Assembly: GCA_021234155.1 (NCBI GenBank)
Contig: JAJEKV010000046.1
Span: 5,151,012-5,215,011 of the forward strand
DNA length: 64,000 bases
Direction: 5' to 3'
Origin: Isoetes taiwanensis
Taxonomy: Eukaryota; Streptophyta; Lycopodiopsida; Isoetales; Isoetaceae
A program made the position numbers and the translations under genes. Under the pieces are notes generated by a model that saw nothing but the letters and a program-made list of their open reading frames with translations, searched no databases and was not told where the DNA came from. Shown here piece by piece: positions 1 through 64,000 of this stretch; the first letter of the stretch is position 1; each line of letters starts with the position of its first letter.

Positions 1-105
1 TCTTTAGGAATTTTGGACATTTTTATATCATTCTGGCTTCGTATATGAACTGCATGATTAGACATTGGATGTTAATGGTATATCCAACCCCACGTGTTTG
101 GAACC

Positions 106-140
106 AAAGAAATGTTCGCGGCGGCCTTGCGATAAATTTC
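106..140. repeat. Short GC-rich hairpin repeat, copy 1
   Basis: The segment gaaatgttcgcggcggccttgcgataaatttc is shared with 18740-18776 (longer core) and, for its right half, with 22869-22888. Each copy is followed by a t(g/a)tat(a/t)ata-like run. The core can form a small GC stem within AT-rich DNA. Confidence 0.6.
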
Positions 141-959
141 TCTGATATATAATATACTATTTATGGGAATAAAGAGGAATCTTTGATGTAGTATATATAA
201 TTTAAGTGTGCATCAGTACTTTTAGATAAAACCAATAAAATAAATTGATATGGTAATGCTCTATTACTCTAAAAAAAAAAACAAGGTGCTGCGCACGGAG
301 GGTTGCCTTCCGGTGGCCCGAGAGTGTGTTTTCATGTTTCTTGTTGACGTTTCCTTTTCATGGTTCTTGTTGGGTCATTTCATGTGTCAGGGCTTATTAA
401 TGTTTTGAAGGGGGGTTTTTATTTTGTGTTGTTTTGTTTTGTTTTCTTTTGTTTATGAATTGTACATGGACCAAAATGAGGCTTGCGAAGCTCAGTGCCT
501 AGACCAATTGGGATTGATGTGATCATGTTTTTTGTTTAAAACACATTAGCCATTCATGAAGAATGCCTTGTGTAGTTAAATTAGTAATGGAAATTGTCTG
601 GGGCACTGTATGAATACATGATTTCATTTTGCATGCATACAAATATTAAGAATAGAATACCCAATGGTAAAAAAGAACCAATTCGTGTTTTGCTAATATA
701 ACAATCCCATTTCGAATATGCGCATCTAAGTGATTTGGTAATGTAGTAATTCTATTTCTAATATGCACGTTTAAGTTGGTTGGTGCCAGTTAAATTTTGG
801 GTGCAAACCATCAGGAAATTTAACAACATGCGAAAAGCATTTAACATATTAATGGAAAACCAAATGTCATCGTTATAATATGTTGTAGCCTATACAGCAA
901 GAAGTAGGGATTTGTGTCAATCGTCTGCATCAACAAGATAAAGCACATGATATTCTGGT

Positions 960-1085
960 TTTTTACACAATGGGAGATAATGTATTAGATAATTTCCAGA
1001 TGGGAGGAATTCCGTCGAAAAATTTTAATGGGAGATAATGTATTAAATAATTTCCGGACGGGAGGAATTCCGTCGGAAAAATTTC
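960..1085. repeat. Imperfect 60-bp direct tandem repeat
   Basis: A segment beginning atgggagataatgtatta at about 970 recurs at about 1030. Both copies include a gggaggaattccgtcg stretch. The flanks (1-960 and 1085-1600) are AT-rich and show no coding signal that I can support. Confidence 0.7.
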
Positions 1086-1783
1086 CGAGGCGGTGCTACC
1101 AGCCGAGGAGGCGCACGATGCTACTAAATTTGTGCTGGTGTGACGGACTAGCAAGAATCGTGTCTGGTATAGAATTAGAGGCATTTCAAGTGCATTTTAT
1201 AATTTATTCCATAAAATACAAAGGCATTTTTATAAATTGCACTAAAAACAATATAGTAAGTATATCAACTTCTAAACTTAGTATCATTTTTAGGCATCCA
1301 CAAAATTGTTACATTTTGGGCATCCACTAAATTCGTCTCCCTAAGAGCATAAATTTTCTACCACCCATTCATATTTACTATCTTTTCCTTCTTAGAAAAA
1401 TAACGTTGCAACAAATCAAAGTGGATGAGCAATGTGCTCATATTCCGTCAATTAACTTCATATTCCCTCCCAACAAGATGCCATGTTCATATATTGTAAC
1501 AAAGAAAGTGGGATCATCCGTCAAGTTAAATTTTCATCAGATATATTATTTGAGGATCATTGATAGTTGCAAGGAATGTGTTATTTAGTGGGAATATGAT
1601 GCTCAAAACAAGTACCAAAAATACCTGGGCACCCTCGACACCAACAATTCCAACTCCAACATTTGCAACATGTATCATGCCAACATCATTTGCCCCATCC
1701 CCAATTGCTAAACATAGTTTGTTCCAACCTAATCCCTTCCTCACTAACTTTGTAACTTGTACTTTTTGCTTTGGCGATACTCT

Positions 1784-1809
1784 GCAACATAGGACTGCAA
1801 CATAGGACT
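1784..1809 (-). repeat. 13-bp tandem duplication disrupting the P4-ATPase frame
   Basis: The unit gcaacataggact occurs at 1784-1796 and again at 1797-1809. On the coding strand one copy would read [11 protein letters not shown]; the second copy shifts the frame. Because 13 is not a multiple of three, this is a null mutation. Confidence 0.9.
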
Positions 1810-3030
1810 GATGCAAACTTCATAAACAACTGCAAAAACTGCCTTTGCAGTTCTCCATCCATGAGAATAAATGCAAGTGAGTCACCATCAATCACAAGAG
1901 CAAAAGAATCATTTATAAAGCTTCTTCGGCTTCCACTTAAGGATGAAATCCCATTGCTTCTTTGGCTTCCTTGTTCATTATACTTCTAGCCTTTTGTTCT
2001 TTGAAATGACAATGGCCTTGTGTCGCTAAGCTCATTGCCATCAACTTCATGTTCCTTTCCATTAATTTGGATTCCATGTTGATCGCTTTGACTCATTTCT
2101 ACAAAGATAATCCTTCAGTAAGGTGGTCTCGTATTGTATTTTCCAAAACCTGTGCAGAATGGCACTTTTGAGATGCACTCTAATAAACAATTTAATTTAA
2201 CTAAAAAGTTTAAAAAGGCATACCTTTTCTCTCAGTTCCCAAGGTTTCGGGTAAAGGCCTTCCGAAATTTATTATAATCTTTTCCATACCTGGCCGTAGA
2301 AGACTGGTCAGTACATAAATATAAGATAGACATAATACGAAACGTGACTAATAATTTCATAACAAACTTTGCTGAAATTTTAATGCGAATAGTACCTGCA
2401 AGCATAACCTATGTTGATGGCTGTCTCAACCTTGTCTCCAAATAACGGCCAAACTTTAATCCCCGTGATCGCTAGATGAGCAATGCATTCAGGGACTCCT
2501 TGCTGAAGTTTATTTTCAACACCAGTTCCTCCGACAATCCTTAGACCCTTCTCCATTTCATCAGCTAATTCCTCAGTTTGTGTTGTTCTTTCTGGCCCTA
2601 ACACGTTTGTGCTTGAGAATATCTAGATTGCCATTCTTTGTAAGCATCAACTGTAAGCTCTTTATGTGCAAACAAAAGAGTTCGCAGTCCAGCCTCCCCA
2701 TAGTGGTTCAGATGGTGAACCTTAGCTTTTGTCAACCCTATCGTGTCATGGTCAAGACGTGCAAGCCAAATCTGCACCTTTTGATAACAATAATATTAGG
2801 CCCTTCAGTAGTTCGCATACAATCCACGGACATTCGTTTCCTTACCTTTGCTTTGAATTCTAGAATGCTCAAAAGCTCATAGGTTCTATCGGTTACTTGA
2901 TCTTTACCGCACTTTCTCGTACATGTAATCTTTGATGGAGTTCTTTTATAGAAGAGGAAACCAAATTGCTTGGCGACCACAACAAGTCTTAGTCTCATTG
3001 GGAGACTTCGGTTCGATATTGTATAGAAGA

Positions 3031-3110
3031 TGGATTTGCTATGTCTCCCTCGGGGATAGCAATGTGACAAAGAGCAAGAATGCGGAAGAAAAGCCCGATA
3101 GCTTCGGGAT
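3031..3110. repeat. 80-bp direct repeat, copy 1 (copy 2 at 4794-4870)
   Basis: The segment starting atggatttgctatgtctccc inside the decayed flippase gene recurs about 1.76 kb away at 4794-4870 in the same orientation, with a few substitutions. Downstream of copy 2 the text 'gatagcttctggaagaatctggaag' type wording repeats on itself, suggesting local slippage. Confidence 0.7.
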
Positions 3111-4379
3111 CTTTTCATTTCTCCAATTTCCTTTCATTAACCGTTCATCATAAAATTGAACCCAATAATTTTTTCTTCGCTATTTCTAGATGGCAACACC
3201 ACATGTGTTTGTGTTTGATCTACTTCAGTTTCTTGATGGATACTAAAGACATCCCAGTAGGCTCACACCACATGTGCTCTTTCCACCTCTGTAAAACCCA
3301 TACCATAAGATGCCTCTCGAGATTGTGCGCGGACGAAAAGTCCATCTAGGTTACTTGTGAGTGTGCCGTCTTATCAAATTAAAATTGTGTCTACTTGACC
3401 TAGTTCTTCATTTAATTTAACTTTGGTGGCATGTTTGTTTCTTCATCATACATGAGAAGGCCTTGTGCAATAAAATGCACCTTGTATAACACCGCACAAT
3501 CTCTAATGTCACATATAGTGAAATAGGGATCGAGATATCCATATAACACAACCACAGCAGCAATATCTGTGAAGGCCCTAATGAATACTACGTATTTTGA
3601 AAAACATGCTATATTCCCAAAAACATGCTCTGAATTTGAAGACTAGGGTCCCGTAGCAATATCTGTGGAGGCCCCAATGAATACGTTTGTCCATTTTGAA
3701 ATTCCAAAACGCCTGTATAGGTATACAATGAAGCATTTGAAGCTTCATATTTTACAAACGCCTCAAAATCCTTAAAATCATCTAGCATTGCTAAGTTCAA
3801 GCGTATATTCGAGACCTGCCTATCATTTCGCAAAAGAAAAGTTACAACATATATGCCTTCTTCTCTCCTCAAAATGTAGCTTAAAAAATAAATTCTTTAA
3901 TGCGTTACAGAGGCTAGTTGTATCACAAATGGCAAGGACTAATGAGCCTCTAGAGACACCCACACAACTGAAACTACATACTAAATTGAACTGGAAAATA
4001 GTCTATATTGTTATATAAATGTAAAAAAAATGAAAAAGTGCTCTAGATATTGTTACAGTATGTCACCTTTAAGTTTGTTTTGCCATCAAGGTTCTTAGTT
4101 TCAACATAACAGACTCCATCAGCACCATTGGAAGACAGAATAAGAATATCTGCTGGAAAATATTCTTTGTTTTTTATCTGCACTGTGTCTCCTACACAGA
4201 CATCCTTCCATAACTTTTCCTCACATTTACCTCTAGAACAAATTACAAGTGATCTCAAGTTTATCTCTTTATGACCTTGGGCACGGCATAAGTCTTCCCA
4301 TAGCTCCCGTGCCATTCCCAACAAAATAAGCGGCAATATAACAATGAATTGGCCTATATGGGCTGATTGGCATTAATAA

Positions 4380-5340
4380 AATAGCTGTTGTAGCAGTGAA
4401 ATACCAATATGCCGCTCTGCAATATTGCTCAAAGAGCGACCATGGTAGAAACGTGTATCATGTGTATTTTGTAGTTGTAAGTTTTATTGCCAGTATATCT
4501 GTGATCCAAAATGGGAACGTTACTTAAGATGTAATGGAATCAATGAACCATGTCACCGTATGCTTCTCTTAAGATGGTGGCAAAACTAGAATGCTTAAGT
4601 AAGAATTGTTCAGTGCTTCCTTTTATTTATCATGATACTATAATTGAACATAAGATGATAAATTTGCAGTCAAGCATTACTGTTACAGTAATAAATTTGC
4701 TTTGACCACAGGCTTGTGTATCAACTGGAACTTGTCAAGAAGCAGTATGGATTGAGTGCCCGATATGAAAAGGGTAAAGCTTGGTTCCATATGCATGGAT
4801 TTGCTATGTCTCCCTCAGGGATAGCAATGTGACAAAGAGCAAGAATCTGGAAGAAAAACCTGATAGCTTCTGGAAGAATCTGGAAGATGCTGGAATTTTT
4901 AGCATGACCGATATCATGTCATACAAGAGACATTATGTCAGGTAAGCTTATACCAGGTGTTGATGGGTCTTTCCTGATCCTTACCTAAGATTTATAAATA
5001 AATGAATGAAAGGATAAGGCAAAGACAAACTTACCTGCGCAGATATAACATCCAGCAAGGCTCCATCATTCAGCAAGAATCCATCATCCGGCAAGGCCTC
5101 CATCATCCGACAAGACTCCAATTAGCTGATCTGGGGCGCCTTTCAGAGATTGATTAGGAGCAAGAACGGGTTAGCCGGTTTCCAAAGTGGATCCCAACAA
5201 CGGCGACCACCGCCCGTTTACCGGATAGCGGGTTTTTAGCGATCATTGGCACATTCACGGCATATCTTGGCATATGCCCGGAATATGCCATAAACCCACA
5301 TCAACGAGGGCTTGCCCCTAGGGGCAACCCAAAAATGCAA
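4380..5340. other. Non-coding stretch ending in a dispersed repeat terminus
   Basis: No gene is visible. The last 130 bases (about 5215-5335) resemble 45690-45802: both contain a gggtttttagcgatca-like or gatttttagcgatcac core, a run of near-identical tggcatat words, cccacat, and both finish with cccctaggggcaacccaaaaat. The shared right edge suggests the 3' end of one non-autonomous repeat family. Confidence 0.5.
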
Positions 5341-5379
5341 GTTGTCATTTGTCTTTTCAAAATAAAATTTCTCAAAAGA

Positions 5380-5397
5380 GGGGGGGGGGGGGGGGGG
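5380..5397 (+). repeat. Homopolymer of 18 G
   Basis: An uninterrupted run of 18 guanines in an AT-rich context. It could form a G-quadruplex and is prone to length error in sequencing. Confidence 0.95.
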
Positions 5398-5776
5398 CTC
5401 AAATATATCAAAATGGGAAATTGTTTTTGATAAGTTTATTTGTCTAGAACAACTATTATGTTTTCAAGTTTGAACACTAAAAGAGAGGGACAACTTAGTT
5501 CAAGGAATTCGATGTCTATGATTTCATGTACTTTGGGTTTAAAATGTGTTTTTATTTTCTTTTTCCTTTGGCATCTCCTATCGGACCAAATTTGCATCAT
5601 TGTGATATTCCTACCATAGTTGGGGGGATTCCAGTGTCATTGTGATATTGGCGAACAGTATATCACACACTAAGGGATAGCAACAAATGGCAGGGAGATT
5701 ACTACATCGATTTCTCTATTTTCTGGGCTTGATTCAATATTGAAGCACTTCACAGAAGTAAGAGATGCAGCAAAAC

Positions 5777-5955
<179 letters not shown>

Positions 5956-5961
5956 ACAAGT

Positions 5962-7105
5962 TAATACAATTACCCCTTTGTTACTGAACAATACCATATA
6001 CATGGCATCATTTCGATGTAATTTTTTATTTATTTATTATCATCTTATATTTGTTTGCTTTGTTCCCATTGTCCATCTAATGTAATCATTCGCATTCCCA
6101 ATGGTTCACCATCCAATCATTCACTATGCATTATCAATATCATGGTTTTATGTTGTTTTAATAATGTGAATCCTTTTTTGCCCTGAAGGGGCCCGAATTT
6201 TTTTATATAACACGACCATAGAACAAAATGATCAGCATATGTTGACAAAATTCACATGTCCTTCTTCCATGCTATAATCGACCCTGCACTAGAACTACAA
6301 ACATAACCCTAAACCATTACAATACATAACACGACCATATAACAATACATAACCCTAAACTATTACATCCAACACTTTTAAATTAAATTCCCCCTGAAAC
6401 CCCCTTTGGTTTGGGTGCATATTCATATGGGGGTGGCTTCGGGCATCGAGAGCTGTTGGATAGGCATATTACCAAGGTATTCCTCGATCTAGACCGTAGA
6501 TAGCGATCCTCGTTTGTGGGGTATGGTAGTGCAAGTTGGGTATATTGTATAGCAAGGCTAGCAAAATACTATAAGATTTGAGGTAATGTACTAAATGGTG
6601 TTGATTTCATACATGTATTTTATGATTTTAGGGAGTACAAAAAGGGCTCTCGCTACCCTACATCACCCTTCTGTGAATATGCAACCAAACCAAAGGGGGT
6701 TTCAGATGGAATTTAATTTAAAAGTGTTGGATGTAATGGTTTAGGATTATATATTGTTATATGATCGTGTTATGTATTGTAATGGTTTAAAGTTATGTTG
6801 GTAGTGCTAGTGCAGGGACGATTATAGCATGGAAGAAGGGCATGAGAACTTTGTCAATATGCTGATCATTTTGTTATATAGTCGTGTTATGTAAAAAAAA
6901 AATTCACATAAAACAACATAAAACCATATATTGACAACACATGGTGAATGATATTGGATGGCGAACCATTGTGAATGCTAATGATTACATTAGATGAGCA
7001 ATGGGAACAAAGCAAACAAACATAGGATGATAATAAATAAAAACAATTACATCGAAATGATACCATGTATATGGTATTGTTCAGTAACAAAAGGTTAATT
7101 GTATT
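5962..7105. mobile_element. Foldback element with about 450-bp inverted arms
   Basis: The left arm (about 5962-6434) is the near-exact reverse complement of the right arm (about 6660-7105). Arm landmarks in order are aatacaattac, tttgttactgaac, ataccata, gctttgttcccattg, catcttatat, the aacataaaacca region, ccctgcactag and gaaaccccctttggttt. The 225-bp loop shows no coding. Flanks read tta on the left and tatt on the right, compatible with a short TA or TWA target duplication, but the exact ends are uncertain. No transposase is inside, so it is a MITE-like or foldback element. A transcript through it would fold into a very long duplex. Confidence 0.85.
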
Positions 7106-7109
7106 ATTT

Positions 7110-7927
7110 ATAGCCACTCGTCATATTTACATCTATTTGCAGCATTTAACCTGAAGTACTCCAAAAGCTAATTTGAAACATATATGCACATGGTCATTCA
7201 TGCTGATAAAAACAGAAAACAATCCATAGCACTTGGACATAGATTGGAGACAATGATACAATGTGCTAGACATGTATTATTGTATTCATTTGAGTGCACT
7301 AAAAAGGATAGTTATATCTGGATGTAATGCTCCTTTTGCATATTGTGAAAATACCCAAAGCATTGCTATGCTACGCATATCCCTCGATCAATGCACAACA
7401 CCATCAAATAAAAACCACCGATGGAACCCACGCCATGCCAGTGAAGAAGACTAAAATTGAAGGTGTAAGTTGGTTGAAAGTGACCACATGAGCTTCTGCA
7501 TGTCTAGGATTAGCATTACAAGTTTCTGGAAGGGTGCTAATTCACTCAATGCCTTTGTTTTCCGATGTAAGACAAGAAAGGAAGGAATTTCAATACCATT
7601 AAATGCTAAGATTGTGATGAGAAGCCATATTGTCTGTTTTGCAAGGAAAAATATAAGTGAAACATTTACTGGAATGCTGCAAAAGGTACTCAAAGGCCAA
7701 CTCTGTCTTCCCATTAGAGCAACAATGAAGGAGCAAGATGATGCTACGGAGACAAAGCAGAAACATGGTATTAGCTAGCAAACAATACAGAACATACCTT
7801 AATTTCTTGTACAGATTGAGACATTTCAATCTCACTGGAATGCTGCAAGATAACTCACAGGACAACTTTGTCTTTTCATTAGAACAGTAATGAAGGAACA
7901 AGATGATGCCATGGAGACAAGGCAAAA
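7110..7927. other. Host flank with degenerate tandem repeats of about 170 bp
   Basis: No gene is assigned. A segment with tggaatgctgcaa...aacaatgaagga...gatgatgc...ggagacaa is found at about 7672-7765 and again at about 7838-7925. A related piece with aacaata(c/t)agaacatac lies at about 7780-7800 and at about 15695-15715, on the far side of the LINE insertion. Short open segments on the minus strand (7451-7714) have a hydrophobic stretch but no family that I recognise. Confidence 0.45.
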
Positions 7928-7942
7928 ACATATTACCTAGAA
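7928..7942 (+). repeat. Target-site duplication, left copy, of the outer LINE
   Basis: The 15-mer acatattacctagaa is present here and again at 15604-15618, exactly bracketing the LINE body and its A-rich tail. Confidence 0.85.
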
Positions 7943-7981
7943 TTTTTTAAAAGATATTGTGAATGGACGTCAGTAAGCATT

Positions 7982-8710
7982 ATGGAGGCCTACAAAGATT
8001 TGTGTACTTCACATCAATTTGATAGGATTTTGAATACGGGTTTGATTTCTCTTATTCCTAAAGTGAAAGAACCTGTGAGCATTCATGATTGGCGCCCAAT
8101 AACTCTTCTATCTACTATCTATAAAATTATTGCAAAAGCCTATGCAGAAAGACTTAAACAGGTTTTGGGATTGAGAATAGATGCGGCTCAGTCAGGCTTT
8201 CTTCCAGGTCGGCAAATTTTTCATAATATAGTGGCAGCATATGAAGGAGTTCATTGGGCCCAATGTTCAGGTCAAAATCTTCTATATTTAAAATTGGATT
8301 TTGCTAAAGCTTATGATAGTGTGAAGTGGACTTTCTTGGATGCCATGCTTTTGAAATTGGGATTTGAGTCTGGTTTCCGATCTATGATGCAAAAAATGTT
8401 GATTTCTGCTAAGGGGGTAGTACTGTATCATGGAGAACCATTGGTGCTTTTTCCAATCGAACGTGGAATAAGGCAAGGTTGCCCTTTAGCTCCTTTTTTG
8501 TTTACTATAGTGGCAGAAGGACTTTCGCAACTATTGCATGAGGCTGAAAAGGATGGTTTGGTAAAGGGATTATTATTGGAGGAAGGTGAACAGGTTTTGG
8601 TTAATCAGTTTGCAGACGATACCTTCTTGCTAGTGGATGGTGAAGAGAATAATGTGCAGATAATCAAAAAGATTTTGGATATATTTTCAATTGCATCTGG
8701 ATGTCTCCTT
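7982..8710 (+). pseudogene. LINE ORF2 reverse transcriptase, N-terminal part
   Basis: Reverse-transcriptase motifs are in order: SLIPKV and DWRPITLL near the start, AQSGFLPGRQI, the catalytic LDFAKAYDSVKW, GIRQGCPLAPFLF, and QFADD at about 8609-8620 (FADD in place of the usual YADD). The frame is open until the nested insertion after codon ctt at 8708-8710. Joining directly to 13953 continues the same frame (NWAKCSALWV), which fixes the insertion point. The function when intact would be target-primed reverse transcription of the LINE RNA. Confidence 0.92.
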
Positions 8711-8854
8711 TCCAACATCTACCTGACATTGCCATAGCCCAACCAACTGCCTCTTGGCCTTGCCTAGCCAGGCCACGACCCGCCCGCGACACGCCTAGCC
8801 CTACCAGACACGATAAGCCCCACGCCATAGCCTACCTAAAACCCCTGTTTGACC

Positions 8855-9304
8855 ATGGTGGCCCAAGTCATACCCCAAGTCATGGCCACGGAACCACGAT
8901 CCGTGTGGGACCCACACTTGGTTGGTGAGCTACCTCAGACCACACCAACCCATCCTGGGAAGGCCCAAACACACCAACCACCGGTTGACCCCACGCAGGC
9001 AGAGCCCTCTGGGGAAGACCATGAAGCGGGGCCACCAAGGAAGAGGCCTCGGGCAGAGGGAGAGACGTCTTCCATGAAGAGGGAGGCCCGAGCCAAGGCC
9101 CAGTCGACCCGGCAGGCGGGCCACACAGGCAATCCGCCAGTCGAACCTTGGAGCCGCATCCAGGCGAGGGTTGAGGCCAACAGTGCACGCCTTGCAGGCC
9201 TCCCGACAGAGGTGGAGAACATAACATCTCGGATGTTGCGCAGGCAGTTGGTGCCAGAAAAACGACGAATCACAGAATTGGAGGATCGCTGCACGACAAA
9301 GTGA
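8855..9304 (+). pseudogene. ORF1-like frame of the nested LINE
   Basis: An open frame of about 149 codons starts at the ATG at 8855. It is rich in Pro, Arg, Gly and Glu, with a basic patch RKRPRAEG and a C-terminal stretch of charged and hydrophobic residues (RITELEDR) compatible with a short coiled coil. Its place ahead of the endonuclease suggests an RNA-binding ORF1 product. No zinc knuckle is visible. The assignment rests mainly on position. Confidence 0.45.
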
Positions 9305-10549
9305 TGATAGCATCCACTTGCTACAATTTGACAGACAAAGAATACCCGCCAAAGAGCTTGCGATACGAGGGGGGGGTGTAGACACCGTGTTGGCAGCTAT
9401 GGAAGCCGGGATGCGTGACGTGAACCGGGTAGAGCAGAGACACTCTCAGAACCTTGTCTCGGATCCGGCCGAGGTTGAGGAGGCTAAGGCCACGCATCTA
9501 CGAGAGCACAAAGCCGCCTCTTGTCGAGGTTAGGAGGCCACCACCGGTGAGACAAGGAGTCCGGAGCCGCTTTGGAAGCTAGCCGTGCGAACCGAAAGCC
9601 GGAGTAAGGATTTAGCACGAGATCGAGCTACGGAGCTTGGGCGGCCGCTGCCCAGCAAGGCAAGGGCCTCCAGCCGAGGCACATGAGCAACTCTGCCATT
9701 GCACGCGGAGATAGCAAGACATGACAACGCCCCGCAAGAGCCGAGCTCCGGACTCGGGAGAAACGAAACCCGCGACAAAGAACACACCAACCCAGAACCC
9801 ACCAACCTACAGTGTCGTCAGCACGCAACACCTGCTTCGGGACACATCCCGGATCCGCCGGGCCGCCACCACCCGGGCCCGGCCCGCGCCTATGCCTCAC
9901 CCACCTCAATCAACACACAGTGCGGCCCCGCCGAACTCTAGGAACGAGACGCAAAGAGCCGCCAATGTGGTAGTCGCGAGGCCTGGCCAGTCGGAGAACA
10001 TCTCACTTCCGACTCGGAACCGCGAATCTTAATTTGGATGATGTTCCCGGCACACAGTGACCATTGGAAAGGCGAGTCGTCATGGAATTCGGCCCACGAT
10101 CACTCCCGGTGGTCATCTTCCGCATTGAGAGCGTGCGAGGCGGGGTGGCCATCTGCGTCCCGGGCGAAAGTTGAAGGGCACGGCTCAGATGCGTTGGCCG
10201 GGACTTGACCCGGCCTGACAAAAGAGACCCAAAGGCGTAGGTGGCCAAAGTCGAGGGGCTACCCCGAGACATGGGGGCGGCGGGGCTGGTCCGGGGAAGG
10301 ATCTGCGGGAATTGAGGCAGCCAAACAGGGGATCGCGAGGCACTCCGACCCCTCGAAGTCCCCTCCCCGGGGGGCCCAGCCGCCTGAGGCATCCCACATC
10401 TGCCGCTCCCCCAGGACCACCACTACCACCGGACTGAAGTGGCGATGCATGCCACTAAATAGGGATCGTGCCTCCGGCGTGGTATCCCGGAATTGCCGTG
10501 GCTTTCCATGGTAGAAGGGGACGATCTCAATTCCGTCGCCATGGACATG

Positions 10550-11370
10550 GACCTTATCTTCCTCATGGAAACATGGGAACATCTTTGGTCACAAGCTACT
10601 TGATTTGCCAGATACCGGCTTACTCCGGTCTTCAATGAGTGCACCACGGAAAGCGAGGACGGGAGAAATTGCGTGTTACTACCGAACTGCGACCTTGGCC
10701 CAATCGGTCTCCCCTGCAAAGGCGCATGCAGGCACAATGATACATGTGGAGTGCGAGTGCGGAAACGGCGATGGCAGCCCTCTCTTTGTGGCGGCTTGCT
10801 ACTTCCCACATCTTTGAGAGCAACACCACACGCGCTTGGATGTGGGCCGGGAGCCCTATGTCGATCTATATGATGACATCTGGCCCATCTGAACAATTGG
10901 GCAAGGTCATGTTGCTTGGAGATTTCAATCTTGCGCGCCTGGGGAAGCGAGATCCCAAAAATTAGCACCTCTAGGCGAGGATGTGTTGCAAAATGGACCC
11001 CTTGAGAGATGGTTTGGCCAAAGGCGTCCGGATGATGACCGGTGACCCCGGTATGGCCGTGATTTCTTTGTTCTTTGGCAAGATCTTTGACACGGTCATT
11101 TGCAATGGGGGGCACGGTGGTCGTCCTTCACCGCTTCACTTGTAGGCGGGAGAATCGGGCGGCATCGGTGTGGTGGATTACGTGCTAGCGAGGCGAGCAA
11201 TGCCTACACTTGATTACTGGCGATTAGTCGGGGCAATTGGCCGGACGAGAAGTAGACTCCGACCATCAGCCCTGTTCTTGCGGATAGATTGGCGGTGCCG
11301 AGAGCACCTATTGCCCCAACACCCCATGTACCCCGGTTTGCGTCACGGACTATGATCATCTGGCGGTCTA
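10550..11370 (+). pseudogene. Degraded endonuclease/exonuclease/phosphatase domain of the nested LINE
   Basis: Scattered across frames are pieces typical of an AP-type LINE endonuclease: DLIFLMETW near 10550-10575 (catalytic Glu region), MLLGDFNLARLG at about 10909-10945 (the GDFN core), and a DYVLARR-type segment near 11175 followed by SDH-like text near 11255. The domain nicks target DNA to prime reverse transcription. Several frameshifts make it non-functional. Confidence 0.6.
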
Positions 11371-11999
11371 TGCGAGGATGCTTGAGCATGAGCTGCCCGG
11401 GGAGTTCTGCAGCTCCCCACACTTCAACGGTAGAGGCGGCCCGGTGAACCGGCTCGCGAGGGTAGGGGGGCATATGCTTTGGGAGAGGCCGCTCGGCGAG
11501 ATCCACGCGAGGGCTGCAACCACCTTCCCCGCAATCATCCGGTTCGATGGCGAATGTCGGGGGCTGGCGATGGCTCCGCCAAGTCTTTGGACCCCACCAT
11601 TAGCCCAGCCGCCCGTCCCTCGATACCGCTCCTTCCTCAAGACCAAAGAAAGCCGGTACCTTCGCGAGCACTCGGCCAACCAGATGTTTGGTCTACTAGA
11701 CCGCCACCCTAGGACCTTACGGAGAAAGGTCTTGAGTAAGCCCCGCATGACCCACGAGGAAATATTACCCGGAACAATGGGTGAGATACTTGCGGCATTT
11801 GTATGACCCAATGGGAAGCCGAGCACCGGTACCTCCATGACGGGCCTAGCACCGGTCATTCTTGAAGGGATGTCATAATGGGCACATAGCGCCTACCGCT
11901 AATGGGAAGGCGGACGATTTGGATGGTATGCGGCGGAGCTTCTCAAGTGGGCCGGGCCCCCAATGGTGCCGGTTCTCACAACACTCTTCAACAGGGCAT

Positions 12000-13170
12000 T
12001 GCAAGAAGGCTTCCCCCCGCGCCTTTGGACTACCCGGTAGAGTTGTGCCCATATACAAAGCGGGGGACCCCCACCCAGACCAACTATCGTACCATTATGG
12101 TGATTCTGTCTTTGCCAAGTTGCTTGCCGGGATTCTTGGCGGCGGCCCGACACTTTGGGCGAGGGATGGAGAAGTCGCGGGCTCTCCGCATGCAGGCTTC
12201 CGCCCGGCATTCTACTATTGACCATATCTTCACTCTGCGAACACTTATAGAGGATAGCCGGAATCAACGCCGAGAATGCATCTTGTTGCTTTGTGGATTT
12301 ACGCCAAAGGCTTTTGACACGATGCCTCGGGATAAGTTGTGGGGCCAGTTGAGACGACTAGGGACCCCGTCGACTTGCGAATGCTATATCTGAGACTATC
12401 TGAGGGCTTGCTCCGGTCATCTCACACAATCGGGGGAGCCCGTTGTTAGTAGCATTGGGGTGCGCCGGGGCCCCTCTATCCCCGACGCTCTTGACTTGTA
12501 CATTGACCAGCTAGAAGAATGGCTAGGCGAGCACGGGGGCCTCGGATTGATGCACCACATAATCCGGCAACTCATATATGCTGATGATGTTGACCTGCTC
12601 GCGCATATACCCCGAGGGACATGCAACGCCACACGGATGCTTTGGACACTTTCTGCCAATTCACTGACATGAGAGTTAACTTGACCAAGACAAGGGTGCT
12701 GCTGGTCCCATCATCCCGGCACCCAGGCCTTCCCTCATTCACTTACCAGGGGCAGGTAGTGGAGGTGGCTCAGTCTTATAAGTATTTGGGCATTGAGTTT
12801 TCTACTACCACACATTGGGATGCATCGATCAGGTTACGGGTCACTGCAGGCTAGAAAGCCACGTATGCAATGCAAAACAACAATCCAAGGCGGTCAGTAT
12901 GCATGGGGTCACCAGGCACACTTGTTCAGGGCCTTGGTTGAACCGGTCCTCCTCTATGGGGAAGAAGTGTGGGGCCAGTGATATCCCTCACCACTTGGAA
13001 CGATCTAGAGCAGGTACAGAAGGCCTTCTTGGCCCGGGCCCTGGAAGTAAAGTCCATGGTCCCATATCAGATCTTGCTCCGGGAGACAGGCTTCCTTCCA
13101 TTCTGACAGGAGGGCTGCTGAACGTCACATTATTTACTTCCGAAGGTGGTGGCTATGGATGAAGCCCGGC
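12000..13170 (+). pseudogene. Degraded reverse transcriptase of the nested LINE
   Basis: RT blocks appear in more than one frame: VVPIYKAGDP, a KAFDTMPRDKLWGQLRRLG block (catalytic Asp), DLYIDQLEEWL, QLIYADDVDLLAH with the YADD box, MRVNLTKTRVLL, YKYLGIEFS, and VEPVLLYGEEVWGQ. These are the same landmarks as in the minus-strand LINE at 38.1-39.6 kb. Multiple stops and shifts show decay, many consistent with loss of CpG. Confidence 0.8.
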
Positions 13171-13930
13171 TGCCCAACCTTGCTTTGGCGGTGGGCGATG
13201 TGCCCCGCAACGACTCAAAGCCCTTTGGAAAGATAAGCAAGCCCGTGGTTCTCGCTATGGAATGTGCGGGCACACGGTGTGGACCCGGTGCATACACCGG
13301 AAAACGCTACGCTTGAAGCGATGCTTGGATGCTTGCTTCATGGCCAAGCTTTGGGATCTGCGAGGCCTGTCACATGTCAAGGTGGCAAATTATCGACAAT
13401 GAGGTTAATCCCATGCTCACGAGGGCCCACACCACTACACACCCATCTACCCATGAAAAGCGCGGGGTGATTGCTTCTATTCCAAGACAGTGCACACCAC
13501 CTCCGCATTGAGGCAGGGGGGAGATGGATTCGGGCCGCGTGAGGGGACGAGTCTGTCAATCGCCGTCAGCGGCCCATTGAGGATGAAAGTCACGCCCTCC
13601 GGGCTGTCCGTGATACCAAAGATATCCGGGCTCGGTATGCTCGGTTAGTTGTGCCCCATCAGGCCTTGCATGAGCTCTTGAAAGCCGACCTCTGTAGGCT
13701 TGTTGGGATCGTTACCTCCGGGAGGTAATGGATCTGCCGGACTTCGCTTATGCCCCCTTGTGATTATGTATATAACTGTGCAGTATGTCAGCATCCTTAT
13801 TGCTACTAAGGTTTTTCCCCCGAAAACCCTTCGGGGCAGGGGTTTTTTAATCCTGGTAGTAATACGCCTGCTGCTCTCTCTTTGTACTTGGGTCCCATAG
13901 GCCAGTTGGTCTCCGTGGACGATAAAATCA

Positions 13931-13950
13931 TATTCTATTCTATTCTATTC
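13931..13950 (+). repeat. (TATTC)4 tail of the nested LINE
   Basis: Four copies of tattc mark the 3' end of the inserted LINE, immediately before the outer LINE reading frame resumes at 13953. A pentanucleotide tail in place of poly(A) is a useful family marker. Confidence 0.85.
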
Positions 13951-13952
13951 TT

Positions 13953-15558
13953 AATTGGGCTAAGTGTAGTGCTTTATGGGTAGGGAAGGAAGCAGTTCTG
14001 CATTTTTTATATGAGTATGCCTGGAAGGTTGTTGTACCATCTGCAAAGACAAAGCTTCTAGGAGTCCCCTTTGGTTTAGATATTGACATGAATGAAGCAT
14101 GGGATGAAATTATCTTAAATTTACAAAGGCAACTGATTTGGTGGAGAGGTTCAAAGTTATCCTTGGCAGGTAGAATTCAAGTAGCTAAGTCAGTATTGAA
14201 CAATACGCATATTTATTTGGTTTCGGTTCTATTGGCTCCAGCTTCTAAGTTTGCGAGATAAAAAATTTGTAAGAGATTTTGTCCGTGTACCCGATCAAGG
14301 AGGCACTGTGAAGGTGGCGTGGAAGAAATGTATGTTGTTTAAACAACAAGGAGGACTTGGTATGTTGGATCTTTCTTTACAGGGTAAGGTCTTAGCTTCT
14401 AAGCTATTGTTCAGTTTGTTGAAAGATGATTGTGCATCACCAGGTATGAAGTTACTTAAACAATCAGTAAAGAAGTGTATGGTTTTTCATAAGCGAGGTG
14501 TGAGAATTGAGCTCCCTTGGGCATTGTTATATCCATTGAAAGCTTCTTCACATGCCTCTCCAGTACTGAAAGGCTTGCTTCAGGCCTGGAAGGTAGTCCA
14601 GCAGGTGATTACATTTGATTGGGAAGCTTGTCTTCAGGCATCTTCCCCTTTTCTGTGGTTGCCTTTGTATACTCATGGACAACTACACCCAGTTGTAGAA
14701 TTTATGCATGCGCATTCCCAAGCGAGGTGGAGGAGAGCAGGTATTATTGCTATTGAACAGTGGTATTTTGGTATTGACATTGCTCCTTGGCAATGGTTTC
14801 AGAAAACATATGGGTTGTTGGATAAAGATATCAGTATATGGGCTTATGTAGCAAGTGCTCTTCCTCTAATTAAGAAGGTGGGTAACAAGAGATGCTGGAA
14901 CTTTGTTCAAGGTATTAAAGAAGGCAAGAAGCTAGTAAGTTCATGCTACAGATTGCTTACCTCCTCAAATACTTTATCACCTTCTCGAAAATGGCACTTA
15001 CAGACTTTGCCTTCTCAATGGCAATCCATCTGGAACCTTATTTGGTCTAAATATAATCCTCCAAAGGTAAATGTTCTACTTTGGCAGGTGATTCATCGCT
15101 CTTTGAGAGTTAATGAGATGGTTCATCGCTCTAAGCCGGTAGTAAGCCCACTTTGCCCAATGTGTGAGCGGTGCATTGAAACATTGGAGCACTGTTTATA
15201 TTTGTGTGCAGAGCTGAGTAGTCTTAGGTCCTGGCTGCATTCTCTTTTTGGAGTATCTTTGGATAGTCAGCACTTTCTTTTGGGTATTTATCCAAATCAG
15301 TGGACTGCTTCTAAAAGGATTGCATTTCACATGGCAAAGTCTTGGCTAATATGGAGTGTATGGAAGCGAAGGCGAAGAAAGGTCTTTTATGATAAGCGCA
15401 TTTCTTCTCAGGTAGTGCTTCAAGAAATTCGTAAGAAGTTGTATAATTGCTTTCAGATCTCCAATTGGCCTGATCGTATTAAAATTCCAATATGGAGTGA
15501 TCATCTAAAAGTGATTGATGCTTCAGGGACATTTCTTACTTCTGGAAGTACTTTGTAA
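13953..15558 (+). pseudogene. LINE ORF2, C-terminal part with zf-RVT domain
   Basis: Resuming at 13953, the frame encodes the RT thumb (NWAKCSALWVGKEA, GVPFGLDID, RQLIWWRGSKLSLAGRIQVAKSVL) up to a stop at 14259-14261. A one-base frame change then opens the next stretch to 15558, with GGLGMLDLSLQGK and the zinc-ribbon-like zf-RVT motif (CPMC...LEHCLYLC) at about 15160-15210. This is the normal C-terminal layout of plant L1 ORF2. The frameshift at about 14250 inactivates it. Confidence 0.88.
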
Positions 15559-15603
15559 TATTTTGAGTGTATAATATGACGTAAAACACGTTCTTCAAAA
15601 AAA

Positions 15604-15618
15604 ACATATTACCTAGAA
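15604..15618 (+). repeat. Target-site duplication, right copy, of the outer LINE
   Basis: The sequence acatattacctagaa matches 7928-7942 exactly and directly follows the A-rich tail. Confidence 0.85.
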
Positions 15619-15796
15619 ATATTAAAAGAGGAGATATTTGTGCGCAGAAGAACCATGTTGTCATTTAATAGAAAATAACCAGCACCTGCAAACAAGGAAA
15701 CAATATAGAACATACATTATTTTCCTGTACATCTTGTAGATATATCTCTGTAACAATAAAACCAATGGCATGAACCATGATCATGTTGAGCAGACG

Positions 15797-15941
15797 TAAT
15801 GTTTGATATTCGATGTCGAACTGGGTGCATATCCAGCTGCTTCTAAATCTTCATTCTTTGTGTCAGATTCTGTTTTGAAATCTTTGAAGAACCCAAGCTG
15901 CCTGGCATTATGGTAGAACAAATAGCGCATGCCTAAAGCTG
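15797..15941 (-). CDS. Possible terminal exon of an unrecognised gene
   Basis: On the minus strand a good acceptor (ttttacag) precedes 145 bases that are open to a TGA and encode GMRYLFYHNARQLGFFKDF followed by an acidic, Ser/Thr-rich C-terminus. Just upstream, about 15960-16055, a hydrophobic open segment (SSDATIFASFLSMVLLILRS) also follows an acceptor (ttgtgcag), but I could not find a donor that joins the two in phase. It might be the last exon of a membrane protein, or a gene fragment. I recognise no family with confidence. Confidence 0.3.
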
Positions 15942-16529
15942 TAAAAGGGACGTGAGATTATGGCTTCTAAGAATAAGAAGGACCATTGATAAAAAGCTAG
16001 CAAAAATTGTAGCATCTGATGAGACTATGGCCTGCACAACAAGATTACAATTATCTTCAGAATCACTTTACACTGAACCATCTTCGCTTGCAGCTATAGC
16101 AGATGGATAATCCCTCTCATTTTGTAGAACGACAGCCGTTTTTCTCAACTACATAGCATAGAAGCACATGCATATTAGCTTTGCTGCTGTATTGGCCAGA
16201 GTGCAAAGAATTGGTGGACTCGAACTACATGAAAACCCTAGAACACATAAGCTCGATATGTGCATATAATAGCCTTGGATTTATGGCATGAAATAGGGTC
16301 TTTATTGTGAGCCCTAAATTAAGGACTCAATCTTGGCCATTCATATAAATGGCTGATAAATGGATGTGCAAACATGCATTAGGATTATAAAATTAAAAGA
16401 TGGAAATATTGTGGGCACCCTAGATGTACACATTAGCACATCTTGTGAAATACACACTAAATCATATGAAAAAACCATAGAAAAAAAAGTATAAAAATAC
16501 AAAAGAAACCCCCTGTTGTTAATGCTAGA

Positions 16530-17850
16530 TATTCATGAAGAGAGCATGCTCTTGTATATACAATAAAAGGCAAAAGCCCTTTTAGCTCCTTTGAGCCAAA
16601 TAGAGATAAAGGGCCAAGGTTGCAACACATGTATAAATATAACACGTTCCAACATCCCCCCTGCAAACTTGGTCTCTTTGTAAAACAAATAAGTAGCATG
16701 TATCTTCGAGGGTGAGATCAAACGCACAATAGATGTCCTACCCCTGCAGAGTTGATCTTTAGCTCGAGTAAAAAAACCTTTTATGGGAATCACAAGGAAA
16801 AAACCCGAGCTCCCTCTTATGAGTATGTACTCACACATTAAATGTGAAGGACAATATTCAATCTTAACTGTGCCCTTTTTAACTTCGGCCTGAACATAAT
16901 GATTGTGTATCTCTCTGTGCTTAATCTTAGAATTCAACACTTGATCTTTTGCAAGGTGAAGTAGCACTCTGATTGTCACAAAACAAAGTTGTCCTTTGAG
17001 ACAGTGGAAACCCAAAATCTGCAAGGAGTCATCGTAACCAAGCTAGCTCCCGACAAACAAATGAAGCAGCCATATATTCAGATTCTGTCGTAGAAGTTGC
17101 AATACAATTTTGTTTCTTGCATGCCCATGATACTAAACACGATCCAATGATAAAACAATTTCTGCTTTTAGATTGCATTAGATGATCAGAACTTGCCCCA
17201 TCTGCATCTGTACAACATGTTAAAGACATAATCCTTTGCTCACCATCTTGCTTACAATATAGAATTCCATAGTTGATTGTTTCTTTCAAATATTTCAAAA
17301 TACGTTTAGTAGCAATCCAATGTTCTTTGCAAAGATTGGATGTAAATTGAAAAGATTTGCTGCAAATGGAATATCTAGGCGAGAAGCATGTGCAAAGTAT
17401 TGAAGATCTCCAACCAAACTAGCGTAAGGAATTCGTGTGACTCAAATGCATCCATCCTTTTGAACGATCACATTGAATATTGAAACCAAGATAAGAACGA
17501 ATATTTTCAAGATCAGTTATCTCAAATGTTGATGCTAGCTACTTCTTGACAGTGGTTAGGAGTCTCGTACCATTACAAACAAGGAAATTATCATCAACAT
17601 AGTTTGTGATGAATCCTGCTATAAACATTAGGATCTGCATTCGAGGATCGAAAACCAATGGAACATAGAAAATCGATTCAACTTACAAACTATTCGCTCC
17701 TTTTTTGGAATAGCAAAACTTTTGTGTTGGTCCATGAAAATTTCTTCTTTGATATCTCCATTCAGGAAAGCAGTCTTTACATCTATCTGATGAACTTCCA
17801 AGTCAAATTGTACTGCAAAGTCTAACACTACATGAACAGTGGTCAAACGT
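16530..17850 (-). mobile_element. Ty1/copia retrotransposon, 3' half (RT and RNase H)
   Basis: Minus-strand text gives the copia order: RT with DLEVHQIDVKTAFLNGDIKEE at about 17740-17810, the NYVDD box at about 17588-17605, then RNase H with DADGASSD, SWACKKQ, STTESEYMA and DNQ-like text followed by HLAKDQVLNSKIKHREIHNHY at about 16890-16960. The pol frame contains stops and shifts. Gag, protease, integrase and the 5' LTR are missing: homology stops abruptly at about 17850. A purine tract leads directly into an LTR-like TGTTGGAACG start at 16654. Confidence 0.88.
16640..16665 (-). repeat. Polypurine tract and 3' LTR start of the copia element
   Basis: The minus strand reads gcaggggggat followed by TGTTGGAACGTG, with the LTR beginning at 16654 and running to lower coordinates. 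The lower end of the LTR could not be fixed; it probably lies between 16200 and 16500. Confidence 0.7.
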
Positions 17851-17859
17851 ACAACTGGA

Positions 17860-18480
17860 CGTTAAAAAATCTATTCTTAGTTATTCTTTGCTCCTACCTA
17901 TTCCTATAAGGCTTTCCAATCCGAAATGGCACGAAATGGTTATCCAAGGAAAGATTATCCGACCAAAAAAAAAACAAAATCGATTTTGAATAATTATGAT
18001 ATTATAAATATTATTTGTGGTTGAAACTGTAAATACGTGGCGAAAAAAAAAGCATTGACACGTGTTGATGATCTAAATGGACTTCCACCAACGTAATCTA
18101 TAAGAAATCTAGGGTGTAAATTAGGGTGGATTTGTGTGAGATTTATTTTGAATATTTGGTGTAGATTAGAGTAAATTTGGTTTATGGTATCAATTTTCAA
18201 TGGTTATGCCTATGAATGACATTTTATATATATGTGGCTTAGAATGCAAACACATGGCAAAAAATTAGCCTTTGATTAGTGACATGTGTCTTTTAAAAAA
18301 AAAAAAAAACTTCCAGCCTATAAATAGAAGACGTTCCTAGCATTTCATCACATTGAAACAATTGGATTATTAGTGTGAGCGCTTCGTTCTTGCTTCAATT
18401 CTCATATTCAAGATATATATTTTGCAAATATGTTGAAATTTGGGTTGTTTGATATTAAATGAACATTTTCCTTTTATTTA
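17860..18480 (+). promoter_or_regulatory. AT-rich stretch with a TATA-like promoter at about 18318
   Basis: There is no gene between 17860 and 18480. At 18318-18327 cctataaatagaag has a strong TATA-box form, and about 30 bases on lies a C/A-rich segment that could hold a transcription start. The only open frame downstream is 18494-18727 (77 codons from an ATG), which resembles nothing I know. Confidence 0.3.
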
Positions 18481-18493
18481 TCCTAGTTGATCA

Positions 18494-18727
18494 ATGTATA
18501 TTGTTTGTGCTTTGAACCATTGGGTACATGCAAATCAAAATTCTACTGAAATAGAGATACTTATAGATGCCAATCCGAGAACACAAGGCAATAATGCGGG
18601 TCTGTTTAAATCTCATGTGTCATGGAGACATGAAGCAATAGCGCAAGTTCAAATTTTGTGTTCTCGAATTGAGACACATTTGTTGCTACATATAATTCCA
18701 GCTAGTAAGTCATTTGAAAGAGAATAG
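18494..18727 (+). CDS. Unrecognised 77-codon open frame behind a TATA-like box
   Basis: It starts with ATG and encodes a short protein with no recognisable domain, rich in Asn, His and Ile (VHANQNSTEIEILIDANPR near the start). It ends just before one copy of the gaaatgttcgcggc...gcgataaatttc repeat at 18736. The upstream TATAAATA at about 18320 is the only hint of expression. It could equally be a chance frame. Confidence 0.2.
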   Translation: MYIVCALNHWVHANQNSTEIEILIDANPRTQGNNAGLFKSHVSWRHEAIAQVQILCSRIETHLLLHIIPASKSFERE

Positions 18728-18735
18728 GGATCGGG

Positions 18736-18776
18736 AAAGAGAAATGTTCGCGGCAGCCGCCGCTGCGATAAATTTC
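18736..18776. repeat. Short GC-rich hairpin repeat, copy 2
   Basis: The segment has the same ends as copy 1 (gaaatgttcgcggc and gcgataaatttc) with an expanded centre, cagccgccgct, able to pair with the flanking GCGGC. Confidence 0.6.
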
Positions 18777-18779
18777 ATG

Positions 18780-20420
18780 TAATATAAATGAAATGTTGAA
18801 ATTTGCCTCAAAATTAATTTTGACAAGTAGAATGTTTCAAAAACCTTGAATATATGTACTTTTTCCATGCGAAACATCACTCCCAACAATATAGCTCACA
18901 ACGTGATGCTTAATATGAAACCATGGACTTGTTTTATTAGAAACTCAATGTCTTTATTACAACAATTGTATTTTCATAGTATATTTGATTTGTAATAAAT
19001 AAATCCATCGTGGTTTTCTTTACCGTTATTTAATTCTATCTAATGTTGCACCATCCCCATCTAGATATGTCATCACTTTTGACTGGGCGGCGTTTCTCTT
19101 CTCGACATCATATTACGATCTAAACATTGCAATGGAGTATTGGCCCTTGCTTATAGATATTACTCGGCACATCGTTTATTTATTCTTTATTCAGCAATTT
19201 TTATTCTTTCCATCACACTTCATGATGATTTGAACACGTCAGAGCTTTGAACCCATATGTTGCCATCTAGACTCATAATGGAGAGACAACCCATATAATT
19301 TTTCAGGAATCAAAATAAAGACTATTCTTGGTGCAAAGTTAACATCTAACCAAGGCACACCTACCTAATATCTTCTGGCCTATCTTAACCATCAAAGTGA
19401 CTAAACTAGTCGTGCTTTTATGTCTTCCATGTATTGCTGTGGAGAACTGGTCTCAAAAAGGTATCATAGGGTTGAAGTCAAAACACCACTTTTTCAGATC
19501 AGATAAGCTGAATCATATATGTCAATGCCACCGGGTTACACTCACCATTTTTGAATAGTAGAATCCTCTAACCCTGAAATGATGAGTACATCTTTTAGCA
19601 TCTAACTTATACAAACAAAAATGGCTATGTTTCAAAAACTAAAACAAATAGTTGCATTTTTTTTAAAAAAAGGAGCGGTACTTCAAAACCTCGAAAAAGG
19701 CACCGTAGACTTTTGTGAAAGCACGATTAGCAATTCTAGGCAAATATATTCTTAGAAATGATGTTGGGCAGATTTATACTGGTTTTGCACAGACATAGGA
19801 TAGCAAACCATATATATTATACACGTATATAAGTCTTTCTCCTTAGATTCGATTCTTTTGTGCCTTAATATTTAAGTGACACCTATACCGTCTTTTTCCT
19901 GGGTACAAAATTCCGGCAGGATTTCTAGGCGAGTTTTTCTTGCATATAAAATATTCCGGCAGATCTGTGGAGGCCCTGCGTTTGCAAAAGCGGCTGGGCT
20001 TCCGTATTTGGGGAGATCACAAGCTCTGCGCATATAGAAGATATAGAAGATGGTCATATAGAAGATCTGCTCGGTTTGGTGCAACCGGACCTTTGTTACA
20101 GAAATCGTTCTTCCTGCTTTACCAAGAAATCGTTCTTCCATAATAAGCTTTACCACTGTATTTTGTTTCTTAATTACTTTTAGCTTATCTATCATTTTGA
20201 ACGTATGGGAATCCCTTCATTTACTTGGTACTAGATGGCATCTCTACTGTCCAGCCAGCAGTAACATGAAGGGATTGGAGGGTTATGCTAATTTTGCGAT
20301 TATTATGCCATGATGGCAGGGGAGTTTTGTGCAACTCAATTGGCCAACAAGGAAGATCTGATTCCTTCTTTCAGATTGCAATGGCTTATTTGATGACTTT
20401 ATTACATGTACTTTATTTTG
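18780..20420. other. AT-rich stretch without a supported gene
   Basis: No splice-bounded coding block was found. The region around 19905-20035 is more GC-rich, with ttccggcagatctgtggaggccctgcg, and has open frames on both strands, but no domain is recognisable. Confidence 0.4.
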
Positions 20421-20424
20421 GCAG

Positions 20425-21657
20425 AGTGCTGGAGGAATAACCTACCAATTGGTATGCCTCCTGAGTTCAACTACTTGTGCAGGCCACCATCGGAATTTGT
20501 CATCGAGGATGACAACAAGGTATATCATTTAAACACCACTTTCTATGAATGGCACAAAATTCAAGACCTTTAATGTTGCAATAAGCAGTGCTGCTGTCTG
20601 AGAAATTCTCTTTCTCTAGAACTTTCTTGCAGCTTCTTAACAATTTTTTTTGTACTGTGACTCCTTTCAGGATTTCGTTTCCATCTCCAGTGACTCATTA
20701 TGTGACGAAATTTCTTGTGGATTGCCTGGAATACATGCTGGTAGCTAATGTAAATCTATTATGAGAAATGTGAAGTAGCTAAATTATGAGCGCACTTTGT
20801 TTATGTATAGGAACTTTCTTAGTCCTACATGTCACAAATCCGTGAGCTTCTGATAACATCTTAAAATGCACTTAAATGAGGCTCAGTTAATTGATGTCTC
20901 TTAACATTTTCTTAGAAAAAGACTCTCTTGCCAATAGGACAAGGGACAGACAGATGCAGGCCTCCATTTTCCTGTCCATCTATCCTGACTTTAATGTCGA
21001 TTTGCCATGTGATAATTAATAAAGTAGTCTAGCATACAGGCTTCCTCTTCCAAGATTACTTTGCATTATATTTATAAGTCAGCATAATAAGGCAGTCTTT
21101 AATATTTGTGACAAGATCAAGGAGTTAGTCTTTTGTGGAGCATCTCGATCTTCTCCTTCTTGCAACTGTTATAGCAGCTCAACTGGTATAAATCTCACTG
21201 GCTTCAAGATAATCTAGAGACATGCTAAAAGATATTCTATGTTTGCATTGCCACGCCTTCATGTATAGATTTTCTTTCATTTATAGGTATGTACTCGGCT
21301 GAACCTCTTTGACATTGTGTTTTTACATTGTATATTCAGTCGTGCTCTCATATTCGTGAAGAAACTATAGACTGAGATTATATCGTTAACTGTAGCTTTT
21401 TCCATCTGCATGTCTTCACAAGGCTGTGAGTCCTGCAAATATGACAAAATTAGGCAAGCACAAGAGTATACTGAAAGTTTTGCAAATTAGAAAAGTACAG
21501 TACCTGGAAGAACTGGTGTCTATTCTCATGATTGATGTGATTTGGCTGTGTCTGTTTTTGGATCTCAGATCTATGTGAGTTTGGTGATGATTTGGTTGGA
21601 ACTCAAAGTTTATCTGATCAGTTAAAGAATGCTGATGTTTTTTGTGGTGGGATCTAA
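20425..21657 (+). CDS. Unrecognised gene, last three exons
   Basis: Three consecutive blocks join in phase with consensus splice sites. Exon 20425-20519 (acceptor ggcag, donor AAG|gtatat) encodes a block with RNNLPIGMPPEFNYLCRPPS. Exon 20671-20740 (acceptor tttcag, donor CTG|gtagct) encodes DFVSISSDSLCDEISCGLPG. Exon 21569-21657 (acceptor ctcag) encodes LCEFGDDLVGTQSLSDQLK and ends at TAA. Phases are 2/0, 0/1 and 1/stop, so the joined frame stays open across both introns. Such agreement is unlikely by chance, so this is probably the C-terminus of a real protein or of a captured gene. Upstream exons were not found and I do not recognise the family. Confidence 0.5.
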
Positions 21658-21659
21658 TT

Positions 21660-24600
21660 CTGCAACAAGATAGGTGTATTGAGCGGAACTTTTTCGGAAT
21701 CAAGTGGAAAAGGTTTCATTATAGATTATTTATAAGGTACATTTTGTTATAAATACAAGTTGCATGAGCATTTGGCATGATATGTTGGTCCATGAGTTCT
21801 GGAGTAGAGCTGTCAGTTTGTGCAATATTGATGGTATGGTAAGAACAAGGGGTTTTGAACAACTGGTTTATGGTATGTTAATTCAAGATTCTTAGATTGT
21901 CTAATTCATGTTGAATTGTTCGCTAATGTGTTGTTCTTGGGCTAGGTCTATGGTCATAAAACTTATAAAGCCAAACTTTCAAAGTTTTCATTATTTTTAT
22001 AGTTGGAGTCTGCTGTTATTCCATTTATGGACTTCTTCATTTAATTTTTAAGATTATTCTACCTGGATTATTTTCATGCAAAAGCTCCTGTTATGGACAA
22101 GAACATTTTTGTTACTATCATTGGGAATATATTCATAAGACAAGCAAAAGTTTGATTCTATAGGTGATATTTCCTTGAGGCTCTATCCGACTAGCAATTG
22201 ATACAGAAATACTGGTTGGATTGATACCAACTTCTATTATGTTTATTAACAAGGTATATTTGGAAAAAAATTCTCACAAGGTTTTAAGCAATGCACTATC
22301 ACAAATGTTAAGGCACCTATTTTTATGTCAAATAATTTAATGGGCTGTAACAAATAATTCAAAGAATCACTACTTTGATCATCTTAGAGCTACAAAATGG
22401 TTCTAAGAACTACAAAATGGTTTAAGAAGCGTATATTGAGAGGTTAAAATGGAGGCCCAATTATTGTTGCCCTCCTAGGACCTATGGAGAGGTCCATCTC
22501 ATACTTGGGGAATTGCATTGAGCAAATATAAACACATCCATGACCTTATGCCTCATGTTTACTATTTCTCTTGAGCTAATGCATAGTGTAAACATTTTTA
22601 CTATTTCTCTTGAGCTAATTTCATCGAGGTATTTGTATAGATGAATGCATGTGTGCTTCTAGAGGTTCTAAACATATGGAGGTTCTAAACCTTCAAGCAT
22701 AGGTATTGCTTTGGCTTTCACATGTCCGTACTTTTCTATTTGCAAACTTAGCATAATGTTTTTTGATAAAGAGAAATGTTCAAGGTTCAACTCATAGGTA
22801 TTGCTTTGGTTTTCACATGTCTAGAATTGATATCGTTCTAACTTAACATAATGTTTGATAAAGAGACAAGGCCGCCGCGATAAATTTCTTGTATTATAAT
22901 CCTGATAGAAGAACACCCACCTCAACATGCGTATATTGCATGCGTGAAAAGAGCACACCCTGGATGTTGACGAGTAAGATTACAAACAGGACATGCGAAG
23001 CAGAGGAATTGAACCTCCAGGCCGAGAAACCCAACAGTTAACAATCAAGAAATAGAGAGACTATAATTATGAAAAGAAAAGAAGGTTATCTACGACCGAA
23101 ATTATCTAAGCCAATGCCAGTCTGAAAAGCATCAAATGTTATTTCCCGCCTTCTCTCTATATTCAGACATAACATTGATTGACTAATAGCAATCGTGTGA
23201 CTTCTGTGGCTTCAAAATCCTAGCACGGACCTAAAATCGTTTCTTGGTGAGAACAAGGCATCTCACAGCAAGCTAAAGCTCTCTTAAAATTTTCAAGCTG
23301 CGACACACCAGAGCTACAACAATAGGTTGTGAATGAGAATAGAAGCAGCAATTAAACAGAAATGTGCAGTATAAAACTTTTCCTACACCATCATGACCAT
23401 GTATGAAGTTTTATTAGTGGCAACATAAATGGGACAAGAGCACAAACCTGACTTACTGTCTCAAATAAATTTCTGGATGCAGGCATTTCAGATGACTGAA
23501 TGCAAGAATACTGTCTCAATCTAGCAGTAACAAATGTCGCCAATCCTTTTATTAGGCACATCTGCAATTGATTATGCTGTTCCACCTCCTGTATGATAGA
23601 CTATAGCATAAGCATATATTCCAATGCACAAGACAAATACAAACAGAAGTAGCTCACAAAGCATGTACACATTGACTGATTAAGTACAACATAATCGCAT
23701 TGGCAATACAAAGTTCAGATGTGACGTTCTTGTTCTGTATGTGATACAAATCTGTTTCTCGTCATCTGCTAGCATCTCCTGTAGTTTTGTGTAGCCCAAG
23801 AGATAAGCATTTTAATGAGCAGACCAAATGGCACCATAGTATGGCTCCAAATATGGAATGTAGCAATCTAGTTTGTATTAAACAGTAAATTTTTATCATC
23901 ATCTCTTACAATTCTAAGCAATTCCATATTTGCAAGCATTTGCCTAGCTGTGAGTAGAAAAGAAATGGCATCTATGTGAAGGTAAATCTTTTACCACAAC
24001 TATCAAGGATATAGATCCCTACAATAGGGATGAGTCAATGGCCTGGGTTTCCAAATCTATGGCCATGGGATTGAGGTGATACCTTCATAAGATCTTTCTA
24101 GCAGTGTTTTTGCATGCGTTGCCTTTCTAAAGTAGAGATTTTGCAAGAGCGTCCAGTCAAAGAGAGCTCCAAATACAGTACTCTAAAGCTTCTAAGTATA
24201 TCTCAATCAAGGAGATGAACAACGAGCTCCCAACACAAAGAGGAAAAAACACACCTTCAAGTTCTGTTGTCTTTGAACTAAGGATTTTGATTGGCTCTCC
24301 TCCTCATCCACATTTGCGTACAAGGAGGTGCTTACCTTTCCACTCTCCTTTTCTTTCATCACTGTCATCAGACATTTATAGTTTAGACCAACAACTGGTG
24401 TGAACAAACAAACAAGACAAGCATACCCTCCATTGCAAGAAAACCAAACACCCTGGACTACTCATGCACAAAAACTTGCTTCGGAAAGTCCAGCAAAGTT
24501 CAGGGCCTTTTTGCACATGTTTTGTTTCCAAAATCATACAGCGACATAAGGTGGTGAATGACATATAAAATAATGCATATCTAAGTTATGGAATAAGAGG

Positions 24601-24660
24601 GCATATAGACCCATGCAGCCCGTTCCCCCCTGCAGCTAAATAATGGTCCAAAACGCTGCA
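21660..24660. other. Intergenic or 3' region of IFT81
   Basis: The region is mostly AT-rich. On the minus strand, open blocks at about 23440-23590 (VEQHNQLQMCLIKGLATFV, preceded by an acceptor-like caggag) and about 24235-24360 (EESQSKSLVQRQQNLK; LMTVMKEKESGK before a gtaagc donor) may be the remaining 3' exons of IFT81, but neither could be matched confidently. Confidence 0.35.
22861..22888. repeat. Short GC-rich hairpin repeat, copy 3 (partial)
   Basis: The right half, ggccgccgcgataaatttc, is preserved. The left half is altered; a gataaagagaaatgttcaagg stretch lies about 95 bases upstream and may be a displaced left end. Confidence 0.5.
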
Positions 24661-24670
24661 GAGAAATTAC

Positions 24671-27600
24671 GTTCTTCTAACGATAAACCTAAACTTTGTC
24701 TTTCCAGTGATACTTCCTTGTAGCGATTGTTCTCCTGGTCACACTCATGGCGGGCAGACTCCACTTCAGCTCCTAGTCCAGCAATTTTCCTGCATACAGA
24801 CAGAATTTAGTTCAGTTTATAGTGCAATCCAGCAAAACCCAGGCCACTCTGGGGCTCGTTTAGATAGTTGCTTTTGGAAACAGAAACTACATGTACGACC
24901 TGCATTTTATGTAGAAGGAATGCAGGAAATGGAGCTCAAATAAGGAGCCCCAGATTGTGGCTAAAGCAAAGACAGAGGGAAGACTATATACCTTCTCAAT
25001 TGCCGTTAGCAATTTGCACGTTATAGCAGTTGCAGAAATTCAAAAAAGCAAGATCCAGGTGTTCTTTGGCATACCTTTTTCCACTTTGGCCACCTATTGT
25101 CCTAAAAGAAAATCACTTTTCCACTATAAAAATAAGACATGTCTTATTTAGGTTCGGATTGTAAATGGAGTCTTATTTTATTCCGGGGGATCTCCCCGCC
25201 GTAAAATAAGACACCTAGTCTTATTTGAAGTCTTATTTTTTCATGGTTTTCCACTAGTATTTTAGTGGTGTCATATGTTATGACTACCATGCAGTGGAAA
25301 AGCAAGTTTAAATTTGTGTGTCTCATTTTTAGCCCTGGAGTCACAAATGATGTCATATATGGTATATGACAATCATATTTTGCGACTAGTGTGGAAAAAG
25401 GGCCTTTCACTTGCATGTCTAGAATTGCTTACAAATGGACATGGTTTGTGGCCGCTTAGAATGTATGACAGGGACTACCGTTTGAAGCATGTACACAGGG
25501 AAATGTGCCGCTTTTATTTTCCTATGGATGAACCTTCATGAGCACATTCTGTACAGCAGTATACAAAATGCAAATATTGGTGTCGTAGATCCGAGAATCT
25601 CCTGTGGACAATATCATCTTTCTTTATATTCTGGATGTGGAGAAAAATTCAATCCTTTTCCAACCTACATTAGTAACACTGAAAGGGATTCTCAAAAATC
25701 TACTAATATTTTAAGGATGAGCACGAAGAAGAGCTTTTCATTATTCTTCAAGCCAAATTTGCTGAAAATGGAACAATTTTGACAAAGCAAAAAACAGCTA
25801 CGCAGGGCCTATGACGCAAAGTAGGACAGCCCAAATGAAGGCACAATGTAATGTTGTGCTTATGGCAGAGATTTCATTCCCTAGTTTTGATGAAGCTAGT
25901 AAAGAACCCGTATAACAGCAGGCTATGTGTGCTGCGCATGATTAACTGCAAAAGAATTATAGATGGGGACTCTTGTAACTACGGACCCTTAAAAGATGCC
26001 GAAAGGATAGCTGAATATAAAAAATCTAACAAATCTTCCTTTTGTATTTTCAAACATGCAATGACATAATACTTACCGTTTAAAGAATGAGTATACTTCA
26101 GAGTAATGATGTTTCTTCTCCAGATGAACGATTTCAGTTTGCTCTAAAGTTGTTTTAAGTTTTTGAAGCACTTTGACCTTTGGTGCAAGTTTTTGCTTAT
26201 GTTCGTTAATGGTTGCAGCAACTTCACGTATAAGGGTACATAGTGAATCAATTGCTTTTTCATCATCCTGATGCAACCGTTGCACTGGATCTGTAAGAAG
26301 CTGTTGAACTATCAACAATCAACATAAAGTAGTGATAGCATGTTAGGCAGAAAAAATATGATAGTAAATATGGTAAAGTCCAGCATTAATTGCAAGAAGA
26401 AAACTGGGATAAACTGAAAAAGATCTGATGGATACTAGCTTCTTTTAATCACTGGAATTCCGGAGAGACTAAGACTGTTGCAACAATGAAGAAACTTCTT
26501 ATTTAAGCCTGAGGTTGTCTATTTCACCTATGATGAAATGAGAACTCATTGTGTCCTATTTGCTATCACTAGTTACTTAGGATATGCAATAGCCATGCCT
26601 CACTGAGTAGCCAAGGAAAAAACTGACTTCCAGGCCATCTATGAGATCATATTATTCTTAAGCTATTTTATTTAGCCCACTTGTCGACCCTTTTAGATCA
26701 ACAGTGATGCTCAGAAATAAATCCAGCAGATCCAATGAAAAAAGAACTACAAGACCTTATATCCTAGTGCATTTAGCATGGCACGCATTGTGCCTGTGAA
26801 AGTTTTTCTTTAAGGTTCTTCATCCAAGTATACACTAATGCTAGGACAGAAAAGAGGCTCTCAATGTCAATATTCTTTATCAGAAAAGCTCTGACCTTCT
26901 TGGTTCCTTTCTATTGTATTGCTAGAGATTGCCAGGACTGAAACAGGACGTGTGCCACATTGGACTGAACCTATTGTTTATCATGTATCTCTTCAAACGT
27001 TGCTGCACCTGCTAGATTCTTTAAAATCAAATGAACCATATAGTGTGTCTTTTTTTTGTTGAATGCTCAACCATCAACATTCAACCAAAACTGGGTTAAT
27101 CATTCACACTTCGTAACATCCATTCCCTAAGTTTCGTGGGAACCAAGACATATAGACTTCTTCTAAGAACCAAGACATTGTTTAGCAGGAATGCATATTC
27201 CTTAAACTTCCATACTTAATTAACATCCATTCCCTAAGTTTCATTCATTCAATCAGCTGAAATTAGGATATTTGTCTTAGAAATATATAGGGTTCTTCTA
27301 AGAACCAAGACATTTTTAGCAGTAATGCATATTCCTTAGCGCCAACGAATTATATGCATTCTATTTCTAACTTAATTTTATAGTTATTCAGCCTAGAACA
27401 GACCTGCAAGAATGTTTTCCTGTGAAGCAAGATGTGGCATTGCAGATAATTGTTCCTCAAGTATCATTTGTGTCCTCCTCAAAACTTTCTTCTCTGCATG
27501 TAGATCGTCTATCTCTTTTTTCATGGATTTATACATTGTGCTCTTCATTCGTAGTGACTCCACATATTGCTTGAGCTCCTGGCCATGTCGTAAAGTACCT

Positions 27601-30600
27601 TTGACCTATCATGAGTAAGCCTGTTCAATTTGTGGTATCTGAAGTCACTAGAAAAACAAAAATTATGAAATGTAAAAAAACACTAGCAGCACCAGAGGCT
27701 CTTTTGAATTTGCAGCTTGAATCAGGTTGAACAATGGCTGAGAATAGGAATTCTTAAGCAATGGTTGGCTGGGCACCGCATCTGCAGGTATTGCTTCATA
27801 CAAATACATGTCCTAAATGCCAAACTATTCAATAAGGGAGGTTCCTGTAAGCTTGAAATAACGGCCGGAACAAGTACAAATGAATGTGAAATCTCATGAT
27901 TCAAAACTAACCGATTCAAAGGCATTCAATAGTGTATACATAACTTCTCATGAAAAATCACCTCTTTTGCAATCTTGACTTTATTATGGCATTCAATCAT
28001 GAGATGATCTTTCTGCATTTTAAGTAGCGTGAGTGCCTCGTAAGCATCCTTTAACCTCTCCGCAGTTGCAGTATTGAGTTCAGCTTGCTCAGAATGTGGA
28101 GCTCCTTCCCTTGTTATTGCTGAAAGAGAATGCATCTTTTTCCCAGCTATTGACTTTTTACGTAATTGCTTCAATTCATTATTTGCTGCCAAAAGCTTTG
28201 CCTGCAAATTTAACGAGTACAGCAAACCAATAAAAAAGAATGTAGATGTTTAAGATTGTCCTCCTTTAGCCTGCTCAGCTGCAAACAGATTGGAGTAGTA
28301 ATTATGCAGGAAAGGATGATTTAGCCATGGGTCTGAAAAATCTTCGGCTCTGGACCTTTTCTTGTAATGAGGCATTGAGACATCAGGCATTTCCACATGC
28401 GTGTTATATTCAATCTCATGGAATGGCCTGCCCCCTGTCTAACTTAGGCTTTCAGGCTCGCAATACAAGCCTTGAAAAATAACATTTCTTCAAGTAATAG
28501 ATAAGCACACCATATAACATTTATGAAAATCTCGTTAATTCTTCTTTATCCAGCCCTTTGAAATTGTTATTCTCCAGAAAAAAAATGCAAATGAGTCACT
28601 GAGTCATCCAAGCCAACATTATTAAGATCCAACAACCACAGGATATTATAGTAGATTACAACTTACCTGAATGTTTCCAACTTTTTCCTCACCATGCCCG
28701 GTATCAGAAAGTGCATATTCAAGAGCTTGAAGATGGATCCTTTTGTTCTCTACCTCCTATTTCTCATCACACTGAAGTGAGTAACAGCATACAGCCAAAC
28801 AAAGATGTGAAATGAATCTTCTAGAATGATTAGAAGTAAACATTAGGTACCCATGATATAATGCTTGCTGAATTTAATGTGAAACCTCTGCAGGTTGAAT
28901 TTGCCTTTCAAACAGTGACTATTTACATAAGTTACGCCGCTTTGGACAATCACAACTTCCGTGGTTGGCATATGTGTCATCTAAAGCATTGGCAGACCAC
29001 GGAAAGCTGTTGGTTCTCAAGGACATCTAAATTGTTTGAGGAGATGAGCTTCTCTATGGGAAATATTCCACTTTTCAATACCATTTAAGGGCTGATAATC
29101 TGAATTTTACTCAGCAAGAAGATAATCAGCTTATATGCCATGATCTGGAGTGGTTTAGACCTGCCTGTTAAAGAGAAATTCTATAAGGACAGCTTCCTAA
29201 ATATTTCAGCAGATGGTTTCATCATAAGGCCTGGATATATGGATATTGACCTGCCGAATAAAGTGAGATACTCTATGGGACAGTTTAGAATGCCATTTCA
29301 CCAGCTGGAGATTGAGGTTTGTAGCGCGAAAAACATTAGTCGTGAAGGTCGGAAATGCCCAATGTTTGATCCAAACATGGTTGAATCAGAAGAACATTCA
29401 ATTTTACCTGCCCAACCTACTAGGCAGATACCGTTGTCTTTTTGAGACCCCACAGCTCTATGGCAGCTGGTGGGATATTACAATAGCAATGTGTCTCTCA
29501 CTTTGTATATGAACTATCCCTAGAAAGGAGAAACATACTCAAACAAAAAGAATCCAATGGGCTTGAAGCAAACAGAAATAACCAATTTCTTTTCATCTGA
29601 GTCAAATGATGATAAGATGATGTTGGAGGCATCACAGATCTGACCCTAAAGGTGTCACTTTGGCACTGTCTATGAATCAGCAGTTGCAAAACATAAAAGG
29701 TCTTTCCAGAAGAGGCCGAGTGTCAAGCCTCAAAGCAAGTCAAAAAGTGGTATTATGAATTACTTTGCAGCAGTCACGGGAACAAATGTGCTACTCCCAT
29801 CAAACCCTACCTGAGCAGATCTTTACTATAAGTTCTGTTAGATTAGTATGTATGTCTGTATACCTTAACAGAACAGGAGAGTTTTCCTCCTGGAGGTCTT
29901 AAATACTGTATGTGTTATGGTCTCATAGACCCTTTGGGTCTTCCATAGACCTTAATAAATCTTTCTTTCTAATGAAAACTGAAAACACTTATAATGATGT
30001 GTGTATATTTATCTTCAGCAAACTGTCGCATTAGAGTTTGAAACACTTGGAGTCATTTTTTAAGTAAAACTGCATGTCTCTCAAATACTAACCTTTGGAA
30101 GCTTGGATTTTGCTAAATACCGCAGCATTGAACTGTCTTCTGACATCTTTTGGAGGATAACAGCTGTTGGGCACAGCGTAAGAGCTCGCACCTGCTCAAG
30201 CCTCAGCCAAGCTTTTTCATGCCTTGCTGAAACATGAACAACCTTCGATTTACCAAAAAGCCAACAAAATCAAATAGATATACAAGCTTGCACTCAATAA
30301 ATTGGGTAGACAGTATGAGTGCCATTTGATGGCTATAAAAGATGCTCCCATAGCAATGATGGGACACAAGAATCCGATGGTAAAATCCTTCAAGGCTTGA
30401 GATCTTAATCTATATACTCGTATCTATATACGTGCGACTATTACAAAGATAAAGTTTTAATGCCTACCAAAGACCCTTAGATTCGATGGGACCAAATAAA
30501 TACCAGTTATTTTATCATCTAATCTCCTGGCTAGGCAAAACAAAACGGCAATAGGAAATCTTAGAATCTATATCTGACTTTAGCTGACTACGAGAGAGAA

Positions 30601-33600
30601 GGTGAGCGTGCAAATGTGAATTTGTGACTTTAAGTTGCCACTTTATGATGATGCAGCACAATCTTAGCCATGACGACATGGCAAGATCACAACCAGTCAT
30701 GCTTAGTTAAAGTGAGAAGTTAACACCCCTTCTGAAATTGAACTATAAATACTAAAAATAAGCTGGACATGAGAACAGAGATTTATCTATATATGGCTGT
30801 TGTTGTAGCTGAACTCCCTATAGCTTCTTGAACATGTAAACTTTGTTCCATTGAGAGGTTTCATGTAGGACAGTGGAGTACATCAAGAACTATAAGCTGC
30901 AACTGTTCCCTCACAAAGCAGACTTTGAGATCTAGGGATGAAATTTATAGTCTTTGATAAGTGCATTGCTCCAGAATTGTCGGAATATAGTTTGACTGTG
31001 AATAGGTTGTAAGTCTAAGAAAGATCTAGAAGTAAAAAAATCCCCTAAGTGCTAGCAAAAAGAGGTTTGAGCTCGGCTTCTATGGTACTTGTGTAGTTTG
31101 TTTGCATGATGTCCAAGTGACATCCCAAGCATCTTAAGTCGAGATCATTCCCACAATGTTCTGCATCTGTATAAAAATAAAGCTCCAGATATGTTTGTTG
31201 ATGATAGATCAGACCTTCATAATGGACCTTCGAGGATAGAATCCCAGTTGCTTGCTAATCAGACTGTTTAGGTGCCTGCATAAATCTAACGCAAAAGCTA
31301 CGTCTGGTCGAGTGATGGTGATGCATCAAGAGTGAGCTTGATTCCTGCGTCAAAAGGATTAATATAATAGCAGGTTTGCAGTTGGTCATAAGACACTTCT
31401 CTAACCCCTTCTTCGTGTACTTGGTTTGTGTTAGATGAATATAGGTTGGATGGGTGTCAGACCTCAACCCCCAAGCAAAAATGTAAAGGGCCTAAATCTG
31501 TGATTTTGAATACTTCCTTGATTTGCTGCTTAATCTGTGTATCTCATTCACGGCATGTGGGGATGGACATGACAGCCAAGGAATGGGCATATATAGAACG
31601 GTTTTCAGATAAGTTTCTTATCAAAATGATTATGAGCAAGGCAACAGTTCCTCACTCGATCATTTTAGCAGACTTTGCAGCTGCCTCTCCACAACTGGAC
31701 GCAGCATTTGAGCTTGTAACTTATATGCATAGAGTGTGTCAGCTTGGGACTTCGCAGCAAGGTCAAAGTAAGCTTCCTTGACTTGCTTTTACATCTTCAC
31801 AAAGGTGAGCTGAAACAGGTGTACAAGGATGCTGGTTTGCAAAAGCGTCCCATTGGGTTGCAGTATGGGATTAGATCTAAAAGCATTGCCTCCCTTTGAC
31901 TTCAATGTGGGCACAATTAATATTACAATCAAACCTTGCTAAAAAGAGGCTCCAAAGATGTGAACCAGCTGATTCGGCATGTTCTGGAACATCTATATAT
32001 ATCTTGGACATGGCTGGGCCCAAGGATGCTTCCCGCCAGCCAAGATGCAATTCTATAAGGATTACTTTTTTCATATCAATGCCCAGGGTACTTGAATATC
32101 CACTTATCAAACAAAGTGAGGCATGCTATAGGTCAGTTCAGGGTATCATCCCATCAGATTGAGATTGAGGCTGGGTGGGCCAAAAATTGAATGCTCGAAA
32201 AGGATCTGCAGGCTGTATTATTTGAATGAAATCGAGGATGAGGAGCATTTCGTTTTCATATTGTTAAATATCATCATTTTGGTCTTTTGCAAGTTTACCT
32301 GTCAGTTGGGTGGATGCTTGGCAGGGTAATATGATTTTGGCCAAAAACACTTGGCAGTCAGCTATCCTGGCATTGAAATCGCCAAATTCTACAGACAATT
32401 AGGTAGACTTTACTGAACTCCTTGTCAGCAAACTCTACCAGATCTTATAGAGTGCGAGAAAGGGAGAAGAGCGCTCAATTGCCTCTTTGTCTGTGTACTT
32501 TGACTGGTGTGAAGGGAAGTAGCGAGCTGCTATGTACAGGTCAGAGGGGTGACGCCTATTGATCTTGACTCAAACGAAATGTTCAAGCTATTTCTTTTAA
32601 TCAGCTTTACAACCCCTGCAACTTCAAATTTAAAATAGATTGCTACACCATCTGATTTCCTTGGTGATGATTTTCGCATACAAAACCTCCAATTCTAACA
32701 AGATTTTGGAACTTTCTATGATGCCCGAAGCAAGATTACCATGTAGGCCACTTAAATGAAATTGGGTTTCATTACCTTTACAATGAAGATGAATGCATAA
32801 GACAAACCACGACCTACATAGATCACACAAATTACTTTGCGAGGTAACCTGTCCCTTCTGTTATGTGTCCTTCCTATATTGAACTGTAAACGAATCAAAG
32901 CAGGGGTGCTTCTTACTTGCATTCATGGAAAGTATGTCACGGTGCTCTTCAATGGATGCTTGAATACTTTCTTCCTCACTTGACTCGGCCCTCAAAACCT
33001 CAACCAATTCTAGCATTTGCTCCCACTTATCAATGTTCTAGTACACCAAGCAGCAATATTCAAAATAATATACGCGACGCGTTTATAAAAATTAAAATTG
33101 CGATGCCAACTCAGAGAAGTGCTATAATAATATAAACCCCAAAACTCAATTAGCAAAGTTGTAAAACGTCAAGTAGTTAACCAGATTCTAAGCTACTAAT
33201 CACCACCACCAAACACAATGATTGTCTTTTGTCATTTCAGATGACCTTATTTACATTGAGCTTGCTTATGTGATTTGGACAAGTATCTAAATCTAAATAT
33301 AAATTCAAGTCCTCAAGCATAGACAGCATAATTACCTGGGTTTTGCATCTAAGCTTAGAAAGTTTTGATACTACGTGGTCCCTCTCAGCTTCCAACTCCT
33401 GTACTTTCTCTGTCAATAGAAGTGGCTCATATTTCATGTTCATTTGTTGCACATTTTCTCTCCTAAAATGATTGGCTTTAAAGGTCTCTTGTAAGCTGAG
33501 GCATTGCGCCTGCAAAGATATTACATCTTCATCCATGGAGAGGTCTGGTGGTATTTCAACATCCACTAAAAATTGAGCAAGATAAGCTCTTTTCTTCAGC

Positions 33601-36600
33601 ATTATTATCTGTATAGTAATAGCAACCGTTATGTGCTTCCCATTAAAAAGTGGCAAGAAAAAATAAGTTTTATGTATAAAAGTAGCTTCACAATAAATGA
33701 AATGCCTATATCCAGGACTACTTTCAGAGCAAGTAAATTCTCGATAATATCATAAGAGGGCCCCTGATGCTGCACAATGCCAGTAGAAATGTGTACTTTC
33801 CAGTCGGAAGTATAAGAAACCAGACATATTGTGTTGTCAAAGTGGAAGTAATGGTCGAACAACTAAACCTCTTCACCATACGGGAATTCTTTTACTGCTT
33901 TTTCTATACACACATCCCATTCTTTCTAAACCTGTGATTTTTAGGCTGTCAAATCTGAGAAAACACTCCTGGTAACAACAATGCTGGTGATATCTATCTA
34001 AACTAAGCATAAGAGTCATGATTGCTAGAATAGGTTGGTATAGGCAAAAAGATAGCATGACCGATAACAACATGCAGTGTATAAGATAGATATTCCTTTG
34101 TACTGTGATTCTTCTCATAGTAGATAATGGTCATAGTATCTGTCATTTCCCACAAAAGATTTATCACGTGAAATATGAGACATTAGTTTTCCTTCAAATA
34201 TGGTGCAAGTTGACTAAATTGATACTCTTATAAGATGGTAAACAAACCATGGATAAACTTCATTCCTATAGTGGTATTTTGCAGCCCAACGCTGAAGATT
34301 GCTGTGGGGGCAACAGTCTTAAGCAAAGATTTATCATTTGAAGGTTTTGTCTACAAAAAAGCAGGGTTTCATTTGACTAAATCAAGTATCAAATATTGGT
34401 TATCGTTGAACAATATGCAAGTTAACCTGATTGGTAATCTCAACAAGGTTATATGCGGATCAAGGAAAAACCTTATGTCTATGGCGGTTGTTTGCAGCCT
34501 GGGGGCTGATCCTTCATGAAACTCTAAGATCCATTATTGGATTCATCATAACTTCACAAACTGGTTACTAAAGAAAAGAGTATAGACCTAAGCAGCTCGA
34601 ACAGGCCTATCCACTTCTTCCTTCTTACCATGCACTTCTTCCTTCATGGCCCCATGAGCTTTTAATTTCTTGCTGTACAATTTTTACTTTCTCTCTTGCT
34701 AGGGGAATAAGGACTTATGCCATCTGTGCCAGAAGCTGCTGTGCTTTTTGAATCATTTCAACAATGAAGTCTAATTCATTGCCCATTGAAGCTGCTTCCC
34801 TGAAGCCTCCTGCTTTTTACTGCATTGCATAAGCCATTGCATCCAATTGATTAACAAGAGCACACATTGCATCAGAGGACCTAATTTCTATCGCCTATCA
34901 TCGGAAACTGATATAAAGCATGGCCCTTTCCACTATGAAATGCCCCCAAACTTCTGATTTGCACTTGATGTTGCACAATGAAAAAATGTTCCTTGATACA
35001 ACTTTGCAAGTCTGTTCAATGACACCACTAATTTTCACCAGTCTGATGCCCTTGGACATTGTTCATTTTAGTTAATTTTCCACAATGCAGAGAGATTTAC
35101 ATTTCTTATAGCCTTCACATTGCGTATAGATAATGCTTTTTCTTGCTTATCCTTCTTCTGAGTCCTCGACTTGCTACAGGCATTTCCAATTGAAAAAACA
35201 TTGGGCAGTAGATCCCCCATTCTACATTCTCATGTCATAGTAATTGATTTCTGCTTGGCATTAAATCCAGACAAGTTCATAGACACATATAATTATAATC
35301 ACGTAATGTCTTATTCTCCTTTATGCTGAAAATTTCAGACTTGAATTTCGCAATGTCCTTGTCCTTCAAGACCACCTCAGCATGAGCACTTTGATTCCTC
35401 TTTGAAAGAACTAGGAACATCCAACATGATGAAAAAGAGGAAAAAAAACCACACTAGGATTTTTGTTGGTCAAACATGGAAATAGCAGCTTGAAACATGA
35501 GCATTTGGAGTTCCAAGAAGCTAGGATCTGGGAATAGCACATCCAGCATTTCCAAAAACCCTAAACTTACTCACTGCATCAGCACAGCTTTATGTTGCTT
35601 TGATACACGTCCTGATGTATAATGGAGTAGATGGCAATGCCCATTCATTCATGTACAGGAATGAAGCAGTTATTGTACTTTAATACTTAAAATGTAGACC
35701 AGTTGTCTTGGGTGGCTGCCTGCTGGTATGTCATGGCATAACCTAAATATAGAACAGTGCTGGTATCTCATGGCATAACCTAAATATAGAACAGTTATAC
35801 AGGTAAACAGCAATGAGGACCACCCTAATGCGAGATCTAGACAGTATCTAGACCTAGACGTGTGTTTCCAATTAGCTTTGGGATGCTAGGGCTGTAGAAC
35901 TGGTAAAACCATATTAATCCCACGCTTCAGGGGTCCACAGCGGTACCTGTTGGCACATTGCCTATGAAGACGCACAGAATTTCGGTTCTAAAATTGTTAG
36001 ACTTTCTAGTTAATGTGCAAATATATGTGAACGGTACCTGTTGGCACATTGCCTATGAAGAAGCCGCAGAATTTCCGTCCTAGAGTTGTTAGACATCTTA
36101 GTTGATGTGCAAATATATCTTGTACATATGATGGATATGATAAGATTGAAAGGAAAAACTCATTCTGCTCCAACAAGGTACTCCCTGCTTCTGATCCTGA
36201 GGGAAAGAACAAGAGCATTGCAATTTGCGATCGGCAGAAATTGTCAATTCCTACTTCACGTGAAGCTGCTAAATGCCAAGAATGGCAACATGCAATGAAT
36301 GAAGAATATAAGGCTCTTAGATAATCTAGGTGCCATAAAAATTGTTGGTTTAGAATGCACGGAAATGCCAGGTGTCTTTTGCTGATTTTCTGAAGCAAAT
36401 AAAATTAAAACGAGAAAGCAATTATCTGCTAGGAATCATTAAGGATGACACGACTAGTTTGGAGCACACAACCCTACTTGACCAAGCATAAAAGCTTTCA
36501 CATATGTGCACCAGAAGATGAAAAACACAGGGAACAGCAGAATTGTAAGAAAGAATTCCACTTGGTTCTAATTATGTACCACAAAAGGATGTCTACATTA

Positions 36601-37857
36601 TACAGATCTTGTCCTCAGTAGAGAGAGTGACTGTTCACACTTTGCTTCCAGCTTTCCCTCTGAAAGGTTAGCACAAAACTCGGGCCACCACTTGATAAAA
36701 CATATGATTACTCTTGATGTACCTTTTAAAACACTGCCAGAATGGTCTTGCAATGTACCTATACTTTTTTGCTCATTTAAGAGATCATGTTATTGTGCAA
36801 CCAAGCTTGCCTGAGGAAGGATCCAGAGGAGGAGTGGGTAAATGATTGAAGAACTTCCAAAAGCCAGCCCTTGTCTAAAAGTGATCCTGCATTATGTAAT
36901 GAAAACATCAAACTTACAGACCTCAGAATTCTTAAGAAACTCCTTCCCACAAAATCCATCCATATTAACAGTCTTGAGTGTGAATTGAACACACTCAATG
37001 ATGTATCTACATTACTCATTGCATTGCAAGAAATGTATAAAATGTAGAATGTTATGTGCATACCCGTCTATGTTTGGCCTGTAATTGAGCACCCGTAGAA
37101 GTTCCATTACCCAGCTTATTGTTGCTTCAGGGCACCCCAAATCTGCATCCTTTCTCTGGAACCAACTCAGTATCAGGACCAGAGGACAAGACTCATTTTT
37201 CAGACTATGCACCATGACATGTAGGGTATGACTGTTGGGTCTACCAAACTTCACATATAGAGGATGACCGTTGATCTAGTTCTTAGTGGCACCACATGTA
37301 AAGGTCCGATAGTTATACATGACTGTTGGATCTAGTTCTTGGTAGCACCGCATGTTAAGGTCTGATAGTTAGCTTGCGACTTACATTGGTGTTACGAACA
37401 CGTAGACAATGTGCTGAAGAATGCAGAAATATGCAGACTCTCTTGTCGTGATCATATATGACCTAAACTAAGATTCCTAAATGCAGGGATCCCAGTATGG
37501 CGATCAACCTTAAATCAGCTACATTTCAATTATGTCATGGTGTAAACGCGTATTCCGAACTCCTGGAACCTCAGGAAAAAAAAGAGCTAAAGAAAAAAGA
37601 GGAACTGGTAAGAAATTCACCTGACCAGGCTGAATGAAGCTAAGCACACGGACGAGAAGCTCGCGTAGTTGCTGGGGACTCAGTTGGCTGCCATATACAA
37701 TCGAAACTAAGAAGTGAATGGCAACCAAATTCACGCTAACGTCATGAAAGCAATGTAAAGATACCTACCATAACTCTACCAAAGAGTGGTTATACTGCAG
37801 AGGCTCCGAGTTCAAAAGCTTCACGATTGCATGAGCATCCGACGGGGTTGCTTCCAT
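24671..37857 (-). CDS. IFT81: Intraflagellar transport protein 81, 12 exons visible
   Basis: Exons by high-to-low coordinate: 37857-37769 (ATG), 37687-37621, 37155-37064, 36886-36811, 33608-33336, 33037-32917, 30226-30093, 28756-28667, 28201-27962, 27605-27404, 26308-26077 and 24789-about 24671. Every junction joins in phase with no stop. The first exons form the N-terminal calponin-homology-like tubulin-binding domain (QLSPQQLRELLVRVL, TFRQGLAFGSSSIIYPLLLW). The rest is coiled coil with family landmarks KKRAYLAQFL at the CH/coil junction, ENKR..LQALE, and ELKQYVESLRMKSTMYK. IFT81 pairs with IFT74 in the IFT-B core and helps carry tubulin into cilia, which in land plants means motile sperm. 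The 3' end is not resolved. The gene looks intact and its introns are full of retroelements. Confidence 0.88.
29100..29445 (+). pseudogene. LINE ORF2 C-terminal fragment in IFT81 intron 7
   Basis: The plus strand encodes KVRYSMGQFRMPFHQLEIE followed by SREGRKCPMFDPNMVESEEH, the zinc-binding tail seen in the LINEs at 31.5 and 38.1 kb (GSHKLHIETGR...CSVCTDGDIEDEEH). The second Cys pair is decayed. It lies antisense to IFT81. Confidence 0.6.
29820..29990 (+). repeat. Possible LTR remnant in IFT81 intron 7
   Basis: The text tgttagattagtatgtatgtc...ggtcttaaatactgtatgtgttatgg...cttaataaatctttcttt has the layout of a short copia-type LTR: a T/A-rich start, a TATA-like taaatact and a cttaataaa polyadenylation-like end. 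No partner LTR was found, so the call is tentative. Confidence 0.35.
30840..31467 (-). mobile_element. Ty1/copia pol fragment (RT end and RNase H) in IFT81 intron 6
   Basis: Minus-strand text in order: CLMTNCKPA and FMQAPKQSD (end of RT), then YTDAEHCGND (first RNase H aspartate), TSTIEAEL, and YSDNSGAMHLSKTINFIPRS. These are standard copia landmarks. Stops and the missing block between them show decay. Confidence 0.75.
31540..32265 (+). pseudogene. LINE ORF2 C-terminal fragment in IFT81 intron 6
   Basis: About 31585-31760 encodes IERFSDKFLIKMIMSKATVP and LDAAFELVTYMHRV, matching the post-RT region of the 38-kb LINE (VESIQKLFLQEEFGIKQQTP). After a gap, about 32105-32260 gives a C-terminal zinc-tail relic (NEIEDEEHFVF). 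It is antisense to IFT81. Confidence 0.6.
33890..36800. other. Large IFT81 intron 4 with repeats and a copia scrap
   Basis: The intron runs 33609-36810. At about 36240-36315 the plus strand encodes SREAAKCQEWQHAMNEEYKAL, the N-terminal edge of copia RT. A 41-bp tandem duplication (about 35715-35795, ctggtat(g/c)tcatggcataacc) and a roughly 90-bp one (about 35942-36115, ggtacctgttggcacattgc) also lie here. The rest is AT-rich with no coding signal. Confidence 0.6.
36801..36815 (-). other. GC-AG intron donor in IFT81 intron 4
   Basis: The coding strand reads CCTCAG|GCAAGC, with the donor GC at 36810-36809. The partner acceptor is CTATACAG at 33609-33616. The join gives LWILPQIIMLKKRAYLAQFL, which matches the family in length with no gap. 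A strong match to the consensus either side of the GC is typical of GC-AG introns spliced by the major spliceosome. Confidence 0.75.
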
Positions 37858-38041
37858 TGTTACAACCGGATCAAATTGCATAATTGCATGTACATGTGGA
37901 CGCTGCCAAATTCTGTTCCCTAGCACCTATATAACAAGTCAAAATTATGTTACACTCCACGATGTGGGGGGTTGTTAAGTTAACCAACCGTAACCAATTA
38001 TGATAATATCTAGGCTATATACATCTACATCCTTGTAATGT

Positions 38042-38070
38042 ATATAATAATAATAATAATATTTATTATC
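38042..38070. repeat. Short (AAT)n microsatellite
   Basis: The run ataataataataataat lies just upstream of the IFT81 start region, between the gene and the LINE fragment. Confidence 0.85.
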
Positions 38071-38111
38071 ATGCCCCTTAGGACCTTGAGGTCATGGAGC
38101 AGCAGTTACAC

Positions 38112-39575
38112 TTAAATGCTTAATTGTACTTGAATCAGAAATGATCTATGAGATTCAACCTTTTTAAGATAACATCCTAGAGTTTTTGGATCCATATTCA
38201 GGAGGCTATGAAAATTATGAAAACAGATGCCAAAGGAATCTCTAATTTCTGCATATGCTGTGCATGTTAAGAACACATGCTCCTCATCCTCGATATCTCC
38301 ATCTGTGCATACCGAACAAACCCGGTTATCTCTTGGGATACCTGCCCATCTGCCCGTCTCTATGTGGAGCTTATGGGAACCTGTGCGGTATCGTGCAATG
38401 GTCTGCTTCAGGTGTAGTGGAAGCCTGGCCCGAAGGTATGCTTGGTCCGAATACACAATCATCGGATTTATCTCCTTCATGTAATATATCATCTTAGTGC
38501 CAGGTTCTTCCCAAATTCGCTTCAATGCTAGTGATTGCACCAAGTCTCATACACCAATTTCGGAGTCAGGCCAATCCATTCTACTTATACCCCAACTTGC
38601 AGCCCAGTCCAACGCATCCTTATACCAGCCCGCAGTCATGGAAGCTTCCATTGCCTTTCTGGGAATTCGATCGTCATCCAAAGTAAATAATCTGTTCACA
38701 AACGTGATGATCTGGATCAGTGCTTCCGCCTCAAGTGATAGTAAACCCGCTTCTGCCAGCATAATAGGATATGGGGTTTGCTGCTTAATACCAAACTCCT
38801 CTTGCAAGAATAGCTTCTGGATACTCTCAACCTGCTTCCATAATCCTTTAGACAGAGCTGGTCCCCAGATTGGAGCACCATATAGGATTACTGTTGGGAC
38901 CAGAGTTTTGAAGAGTAATCTCCTCAACCCCCAATCTTGTAATGATGCCTTACGACATCGCCGGAGCATTCCGTATAAGGCTGTTTTTCCTCCTGCTATT
39001 CGCTTCTTAATGCATTCTTTCCACTTATAATTTGAGCTGAAATCTAGGCCAAGGTATTTATAATTACTCACAGTTTCCAATGCTTCTCCATTGTACGTGA
39101 AGTGTGGTTTGTTTGTGGTGCCACACACCATGATCTTGGATTTAGACAAATTCACTTTCATTTTCTTAGCCATGCAGAACTCGCTCAAGGTTTGTAGGTG
39201 TCTCTGGAGGCATGCTGGGGTGTCTGCCAGTAGCACTACGTCGTCAGCGTAGAGTAGCAGTTGGATCACGTAATCCCCTAGCTGAGTTCCCACAGTCCCC
39301 TCTTTCTCCATCCATGATTGCAGCTCATCTATGTATAACCCAAAAAGGGTGGGTGATAACGGACAGCCCTGTCTCACCCCTATTGTGCTTTGGACTTCAC
39401 AGTCAAATTATCTGCTAATCGTGCTATAACTTCTTTATACAGGTATGAGAGTGATCGGGACCCCAATCTCCTTCATTCTATTTCCCAGCCCATCTCTTGG
39501 TACTGTATCGAAGGCTTTGGAGAAATCAATGAATGCAAGAAATATATGTTCTAGGTAATCTTCATTAGGAGGACA
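38112..39575 (-). pseudogene. 5'-truncated LINE: RT and C-terminal zinc domain
   Basis: On the minus strand RT begins abruptly with FIDFSKAFDTVPRDGLG at about 39490-39545. A few stops follow, then a 276-codon open frame (39377-38547) with RQGCPLSPTLFGLYIDELQ, LLLYADDVVLLAD (YADD box), MKVNLSKSKIMVCG, YKYLGLDFS and VILYGAPIWGPALS. A last segment (38543-38112) carries RYRTGSHKLHIETGRW and the Cys-rich CSVCTDGDIEDEEHVFLTC. It is the best-preserved copy here of the lineage that also gave the nested LINE and the intron fragments. The missing 5' half is usual for LINE insertions. It lies about 250 bp upstream of IFT81. Confidence 0.9.
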
Positions 39576-39576
39576 T

Positions 39577-40030
39577 TACGGCGGCGGCTCCACCATACGA
39601 GGCATACTCTTCATTAAGAGGGGATTTACGCAGCTCATTGGGAGGGCATTATGCCATATAAAAGGCCCAGCGGCTCCGCCATGGCAGTCCTCTACATGGG
39701 TGTTTGGTTAAATTACGCCAAATTAAATCGACACGTGGCAGTGAAAGAAATGGCTACGGCGGAAGATGGCCCTATTTTTTATCTTCTCCGGCAAGGATGC
39801 AAGGGGGATTAGTGCAATGGATATGGCTGGAAGCGGAGCTGCTCGATTACGAAGTTGCTCGGAGGCAAAAGCAAGGACGCGGTATATTTCAGGGTCATGA
39901 GCTTGCAAATGCTCTTGTTGATCGCGTCTCATCTGTGCGCCTTCGGGCTCTCCAACGACGTGCAAAAAAAAAAACTCTACATGGCGGCGCCGGGGAAAGA
40001 TTGTTTGTGATAAGAATTGCATAATTTTAC
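39577..40030 (+). other. TATA-like box and short frames, no assigned gene
   Basis: At about 39655-39664 catataaaagg is a good TATA box. Twenty-odd bases later an ATG at 39679 opens a 43-codon frame (start MAVLYMGVWLNYAKL), while a second frame is open to 40024 but lacks a matching ATG. The region is more GC-rich than its neighbours. It could be a small gene or the edge of a repeat with cattacg/cattatg words. Confidence 0.25.
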
Positions 40031-40559
40031 AGTAATTTAACATGTTTATTATGCAAATATAATCCTAAATTATTGAGCTTATTTGATAAGTTTATCCATA
40101 ATATATATTGTATGTTACGTAAACCACAAGCACCCCTCTCCTGCCGAAGCGATGCTTGTCCTTCCTCTAATCCTATCTTGAAGAATTATTTATTTGTTGG
40201 TAATTTCTTGGTCTACCTACTCTAAGTGGTGCCGCTCAAATATCAAGTGAGTGCAATTATTTACAGTTACACAATCATCTACAGTCATTTTAACACAATT
40301 ATTTGACACAAGTTTACACAATTAATTTAACACAAACAGTTCATATTGAAGAGTTTAAACTCATTACATTGAGAACATTTAATATCAAATCATGTTTCTT
40401 TTGCTGAATTGACAAAAAGGAATCTATTTGCATAAAAGTTTCTTGCTTCAGCAAGCTTAAACAAAAGGATAAAAAAAAACTGGCTGTTTACATTAAAAAA
40501 GAACATGGTTTCTATCAACTACCATTATCCTTCATGCTTTCACTATCTGCAGACAAAAC

Positions 40560-41211
40560 GAAAGTGCAACCATTGAACGTTGCTCCCACAAATGATTGCC
40601 CATCTGCATAACCAAACATTAAGTTAATTTTCATATCAAACAAACCTACTTATCAAATTAGTCATAAAAATAACTTACCATAGTTTTGCACAAAAGTTTG
40701 TGCTCCAGGAAAGTATTTCGCTGCGAAGGAGTACTTTTAATCATTGTCGTTATCGAAATCATTGACCAACTCATAATTTGGTACAAAACTGGGATGACAG
40801 AAGAGTTGTTTGCTGAAACTTGAATCACACTATTATTGGCGCCATTCTTCAAATCAGTAGCAACTTTACGATGATCATCAATTTGAGCAGGAACATCTGC
40901 AATCAATAAACATTTAAAAACAAAATAGTAAAGAAATCTAAGAATTACCTGCAATCGTAGTATCATCGCGAACAGGAAGGTTTAACAAACTAGAATTACC
41001 AGTAAAAACGTTATCTGCAAAAAAACCTACTCAAAACTAGCTACTAAACCTACTCAAAATGAACTAGGAAAATCAAATAGAAAACTATTCGAAATTAATA
41101 AGAAATTACCTGCAACTGAAGTCTGACTGTAAACAGGAACCTTTGACGAATGGTTTCCCACTAAGTTCTTTTCCTTCTCTTTAATCATTTCATTCAACAC
41201 ATTAGGATACA
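40560..41211 (-). other. Downstream tail of the recombinase locus
   Basis: Short minus-strand open blocks separated by introns or stops (LNEMIKEKEKNLVGNHSSK near 41190-41140, DVPAQIDDHRKVATDLKNGANNSVIQ near 40890-40820) could be C-terminal exons of the same protein, with acceptor-like (t/g)cag before several of them. The blocks have Ser/Asn-rich composition and no domain. Confidence 0.3.
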
Positions 41212-42426
41212 ATTTTAGTGCCATCGTCATTATATGGTTTACTCAATATACTCCTTGCCGCATTTACTTGAATTTCATTGCTCCGGTCATACCTAGTAGA
41301 AAGCACATTAGTAGTTACATGAAAGGAAATACAAAAATAAATAAGTCTTATGCCCTGTTATAAGTCTTCCAATCTCTGGTGGAACTAGAGCAAATGACAT
41401 TCTAGTAACATCAGACACACATCCACTTTTGTTACAAATATCAACGTCTAACAAAGACCCCATATACTTTAACCATTTGGTAATATTGTTCTTGCCTACC
41501 CTTGATTTCTGCAACCAGAGTTGATAGATAGTAAACAATTAAAAACAAACTAGTAAACAACAAATAAGCAAAAGATAAATCAAGAGTACCTGACCACGAA
41601 AGTTTGAGATTGCTTGGCAGAAAAACCATTTTGGTTCAGATTTTCCCTTTGCATGTAAATGACGGTATACTGCTTATATGTTAGTACAAAATCATTCTCA
41701 AAGCTCCATATCACGGGCCTGAAATGGCTATCATCAAAGCAAGTTATAGAACTCTCCCATGTCTTACTATTTCTCTCATTATACAGCAAATATTCATGGC
41801 TGCCATCAAAAGCCAAATCCAAGTCCACATCCTTGACATCATAAAGCTCCTGAGCACCTCTGATTGCAAATCTAGTAACCACGTGAAAGTAAAGTTTCTT
41901 CAAAATCCCTTTCAGATGTATGATCTAATAGTCCATATCAGCCAATAGGTCATGCTCGGTACTATAAGAAATTGCTTGTGCTTTTTTCTTTTTCGTACCA
42001 ATACCTAAAGCTCTAGCTTTTGATGCCATATGAACAAATGCCGACCTAGCAGAACCAAAAAGATCGTCTTTCAAAATGTTAAATTTTGGCTCCCTTTCAC
42101 CAGTAGCATTAAGTCTTGCTTCTTGTTTTTTCCTGATAATTCTTTCTATTGACTTCAATAAGCAATGAAGACTAAAACAGAAAACAATCAATTAGAAACA
42201 ACCAAGAAATAGAAGATTCTCATCCTTGAATTAGCCTGAAGTTTGTCCCATTTGTTCTTCAACTGCCTCAATTCCACCAAACCTGGCACTATGAAGGTCA
42301 ATCTTTTTAAAATTTCCTTCTATTGTGAATTGGAAAGATTGATATTACCATTGTTATGGGCCTTGACTTCCATGATATGGCTCAATAATGCACTGATGGC
42401 ATTATCCGACCATTTCAAAGGTGATT
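41212..42426 (-). pseudogene. Myb/SANT-like domain plus Crypton/DUF3504-like tyrosine recombinase, degenerate
   Basis: Exon 1-like block (42426-42236): SPLKWSDNAISALLSHI to LRQLKNKWDKLQ, a Myb/SANT-like domain, with one TAG at 42320-42322. Block 2 (42191-about 41590): basic N-terminal core (RKKQEARLNATGEREPKFN, ASKARALGIG), one TAG at 41925-41927 in the same frame, then VTRFAIRGAQELYDVKDVDL (box I arginine) and EYLLYNERNSKTW. Block 3 (41508-41333): VGKNNITKW, NKSGCVSDVTRMS and RLITGHKT. Block 4 (41292-41212): LYDRSNEIQVNAARSIL, supplying the candidate nucleophile Tyr, joined by a putative 40-nt intron. This order matches tyrosine recombinases of the Crypton/DUF3504 type. The box II His and Arg appear replaced by Lys and Cys. 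Block joins are tentative. No reverse transcriptase is nearby, which argues against DIRS. Confidence 0.68.
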
Positions 42427-43036
42427 TTCACTTTGCTTTTGGCACCATTGTGTCGGAATTTGGATCCATATATAACTATCAATGCTTGGAATTTTCCACA
42501 AGAAACAGAATTTTGATTTACATGCCCTGCTTCAAAGTTTGTCCTTCTAGCACAAACTGTTGTGGAATAATGATCTGCTTCCAATTCTCTTTGGCTCATT
42601 TTGAATAGCAAGTGCTTGAATTACAGGGCAGAAATTGATCCGATCATTTTCTTTGGTTTTCTTGGTTGAAATTCCTTCTCACGCCGAACAAAGGTCTTCG
42701 AATGATCCGAAGCCCTTATCATATTATCTGAGAGTCTAGAATTTAGAAGATAATCAAGAATGAAGATAATCAAGTTTCTGCCATGAAGTCCCCATTCCAT
42801 TTTCCGAAATAAAAAAACTGAATTATGCAAAAAAGTGAGACAAGAATGTAAAAATTTGAAGCTCAGCAATACTGCCAGAATACAGGGAATTGCGAGAAGG
42901 CCAAAATACGAGGCAAAAAACATTCCGGCAGGGGTTAAGCTTAACTGGCATAACCCGATGGGAAACGACCCATCCTCACGGGCAATAAAAGGTGAGAGTA
43001 GTTTTTTTCCACTCTCACCTACCTCTCGCACCTCTC

Positions 43037-43360
43037 CCAGGGATAGGTTCTGTACGTACGAAATTATTTTTCTAGACGTATAAAGTCTAAAAATACGTAT
43101 TTTTAGGTTAAATACGTATTTTTCGTATTTTTAACCTGCCGGCCGGAAAAAAAAAATTTACGCGAAAATAATTTCGTGTAAGCGAAAGCTTGAGTTTCGC
43201 GTCGCGAACTCTTTCCAGGTTTCGCGTAAATGAAACCTACAGGTTCGCTTACGCGAAACTTTTTTTAGTTCGCGTAAGCGGTTTTATGAAGGATTTTCGC
43301 GTAAGCGAAACAGTAGTTTTCGCTTACGCGAAATTTTTTTAATATATATAGAGGCGCTGT
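43037..43360. repeat. Cluster of CGTAAGCG palindromes with a shared leader
   Basis: From about 43150 to 43335 the motif ttcgcgtaagcgaa or its complement ttcgcttacgcgaa, with variants, recurs at least seven times in both orientations, so the segment can fold into many alternative stems. It is preceded by gggataggttctgtacgt and aaatacgtattttt words that recur, reversed, at 51264-51281 and about 52503. It is followed by atatatatagaggcgctg, a TATA-like site. No coding. Confidence 0.75.
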
Positions 43361-44280
43361 TTCAGTTTTTTTGTGCAGAACAAAATAATCCTTCTGCGTC
43401 CTGCTCCACAACCTGTGCCCCTTTGCCTTTTTTTTACCTTTTTCTTAGTTTGTAGGCAAACTTAGTTAGTTTTTTCTTGTTGTTTCTTTTATTGTAGGTC
43501 TAGGATTCCTCCATAGTGAGGCCCTCGCCTGTTGCCCCCCTCCATCGAGGGGCGTGACGATGGTGAGCGTCTTGTTCTATGGATGAATCCAGACTGATTT
43601 TCGTAGATAGTTGAGATTATGAAAATAATGAGAAAAAAAAAACAATAAAACAAAAACAAAAGAAAACAAGGTGCTGCGCACGAGGGGTTGCCCTTCGGTG
43701 GCTCGAAAGTGTGTTTTCATGTTTCGTTTTTTTGTGTTGGATTTTGTTTGTTTTGTGTGGAGTCGTGTAAATGATATGAACACGGGTTGTCATTTTTACT
43801 CTCTCGCTCGGGGATCTACAAAACTCCATACAACAGGTATGAGGAGGGCTGGATGTTAAACCAAGTCTTTCCAAATCGGCAGCCCACCCTATCAATGTCA
43901 TTCTATACTTAGTTGGGATACTCGTCCCTAGGTTCCAGAGCATGCCTGAGATTCATCTTAATAATGCAAGTTTGAGATTCCTCTTAACTAACAATAATAA
44001 TCTAGCCACGCCTAAAGTGGAGGCGGTTACATAAAGTTAAAACTTGGCTCATAAGCTAGTGAGACCAAACTCCATATGGCAAACCTTCTACTGGGTGCCA
44101 TGTAATGCTTCCTGTTACTTGAACCAGAAGCATAGATTAGCAGGCGGATCGATGTCAACGATTCATATTGCTTGGTTCTTCTCCATCTAGTTAGAATAGA
44201 ATCAATTACACGAATTAGAAGCTAGGTACACCGGTATTACGTAAAACAGACACCAAAGTTAAAGCGCATATTATATATCC
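43330..44280. other. Non-coding stretch with a dispersed repeat
   Basis: A segment containing caaggtgctgcgcacg, ggttgccc and gagtgtgttttcatgttt at about 43668-43722 also occurs at about 281-340, in both cases after an A-rich run. The rest (43740-44280) has no supported feature. Confidence 0.5.
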
Positions 44281-44333
44281 CTGTCTAGTTGAAATCGGAA
44301 AATCCATCCCTTGCCCAGCCGGACTTATATGAT

Positions 44334-44681
44334 ATGGGAGTAGCAAAGTCACGGAATATCGCCTATGCCATTCTCATTCCCCAAACTCTTGAATGGCCCT
44401 TCTTTATAAAAAGGCAACCGCATAATGGACCTGAAAAATGTATTGATTGGTTGGATAAGCATGAGAAGCGGGAACACTTGTGTATCGGGAACATGTGGTT
44501 GAAGCGAAGACATGTACCGGCTAGGAAGTACACCCGTCGCGGATATAAGCTTCTTTCAACTTTTGGGGAGATCCATATTGTAAGCAAAAACCTTGTAAGT
44601 CAGTATAATTATTCAATTCCACCGAATTTCGACCACCTCTGGCTGTGTGCTAGCAGAATTCCAAGTTCTTCATCTACATAG
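44334..44681 (+). CDS. Unrecognised open frame of about 115 codons
   Basis: It runs from the ATG at 44334 to TAG at 44679-44681. The product is basic with a Lys/Arg/His-rich middle (KHEKREHLCIGNMWLKRRHV, ARKYTRRGYKLLSTFGE). No domain is recognised and there is no homologue in the window. Length and composition are compatible with a decayed transposon ORF or a chance frame. Confidence 0.22.
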   Translation: MGVAKSRNIAYAILIPQTLEWPFFIKRQPHNGPEKCIDWLDKHEKREHLCIGNMWLKRRHVPARKYTRRGYKLLSTFGEIHIVSKNLVSQYNYSIPPNFDHLWLCASRIPSSSST

Positions 44682-44699
44682 AAATCATTGTTCTCTGAA

Positions 44700-45802
44700 A
44701 ATAATTTTCTCACTGAGTTTCCTATGCCAACATAGACGCCTTTGAACCGAAATTAGTGCATTCTTGTCGATCGGCTAGATTATTCCTTTTTTACCATTCG
44801 CCATTCTTTGTGACAAGGTACTCTCTCGCAATCTTCACCCACCCCACGGCTATGAAGAACCTATGAATTTATTGTCTTTTGCACATATACAATTATTCGT
44901 GAGCCGTTATGATATACCATGCTTTGAGGAAAATATCATCTAGGCGAGAGCACAAAACACACATGTAGAAAAATGTATCGTAAAGCTAAGCAATGCCGGA
45001 AAAACCTACGCCATCCCTAAGCATGTAAACACAGAGATCAACCAATTGCTATCATTCAAAACCCTAAGAGCCCAAGTAGAAAAGAGATTACTTTTCTTAA
45101 TAGAAAGCAACTTCGTGTATTACTTGTCCGAATCGAACACATCTGTCCATCTATAGCTAACTAAGCCAAAGCAACAACTTAGCCAAAAATACTATCTCTT
45201 CCATCACGCATCGGAGGTCCTCTTCAAAGGCATAAATTGGTATGCTTGCTTCATGTTCCTCCTTCACCAGTCATAGTGATGCGTGCAATGCACGTGCATG
45301 CGAGCACTTGCATGCATGCCGAGAAAAACTACATACATTCTCGAGACTAGACATTCTCGAAGCATATCTCCCCGCATCAAGCATTTCTTGAACCATTCGT
45401 AGAAGGCGGGAGAACTTAAAAATACCTGTTGTTATGCCCGAGAATCCCTCGCATCTGGGTGGTACCACGCACCCAAGATCTCAAACTATATACGCATGAG
45501 CTCAAGCTTCAAGATCGCATACCATAACGCAATCCGGTTCCAAAATTTCAATGCCCGAGAAGCCGCCATAACCGAATGCCGAAATGCATCGGGCCAATCC
45601 GGGCTTTGCCATATGGTGCCTACCGCATCATGCCTTTAAGGCGGTTCAAGAGCATCGACCTACAACAGGCTGACCACGGTTCTTCGGCAACCCGATTTTT
45701 AGCGATCACCCAAGATATTCTAAGCATATGCTGGCATATACCTGGATATACCCACAAACCCACATAAACAAGGGTTTGCCCCCCTAGGGGCAACCCAAAA
45801 AT
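44700..45802. repeat. Non-coding stretch ending in a dispersed repeat terminus
   Basis: The right end (about 45690-45802) resembles 5215-5335: atttttagcgatcac, several agcatatg/ggcatat words, acccaca(t/a) and a final ccccctaggggcaacccaaaaat. Upstream to 44700 is unassigned, with a GCATGC-rich patch near 45290-45320. Confidence 0.5.
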
Positions 45803-45883
45803 AAGAATTATAAATTTTGTTGCCTAATTGTGCCATGCCGAGGGTGGGTGTCATTGCTGCTGTCGAGGATTGCTAGGGTCAAC

Positions 45884-46263
45884 CTTTGTGGTTGATGTTG
45901 TGGATGCTCCCGAAATGTTTCCTCCCCACTTAGTCCTTGTGGACTAACCCCTTGTGTTGTTTGTGTATGTTTAAGACGGTACGCCCTGAGCTGAGAATGC
46001 AATATTCGGATGGAGAGTCTAGGGATGGGGGTGCGACAGCAGGAGCGTTTTCCAGAGTCATCCTCGGTGACTTATAAGGAGGACTTGTTGAGCTAGTAGG
46101 AGTTGTTAGCATGCCAAACTCAGATGAGCTTGGTCTTGTATGTAATTATCTGATCAATGGGACTAATACTTTATTGAGCAAGTATACGAGTACCTTGGAT
46201 GTTTAACTTAGATGTTAAACGTGTCGGTGCAACGGCCTAGGCCAAGGGGCTAGGTCCGTTTCA
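45884..46263 (+). repeat. Truncated 5' LTR
   Basis: The segment matches 49190-49570 almost base for base and ends in tttca. Sequence to the left of 45884 is unrelated to the 3' LTR. Confidence 0.85.
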
Positions 46264-46265
46264 GT

Positions 46266-46278
46266 TGGTATCAGAGCC
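46266..46278 (+). promoter_or_regulatory. Primer-binding site, initiator Met tRNA
   Basis: The sequence tggtatcagagcc, complementary to the 3' end of plant initiator-Met tRNA, lies two bases after the LTR end. Confidence 0.92.
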
Positions 46279-47282
46279 AAAAGTTTCGACACCTTCGGGC
46301 CGTGGGAATTAAGGGCTAAGAGTTCAAGAGGTTCTACTATAAAGTAGAATGGTTTGGTGATTGGTAAATGCACCAGCCAAGATGAGTTAAGAGAAACAAG
46401 AAATGAACATAGGTCTAAGGGATTGATAGTTTCTTAAGTTTTGATTATTATTCTGTGCTATGTAAGGAAGAAAAGCTAATGGAATGCAGTTCATCAAGGA
46501 GCTAAGCTTGGTCGAAAGTTACCGAAAATAGGATGAAATGTTAAGACGGATGTTTTCATGCAAGGCATGAACAGTGGAACATGGTAATTGTGAAGGTATG
46601 TTTCTACAAATTTCTATAACTGGTAGATTGTCTAATGGTGGACCATGTTGCCGCGTTACTTTAAAGTAAACCATGTGTAGGGAGTTGTACTACTTCAGCA
46701 AAGTCAGTACTAAGATTGTGAGGGCCCATGAACAGTGCTTAAAGAGGTAAACACAAGGGTTTAGGAAGTTGTTAGCTATGTTGAGTAGGTTCTTTTTGTG
46801 AGACGTCATAGTAAACTATGTTCATAATCTTTTAGGTTCCCTTGAATTTACTTGTGTGGGTTGTATAGCCATAAGATACACAGATGGGGGGATGTGATTA
46901 TGCTTTTATTTGTCACTCTTGGATTTGGCCACCCAAGTTGTGTCATATGAGTACATATCTAGTCCGAGCTGAGTATCTCTCTTTCCATGGTGGGCTTAGT
47001 ATTTTATGGTGAGCTATTTTATCCTTAGTAGGAAAAAGTAGATTAACTCTATGATGCAGATGTTTGCTACATTAGCTTGGATATATATAGTAAATAATTT
47101 ATACGAATTTCATTATAAGTTTAGTTTCAAACTTTATACATGCTAGTGGCAAGGTTGATGCACTTAGTTGTATTTTGAGTATGTGGTACATTAAATTGCG
47201 ACTGCACCAATTTGGACAGAAATAGTAGAGCTTAAGCCATATGTAGGTTAATGAGGAAGTTGTTGTATAATGTGGAAGGGTA

Positions 47283-47486
47283 TTGGGAATACCCATGTTC
47301 TACTGCTATTGTGGCAGAAATGTACAATTGAGAAGACTGCATCAAAACATAGCAGTGGCTCCGAGTCACGATAAGAGATGCCCTAGTTGGCTAAAGCTTA
47401 GTCTTTTGCATTTAAAAGTAATAGAAGAAGTGTTAGACAGCATTCAAGCTGTTGTACCTCAAATAACTCATGAGGACATGAGTTGA
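47283..47486 (+). other. Open frame inside the LTR element, no recognised domain
   Basis: It contains AVAPSHDKRCPSWLKL and a short amphipathic tail. It lies directly before the purine tract, where the end of pol would be in an autonomous parent, but nothing in it is diagnostic. Confidence 0.2.
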
Positions 47487-47492
47487 ATTTTA

Positions 47493-47503
47493 CAAGGGGA
47501 GAA
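47493..47503 (+). promoter_or_regulatory. Polypurine tract
   Basis: The sequence caaggggagaa directly precedes the LTR start tgtaacgaacc at 47504, as expected for priming of plus-strand synthesis. Confidence 0.85.
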
Positions 47504-49570
47504 TGTAACGAACCTAGTGGTTTACTTTGTCTCAGTATAAGAGGGTGTAGATCATCTAACGACCTTGTTGATATGCGTCCATGGGTTATGCTAGTAGTGG
47601 CATTTAAAACTATAGAAATATATTAGCAAAGGTTATATAAGCAGAAGGTGTTAGATTAATGTGTATTGGACTTGTAAAATATGATAAGCATGCATTAGAT
47701 TGCATGCATGTACATGCACATGTGCATGCATGCATGTGATTGCATGCACAACACTTGTCTAGCATGCATATGCATTGAGATTTACTCATTGTATATATAT
47801 ATTGGATGTGAACAAAGGAGAGGGTGTCTTGGTTTGGTGAAGGATCTTGTTTATTGTTCTCCTCTACCTATTCTCTAGAGAAGGAGAGGCTGGCCGAATT
47901 GTAGAACAGTAGCAGAAACCGAAAGGAGTTTGCAGATGGGAAGGTGATGAGGAAATAGAAGCAAGGAAGGCAGACCCAGTCGATAGGAAGCAGAATCAAT
48001 CTGAGAAACTGAGGTGGGGATTTGATGCGTGCTTGGGGATTTGATGAGTGCTTGGTTTGTTGTATTGCTTGGTGGTGCTTGCAGTAGAACCGACAGTTAT
48101 GGCAAACCCAATCGGTTGTTTCAGCTAGAATAGATCTTCAATTTGGTTCTATCCAAAGTCTTCCTTATGAATTCTGGCCTGTTCTGCCTCCATCCCAGCC
48201 AGTTTTTGATCTTGTTTGCCATCCTGGCAGTATTTCTGCGCGAAAGAGAGCCTCTAATATGTCTTTTTGGTTTCCAAATCTTTTCCTTTACAATCACTTT
48301 GCCCTTAAGTCCATTAAAAGCCTTGTAGGTTAGTTGGTTAGTAGTTGAGCCTTTCCGGCTACAGATCTAGGTTCGAATCTAGACTCAAGCATATGTTTTT
48401 GCACAAGTATTCCTTTTTGAACTTAGGGATATAAGGGTCAGGTAATTCATCCGTTTATATTAGTTATTATCCTAAGGTTTAGACCATACCATAATATACC
48501 TTTATGTTTTAGAATATTGACCATGCATTAATGGAACAATAGGGTCCATTCTTTAGAGTTGTAGTCTTGCAGGACTTATTAGGCATAGTATGGGAATCTT
48601 ACGTGAATAATTATTGTTAGGTTTTAAGTTATTGAATCTAGTTTATATTATTATTTGGAGTTCATGTTCTTGCTTTGAGATGTGGCAATGAGATGTTATC
48701 ACTTGGTTATGAAATATCTTGGTATGAACCTCATTCTATTGTATTGCATTGTTTGTGGTTGTTCTTGGAAGTAAGATGCATGAGGATTTTATGCTATCTC
48801 GTATTGGATCAACTTAAAGGTTATAGGTGATATTCTATCTTGTAAAGTCATGATGGATGATGTTGCATCTTGCATTGCAAACGGACCATCTTCGGAGGGG
48901 TGGAATGGCCGTGAGACTCTGCATCCGTTCCAGATGGCTAGACGGATGGCATGTTGCATTTACGCCCCACCTTCAGAGGGGTGGGGTGGTCGTGTAACTC
49001 CGCATCCGAGCCAGATGGCCTGACGGATGAGTTAACCCTATACGTATAAATGGAGAGAGTGGTCTCCTTGGGGTCGCAACCCAAGGATTACGCTTGGCAG
49101 GGGCGTAGTGGAGCAGGTAAAATTGTTGTTGTTCTTATCTTTGATGGGTATGCTAGATTACTTTGTGGATGATGTTATACGCTAGATTGCTTTGTGGTTG
49201 ATGTTGTGGATGCTCCCGAAATGTTTTCTCCCCACTTAGTCCTTGTGGACTAACCCCCTTGTGTTGTTTGTGTATGTTTAAGACGGTACGTCCTGAGCTG
49301 AGAATGCAGTATTCGGATGGAGAGTCTAGGGATGAGGTTGCGACAGCAGGAGCATTTTCCAGAGTCATCCTCGATGACTTATAAGGAGGACTTGTTGAGC
49401 TAATAGGAGTTGTTAGCATGCCAAACTCAGATGAGCTTGGTCTTGTATGTAATTATCTGATCAATGAGATTAATACTTTATTGAGCAAGTATACGAGTAC
49501 CTTGGATGTTTAACTTAGATGTTAAACGTGTCGGTGCAACGGCCTAGGCCAAGGGGCTAGGTCCGTTTCA
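47504..49570 (+). repeat. 3' LTR, 2.07 kb
   Basis: It runs from TG at 47504 to CA at 49570. It includes a GCATGC-rich block at 47690-47780, a tRNA-like segment at 48326-48390, two diverged copies of an about 75-bp unit (cttc(g/a)gaggggtgg and catccg words) at 48890-49030, and a TATA box (cgtataaatgg) near 49043. Confidence 0.8.
48326..48395 (+). repeat. tRNA-derived SINE-like segment within the LTR
   Basis: An A-box-like ttagttggttagtagttgagc is followed 35 bases on by a B box, ggttcgaatct, at 48370-48380. That is the spacing of a Pol III type 2 promoter. There is no obvious tail. Confidence 0.45.
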
Positions 49571-50137
49571 TATACGCAAAGGCAAAGAGGCTTATTCTCC
49601 TCTTCACAAAGAGACAAGGAGAAATAGCAAATAAGAGCTGTTGAAAAGGACCTATTCGACCAGCCTTCCTCGCTGAAATTCAAGGCAGAGGGGCATTCCT
49701 GTATACAAAGTAGGTGTTTACGGGCCCTTTGATGGTGTTACTAGTGGGTACCTATGATCAATTGTAGCCAATGTATGGCGCCATGGAATCTGAAGAGCGG
49801 ATTCTAGGGCATCCCGCGACTGGGAGCCGGGAGCAGGTCCTGGAATCAGTGACCTAGTTCTAGGCTGCTACAACATGGTAACTGGGTTGCAAATGATTTG
49901 CCTTCAGATATACCGTTAAATTACTTGTTGAGCGGAATCGCCATGCTATTTTCTATTCTGGAGGTGGAAAGCGCGAGTTGGTTTCCATGTTATGCCCATT
50001 CAATTATGTTGACCTTCCTGAAACCATGTGAAGCATCGTAGTTTTGGATGGGGTCATGTTTAAACCATGGGCATATCCGTGATATTTAAACAGGTGCACT
50101 GGTGAGTGAGTGTAAAAGAAAGGAAATGGCCGAAGCA
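49571..50137 (+). pseudogene. Copy of the ankyrin-gene upstream region and start codon
   Basis: The segment is homologous to 57791-58500: it shares tatacgcaaag...aaagaggcttattctc, gaggggcattc, catggaatctg, cccgcgac, tatgttgaccttcctgaaacc, ggatggggtcat and the start context atggccgaagca. Homology stops right after codon 4 (MAEA). The TATA-like gatatataaacagg of the other copy is gatatttaaacagg here. The left edge coincides with the 3' LTR boundary, so the retroelement inserted into, or defines, one end of the copy. Confidence 0.8.
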
Positions 50138-50159
50138 GCACAGGCTTGTCAAAGAGGTT

Positions 50160-53130
50160 CCCTTCCTTACAGATTAGTCAGAAAGATAGTTCGTTTTGAA
50201 ATTTTTCCCTCTATGTGGTAGCCCTTTGGGTTAGCAACTTGGAGTGTCTTGAGTTCAAGGCACTCTTAGGACATTTAAGGACTTTTGGGGTCCATCATAC
50301 ATCCCTATGCTGCTCTGCTAGGAATCTAGGCTCAAACTTGGCAAAATCAGTTTTCCTATGATTGAACTCAAGATTCAACAAGTTGCGATGAATCTTATTT
50401 GTATGGTTCAGAATATGTAGAACAAGATGAAGTTGCATTTCAACAATAGGGGCATCTGCACATAGTCTGGTCTCCATTTTTTTTTTTTTGGATTGCCAAA
50501 TTTGAGCATCCCTCCAAATATTACCTTTTAAAGACTGTAAGTAAGCTGGCAAGCTGGCTTTCACTCAAAAGGTTTAGTCTGAGCAGGTCCTTAAACAGGT
50601 TTAGCCTAGAGGCTTTTCTTTTGCTTGCAATCATATACTCCAACCCCCTGTTTTTTATACTGGACATTCGTATACAGTAACACTGGAGCAGGGACATAAG
50701 AGGATAAATGCTTTCATAACATCATCAACACGACGTATACACACCATAGAACATAACAGGAGCAACTCACAGTAATAAAAGATAGCGCATCGGCAATGCT
50801 GAAGCCACTGACCGTAATCCAATACGTTAACATGGTCAAGCAGTCTACGCTTGATGGTGCACTGGAATAAATCACAGTGGAATATCCCTACATTAACAAA
50901 AATACAAGAATTTTGACCCAAAAGTAAGCCAAAAATAAATTGCGCATCCAGGAACTTATAAGATTATGTGGCTACAAAATGCGAAACATGCGATTGTACC
51001 AATTACGGTGCGGCTGCATTATGCGGTGAAAATGCTTTTGCATCGATGACATGACGCATTTGTGTTGAATTCCTAGCGACCGCCTGTTAGAAGTATATGG
51101 CCACATAGTGTCGTGGTCGCGCATATACATGGCCGCTTCCATTTATGTGTCCGCCCGCTGTGAGCCACACTATCGCATTGGAATTTTTTTCTTTTGATTG
51201 GGGTAAACTGCCAAAAATACGTATTACTTCTAAAATACGTTTCTTTAAAGAAATGCATACATGACGTACACAACCTATCCCAAGATAAATTGGTTGTAGA
51301 TATAAACATATAATTCCTAATGTCATATCTAGAATGGTCGATGTTTTTCCAAGTTTAAATATTGGAGAAGGTTCAATGTTCTCCGGTAAATGTAATTATA
51401 AGATAAATTGCTCATAAGATCTACTCATATGTTGACCTTTACATATTCTAAACGAGGTACACCCTGGACTACCACAGTCGTCGGATTCGTCGATCCTACG
51501 ACCCAGATCGTATGTTGGGGCCTCTGGGCACCTCTCGTTTCGTTTATAGTATAGTCATTTATGATTGGAGGCGCCTATGGTTTTGAAATATGAAATACGA
51601 TTTTGCCTACGGTTTTGAGGGAATATCGAATCTCTATATGGGTTTGCCTAAGATTTACAATATGAAATATGGGGATTCGAACCTCTACTAAAATAACTCA
51701 ATGTCTCAATAAGACTACTTTAACCAATGTACCTAGTGAGCTAATGTGATTATTTTTTATCTTGAATCTATGTTTTTTTTTTATAACAACCTATTCAATT
51801 ATTTTAGGGATAAATAGTCTATGGTTTAGGGAATTGTTATTTTTACATCCCTATCAAATCCTCTTGTTATTTTGCTACATATTCGAACCACTATATGAAT
51901 GTATCATTTTTTTTAGTAGAATAGGCCAAGATGCATCAAATGTTTCATGGATGAGCCTCTTGTGAGTTGCATAGAGTACTTACTTCACCGTAAAGGTATG
52001 GCCATGTTTTGTCATAGGCAGGCATACATTTCATGAGTGTGAAACTCAAATTCCTGATGTATAAAGTTGAGAAATATGTATTCTTGTGTAAATAATGTGT
52101 TTTTTTGTATTTTTTCATCGTCGGGCAGAAAAAAAAATTGCATCTACGAAACCTTCCAAAACGCATATGCAAAAATTAGAAAAAATAAAAGGAAAAAAAA
52201 TTACATTTTGCGCAAAATATATTGTCTCCGGTACGCGAGACCTCTTTCGGGTACCCGAAAGAGTGTATTTCGAATATGCAAAAAAAAAAGGAGGGTCTTG
52301 CCTTTAAAAAAAAAAAAGAAAAAGAAAAGGAAAAAGAAAAAAAAAATAATTTTGCATATGCGAAATACACCATTTTGAGTGCTTGAAAATAGTTTCACGT
52401 GCCCAAAATAATGTAAAAAACAGACAGTGAAAATAAACGTATGTCAAAATTGCCATATCATATGGAATACACGTCTTAAGTATAAAATGTATGCAGTATT
52501 GAGCCTATCCCTGGTCACAAGCAAAAAAAGAATAAGGACATTTTTGGAGTCCATGCCAAAATGTTAGGTAGGTTTGTTTTCTATATAATAAGACTTCCCT
52601 GTTGTGGAAACTTGTGGACGTGCGGCAGTGCAGAGGCAGGTTGACACATTAAGGAATTTTGTAAAGGGACCTCCGTATAACGAGGATGAAAGTTAGACGT
52701 TGCTTCTGCACCACGTGTCGCCAATCGGACGGTTGCAACAGAGAATGTCACAAAAAAAAAAAAAAACAGTGTTATAGTGAATGTATTTTCCTGGAAAAGA
52801 AAGTGTGCCTAAAAATGCCAAGTGGCAGGAAACCATTGGACGCCAGGGCAAAATGATGCCTAGCTTTTGTTTACATTTCACATGACTATTCTGTCACTAG
52901 TCTCCTTATGGGTAAATTGGGATCATTGGATCCCAGTATATTATGAAGAATATGCCAGATCTATGGTTGAGGAATATACACCTCAGATCCACGTATAAAA
53001 ATGATTCCCCATATGAGTAATGCATATGAAAATACAACATGTTAAAATAGAGCCCGAACCATTGCACATAAACCTACCAAGGTGATGCATCTCTGAAATG
53101 AATACAAAGGAACTATGGAAATGAAAGAAT
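50160..53130. other. AT-rich stretch with degenerate repeats and one tRNA-like segment
   Basis: No supported gene. At 51264-51281 and about 52500 lie reversed copies of the leader of the 43-kb palindrome cluster. Around 52200-52395 gcgcaaaa, cgcgaga, gcatatgcgaaatac and its mirror gtatttcgaatatgc bracket an A-rich tract, a decayed version of the same palindrome arrangement. Confidence 0.5.
51660..51755 (-). repeat. tRNA-like SINE-type segment, minus strand
   Basis: The reverse complement reads ttagctcactagg...ggttcgaatcccc, an A-box-like and a perfect B-box word (51673-51683) about 45 bases apart. The cloverleaf is not convincing, so a SINE or tRNA relic is favoured over a tRNA gene. Confidence 0.45.
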
Positions 53131-53481
53131 TTGGGCTGCCTAAAAAAAACTGTGCAGCTAATCGCAAAAGGATCCTGCGATGTGGACCAGATATTCCGGC
53201 CTCAAAGAGAAAGTCCAAATAGGAAAAGCGAGAAGCGAAAGAAAGAATTCAGAGAAGAGCTTTCACAACATAAAATTCAGAGCTTTCAAGAAGAAGTTAT
53301 CCATGCAGGAGCATTTAACCGATGCATTTCCAATGAATGCAGCATCTTCAGTTGTCAGATTTCTAGTCCATCAGGCCGAATGTATCCTTCAAAATTAGAA
53401 ACAAAGGTTCGACTATCTTTGCCTGATACTGAAGATCCTCCCATAGTTTTCTTTCCTCCCACGGTTTTCTTTCGAACATAA
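53131..53481 (+). other. Unrecognised 116-codon open frame
   Basis: The frame starts with ATG. The N-terminal half is Lys/Arg/Glu-rich (SEKRKKEFREELSQHKIQSF) and the C-terminal half is Ser/Pro-rich. No domain, homologue or splice support was found. It ends 250 bp before the left TIR of the Harbinger-like element. Confidence 0.22.
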
Positions 53482-53734
53482 GTCCTGCGCTTGCCAATGC
53501 CAAGCATCACGCTGCCGAGACCAAATGTAGAAAAGCATATGCCATAACAAACGTCTAATTTAGGACCTTAGAAAATTTCAAAAAGAAAAAGAAAACCCCC
53601 TTTTTGGGCCAATCTTTGCCCAAATCATGAATTTTGGAATCTATAACTTAGTAAAAGACTAACATGGTAGCAATTCAACCATCTTGAATGTCCTTTAATA
53701 TTTACTCATTGTGTTGAATCCACTGGGAGTCTTA

Positions 53735-53764
53735 GGGTGCCTTCGCACTGACCGTTAAGTTAGG
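53735..53764 (+). repeat. Left terminal inverted repeat
   Basis: The TIR starts gggtgccttcgcac directly after TTA. It matches the right TIR over about 30 bases with four or five differences. Confidence 0.8.
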
Positions 53765-54419
53765 ATTGGGTTAAGGTTTTAACAGTTTTGAGTTTCACAC
53801 CACAAGTTAGGTTAGAGTTCCGTTAAGTTATATATTTAGTATTCCGTTAATTTTCTTAACCTAAAATCACTAATCCAAACCATCTTCACACCACTTTACG
53901 TTAAGTTAAGAAATTTAACGCAAAAATAACCCAAAAATAAAAATGAACTGGAAGTTAAAGTGACCTCCGGAGGTCACTTTAAATGTCAGACGCTGATTAG
54001 CATGGCGATCGTTATCGAGGTAGTCGCGGAGGTCGGAGAGGCGTCGCAGCAAAGCTGGTGCCGACGGAATTAGCTAAATCTAATGCAAGGTCGCTTGGGT
54101 AAAAAAGATAACATTTTTTTTTGCTTCTTTTGAACCATATTTGCGTTGGCATCTTTCTGTTGGAGTTCCCATCCTTCTGTTGGAGTTCCCATCGTAAGCT
54201 TCTTCCTGCAGGACTTTCCCAGCCTGTGGCATCTTTCTGTTGGTGTTTCCCTGCCCCATGCCCCTTCTGAATTTTGCTGGAAGGAAATAAACTCTTGCAA
54301 AAGCTCTGGGTGGCCTGAATAGGCGATTGTTTTTTGTTCAAAGTTGGATTGTTGGTTGTTTCCCTTCTTTAGGATCGTCATTCAAGAGCAAATCAGTTTT
54401 TGTTTGTTGGTTTCAAAGG

Positions 54420-54925
54420 ATGCTAGAACAGAGTGTGTCTTTTACCAAATTTCAGCCCTGGAATCCCCTTCTAAGTTCTAAAGCTCTTTGTAGCAGAGCC
54501 GAATATGCAGAGGTAAGCATTTTTTGCTGTGGGCTTCCACTATTTTTTGCATTTCAAGAATGCTGCCATCTCTGAGCTCTAATCTCTGGACAGTATATAA
54601 AGTCTATTTGTATTTGTTGTGTTCTGTTGGAAGCTAAGCAAACGTTTAAATATTGGCATTTGATATTTCTTTAGGTCAATACCAACAAAGCTCAGGAACT
54701 TCGTTCTGGTTATTTGAACCTTACCATGAAGCCAGATGGCCTTTCAGTAAATTTATAAGGAACTTGATATGTTTTATATACGTGACCTACTGATTTATCA
54801 GGTTTGCTGCTGTAAGAAGGGTGGTAAATTTAAAAAGGCAGAAGCAACTGAAAAAATGCGAAATTTGGGGACACAGTCACCATCTTTAAATGGTTCTCCA
54901 CAAGTTATACTAGTTGATCATGTAA
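54420..54925 (+). pseudogene. Exon-like blocks of an unidentified N-terminus inside the TIR element
   Basis: 54420-54511 opens with ATG and encodes MLEQSVSFTKFQPWNPLLSS up to a gtaagc donor. 54676-54758 follows a tttctttag acceptor and joins in phase (VNTNKAQELRSGYLNLTMK), but hits TAA. A third open block begins after an acceptor at about 54802 (KKGGKFKKAEATEKMRNLG or a shifted frame) with a gtaaga donor near 54921. They may be the 5' exons of the SMP gene whose later exons lie downstream. No domain is recognised. Confidence 0.35.
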
Positions 54926-55275
54926 GAGAACTTGCTCGGCTTCATGACGTATAATTGAGCTGCCGCCTTATGATTCACCTATTAATACTTGCAGGCTTTG
55001 TCAAGCAAAGTGTATAAAAACTTAGAATGGCTCTAGTCAATGAAGCAGATGACAATCTTATGCCTTATCACATATGGGGTTTGTCATTTCCGTTAAGTGT
55101 TGATAAAAGGCTTGTTGGCATCGTAAACTTTTATTAGGAAAGATACCTCGTGAAGTGGCATGATTGGCACGCGTGCAATGCATTTTTGTATATGATCTCC
55201 TCAGACTTGTGCGTAATTGTACTATTGTTAATTCCAGTTGTTGTTAATAATCATGGATTTTTTTGGGTCGCCAAA

Positions 55276-56050
55276 GAATGCGAGAGCTACAAGACCTATC
55301 AGCAGGAAGTTTCCACAAACAACTGATGGGCTACTTGAAATCAATGGCATTGGGAAGTGAGTCCTCCTAAGCAGTGTATTGTAATCTGAGCTACAAGCAC
55401 CATGTACTATTATTATTATTTTTGTTGTTGATGTGGGGGTAAAAGCAACAAATATGGTGCATCATCTCAGACCGCATGAAGTATGTCTTCTCTAAGAAGT
55501 CCTTGAGCATAAAAGGAAGAATAGTTCGAATTTGTTAGGACGAGAGCTAGTTGTGCATACATATACTTCTTATGGCACATAGCCATTTTAGACGGTTGTT
55601 GATGGTTTGTAAACCATACATTTCTTACCTATCCACTGTACCACCAAATGGCAGCAAAATTGTTTAACGAAATCGTTGCCTACAGTACAGTTACATGCGT
55701 ATTTCTTTCCTCTCAAGTATGTTTTGTTAAAATACTTGCTTAAACTTAATTTTGTATTATTGGTCTGCTTTAGGTGGAGGATATTGCCATAACTGGCATT
55801 TTCAGGCTGGTTTTCAAACCATTAGTTGATGATATCCCATGCTTTGGCGCAATCATGTACTCTCTGAGGCAGCAGGTACATTTCTTCCCATAAATCATTC
55901 CAAGCAAAAGTAAAATCCCATTTGTGAGATTGGCTTATACTTGTTACTGTTGTCCAGAAAAGTCTTTGATTTTCGGCTCAAAATACTACGTGGAGATACT
56001 GCTTCATTTCTCGGACTGGCTGGAGCTATTGATGTATGGCTATTGATGTA
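55276..56050 (+). pseudogene. SMP-domain (synaptotagmin-like lipid transfer) gene fragment inside the TIR element
   Basis: Exon-like 55276-55356 encodes RELQDLSAGSFHKQLMGYLK up to a gtgagt donor. Exon 55774-55875 (acceptor ctttag, donor gtacat, 34 codons) encodes VEDIAITGIFRLVFKPLVDD followed by CFGAIMYSLRQ. A third block from 55958 encodes [20 protein letters not shown]. The pattern resembles the SMP lipid-transfer domain of plant synaptotagmins and related membrane-contact-site proteins (TLKPLVPSFPCF, VDFGLKL, IPGL landmarks). The third block has an extra T that shifts the frame right after the acceptor, and a 14-bp tandem duplication (tattgatgtatggc) near 56031-56058. C2 domains are absent. 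It is a dead fragment, with introns retained, so it came from DNA and not from mRNA. Confidence 0.62.
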
Positions 56051-56252
56051 TGGCGGGACTTTCTGAAATAGATTCTGATTGTAAAATGCAATGTCAAGAA
56101 CGAGCCATGTAGTGGTTGTACCCATTAATTGAATACCATGTTCCGTGTCATTGTCGTGCATATTTTTTGCTATTTCTTTATCTTCCTTATTGTTATGCAA
56201 ATCACTTGTTTTTCAACTCTCTCATTTGTACAAATCTGTAAACAGAAACGGA

Positions 56253-56482
56253 TTCAAGAATGTTGTCACAAAAGCAATGTGAGAAGTAGAGGCCCTTGCT
56301 GCTTTGAGCTGGAGGAAAGACAAAATATCACATGTTCAATAGCTAAAGGATTTAGCATATGTCCCCCTTCAAGAATGTTGTCACAAAAGCAATGTGAGAA
56401 GTAGAAGCCCTTACTGCTTTGAGCTGGAGGAAAGACAAAATATCACATGTTCAATAGCTAAAGGATTTAGCATATGTCCCCC
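56253..56482. repeat. 115-bp tandem duplication
   Basis: The unit starting ttcaagaatgttgtcacaaa at 56253 recurs at 56368 with two or three differences, ending gcatatgtccccc in both. Confidence 0.9.
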
Positions 56483-56999
56483 AACATTTAACATTGCCTG
56501 AAAGTTCCATCTTTCTTTAGAAACATATCCTTCTAGTAACGTGTGTCATGTATGCAAAATATATCATTTGCTTACCTTTCGAGCAAGTGTTAATATTTGA
56601 CGAGCATTACTTGGAACTCCGTACTCAAGAAAGGCCTGACTTCAGAGACATCATAGACTTGCTAAACTTATATGCATCATAGAAGCATTATAAATATTCA
56701 TCCAAAAAGCTAGTTTACGCTGAGAGACATCCCTCCTCTCAGTCAATAAGACCAAAATCCTTGTAATTAAAGACTTGTAAAGCCATAAGGATATAGCAAA
56801 ATAATTACTTTCAAACTTGCTCATCTACGCCTAGTCAGCCTCAGAACATTACTTTAGTCTCCACTGAAAGAAAGCTATGTGTGGAGCACAACTTGATGCA
56901 ACTGAATCTGCTTTAATGCTAATAAAGTTCATGTAGGCTCCAGTATCTTCTAATTTTGAGTCTTCATGCACCCATATGGATCGGCCAATCAATCTCGAT

Positions 57000-57150
57000 G
57001 CACATTCAAAGAATCTTTAGTGATGGAATGTTGGGCATCCGAGTAGTTAATCTTTAGTGATGGAATGTTGGGTATCCGAAAGGCTTAATCAATCTCGATG
57101 CACATTCAAAGAATCTTTAGTGTTGGAATGTTGGAATGTTAGTGAAAGCA
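57000..57150. repeat. Local repeat cluster near the right TIR
   Basis: The phrases aatcaatctcgatgcacattcaaagaatctttagtg and tggaatgttggg(c/t)atccga are repeated two to three times in 150 bp. Confidence 0.8.
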
Positions 57151-57525
57151 TATGCATTCTAGAAAGTGATAACTTAACGGAGGTATGTGCGAAGGTATTG
57201 CCGTTAGCATTAAGTTAAAAAAAAATAACATAATGGACAAATGTGTGAAGCCATTGTCGTTAGCATTAAGTTAGATTAACTTAATAGCCACCTATGCGAA
57301 GAAATTATCATTAGCATTAAGTTAGCACTAACTTAACCAAGGCATGTGTGAACACATTTTTATTTTGCCGTTAAGTTAAAAAAAAATAACCTAACTTGTT
57401 TTAGTCTGAAAGGATTTAACTAGTTTTCGTTATATTAAAGTCTTAACGGAAAGCTAATTTAGTCTTGGTGCGAACATAAGGGTCTCTTATAAGTTTAACT
57501 GGGCAGTTAAAAAAATTAACTTAAT

Positions 57526-57555
57526 CCTAACTTAACGACGGGTGCGAAGGTACCC
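57526..57555 (-). repeat. Right terminal inverted repeat
   Basis: The reverse complement begins gggtaccttcgcac. On the plus strand the outer end is followed directly by TTA. Confidence 0.8.
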
Positions 57556-57935
57556 TTAGTATACAACTTGGAATTGATATTAAATAAAGTAAGCATTAGT
57601 ACCACATCATGGTGTGATTCACTCGACGGTTGAAAAAGGACCAAGCAATTTGTCTTATCGCAGCAAAATTGACCATACATCCAGCTTTGTCATATGGGTC
57701 GACTAGGCATTCAGTGTAGAAACGCCGATGCTTCTTATAGGGATAGTAGACTAGGGATTCCGTGCCGAAACGTTCGGTAAAATGAGATTCCCATATACGC
57801 AAAGACAAAGAGGCTTATTCTCTTCTTCATAAAGAGACAAGGAGAAATAGCAAAAAAGAGCTCTTGAAAAGGACCTATTCGGCCAGCCTTCCTCACTGAA
57901 ATTCAAGGCAGAGGGGCATTCTTGTATACAAAGTA

Positions 57936-58058
57936 GGTCTAGTGGTAAGGCCTTGGGTTGGGGTGATCCCCACCAAGGTTCAAAACCCACTGACTACCAT
58001 TGGGTGGGAGACGTGGGCGGGTGTAAGTCCCACCAACCATGCCTTAAAAAAAAAAAAA
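57936..58058 (+). mobile_element. tRNA-derived SINE in the ankyrin upstream region
   Basis: The 5' part has an A-box-like ctagtggtaaggcc and, 30 bases on, a perfect B box ggttcaaaacc at 57977-57987. It is about 123 bp long and ends in 13 A at 58046-58058. The homologous region at 49.7 kb lacks it, so it arrived after the duplication. Its last bases plus flank are then tandemly repeated (about 58036-58130 and 58131-58210), including catggaatctggaaagcgg and a second A run. Confidence 0.8.
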
Positions 58059-58445
58059 GACCTATTTGCAGCATGGAATCTGGAAAGCGGATTCCAGGGA
58101 GTCCCGCGACCGGGAGTGGGTCCTACAACCATGCCTTAAAAAAAAAAAGGACCTATTCGGCAGCATGGAATCTGGAAAGCGGATTCCAGGGAGTCCCGCG
58201 ACCGGGAGCGGGTCCTAGAATCAGCGACCCAGTTCCAGGCCGCCACAACGTGGTAACTTGGTCGCAGATGATTTGGATTTACCTTCGAATTACCTGCTGA
58301 GCGGAATTGCCATGCCATTTCAGGAGGCTGAACAAGCGAGCTAGTTTCCATGTTGTGCCCATTCGATTATGTTGACCTTCCTGAAACCGTGTGGAGCATA
58401 GTAATCTTGGATGGGGTCATCTTTAAACCATGGGCATATCCGTGA

Positions 58446-58460
58446 TATATAAACAGGTGC
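58446..58460 (+). promoter_or_regulatory. TATA box of the ankyrin gene
   Basis: The sequence gatatataaacagg lies 35-40 bases before the ATG at 58487, so the 5' leader would be very short or the start lies further up. The duplicated copy at 50.1 kb has lost the match (gatatttaaacagg). Confidence 0.45.
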
Positions 58461-58486
58461 AGTGGTGAGAGTGTAAGGGAAAGGGA

Positions 58487-59022
58487 ATGGCCGAAGCAAG
58501 TGTGGGAGAAGAGTTGCTGGCTCAGCTACGTGCTAATGGGCTTAACAGAGGCCTTGAGGAGAAGGATGAATTTGGCCTCACACCATTGCACGAGGCTTGT
58601 GCTGCTGGCAACCATGACCTAGTGCAAAAATTGCTGAGTTGGGGAGCTAATATTCATGCATTGGCTGGGGACCGGGGAAGCACACCTTTGTACATTGCTG
58701 TAAGAAGTTCCGGTTCTTAAGACCGGATATAGGGATGAGAAACACAGCATGGTAATTGAATGAATGATGGCAAGGCTAAAGGATAAGCGAACGAATTACT
58801 TATGACTTACCATCATTGGCCACCAAAAGCTGTAGTTGCCTACCCAGATTTATATCTTGCTGTTCTTTGTATCTTTGCATCAAGCTAAAAGCCAGCCGTC
58901 TGGAATTTGGAAATCCTTGAGAACACCTCCTCAATTCACACCTCAATTCATGGACCTAAAGTCAAAACAAATAGAAAATAACGATATTTTGATGCTGTTG
59001 CGAAGGAATGGTGCAGCTTAGT
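58487..59022 (+). CDS. Ankyrin-repeat protein, short, two candidate exons
   Basis: Exon 1 starts at the ATG at 58487. The N-terminal helix (EELLAQLRANGLNRGLEEKD) leads into one full ankyrin repeat (DEFGLTPLHEACAAGNHDLV, KLLSWGANIHA) and the start of a second (GSTPLYIA). A donor, GCT|gtaaga, follows at 58700. A likely last exon ends at TAG 59022 with NNDILMLLRRNGAA, which has the form of a final ankyrin helix; its acceptor (perhaps atcaag near 58884) is not certain. Ankyrin repeats bind other proteins; no further function can be read. The product would be very short for the family, so one or more middle exons may be missing or the gene may be decaying. A related upstream region sits at 49.6-50.1 kb. 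Confidence 0.55.
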
Positions 59023-59029
59023 AAGAAAG

Positions 59030-59770
59030 TGGCGGAACTGCATTGAATCCACCAAGCTTTTCCGAGCCATGGCTGCCCCAGTTGAACGCCTCCAAGATTT
59101 TTAGGGCATGATCGGAAGAAAATAAATCCGCACCATCCGATCTAATCGTAACCGCCCAATTTAGGGCGCCATATTAGTAACGAAGTTTGAATCTTCCTAA
59201 ATTTAGCCGAATCAAGGCTATCCATCCGTTTTTGCCTTTCCTGCCGGATATTTCAGAGTCTAAAAAGGGTTTGAGTGAGAAAAAGTCCCTTGTTCATGCT
59301 TTAGAATCCGTGGCCTTCTATTTTCCTTCAAGTTCTGCTGCCTCCAGCCTTAGCCCTTCGCTGTTAACTGATAGAAGCTAAAGCTTTTTCTCAATCCAGA
59401 GGTTATGATTCTTTCGAGTTATTGAGCTTAGCAAGATAGAAGATTTCTTGCTTGAATCTGAGCCCAGTTGAGTGGTTAATTGTGCTGCCATATCCATTTG
59501 AAATACTATCTCTTTTGATCTTGATCTTCATTTGTGTTACTATTGTGCAATCATGTAAACAATTTCGTGAAATGTTATCTATCTTGATCTTGTTCATCCT
59601 TTGAGCTTTGAGGTGCTATTGTCCTTTGAATTGAATCGTATCATCTTCAGTCTGATCTTAAGTTCTTTTTAGCAAGGCATTTTTAAAATCTCACGTTTTT
59701 TGTTCGGTTCCTTTTTTAGCAAGATGTTTTAATGTGGGTTCCGGTATATGGATCAGATCAAAAGTTGCAG
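59030..59770 (+). other. Region upstream of the dehydrogenase
   Basis: No gene. It is T-rich with several ttgatctt words at 59513-59660. It probably includes the promoter and 5' leader of the dehydrogenase, but no clear TATA box stands out. Confidence 0.35.
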
Positions 59771-59772
59771 TT

Positions 59773-60543
59773 ATGCGGAGTGGGAAGAAACTGGATGGAA
59801 GGGTAGCAATTGTAACAGGGGCCTCAAGGGGAATTGGACGGGAGATCGCCCTTACACTTGCGAGCAATGGTGCAAAGGTGGTAGTGAGCTACCAAGGCAA
59901 CGCGTCCAAAGCAGCAGAAGTTGTCTCACAAATAGACTCTCTAAACGGTGTTGGTTCTGCACTGGCTATGGCGGCAGATGTTAGCAAAGAATCAGACGTT
60001 GTGGCCCTGTTTGACGTAACGCAGCAACATTTCGGAAAAGAAATCCACATTGTGGTGCACAGCGCAGGTATGCTTCATCCCCACTTGCCTGCAATCCAAG
60101 ATACATCCATACAAGAGTGGGATCGAATTTCTAATGTGAATTCACGAGGAGCCTTTCTGGTATGCCGCGAAGCCGCTAGAAGAATCGCAAGGGGAAAAGG
60201 CGGAAGGATTGTGAATATCTCAACCAGCGGTTTGGTTAGCCTGAATCCTGGCTATGGCACTTATGTGGCTACCAAAGCAAGCATGGAAGCCCTGACCAAG
60301 GTCTTGGCCAAGGAGCTCAAGGGAACTGGAATTACTGCTAATTGTGTTGCGCCTGGTCCTGTTGCAACCGACATGTATTTTTCAGAAGAACGGGTGTCTG
60401 TTGATGATGATATTGATGCCAGCCCACTTGGAAGATTAGGAGAACCTAAGGATGTTGCCAACTTTGTTCTTTTCGTTGTGAGTGATGAAGGTGAATGGCT
60501 TAATGGACAAGTTGTTAGATTGAATGGGGGTTCTCGTATTTGA
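59773..60543 (+). CDS. Short-chain dehydrogenase/reductase, NADPH-dependent aldehyde reductase-like
   Basis: The product is 256 residues in a single exon, the usual size for a classical SDR. The N-terminal Rossmann fold has LDGRVAIVTGASRGIGREIA with the cofactor motif TGASRGIG. The Arg after the glycine motif and the SY after the second strand suggest NADP(H). The NNAG motif reads HSAG, a variant seen in this subfamily. The catalytic residues are Ser in VNISTSG and Tyr/Lys in YVATK. The C-terminus has GPVATDMY, GRLGEPKDVANFVLFVVSDE and LNGQVVRLNGG. The start at 59773 is chosen because it is the first ATG in frame; upstream codons lack one. The closest types are plant cytosolic aldehyde/ketone reductases of the FabG-like group, which clear reactive carbonyls; the substrate is not known. 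No frameshifts; this looks active. Confidence 0.9.
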   Translation: MRSGKKLDGRVAIVTGASRGIGREIALTLASNGAKVVVSYQGNASKAAEVVSQIDSLNGVGSALAMAADVSKESDVVALFDVTQQHFGKEIHIVVHSAGMLHPHLPAIQDTSIQEWDRISNVNSRGAFLVCREAARRIARGKGGRIVNISTSGLVSLNPGYGTYVATKASMEALTKVLAKELKGTGITANCVAPGPVATDMYFSEERVSVDDDIDASPLGRLGEPKDVANFVLFVVSDEGEWLNGQVVRLNGGSRI

Positions 60544-60619
60544 GAAATAGCCTTCTTGTAATAATTCTCAAAGGCCTCCTTGTAATAGATTGTTACTTTC
60601 TGCATTCTGGCTTTTCTTC

Positions 60620-60775
60620 GCATTTGGCTACTGGGATGTTCTTTCTCGGCGGCTAGCAAGAAATGCTACTGGGATGTTCTTTCTCGGTGGCTAGCAAGAA
60701 ATTTTGAATCTATTTTGCTACTTTATTAAGTAGAAATTTTGAATCTATTTTGCTACTTTATTAAGTAGACTTCAT
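60620..60775. repeat. Two adjacent tandem duplications
   Basis: The unit gctactgggatgttctttctcgg...gctagcaagaaat occurs twice (about 60627-60702), followed by a second unit, attttgaatctattttgctactttattaagtaga, also twice (60700-60770). Confidence 0.9.
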
Positions 60776-61039
60776 TCTGGCCTATAGGACCATCTTTCAA
60801 GAGATCTTGAGCTTGTTGTGCACATATTCTTACTTTTCTTGAGATCGCCATTGCATGCGATAAATAAATAGAGCACAACAGCCACATAGAGCACAACAGC
60901 CACAGCCTCTAAAAATTTGAGCTTATGATTTCTACTCATCTACTCATTACATAGAAAAGATTAACCATTTTCTTAACCATTTTCTTATACGACATACAAA
61001 GAAAAAGATTAATCATCTTTTTTTAATCTCTTCATACTT

Positions 61040-61190
61040 CAGTGCTTCACCTATGAGAAAGTTGACCCTATGATGAGAAAGTTGACCCTATGATATATCA
61101 TCTTCACATGCATAACCTATTTCCTTATTTTCTTCAAACTATCATCTTCACATGCATAACCTATTTCCTTATTTTCTTCAAACACACCTC
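61040..61190. repeat. Further tandem duplications
   Basis: The units gatgagaaagttgaccctat (twice, about 61050-61093) and tatcatcttcacatgcataacctatttcc...cttcaaac (twice, about 61097-61182) are repeated. Confidence 0.85.
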
Positions 61191-61219
61191 TAAAAAGGTT
61201 GACCCTTTCTTCTTGAAAG

Positions 61220-61435
61220 AAGTATTTGTGGATGTTGAAAGAAGTATTTGTGGATGTTGATGTATGGCGTGAATTGGCACAGGTGCCTATCCAATAATGA
61301 AAGAAGTATTTGTGGATGTTGATGTATGGCGTGAATTGGGACAGGTGCCTATCCAATAATGAAAGAAGTATTTGTGGATGTTGATGTATGGCGTGAATTG
61401 GGACAGGTGCCTATCCAATATCCAATAATGGGATC
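61220..61435. repeat. Tandem array of an about 67-bp unit, three-plus copies
   Basis: The unit gaaagaagtatttgtggatgttgatgtatggcgtgaattggg...cctatccaataat is present three times, with a partial copy in front. Read on the plus strand it encodes VDVDVWRELGQVPIQ, hinting that it was once coding. Confidence 0.9.
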
Positions 61436-61464
61436 CTGTAGATAGAACAAAAACATGTCCCATT

Positions 61465-61572
61465 TTTCATGATAAAAATATACAACCACATAATACATGA
61501 AAAATACATGATAAAAATATACAACCACATAATACATGAAAAATACATGATAAAAATATACAACCACATATA
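61465..61572. repeat. Tandem array of a 40-bp unit, about 2.5 copies
   Basis: The unit catgataaaaatatacaaccacataatacatgaaaaata is repeated with almost no differences. Confidence 0.9.
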
Positions 61573-61712
61573 AGTATCTTTTCGCAAGCAAGCATATTAG
61601 TGGTGCGAGCAAGCATAGTGGTGATGAGGAGCGTATTATTGATGCCGCTCAACAAGCAAAACATCTCAAGGAAGACGAAGGATATAACACCTCAACTATT
61701 GTGTAATACACT

Positions 61713-62000
61713 TCTTTTACAAGGGCACAACAGTCATCCCAACTTGCCCAGGTCCCTACATTAGAGGATCTGCAACATTCATGGTCTACTGATGGATATC
61801 AACAGTCAGGTGGTGTCAGTTTGCCATCCAATGCTTTGGATGCACGTGACTGCAGCTTACTTCCTTCCCCTACTATCAGTGCATCATTAGTTGCCACAAC
61901 CACCTTACCCAGATTAGGGCTTGAAGTTATTATTCCTCCATTATCTTCTGACCTTGCTGGGTCATTTATTCATTCAATCACATTAAACATATCACATTGA
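61713..62000 (+). other. Open stretch of about 95 codons without ATG, unrecognised
   Basis: The frame from 61713 to the TGA at 61998-62000 is Ser/Leu/Thr-rich (SQLAQVPTLEDLQHSWSTDG, PTISASLVATTTLPRLG). It could be a fragment of a low-complexity coding exon. No acceptor with a good tract was confirmed. Confidence 0.2.
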
Positions 62001-64000
62001 ACATGGAATAGGGCAAAGATCATATCTAGATTGAGTTTTTAAAGTCTTTCTGAAAGCTATGGAATGTATTATGTTGACCAATTCCATCAGCAAAGACTTG
62101 CTTCAAAGATGCTACAAATTCCAAAGCCGTAGGATGAATTGCCGAGGTAGATTAACAACTACTCCAATGACTGGGCAGCGGCAACGTCTCTTTCTAATCT
62201 GTAAAAAACTGTGCAGAACCTAAGAATCTAACAAAGCACCTTAGTCCTTGTAGAAATAGAGATCTTCGGAAAGCACCTGAAGCCTTGCATCTGATATAAT
62301 CTAGATTCAAGGCAATATATACCACAATATTTCCCATTTGAGTCTGGCATTGACCACCAAAAAATATAGATCCTGAAATGACATTTGAAATCTTAAATTT
62401 GAATGCAGAATTCAAACCAACACAGGCAGGAGAGACAATATCAAATTGACTTGCCTCGCAACACATCTTATGAATTGTTTGTATCCTCTGCATTTTCCAT
62501 ATCTATTCATCCTACAAATAGAGAGTCAAGCATTTCATGAAGCTTCTAGACATGCAAATTGTAGAAAATGATTTAATTCAAGCTTCTAGGCACATAGCAA
62601 TAAAAAAATCAATGGATTCTTTTAAAATCATTATCATCTACAATTTACAACTATTGCGGTTGCTACTGTTTCATTACTTCTTACTGGATGAAGGTGATGC
62701 GGAGCAATTTGTCTATGACAGATCCATTATTTAATCCTATATTATACAAAATGTAGAGCCAGTATCTGTTCTGCCTAATCTAAGGGCTACCGCCGAAATT
62801 GTAAAAGAGAACAAAATATAGGTCACTTGCTAGAGTTTGAAATGGAGCAAGACTGATAGCTACTACGGACCACCTATATATGAGAAATCAAGCACAGAGG
62901 AAGTGCTAATTTTTCAAAGAAGCATATCCAACAGAGAAAGCCACCATATGGTTGATCAGTCTCATTCTTGCCATGCAAATAGATACTGGCAATCGATAAA
63001 CAAACTTGAAACAAACAAATAAGATGCCAACCCATTTAATTAAAGTGGGACTCATTCCATTCCCATTTTTTTTCGGAACCCTGTTATTTTACACAAAAAG
63101 GAGCATCCCGACCCGAAAACTGTCCTTAATTCGATTTTTTGTCTGTTAGTGTGCATCCAAGCTTTCTCCCAATTTTCTCGGATAGCGAGTCGAGTCCCTG
63201 TTTTGGGGCTCAAAATAAGAGTTTTTCGCGTGAGGGTGAATTCCTTTACCAAGACATTTTGGCTCTATTTTCTTAGGTGGGTAGACAAGAGATCACAAAT
63301 TCCAACAAAAATTAAGCAAATTGTTTACTTAATCACCAAAAAATACTAGTTTTGAGATACCTAGTTTTGTTGTAGTTAATGTAGTTTTGCTCCCAGAATT
63401 GTGCGTATCTAAGATGTTCTTGCATGACATTCTTAGGGTATCAAGCATGCTTCTGTCTAACAATGTGGTATTTTTCCACATATAGAAACTCAATTTTCTG
63501 TAAAACAAAGAACAAAAATATATTTTCAGGTAGTAATTCATGCACATTGTCCTATGCAATGTAGGATTTCACTTTGTTCTTACTTCAAACTTTCGCGAAG
63601 TATTTGAAGCTCCTATTGGGGATTTCATATTGCATCTGGGCCTTAGCTCTAGTGGTAACACACTCAAAACAACACGCAGCAAAGCTACATCTGAGCTATG
63701 TAATGGACATGTGCCACATATCAATGTCTTCTTACTTCATCAAGCTCTTATAAGTTTACAACCTATGAGTTACACTATTTGATGCTGAGCACAAACATGA
63801 CAATAGTATACTTGACAAATAGATTTAAAATCAAAGAAAAAAATTTAATACATTAAGATCACAATACTTGTAGTGCTTTAAAACTTATTAGAATACACGA
63901 AATTTGCTAAATATATATGGTGACTATCGAGAAGGTTCTTCGATTCTCATCTTCTGCTTCTTTTGAATCCTCTTCCTCTTCCACATCAAACGTAGCTAGT
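62000..64000. other. AT-rich stretch without a supported gene
   Basis: Short open frames occur on both strands but none has splice or domain support. Around 63637-63665 ccttagctctagtggtaac resembles a tRNA A box, but no B box follows. Confidence 0.4.

Follow-up and report, generated by a model that had tools for sequence, protein, structure and literature searches.

Among described mobile elements, the closest counterparts of the locus analyzed here are the Cryptons. In the available sections of three papers, Cryptons are described as lacking terminal inverted repeats (PMC3212892, PMC3627910, PMC12134995). According to the accessible text of the first of these, they often carry terminal direct repeats of 4–6 bp, one published CryptonI family has terminal repeats of neither kind, and a mariner-Crypton composite has been published under the name MarCry-1_FO (PMC3212892). 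The hosts of CryptonA, CryptonI, CryptonF, and CryptonS given in Table 1 and section 5 of this survey by Kojima and Jurka (2011) are exclusively fungi, animals, and stramenopiles, and its accessible text mentions a green alga with a DUF3504 gene in the mitochondrion (PMC3212892). The available portion of a paper on plant genomes refers to Cryptons only in a general description (PMC11630846). Our search of the open-access literature for Cryptons from land plants (ferns, lycophytes, Selaginella, Isoetes) returned none.

Two other groups of eukaryotic proteins are relevant. The animal DUF3504 genes are, in the accessible text of the same survey, conserved and devoid of most catalytic residues (PMC3212892). 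The captain of the Starships (DUF3435) is a DNA-moving tyrosine recombinase, and the available sections of the source describe inverted repeats in some cases (PMC12134995).

We analyzed a stretch of 64,000 nt from the genome of Isoetes taiwanensis (hereafter the window), in which an initial annotation had placed a Crypton/DUF3504-like tyrosine recombinase fused to a Myb/SANT-like domain at 41212..42426. The feature is very probably a defunct copy, truncated at the 5' end, of a DNA transposon family that is present in many copies and whose single recognizable gene encodes a Crypton-like (DUF3504-type) tyrosine recombinase.

The recombinase copy and its neighbors in the window

The transposon copy, decayed and 5'-truncated, spans 40118..42214 on the minus strand. 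In all 29 sibling loci found elsewhere in the genome, alignment to the window is confined to positions at or below 42214, with nine loci beginning exactly there, and the copy ends in a 3' terminus of the sibling type. The initial annotation had drawn the feature too short, as the element runs to 40118 and the tail exons and 3' terminus had been overlooked. In tblastn comparisons, positions 42173-40518 (minus strand) correspond to exons 2, 3, 4, 6, and 7 of the sibling L007, with E values for the best segments ranging from 3e-94 (exon 2) to 3e-7 (exon 6). These matches bear out the recombinase motifs that had been read by eye: the box I segment, EYLLYNERNSKTW, VGKNNITKW, GHKT, and a candidate nucleophile tyrosine (in the window, RYDRSNEIQ) follow one another in this order on the minus strand.

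Exon 2 (41590..42173, minus strand) carries the box I arginine of IRGAQE and the lysine of NSKT. It matches exon 2 of L007 at 81% over 178 aa (E 3e-94), with a second segment in another frame (72% over 25 aa), and contains one frame change and one in-frame stop, a TAG inside the best stretch of the genome search. Additional frameshifts near 42131, 41928, and 41888 were considered and rejected, as comparison with the siblings supports one in-frame stop and no frameshift at those positions. Exon 3 (41344..41520, minus strand) includes VGKNNITKW, the box II region NKSGC, and GHKT; it lacks its 3' end and splice donor and matches L007 at 78% over 59 of 65 aa (E 2e-30), a comparison also made by eye. 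Box II is indeed altered, as had been noted: the window has a cysteine in place of the arginine present in 27 of the 29 siblings. Exon 4 (41111..41291, minus strand) provides the candidate nucleophile (YDRSNEIQ) and the region after it, and its two matches to L007 (80% over 25 aa, 76% over 37 aa) lie in different frames, with a frame change inside the exon. The C-terminal tail exons 6 and 7 (40518..40894, minus strand) match at 39% over 74 aa and 71% over 28 aa, the last containing a GATFNxCTF motif. In L007 (oriented positions 3098-3184) and homologues, the last exon shows the conserved motif GATFNNCTF. The conserved 3' terminus GTGGTTTACG is located at 40118..40127 (minus strand) and is the sole match in the window, where 0.03 would be expected by chance.

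As the core-binding exon and one of the catalytic arginines have been lost and the reading frame is broken, the window copy is judged to be dead and would be unable to transpose. A profile search against DUF3504 and integrase models, which the initial annotation had proposed as a check, yielded no Pfam match with the window pieces, whether separate or joined. Assignment of the window copy as a recombinase hence rests on its siblings. Scanning the window for tRNAs and Rfam families gave 0 and 0 matches.

The sequence directly upstream has a different origin. A SANT-like domain had been reported here, and a fragment of one does exist at 42469-42236 (minus strand); it contains two stops, scores 13.3 and 13.5 bits, below the Pfam cut-offs, and is not part of the recombinase. 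It is included in a fragment (42217..43036, minus strand) of a separate high-copy SANT-gene family outside the recombinase element, with blastn identities of 77–83% in the longest segments to the loci L036-L040. At least 150 matches to this family, the window's own included, were scored among 828 candidates in the genome. SANT homology with the window stops at 42217 in all five SANT relatives and sibling homology starts at 42214, meaning that two high-copy families abut with their homologies meeting within 3 nt (breakpoint 42214..42217). On these alignments, the SANT sequence is assigned to another repeat family, joined to the transposon at 42214-42217 by insertion or deletion.

If genuine, the SANT-recombinase fusion protein originally proposed would be a transposase of a new architecture. 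In its favor, the SANT-like piece shares the strand of the recombinase and is located immediately upstream of it, and the unaltered frames of two SANT relatives exceed the Myb_DNA-bind_4 cut-off of 27 bits (L040 33.3 bits, L039 27.8 bits). However, the SANT piece was detected in none of the 29 siblings with flanks of about 1.5 kb, apart from one chance-level match in L033 (E 2.0), and 27 of them have a core-binding exon instead. Likewise, tblastn detected recombinase exons in none of the five SANT relatives (L036-L040). Together with the position of the breakpoint, these results make a fusion very improbable. A gene model in which the SANT piece is spliced to the recombinase through a supposed intron at 42235-42172 was rejected by comparison with the siblings. 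Upstream of the SANT fragment, short palindromes based on TTTCGCGTAAGCGAAA are clustered at 43158-43340 of the window.

Downstream of the transposon copy lies a reverse transcriptase remnant (38112..39407, minus strand), contrary to the earlier statement that none was nearby. It gives an RVT_1 match of 65.5 bits at 39407-38547, on the same strand as the recombinase and beyond the 3' end at 40118, and a zf-RVT match of 15.4 bits that falls below the cut-off. From these two domains, the remnant is probably of LINE type. Elsewhere in the window, the frames 7907-8737 (plus strand) and 14200-15558 (plus strand) resemble, by eye, the N- and C-terminal portions of a single LINE polyprotein, and the approximately 5.5 kb between them is GC-rich (52–58% in 2-kb steps).

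Sibling loci and the recombinase gene

The search covered a genome of 1,658,258,908 bases in 1110 contigs. With the joined window recombinase as query, at least 185 matches were obtained at E <= 0.001, a lower bound given that 143 of 1909 first-look candidates were scored. Nine close loci (L006-L014) match at 72–78% identity, and seven of them have no stop in the matched stretch. In a tree of 33 sequences, the window copy groups with L006-L014 and L023 with a support of 0.97.

The connection to DUF3504 was made through a more distant locus. A search of the genome with the Pfam DUF3504 model did not pick up the window family and led to two further loci, L001 and L002. The spliced model of L002, with GT-AG introns, scores 31.2 bits against DUF3504 (cut-off 29.7) and 25.3 bits against Phage_integrase, just under the cut-off of 27.1. 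As the window-type sibling L027 matches L002 (E 8e-28, 26% over 355 aa), the window family is connected to DUF3504 indirectly, by way of L002. The proposal that a land plant harbors a DUF3504/Crypton-like tyrosine recombinase is thereby supported by way of the siblings. Direct profile matches are weaker: spliced L007 reaches 16.0 bits with DUF3504, its core-binding exon matches the QRICH1 profile weakly at 15.0 bits, below the cut-off, and spliced L027 reaches 13.9 bits with DUF3504 (cut-off 29.7 for both loci). Single exon frames of L007 gave no recombinase profile match. The sole PDB profile match was to a XerC-like recombinase (E 0.71). Two AlphaFold2 models were poor (pLDDT 49.9 and 43.8), and one Foldseek fold search returned nothing at E <= 0.001. 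Searches for relatives confirmed 0 of 283 pattern matches in viral_contigs and found 0 of 51 in genome_contigs.

The candidate catalytic residues are largely retained in the siblings. Among the 29 loci, RI is kept in 28, the beta-Lys in 29, the KxxR lysine in 28, RII in 27, the histidine in 27, and the tyrosine in 26. Seven of the nine misses reflect the absence of an aligned residue; the other two are a glycine at RI (L022) and a histidine at RII (L033). We take the roles of the R-K-KxxR-H-Y positions to be those familiar from tyrosine recombinases in general. The R-H-R-Y set by which Cryptons are recognized is present in the siblings with a lysine instead of the first histidine, and the window copy is without RII.

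Across 30 loci including the window, the median dN/dS of exon 2 is 0.19 for the 88 pairs with dS between 0.05 and 1 (range 0–0.75) and 0.10 for the 60 pairs with dS of 1 or more; 287 of the 435 pairs were left out as too close or saturated. Judged by these ratios, exon 2 is under purifying selection across these loci. The core-binding exon 1 is present in 27 of the 29 siblings, being partial in L018 and missing from L013 and L033, and is absent from the window. Predicted gene models contain six or seven exons, and exon 5 of L007 is without a canonical splice acceptor.

Some further features of the genome were recorded in passing. The recombinase gene of L002 sits in a 2.48-kb inverted duplication that is 89% identical (L003, C606:38000-47900). 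A divergent recombinase copy, L044 (C1018:23754400-23758400), does not contain the exon 2/3 intron present in L007. Matches to the C-terminal LEAFY domain comprise two high-scoring loci (185 and 181 bits) and shorter ones on other contigs, several of which have stops; none of 14 control genomes gave a match. In a published abstract, LEAFY is assigned to algae and land plants.

Element ends and insertion sites

Three elements, L006, L007, and L011, extend from GTATTTGG to GTGGTTTACG over 3330-3394 bp and contain one recognizable gene. The 3' terminus is common to eight of the ten close copies, the remaining two being L012 and L023, in which the 3' end was not reached. A similar 3' end occurs in L015, L016, L018, L019, L024, and L033, and no such end was seen within the stretch examined of L020, L021, L025, L028, and L030. 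An inverted repeat of 28 bp is found at both sides in six close copies (L006-L011); an inverted repeat of the 3' end is also found near the 5' end in L012 and L023, and L013 and L014 showed none at their 5' side. In the distant copy L019, 24 of 24 bases are matched, compared with a control maximum of 16, and nothing above control was detected in L015, L016, L018, L024, and L033. Taken in either role, the 28-bp terminal pattern has 84 matches in the genome at up to three mismatches, compared with none for the backward control.

On the left, the cut site (GTA) is separated from the inverted repeat by a region of 53-140 nt that is predicted to fold into a hairpin. Its left start was located in 13 of the 16 loci tried, with L078, L079, and L081 representing one flanking locus and the start in L019 being a guess. 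In most folded copies, the stem starts 3 nt away from the cut and reaches the border of the inverted repeat. Pairing begins at nt 4 in ten copies, at nt 5 in one, and at nt 11 in L019; the stem of L080 has been lost. Relative to shuffled sequences, the hairpins of three copies have z values of -9.6, -3.0, and -3.6. As the stem spans from the vicinity of the cut to the edge of the repeat, folding would bring the cut site beside the repeat, mirroring the right end. Seven short MITE-like copies (L078-L084) were also recovered; the five that were compared with the autonomous copies L006, L010, and L012 have just the two ends in common with them.

Insertion does not duplicate the target. The initial annotation had suggested looking for short direct repeats at copy boundaries; exact direct repeats beside the ends measure 0-2 nt in all ten insertions, none reaching 4-6 bp. 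Two empty sites are informative. L068 matches the joined flanks of L011 at 94% across the junction and L075 those of L007 at 82%, each with one extra G. Other flank matches are less clear-cut: L077 (84%) has one extra A at the junction rather than G. The joined flanks of L006 are spanned by L058 and L059 at 75–76% and by L060 at 70%, with L061 ending 3 nt past the junction. In the case of L010, the match to L066 covers the junction at 71%, with gaps there, and those to L064 and L065 start only 4-5 nt ahead of it.

These ends, together with a scan of the full-length elements, allow three other readings to be weighed. The scan covered every frame of L007 with at least 60 aa (16 in total) and two frames each in L006 and L011, with other siblings inspected by eye. 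In line with the expectation that intact relatives would carry neither a reverse transcriptase nor a DDE transposase, none of the 16 frames of L007 matched such a family, and one chance-level match was returned (Gp38_N, 14.2 bits, below the cut-off).

Cryptons do not usually have inverted repeats, whose presence here could point to another transposase. The recombinase would then be a passenger in an element moved by, for example, a DDE enzyme, as in MarCry-1_FO, and the MITE-like derivatives as well as the inverted repeats are typical of DDE transposons. Insertion without target-site duplication, the lack of a DDE family in the scanned frames of L007, and purifying selection on the recombinase argue against such an arrangement, which we regard as improbable.

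DIRS elements also combine a tyrosine recombinase with inverted repeats. A DIRS or Ngaro remnant that has lost its reverse transcriptase would share both features with the family, and a reverse transcriptase does lie downstream in the window. It is situated beyond the 3' terminus at 40118, however, and L007 contains no reverse transcriptase family despite being full-length with both ends. Furthermore, introns are present in the gene, which would not be expected of a recent reverse transcript. A retrotransposon origin is accordingly most unlikely.

The initial annotation had left open whether the locus was a DNA transposon lineage or a decayed domesticated gene. A host gene family expanded by duplication would be compatible with a multi-exon gene under purifying selection. 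Such a family would not explain the precise insertions with matching empty sites, the common termini, or the short derivatives, and many copies contain stops. A decayed domesticated gene is extremely unlikely given the many copies with common ends and precise insertions, and the first of the two options, in the form of a decayed transposon copy, is favored.

Proposed mechanism and relationship to known systems

By sequence, the siblings have an exon-intron gene with a candidate catalytic set, and their ends are defined; they are inserted precisely and without duplicating the target, and the family includes short derivatives. A Crypton-like transposon of this type might operate as follows. The recombinase would bind the inverted repeats and the left hairpin, and cutting would be performed by the tyrosine of the YDRS motif. 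The element would be excised as double-stranded DNA, probably as a circle, and then joined to a new site, with which it would share about one base. Short derivatives would be moved in trans by the same enzyme. We infer the action of the recombinase on the ends and the circular intermediate from the proposal made for Cryptons in the available sections of the survey (PMC3212892).

The left end invites comparison with hairpin-dependent systems. At the attC sites of integrons, a tyrosine-type enzyme uses a DNA hairpin. The tyrosine-type enzymes of IS200/IS605 also use DNA hairpins at their sites, according to the accessible text of one source (PMC3627910). Both systems are prokaryotic, and the left-end hairpin of Isoetes is a predicted fold. 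It is conceivable, though rather unlikely, that the family constitutes a distinct class of eukaryotic tyrosine-recombinase transposons in which the left end is recognized as a folded hairpin. If true, this would be a eukaryotic parallel to the hairpin-reading recombination of integrons. In the accessible parts of the open-access literature, we found no description of an end combining an inverted repeat with a hairpin for Cryptons.

Starships differ in being large fungal elements with cargo, and their recombinase is very distant from that of Cryptons. The animal DUF3504 genes (ZMYM2/3/4, QRICH1, KCTD1, KIAA1958) encode a related domain; in contrast to these genes, the Isoetes siblings mostly keep their catalytic residues.

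The strongest resemblance is to Cryptons themselves. Shared features include a tyrosine-recombinase gene, a probable relationship of the DUF3504 type, the lack of a reverse transcriptase, and the lack of target-site duplication; some Crypton families also have non-autonomous derivatives. A large and partly well-preserved lineage of tyrosine-recombinase DNA transposons would be placed in a lycophyte, where the accessible text of the survey lists none (PMC3212892). The clear ends, empty sites, and non-autonomous offspring of the family open the mostly inferred mechanism of Crypton integration to direct testing. The Isoetes elements differ from Cryptons in their 28-bp inverted repeats, left-end hairpin, about one shared base, and KxxR in place of HxxR. 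As Cryptons are described as being without inverted repeats, we name the family Crypton-like rather than a member in every respect.
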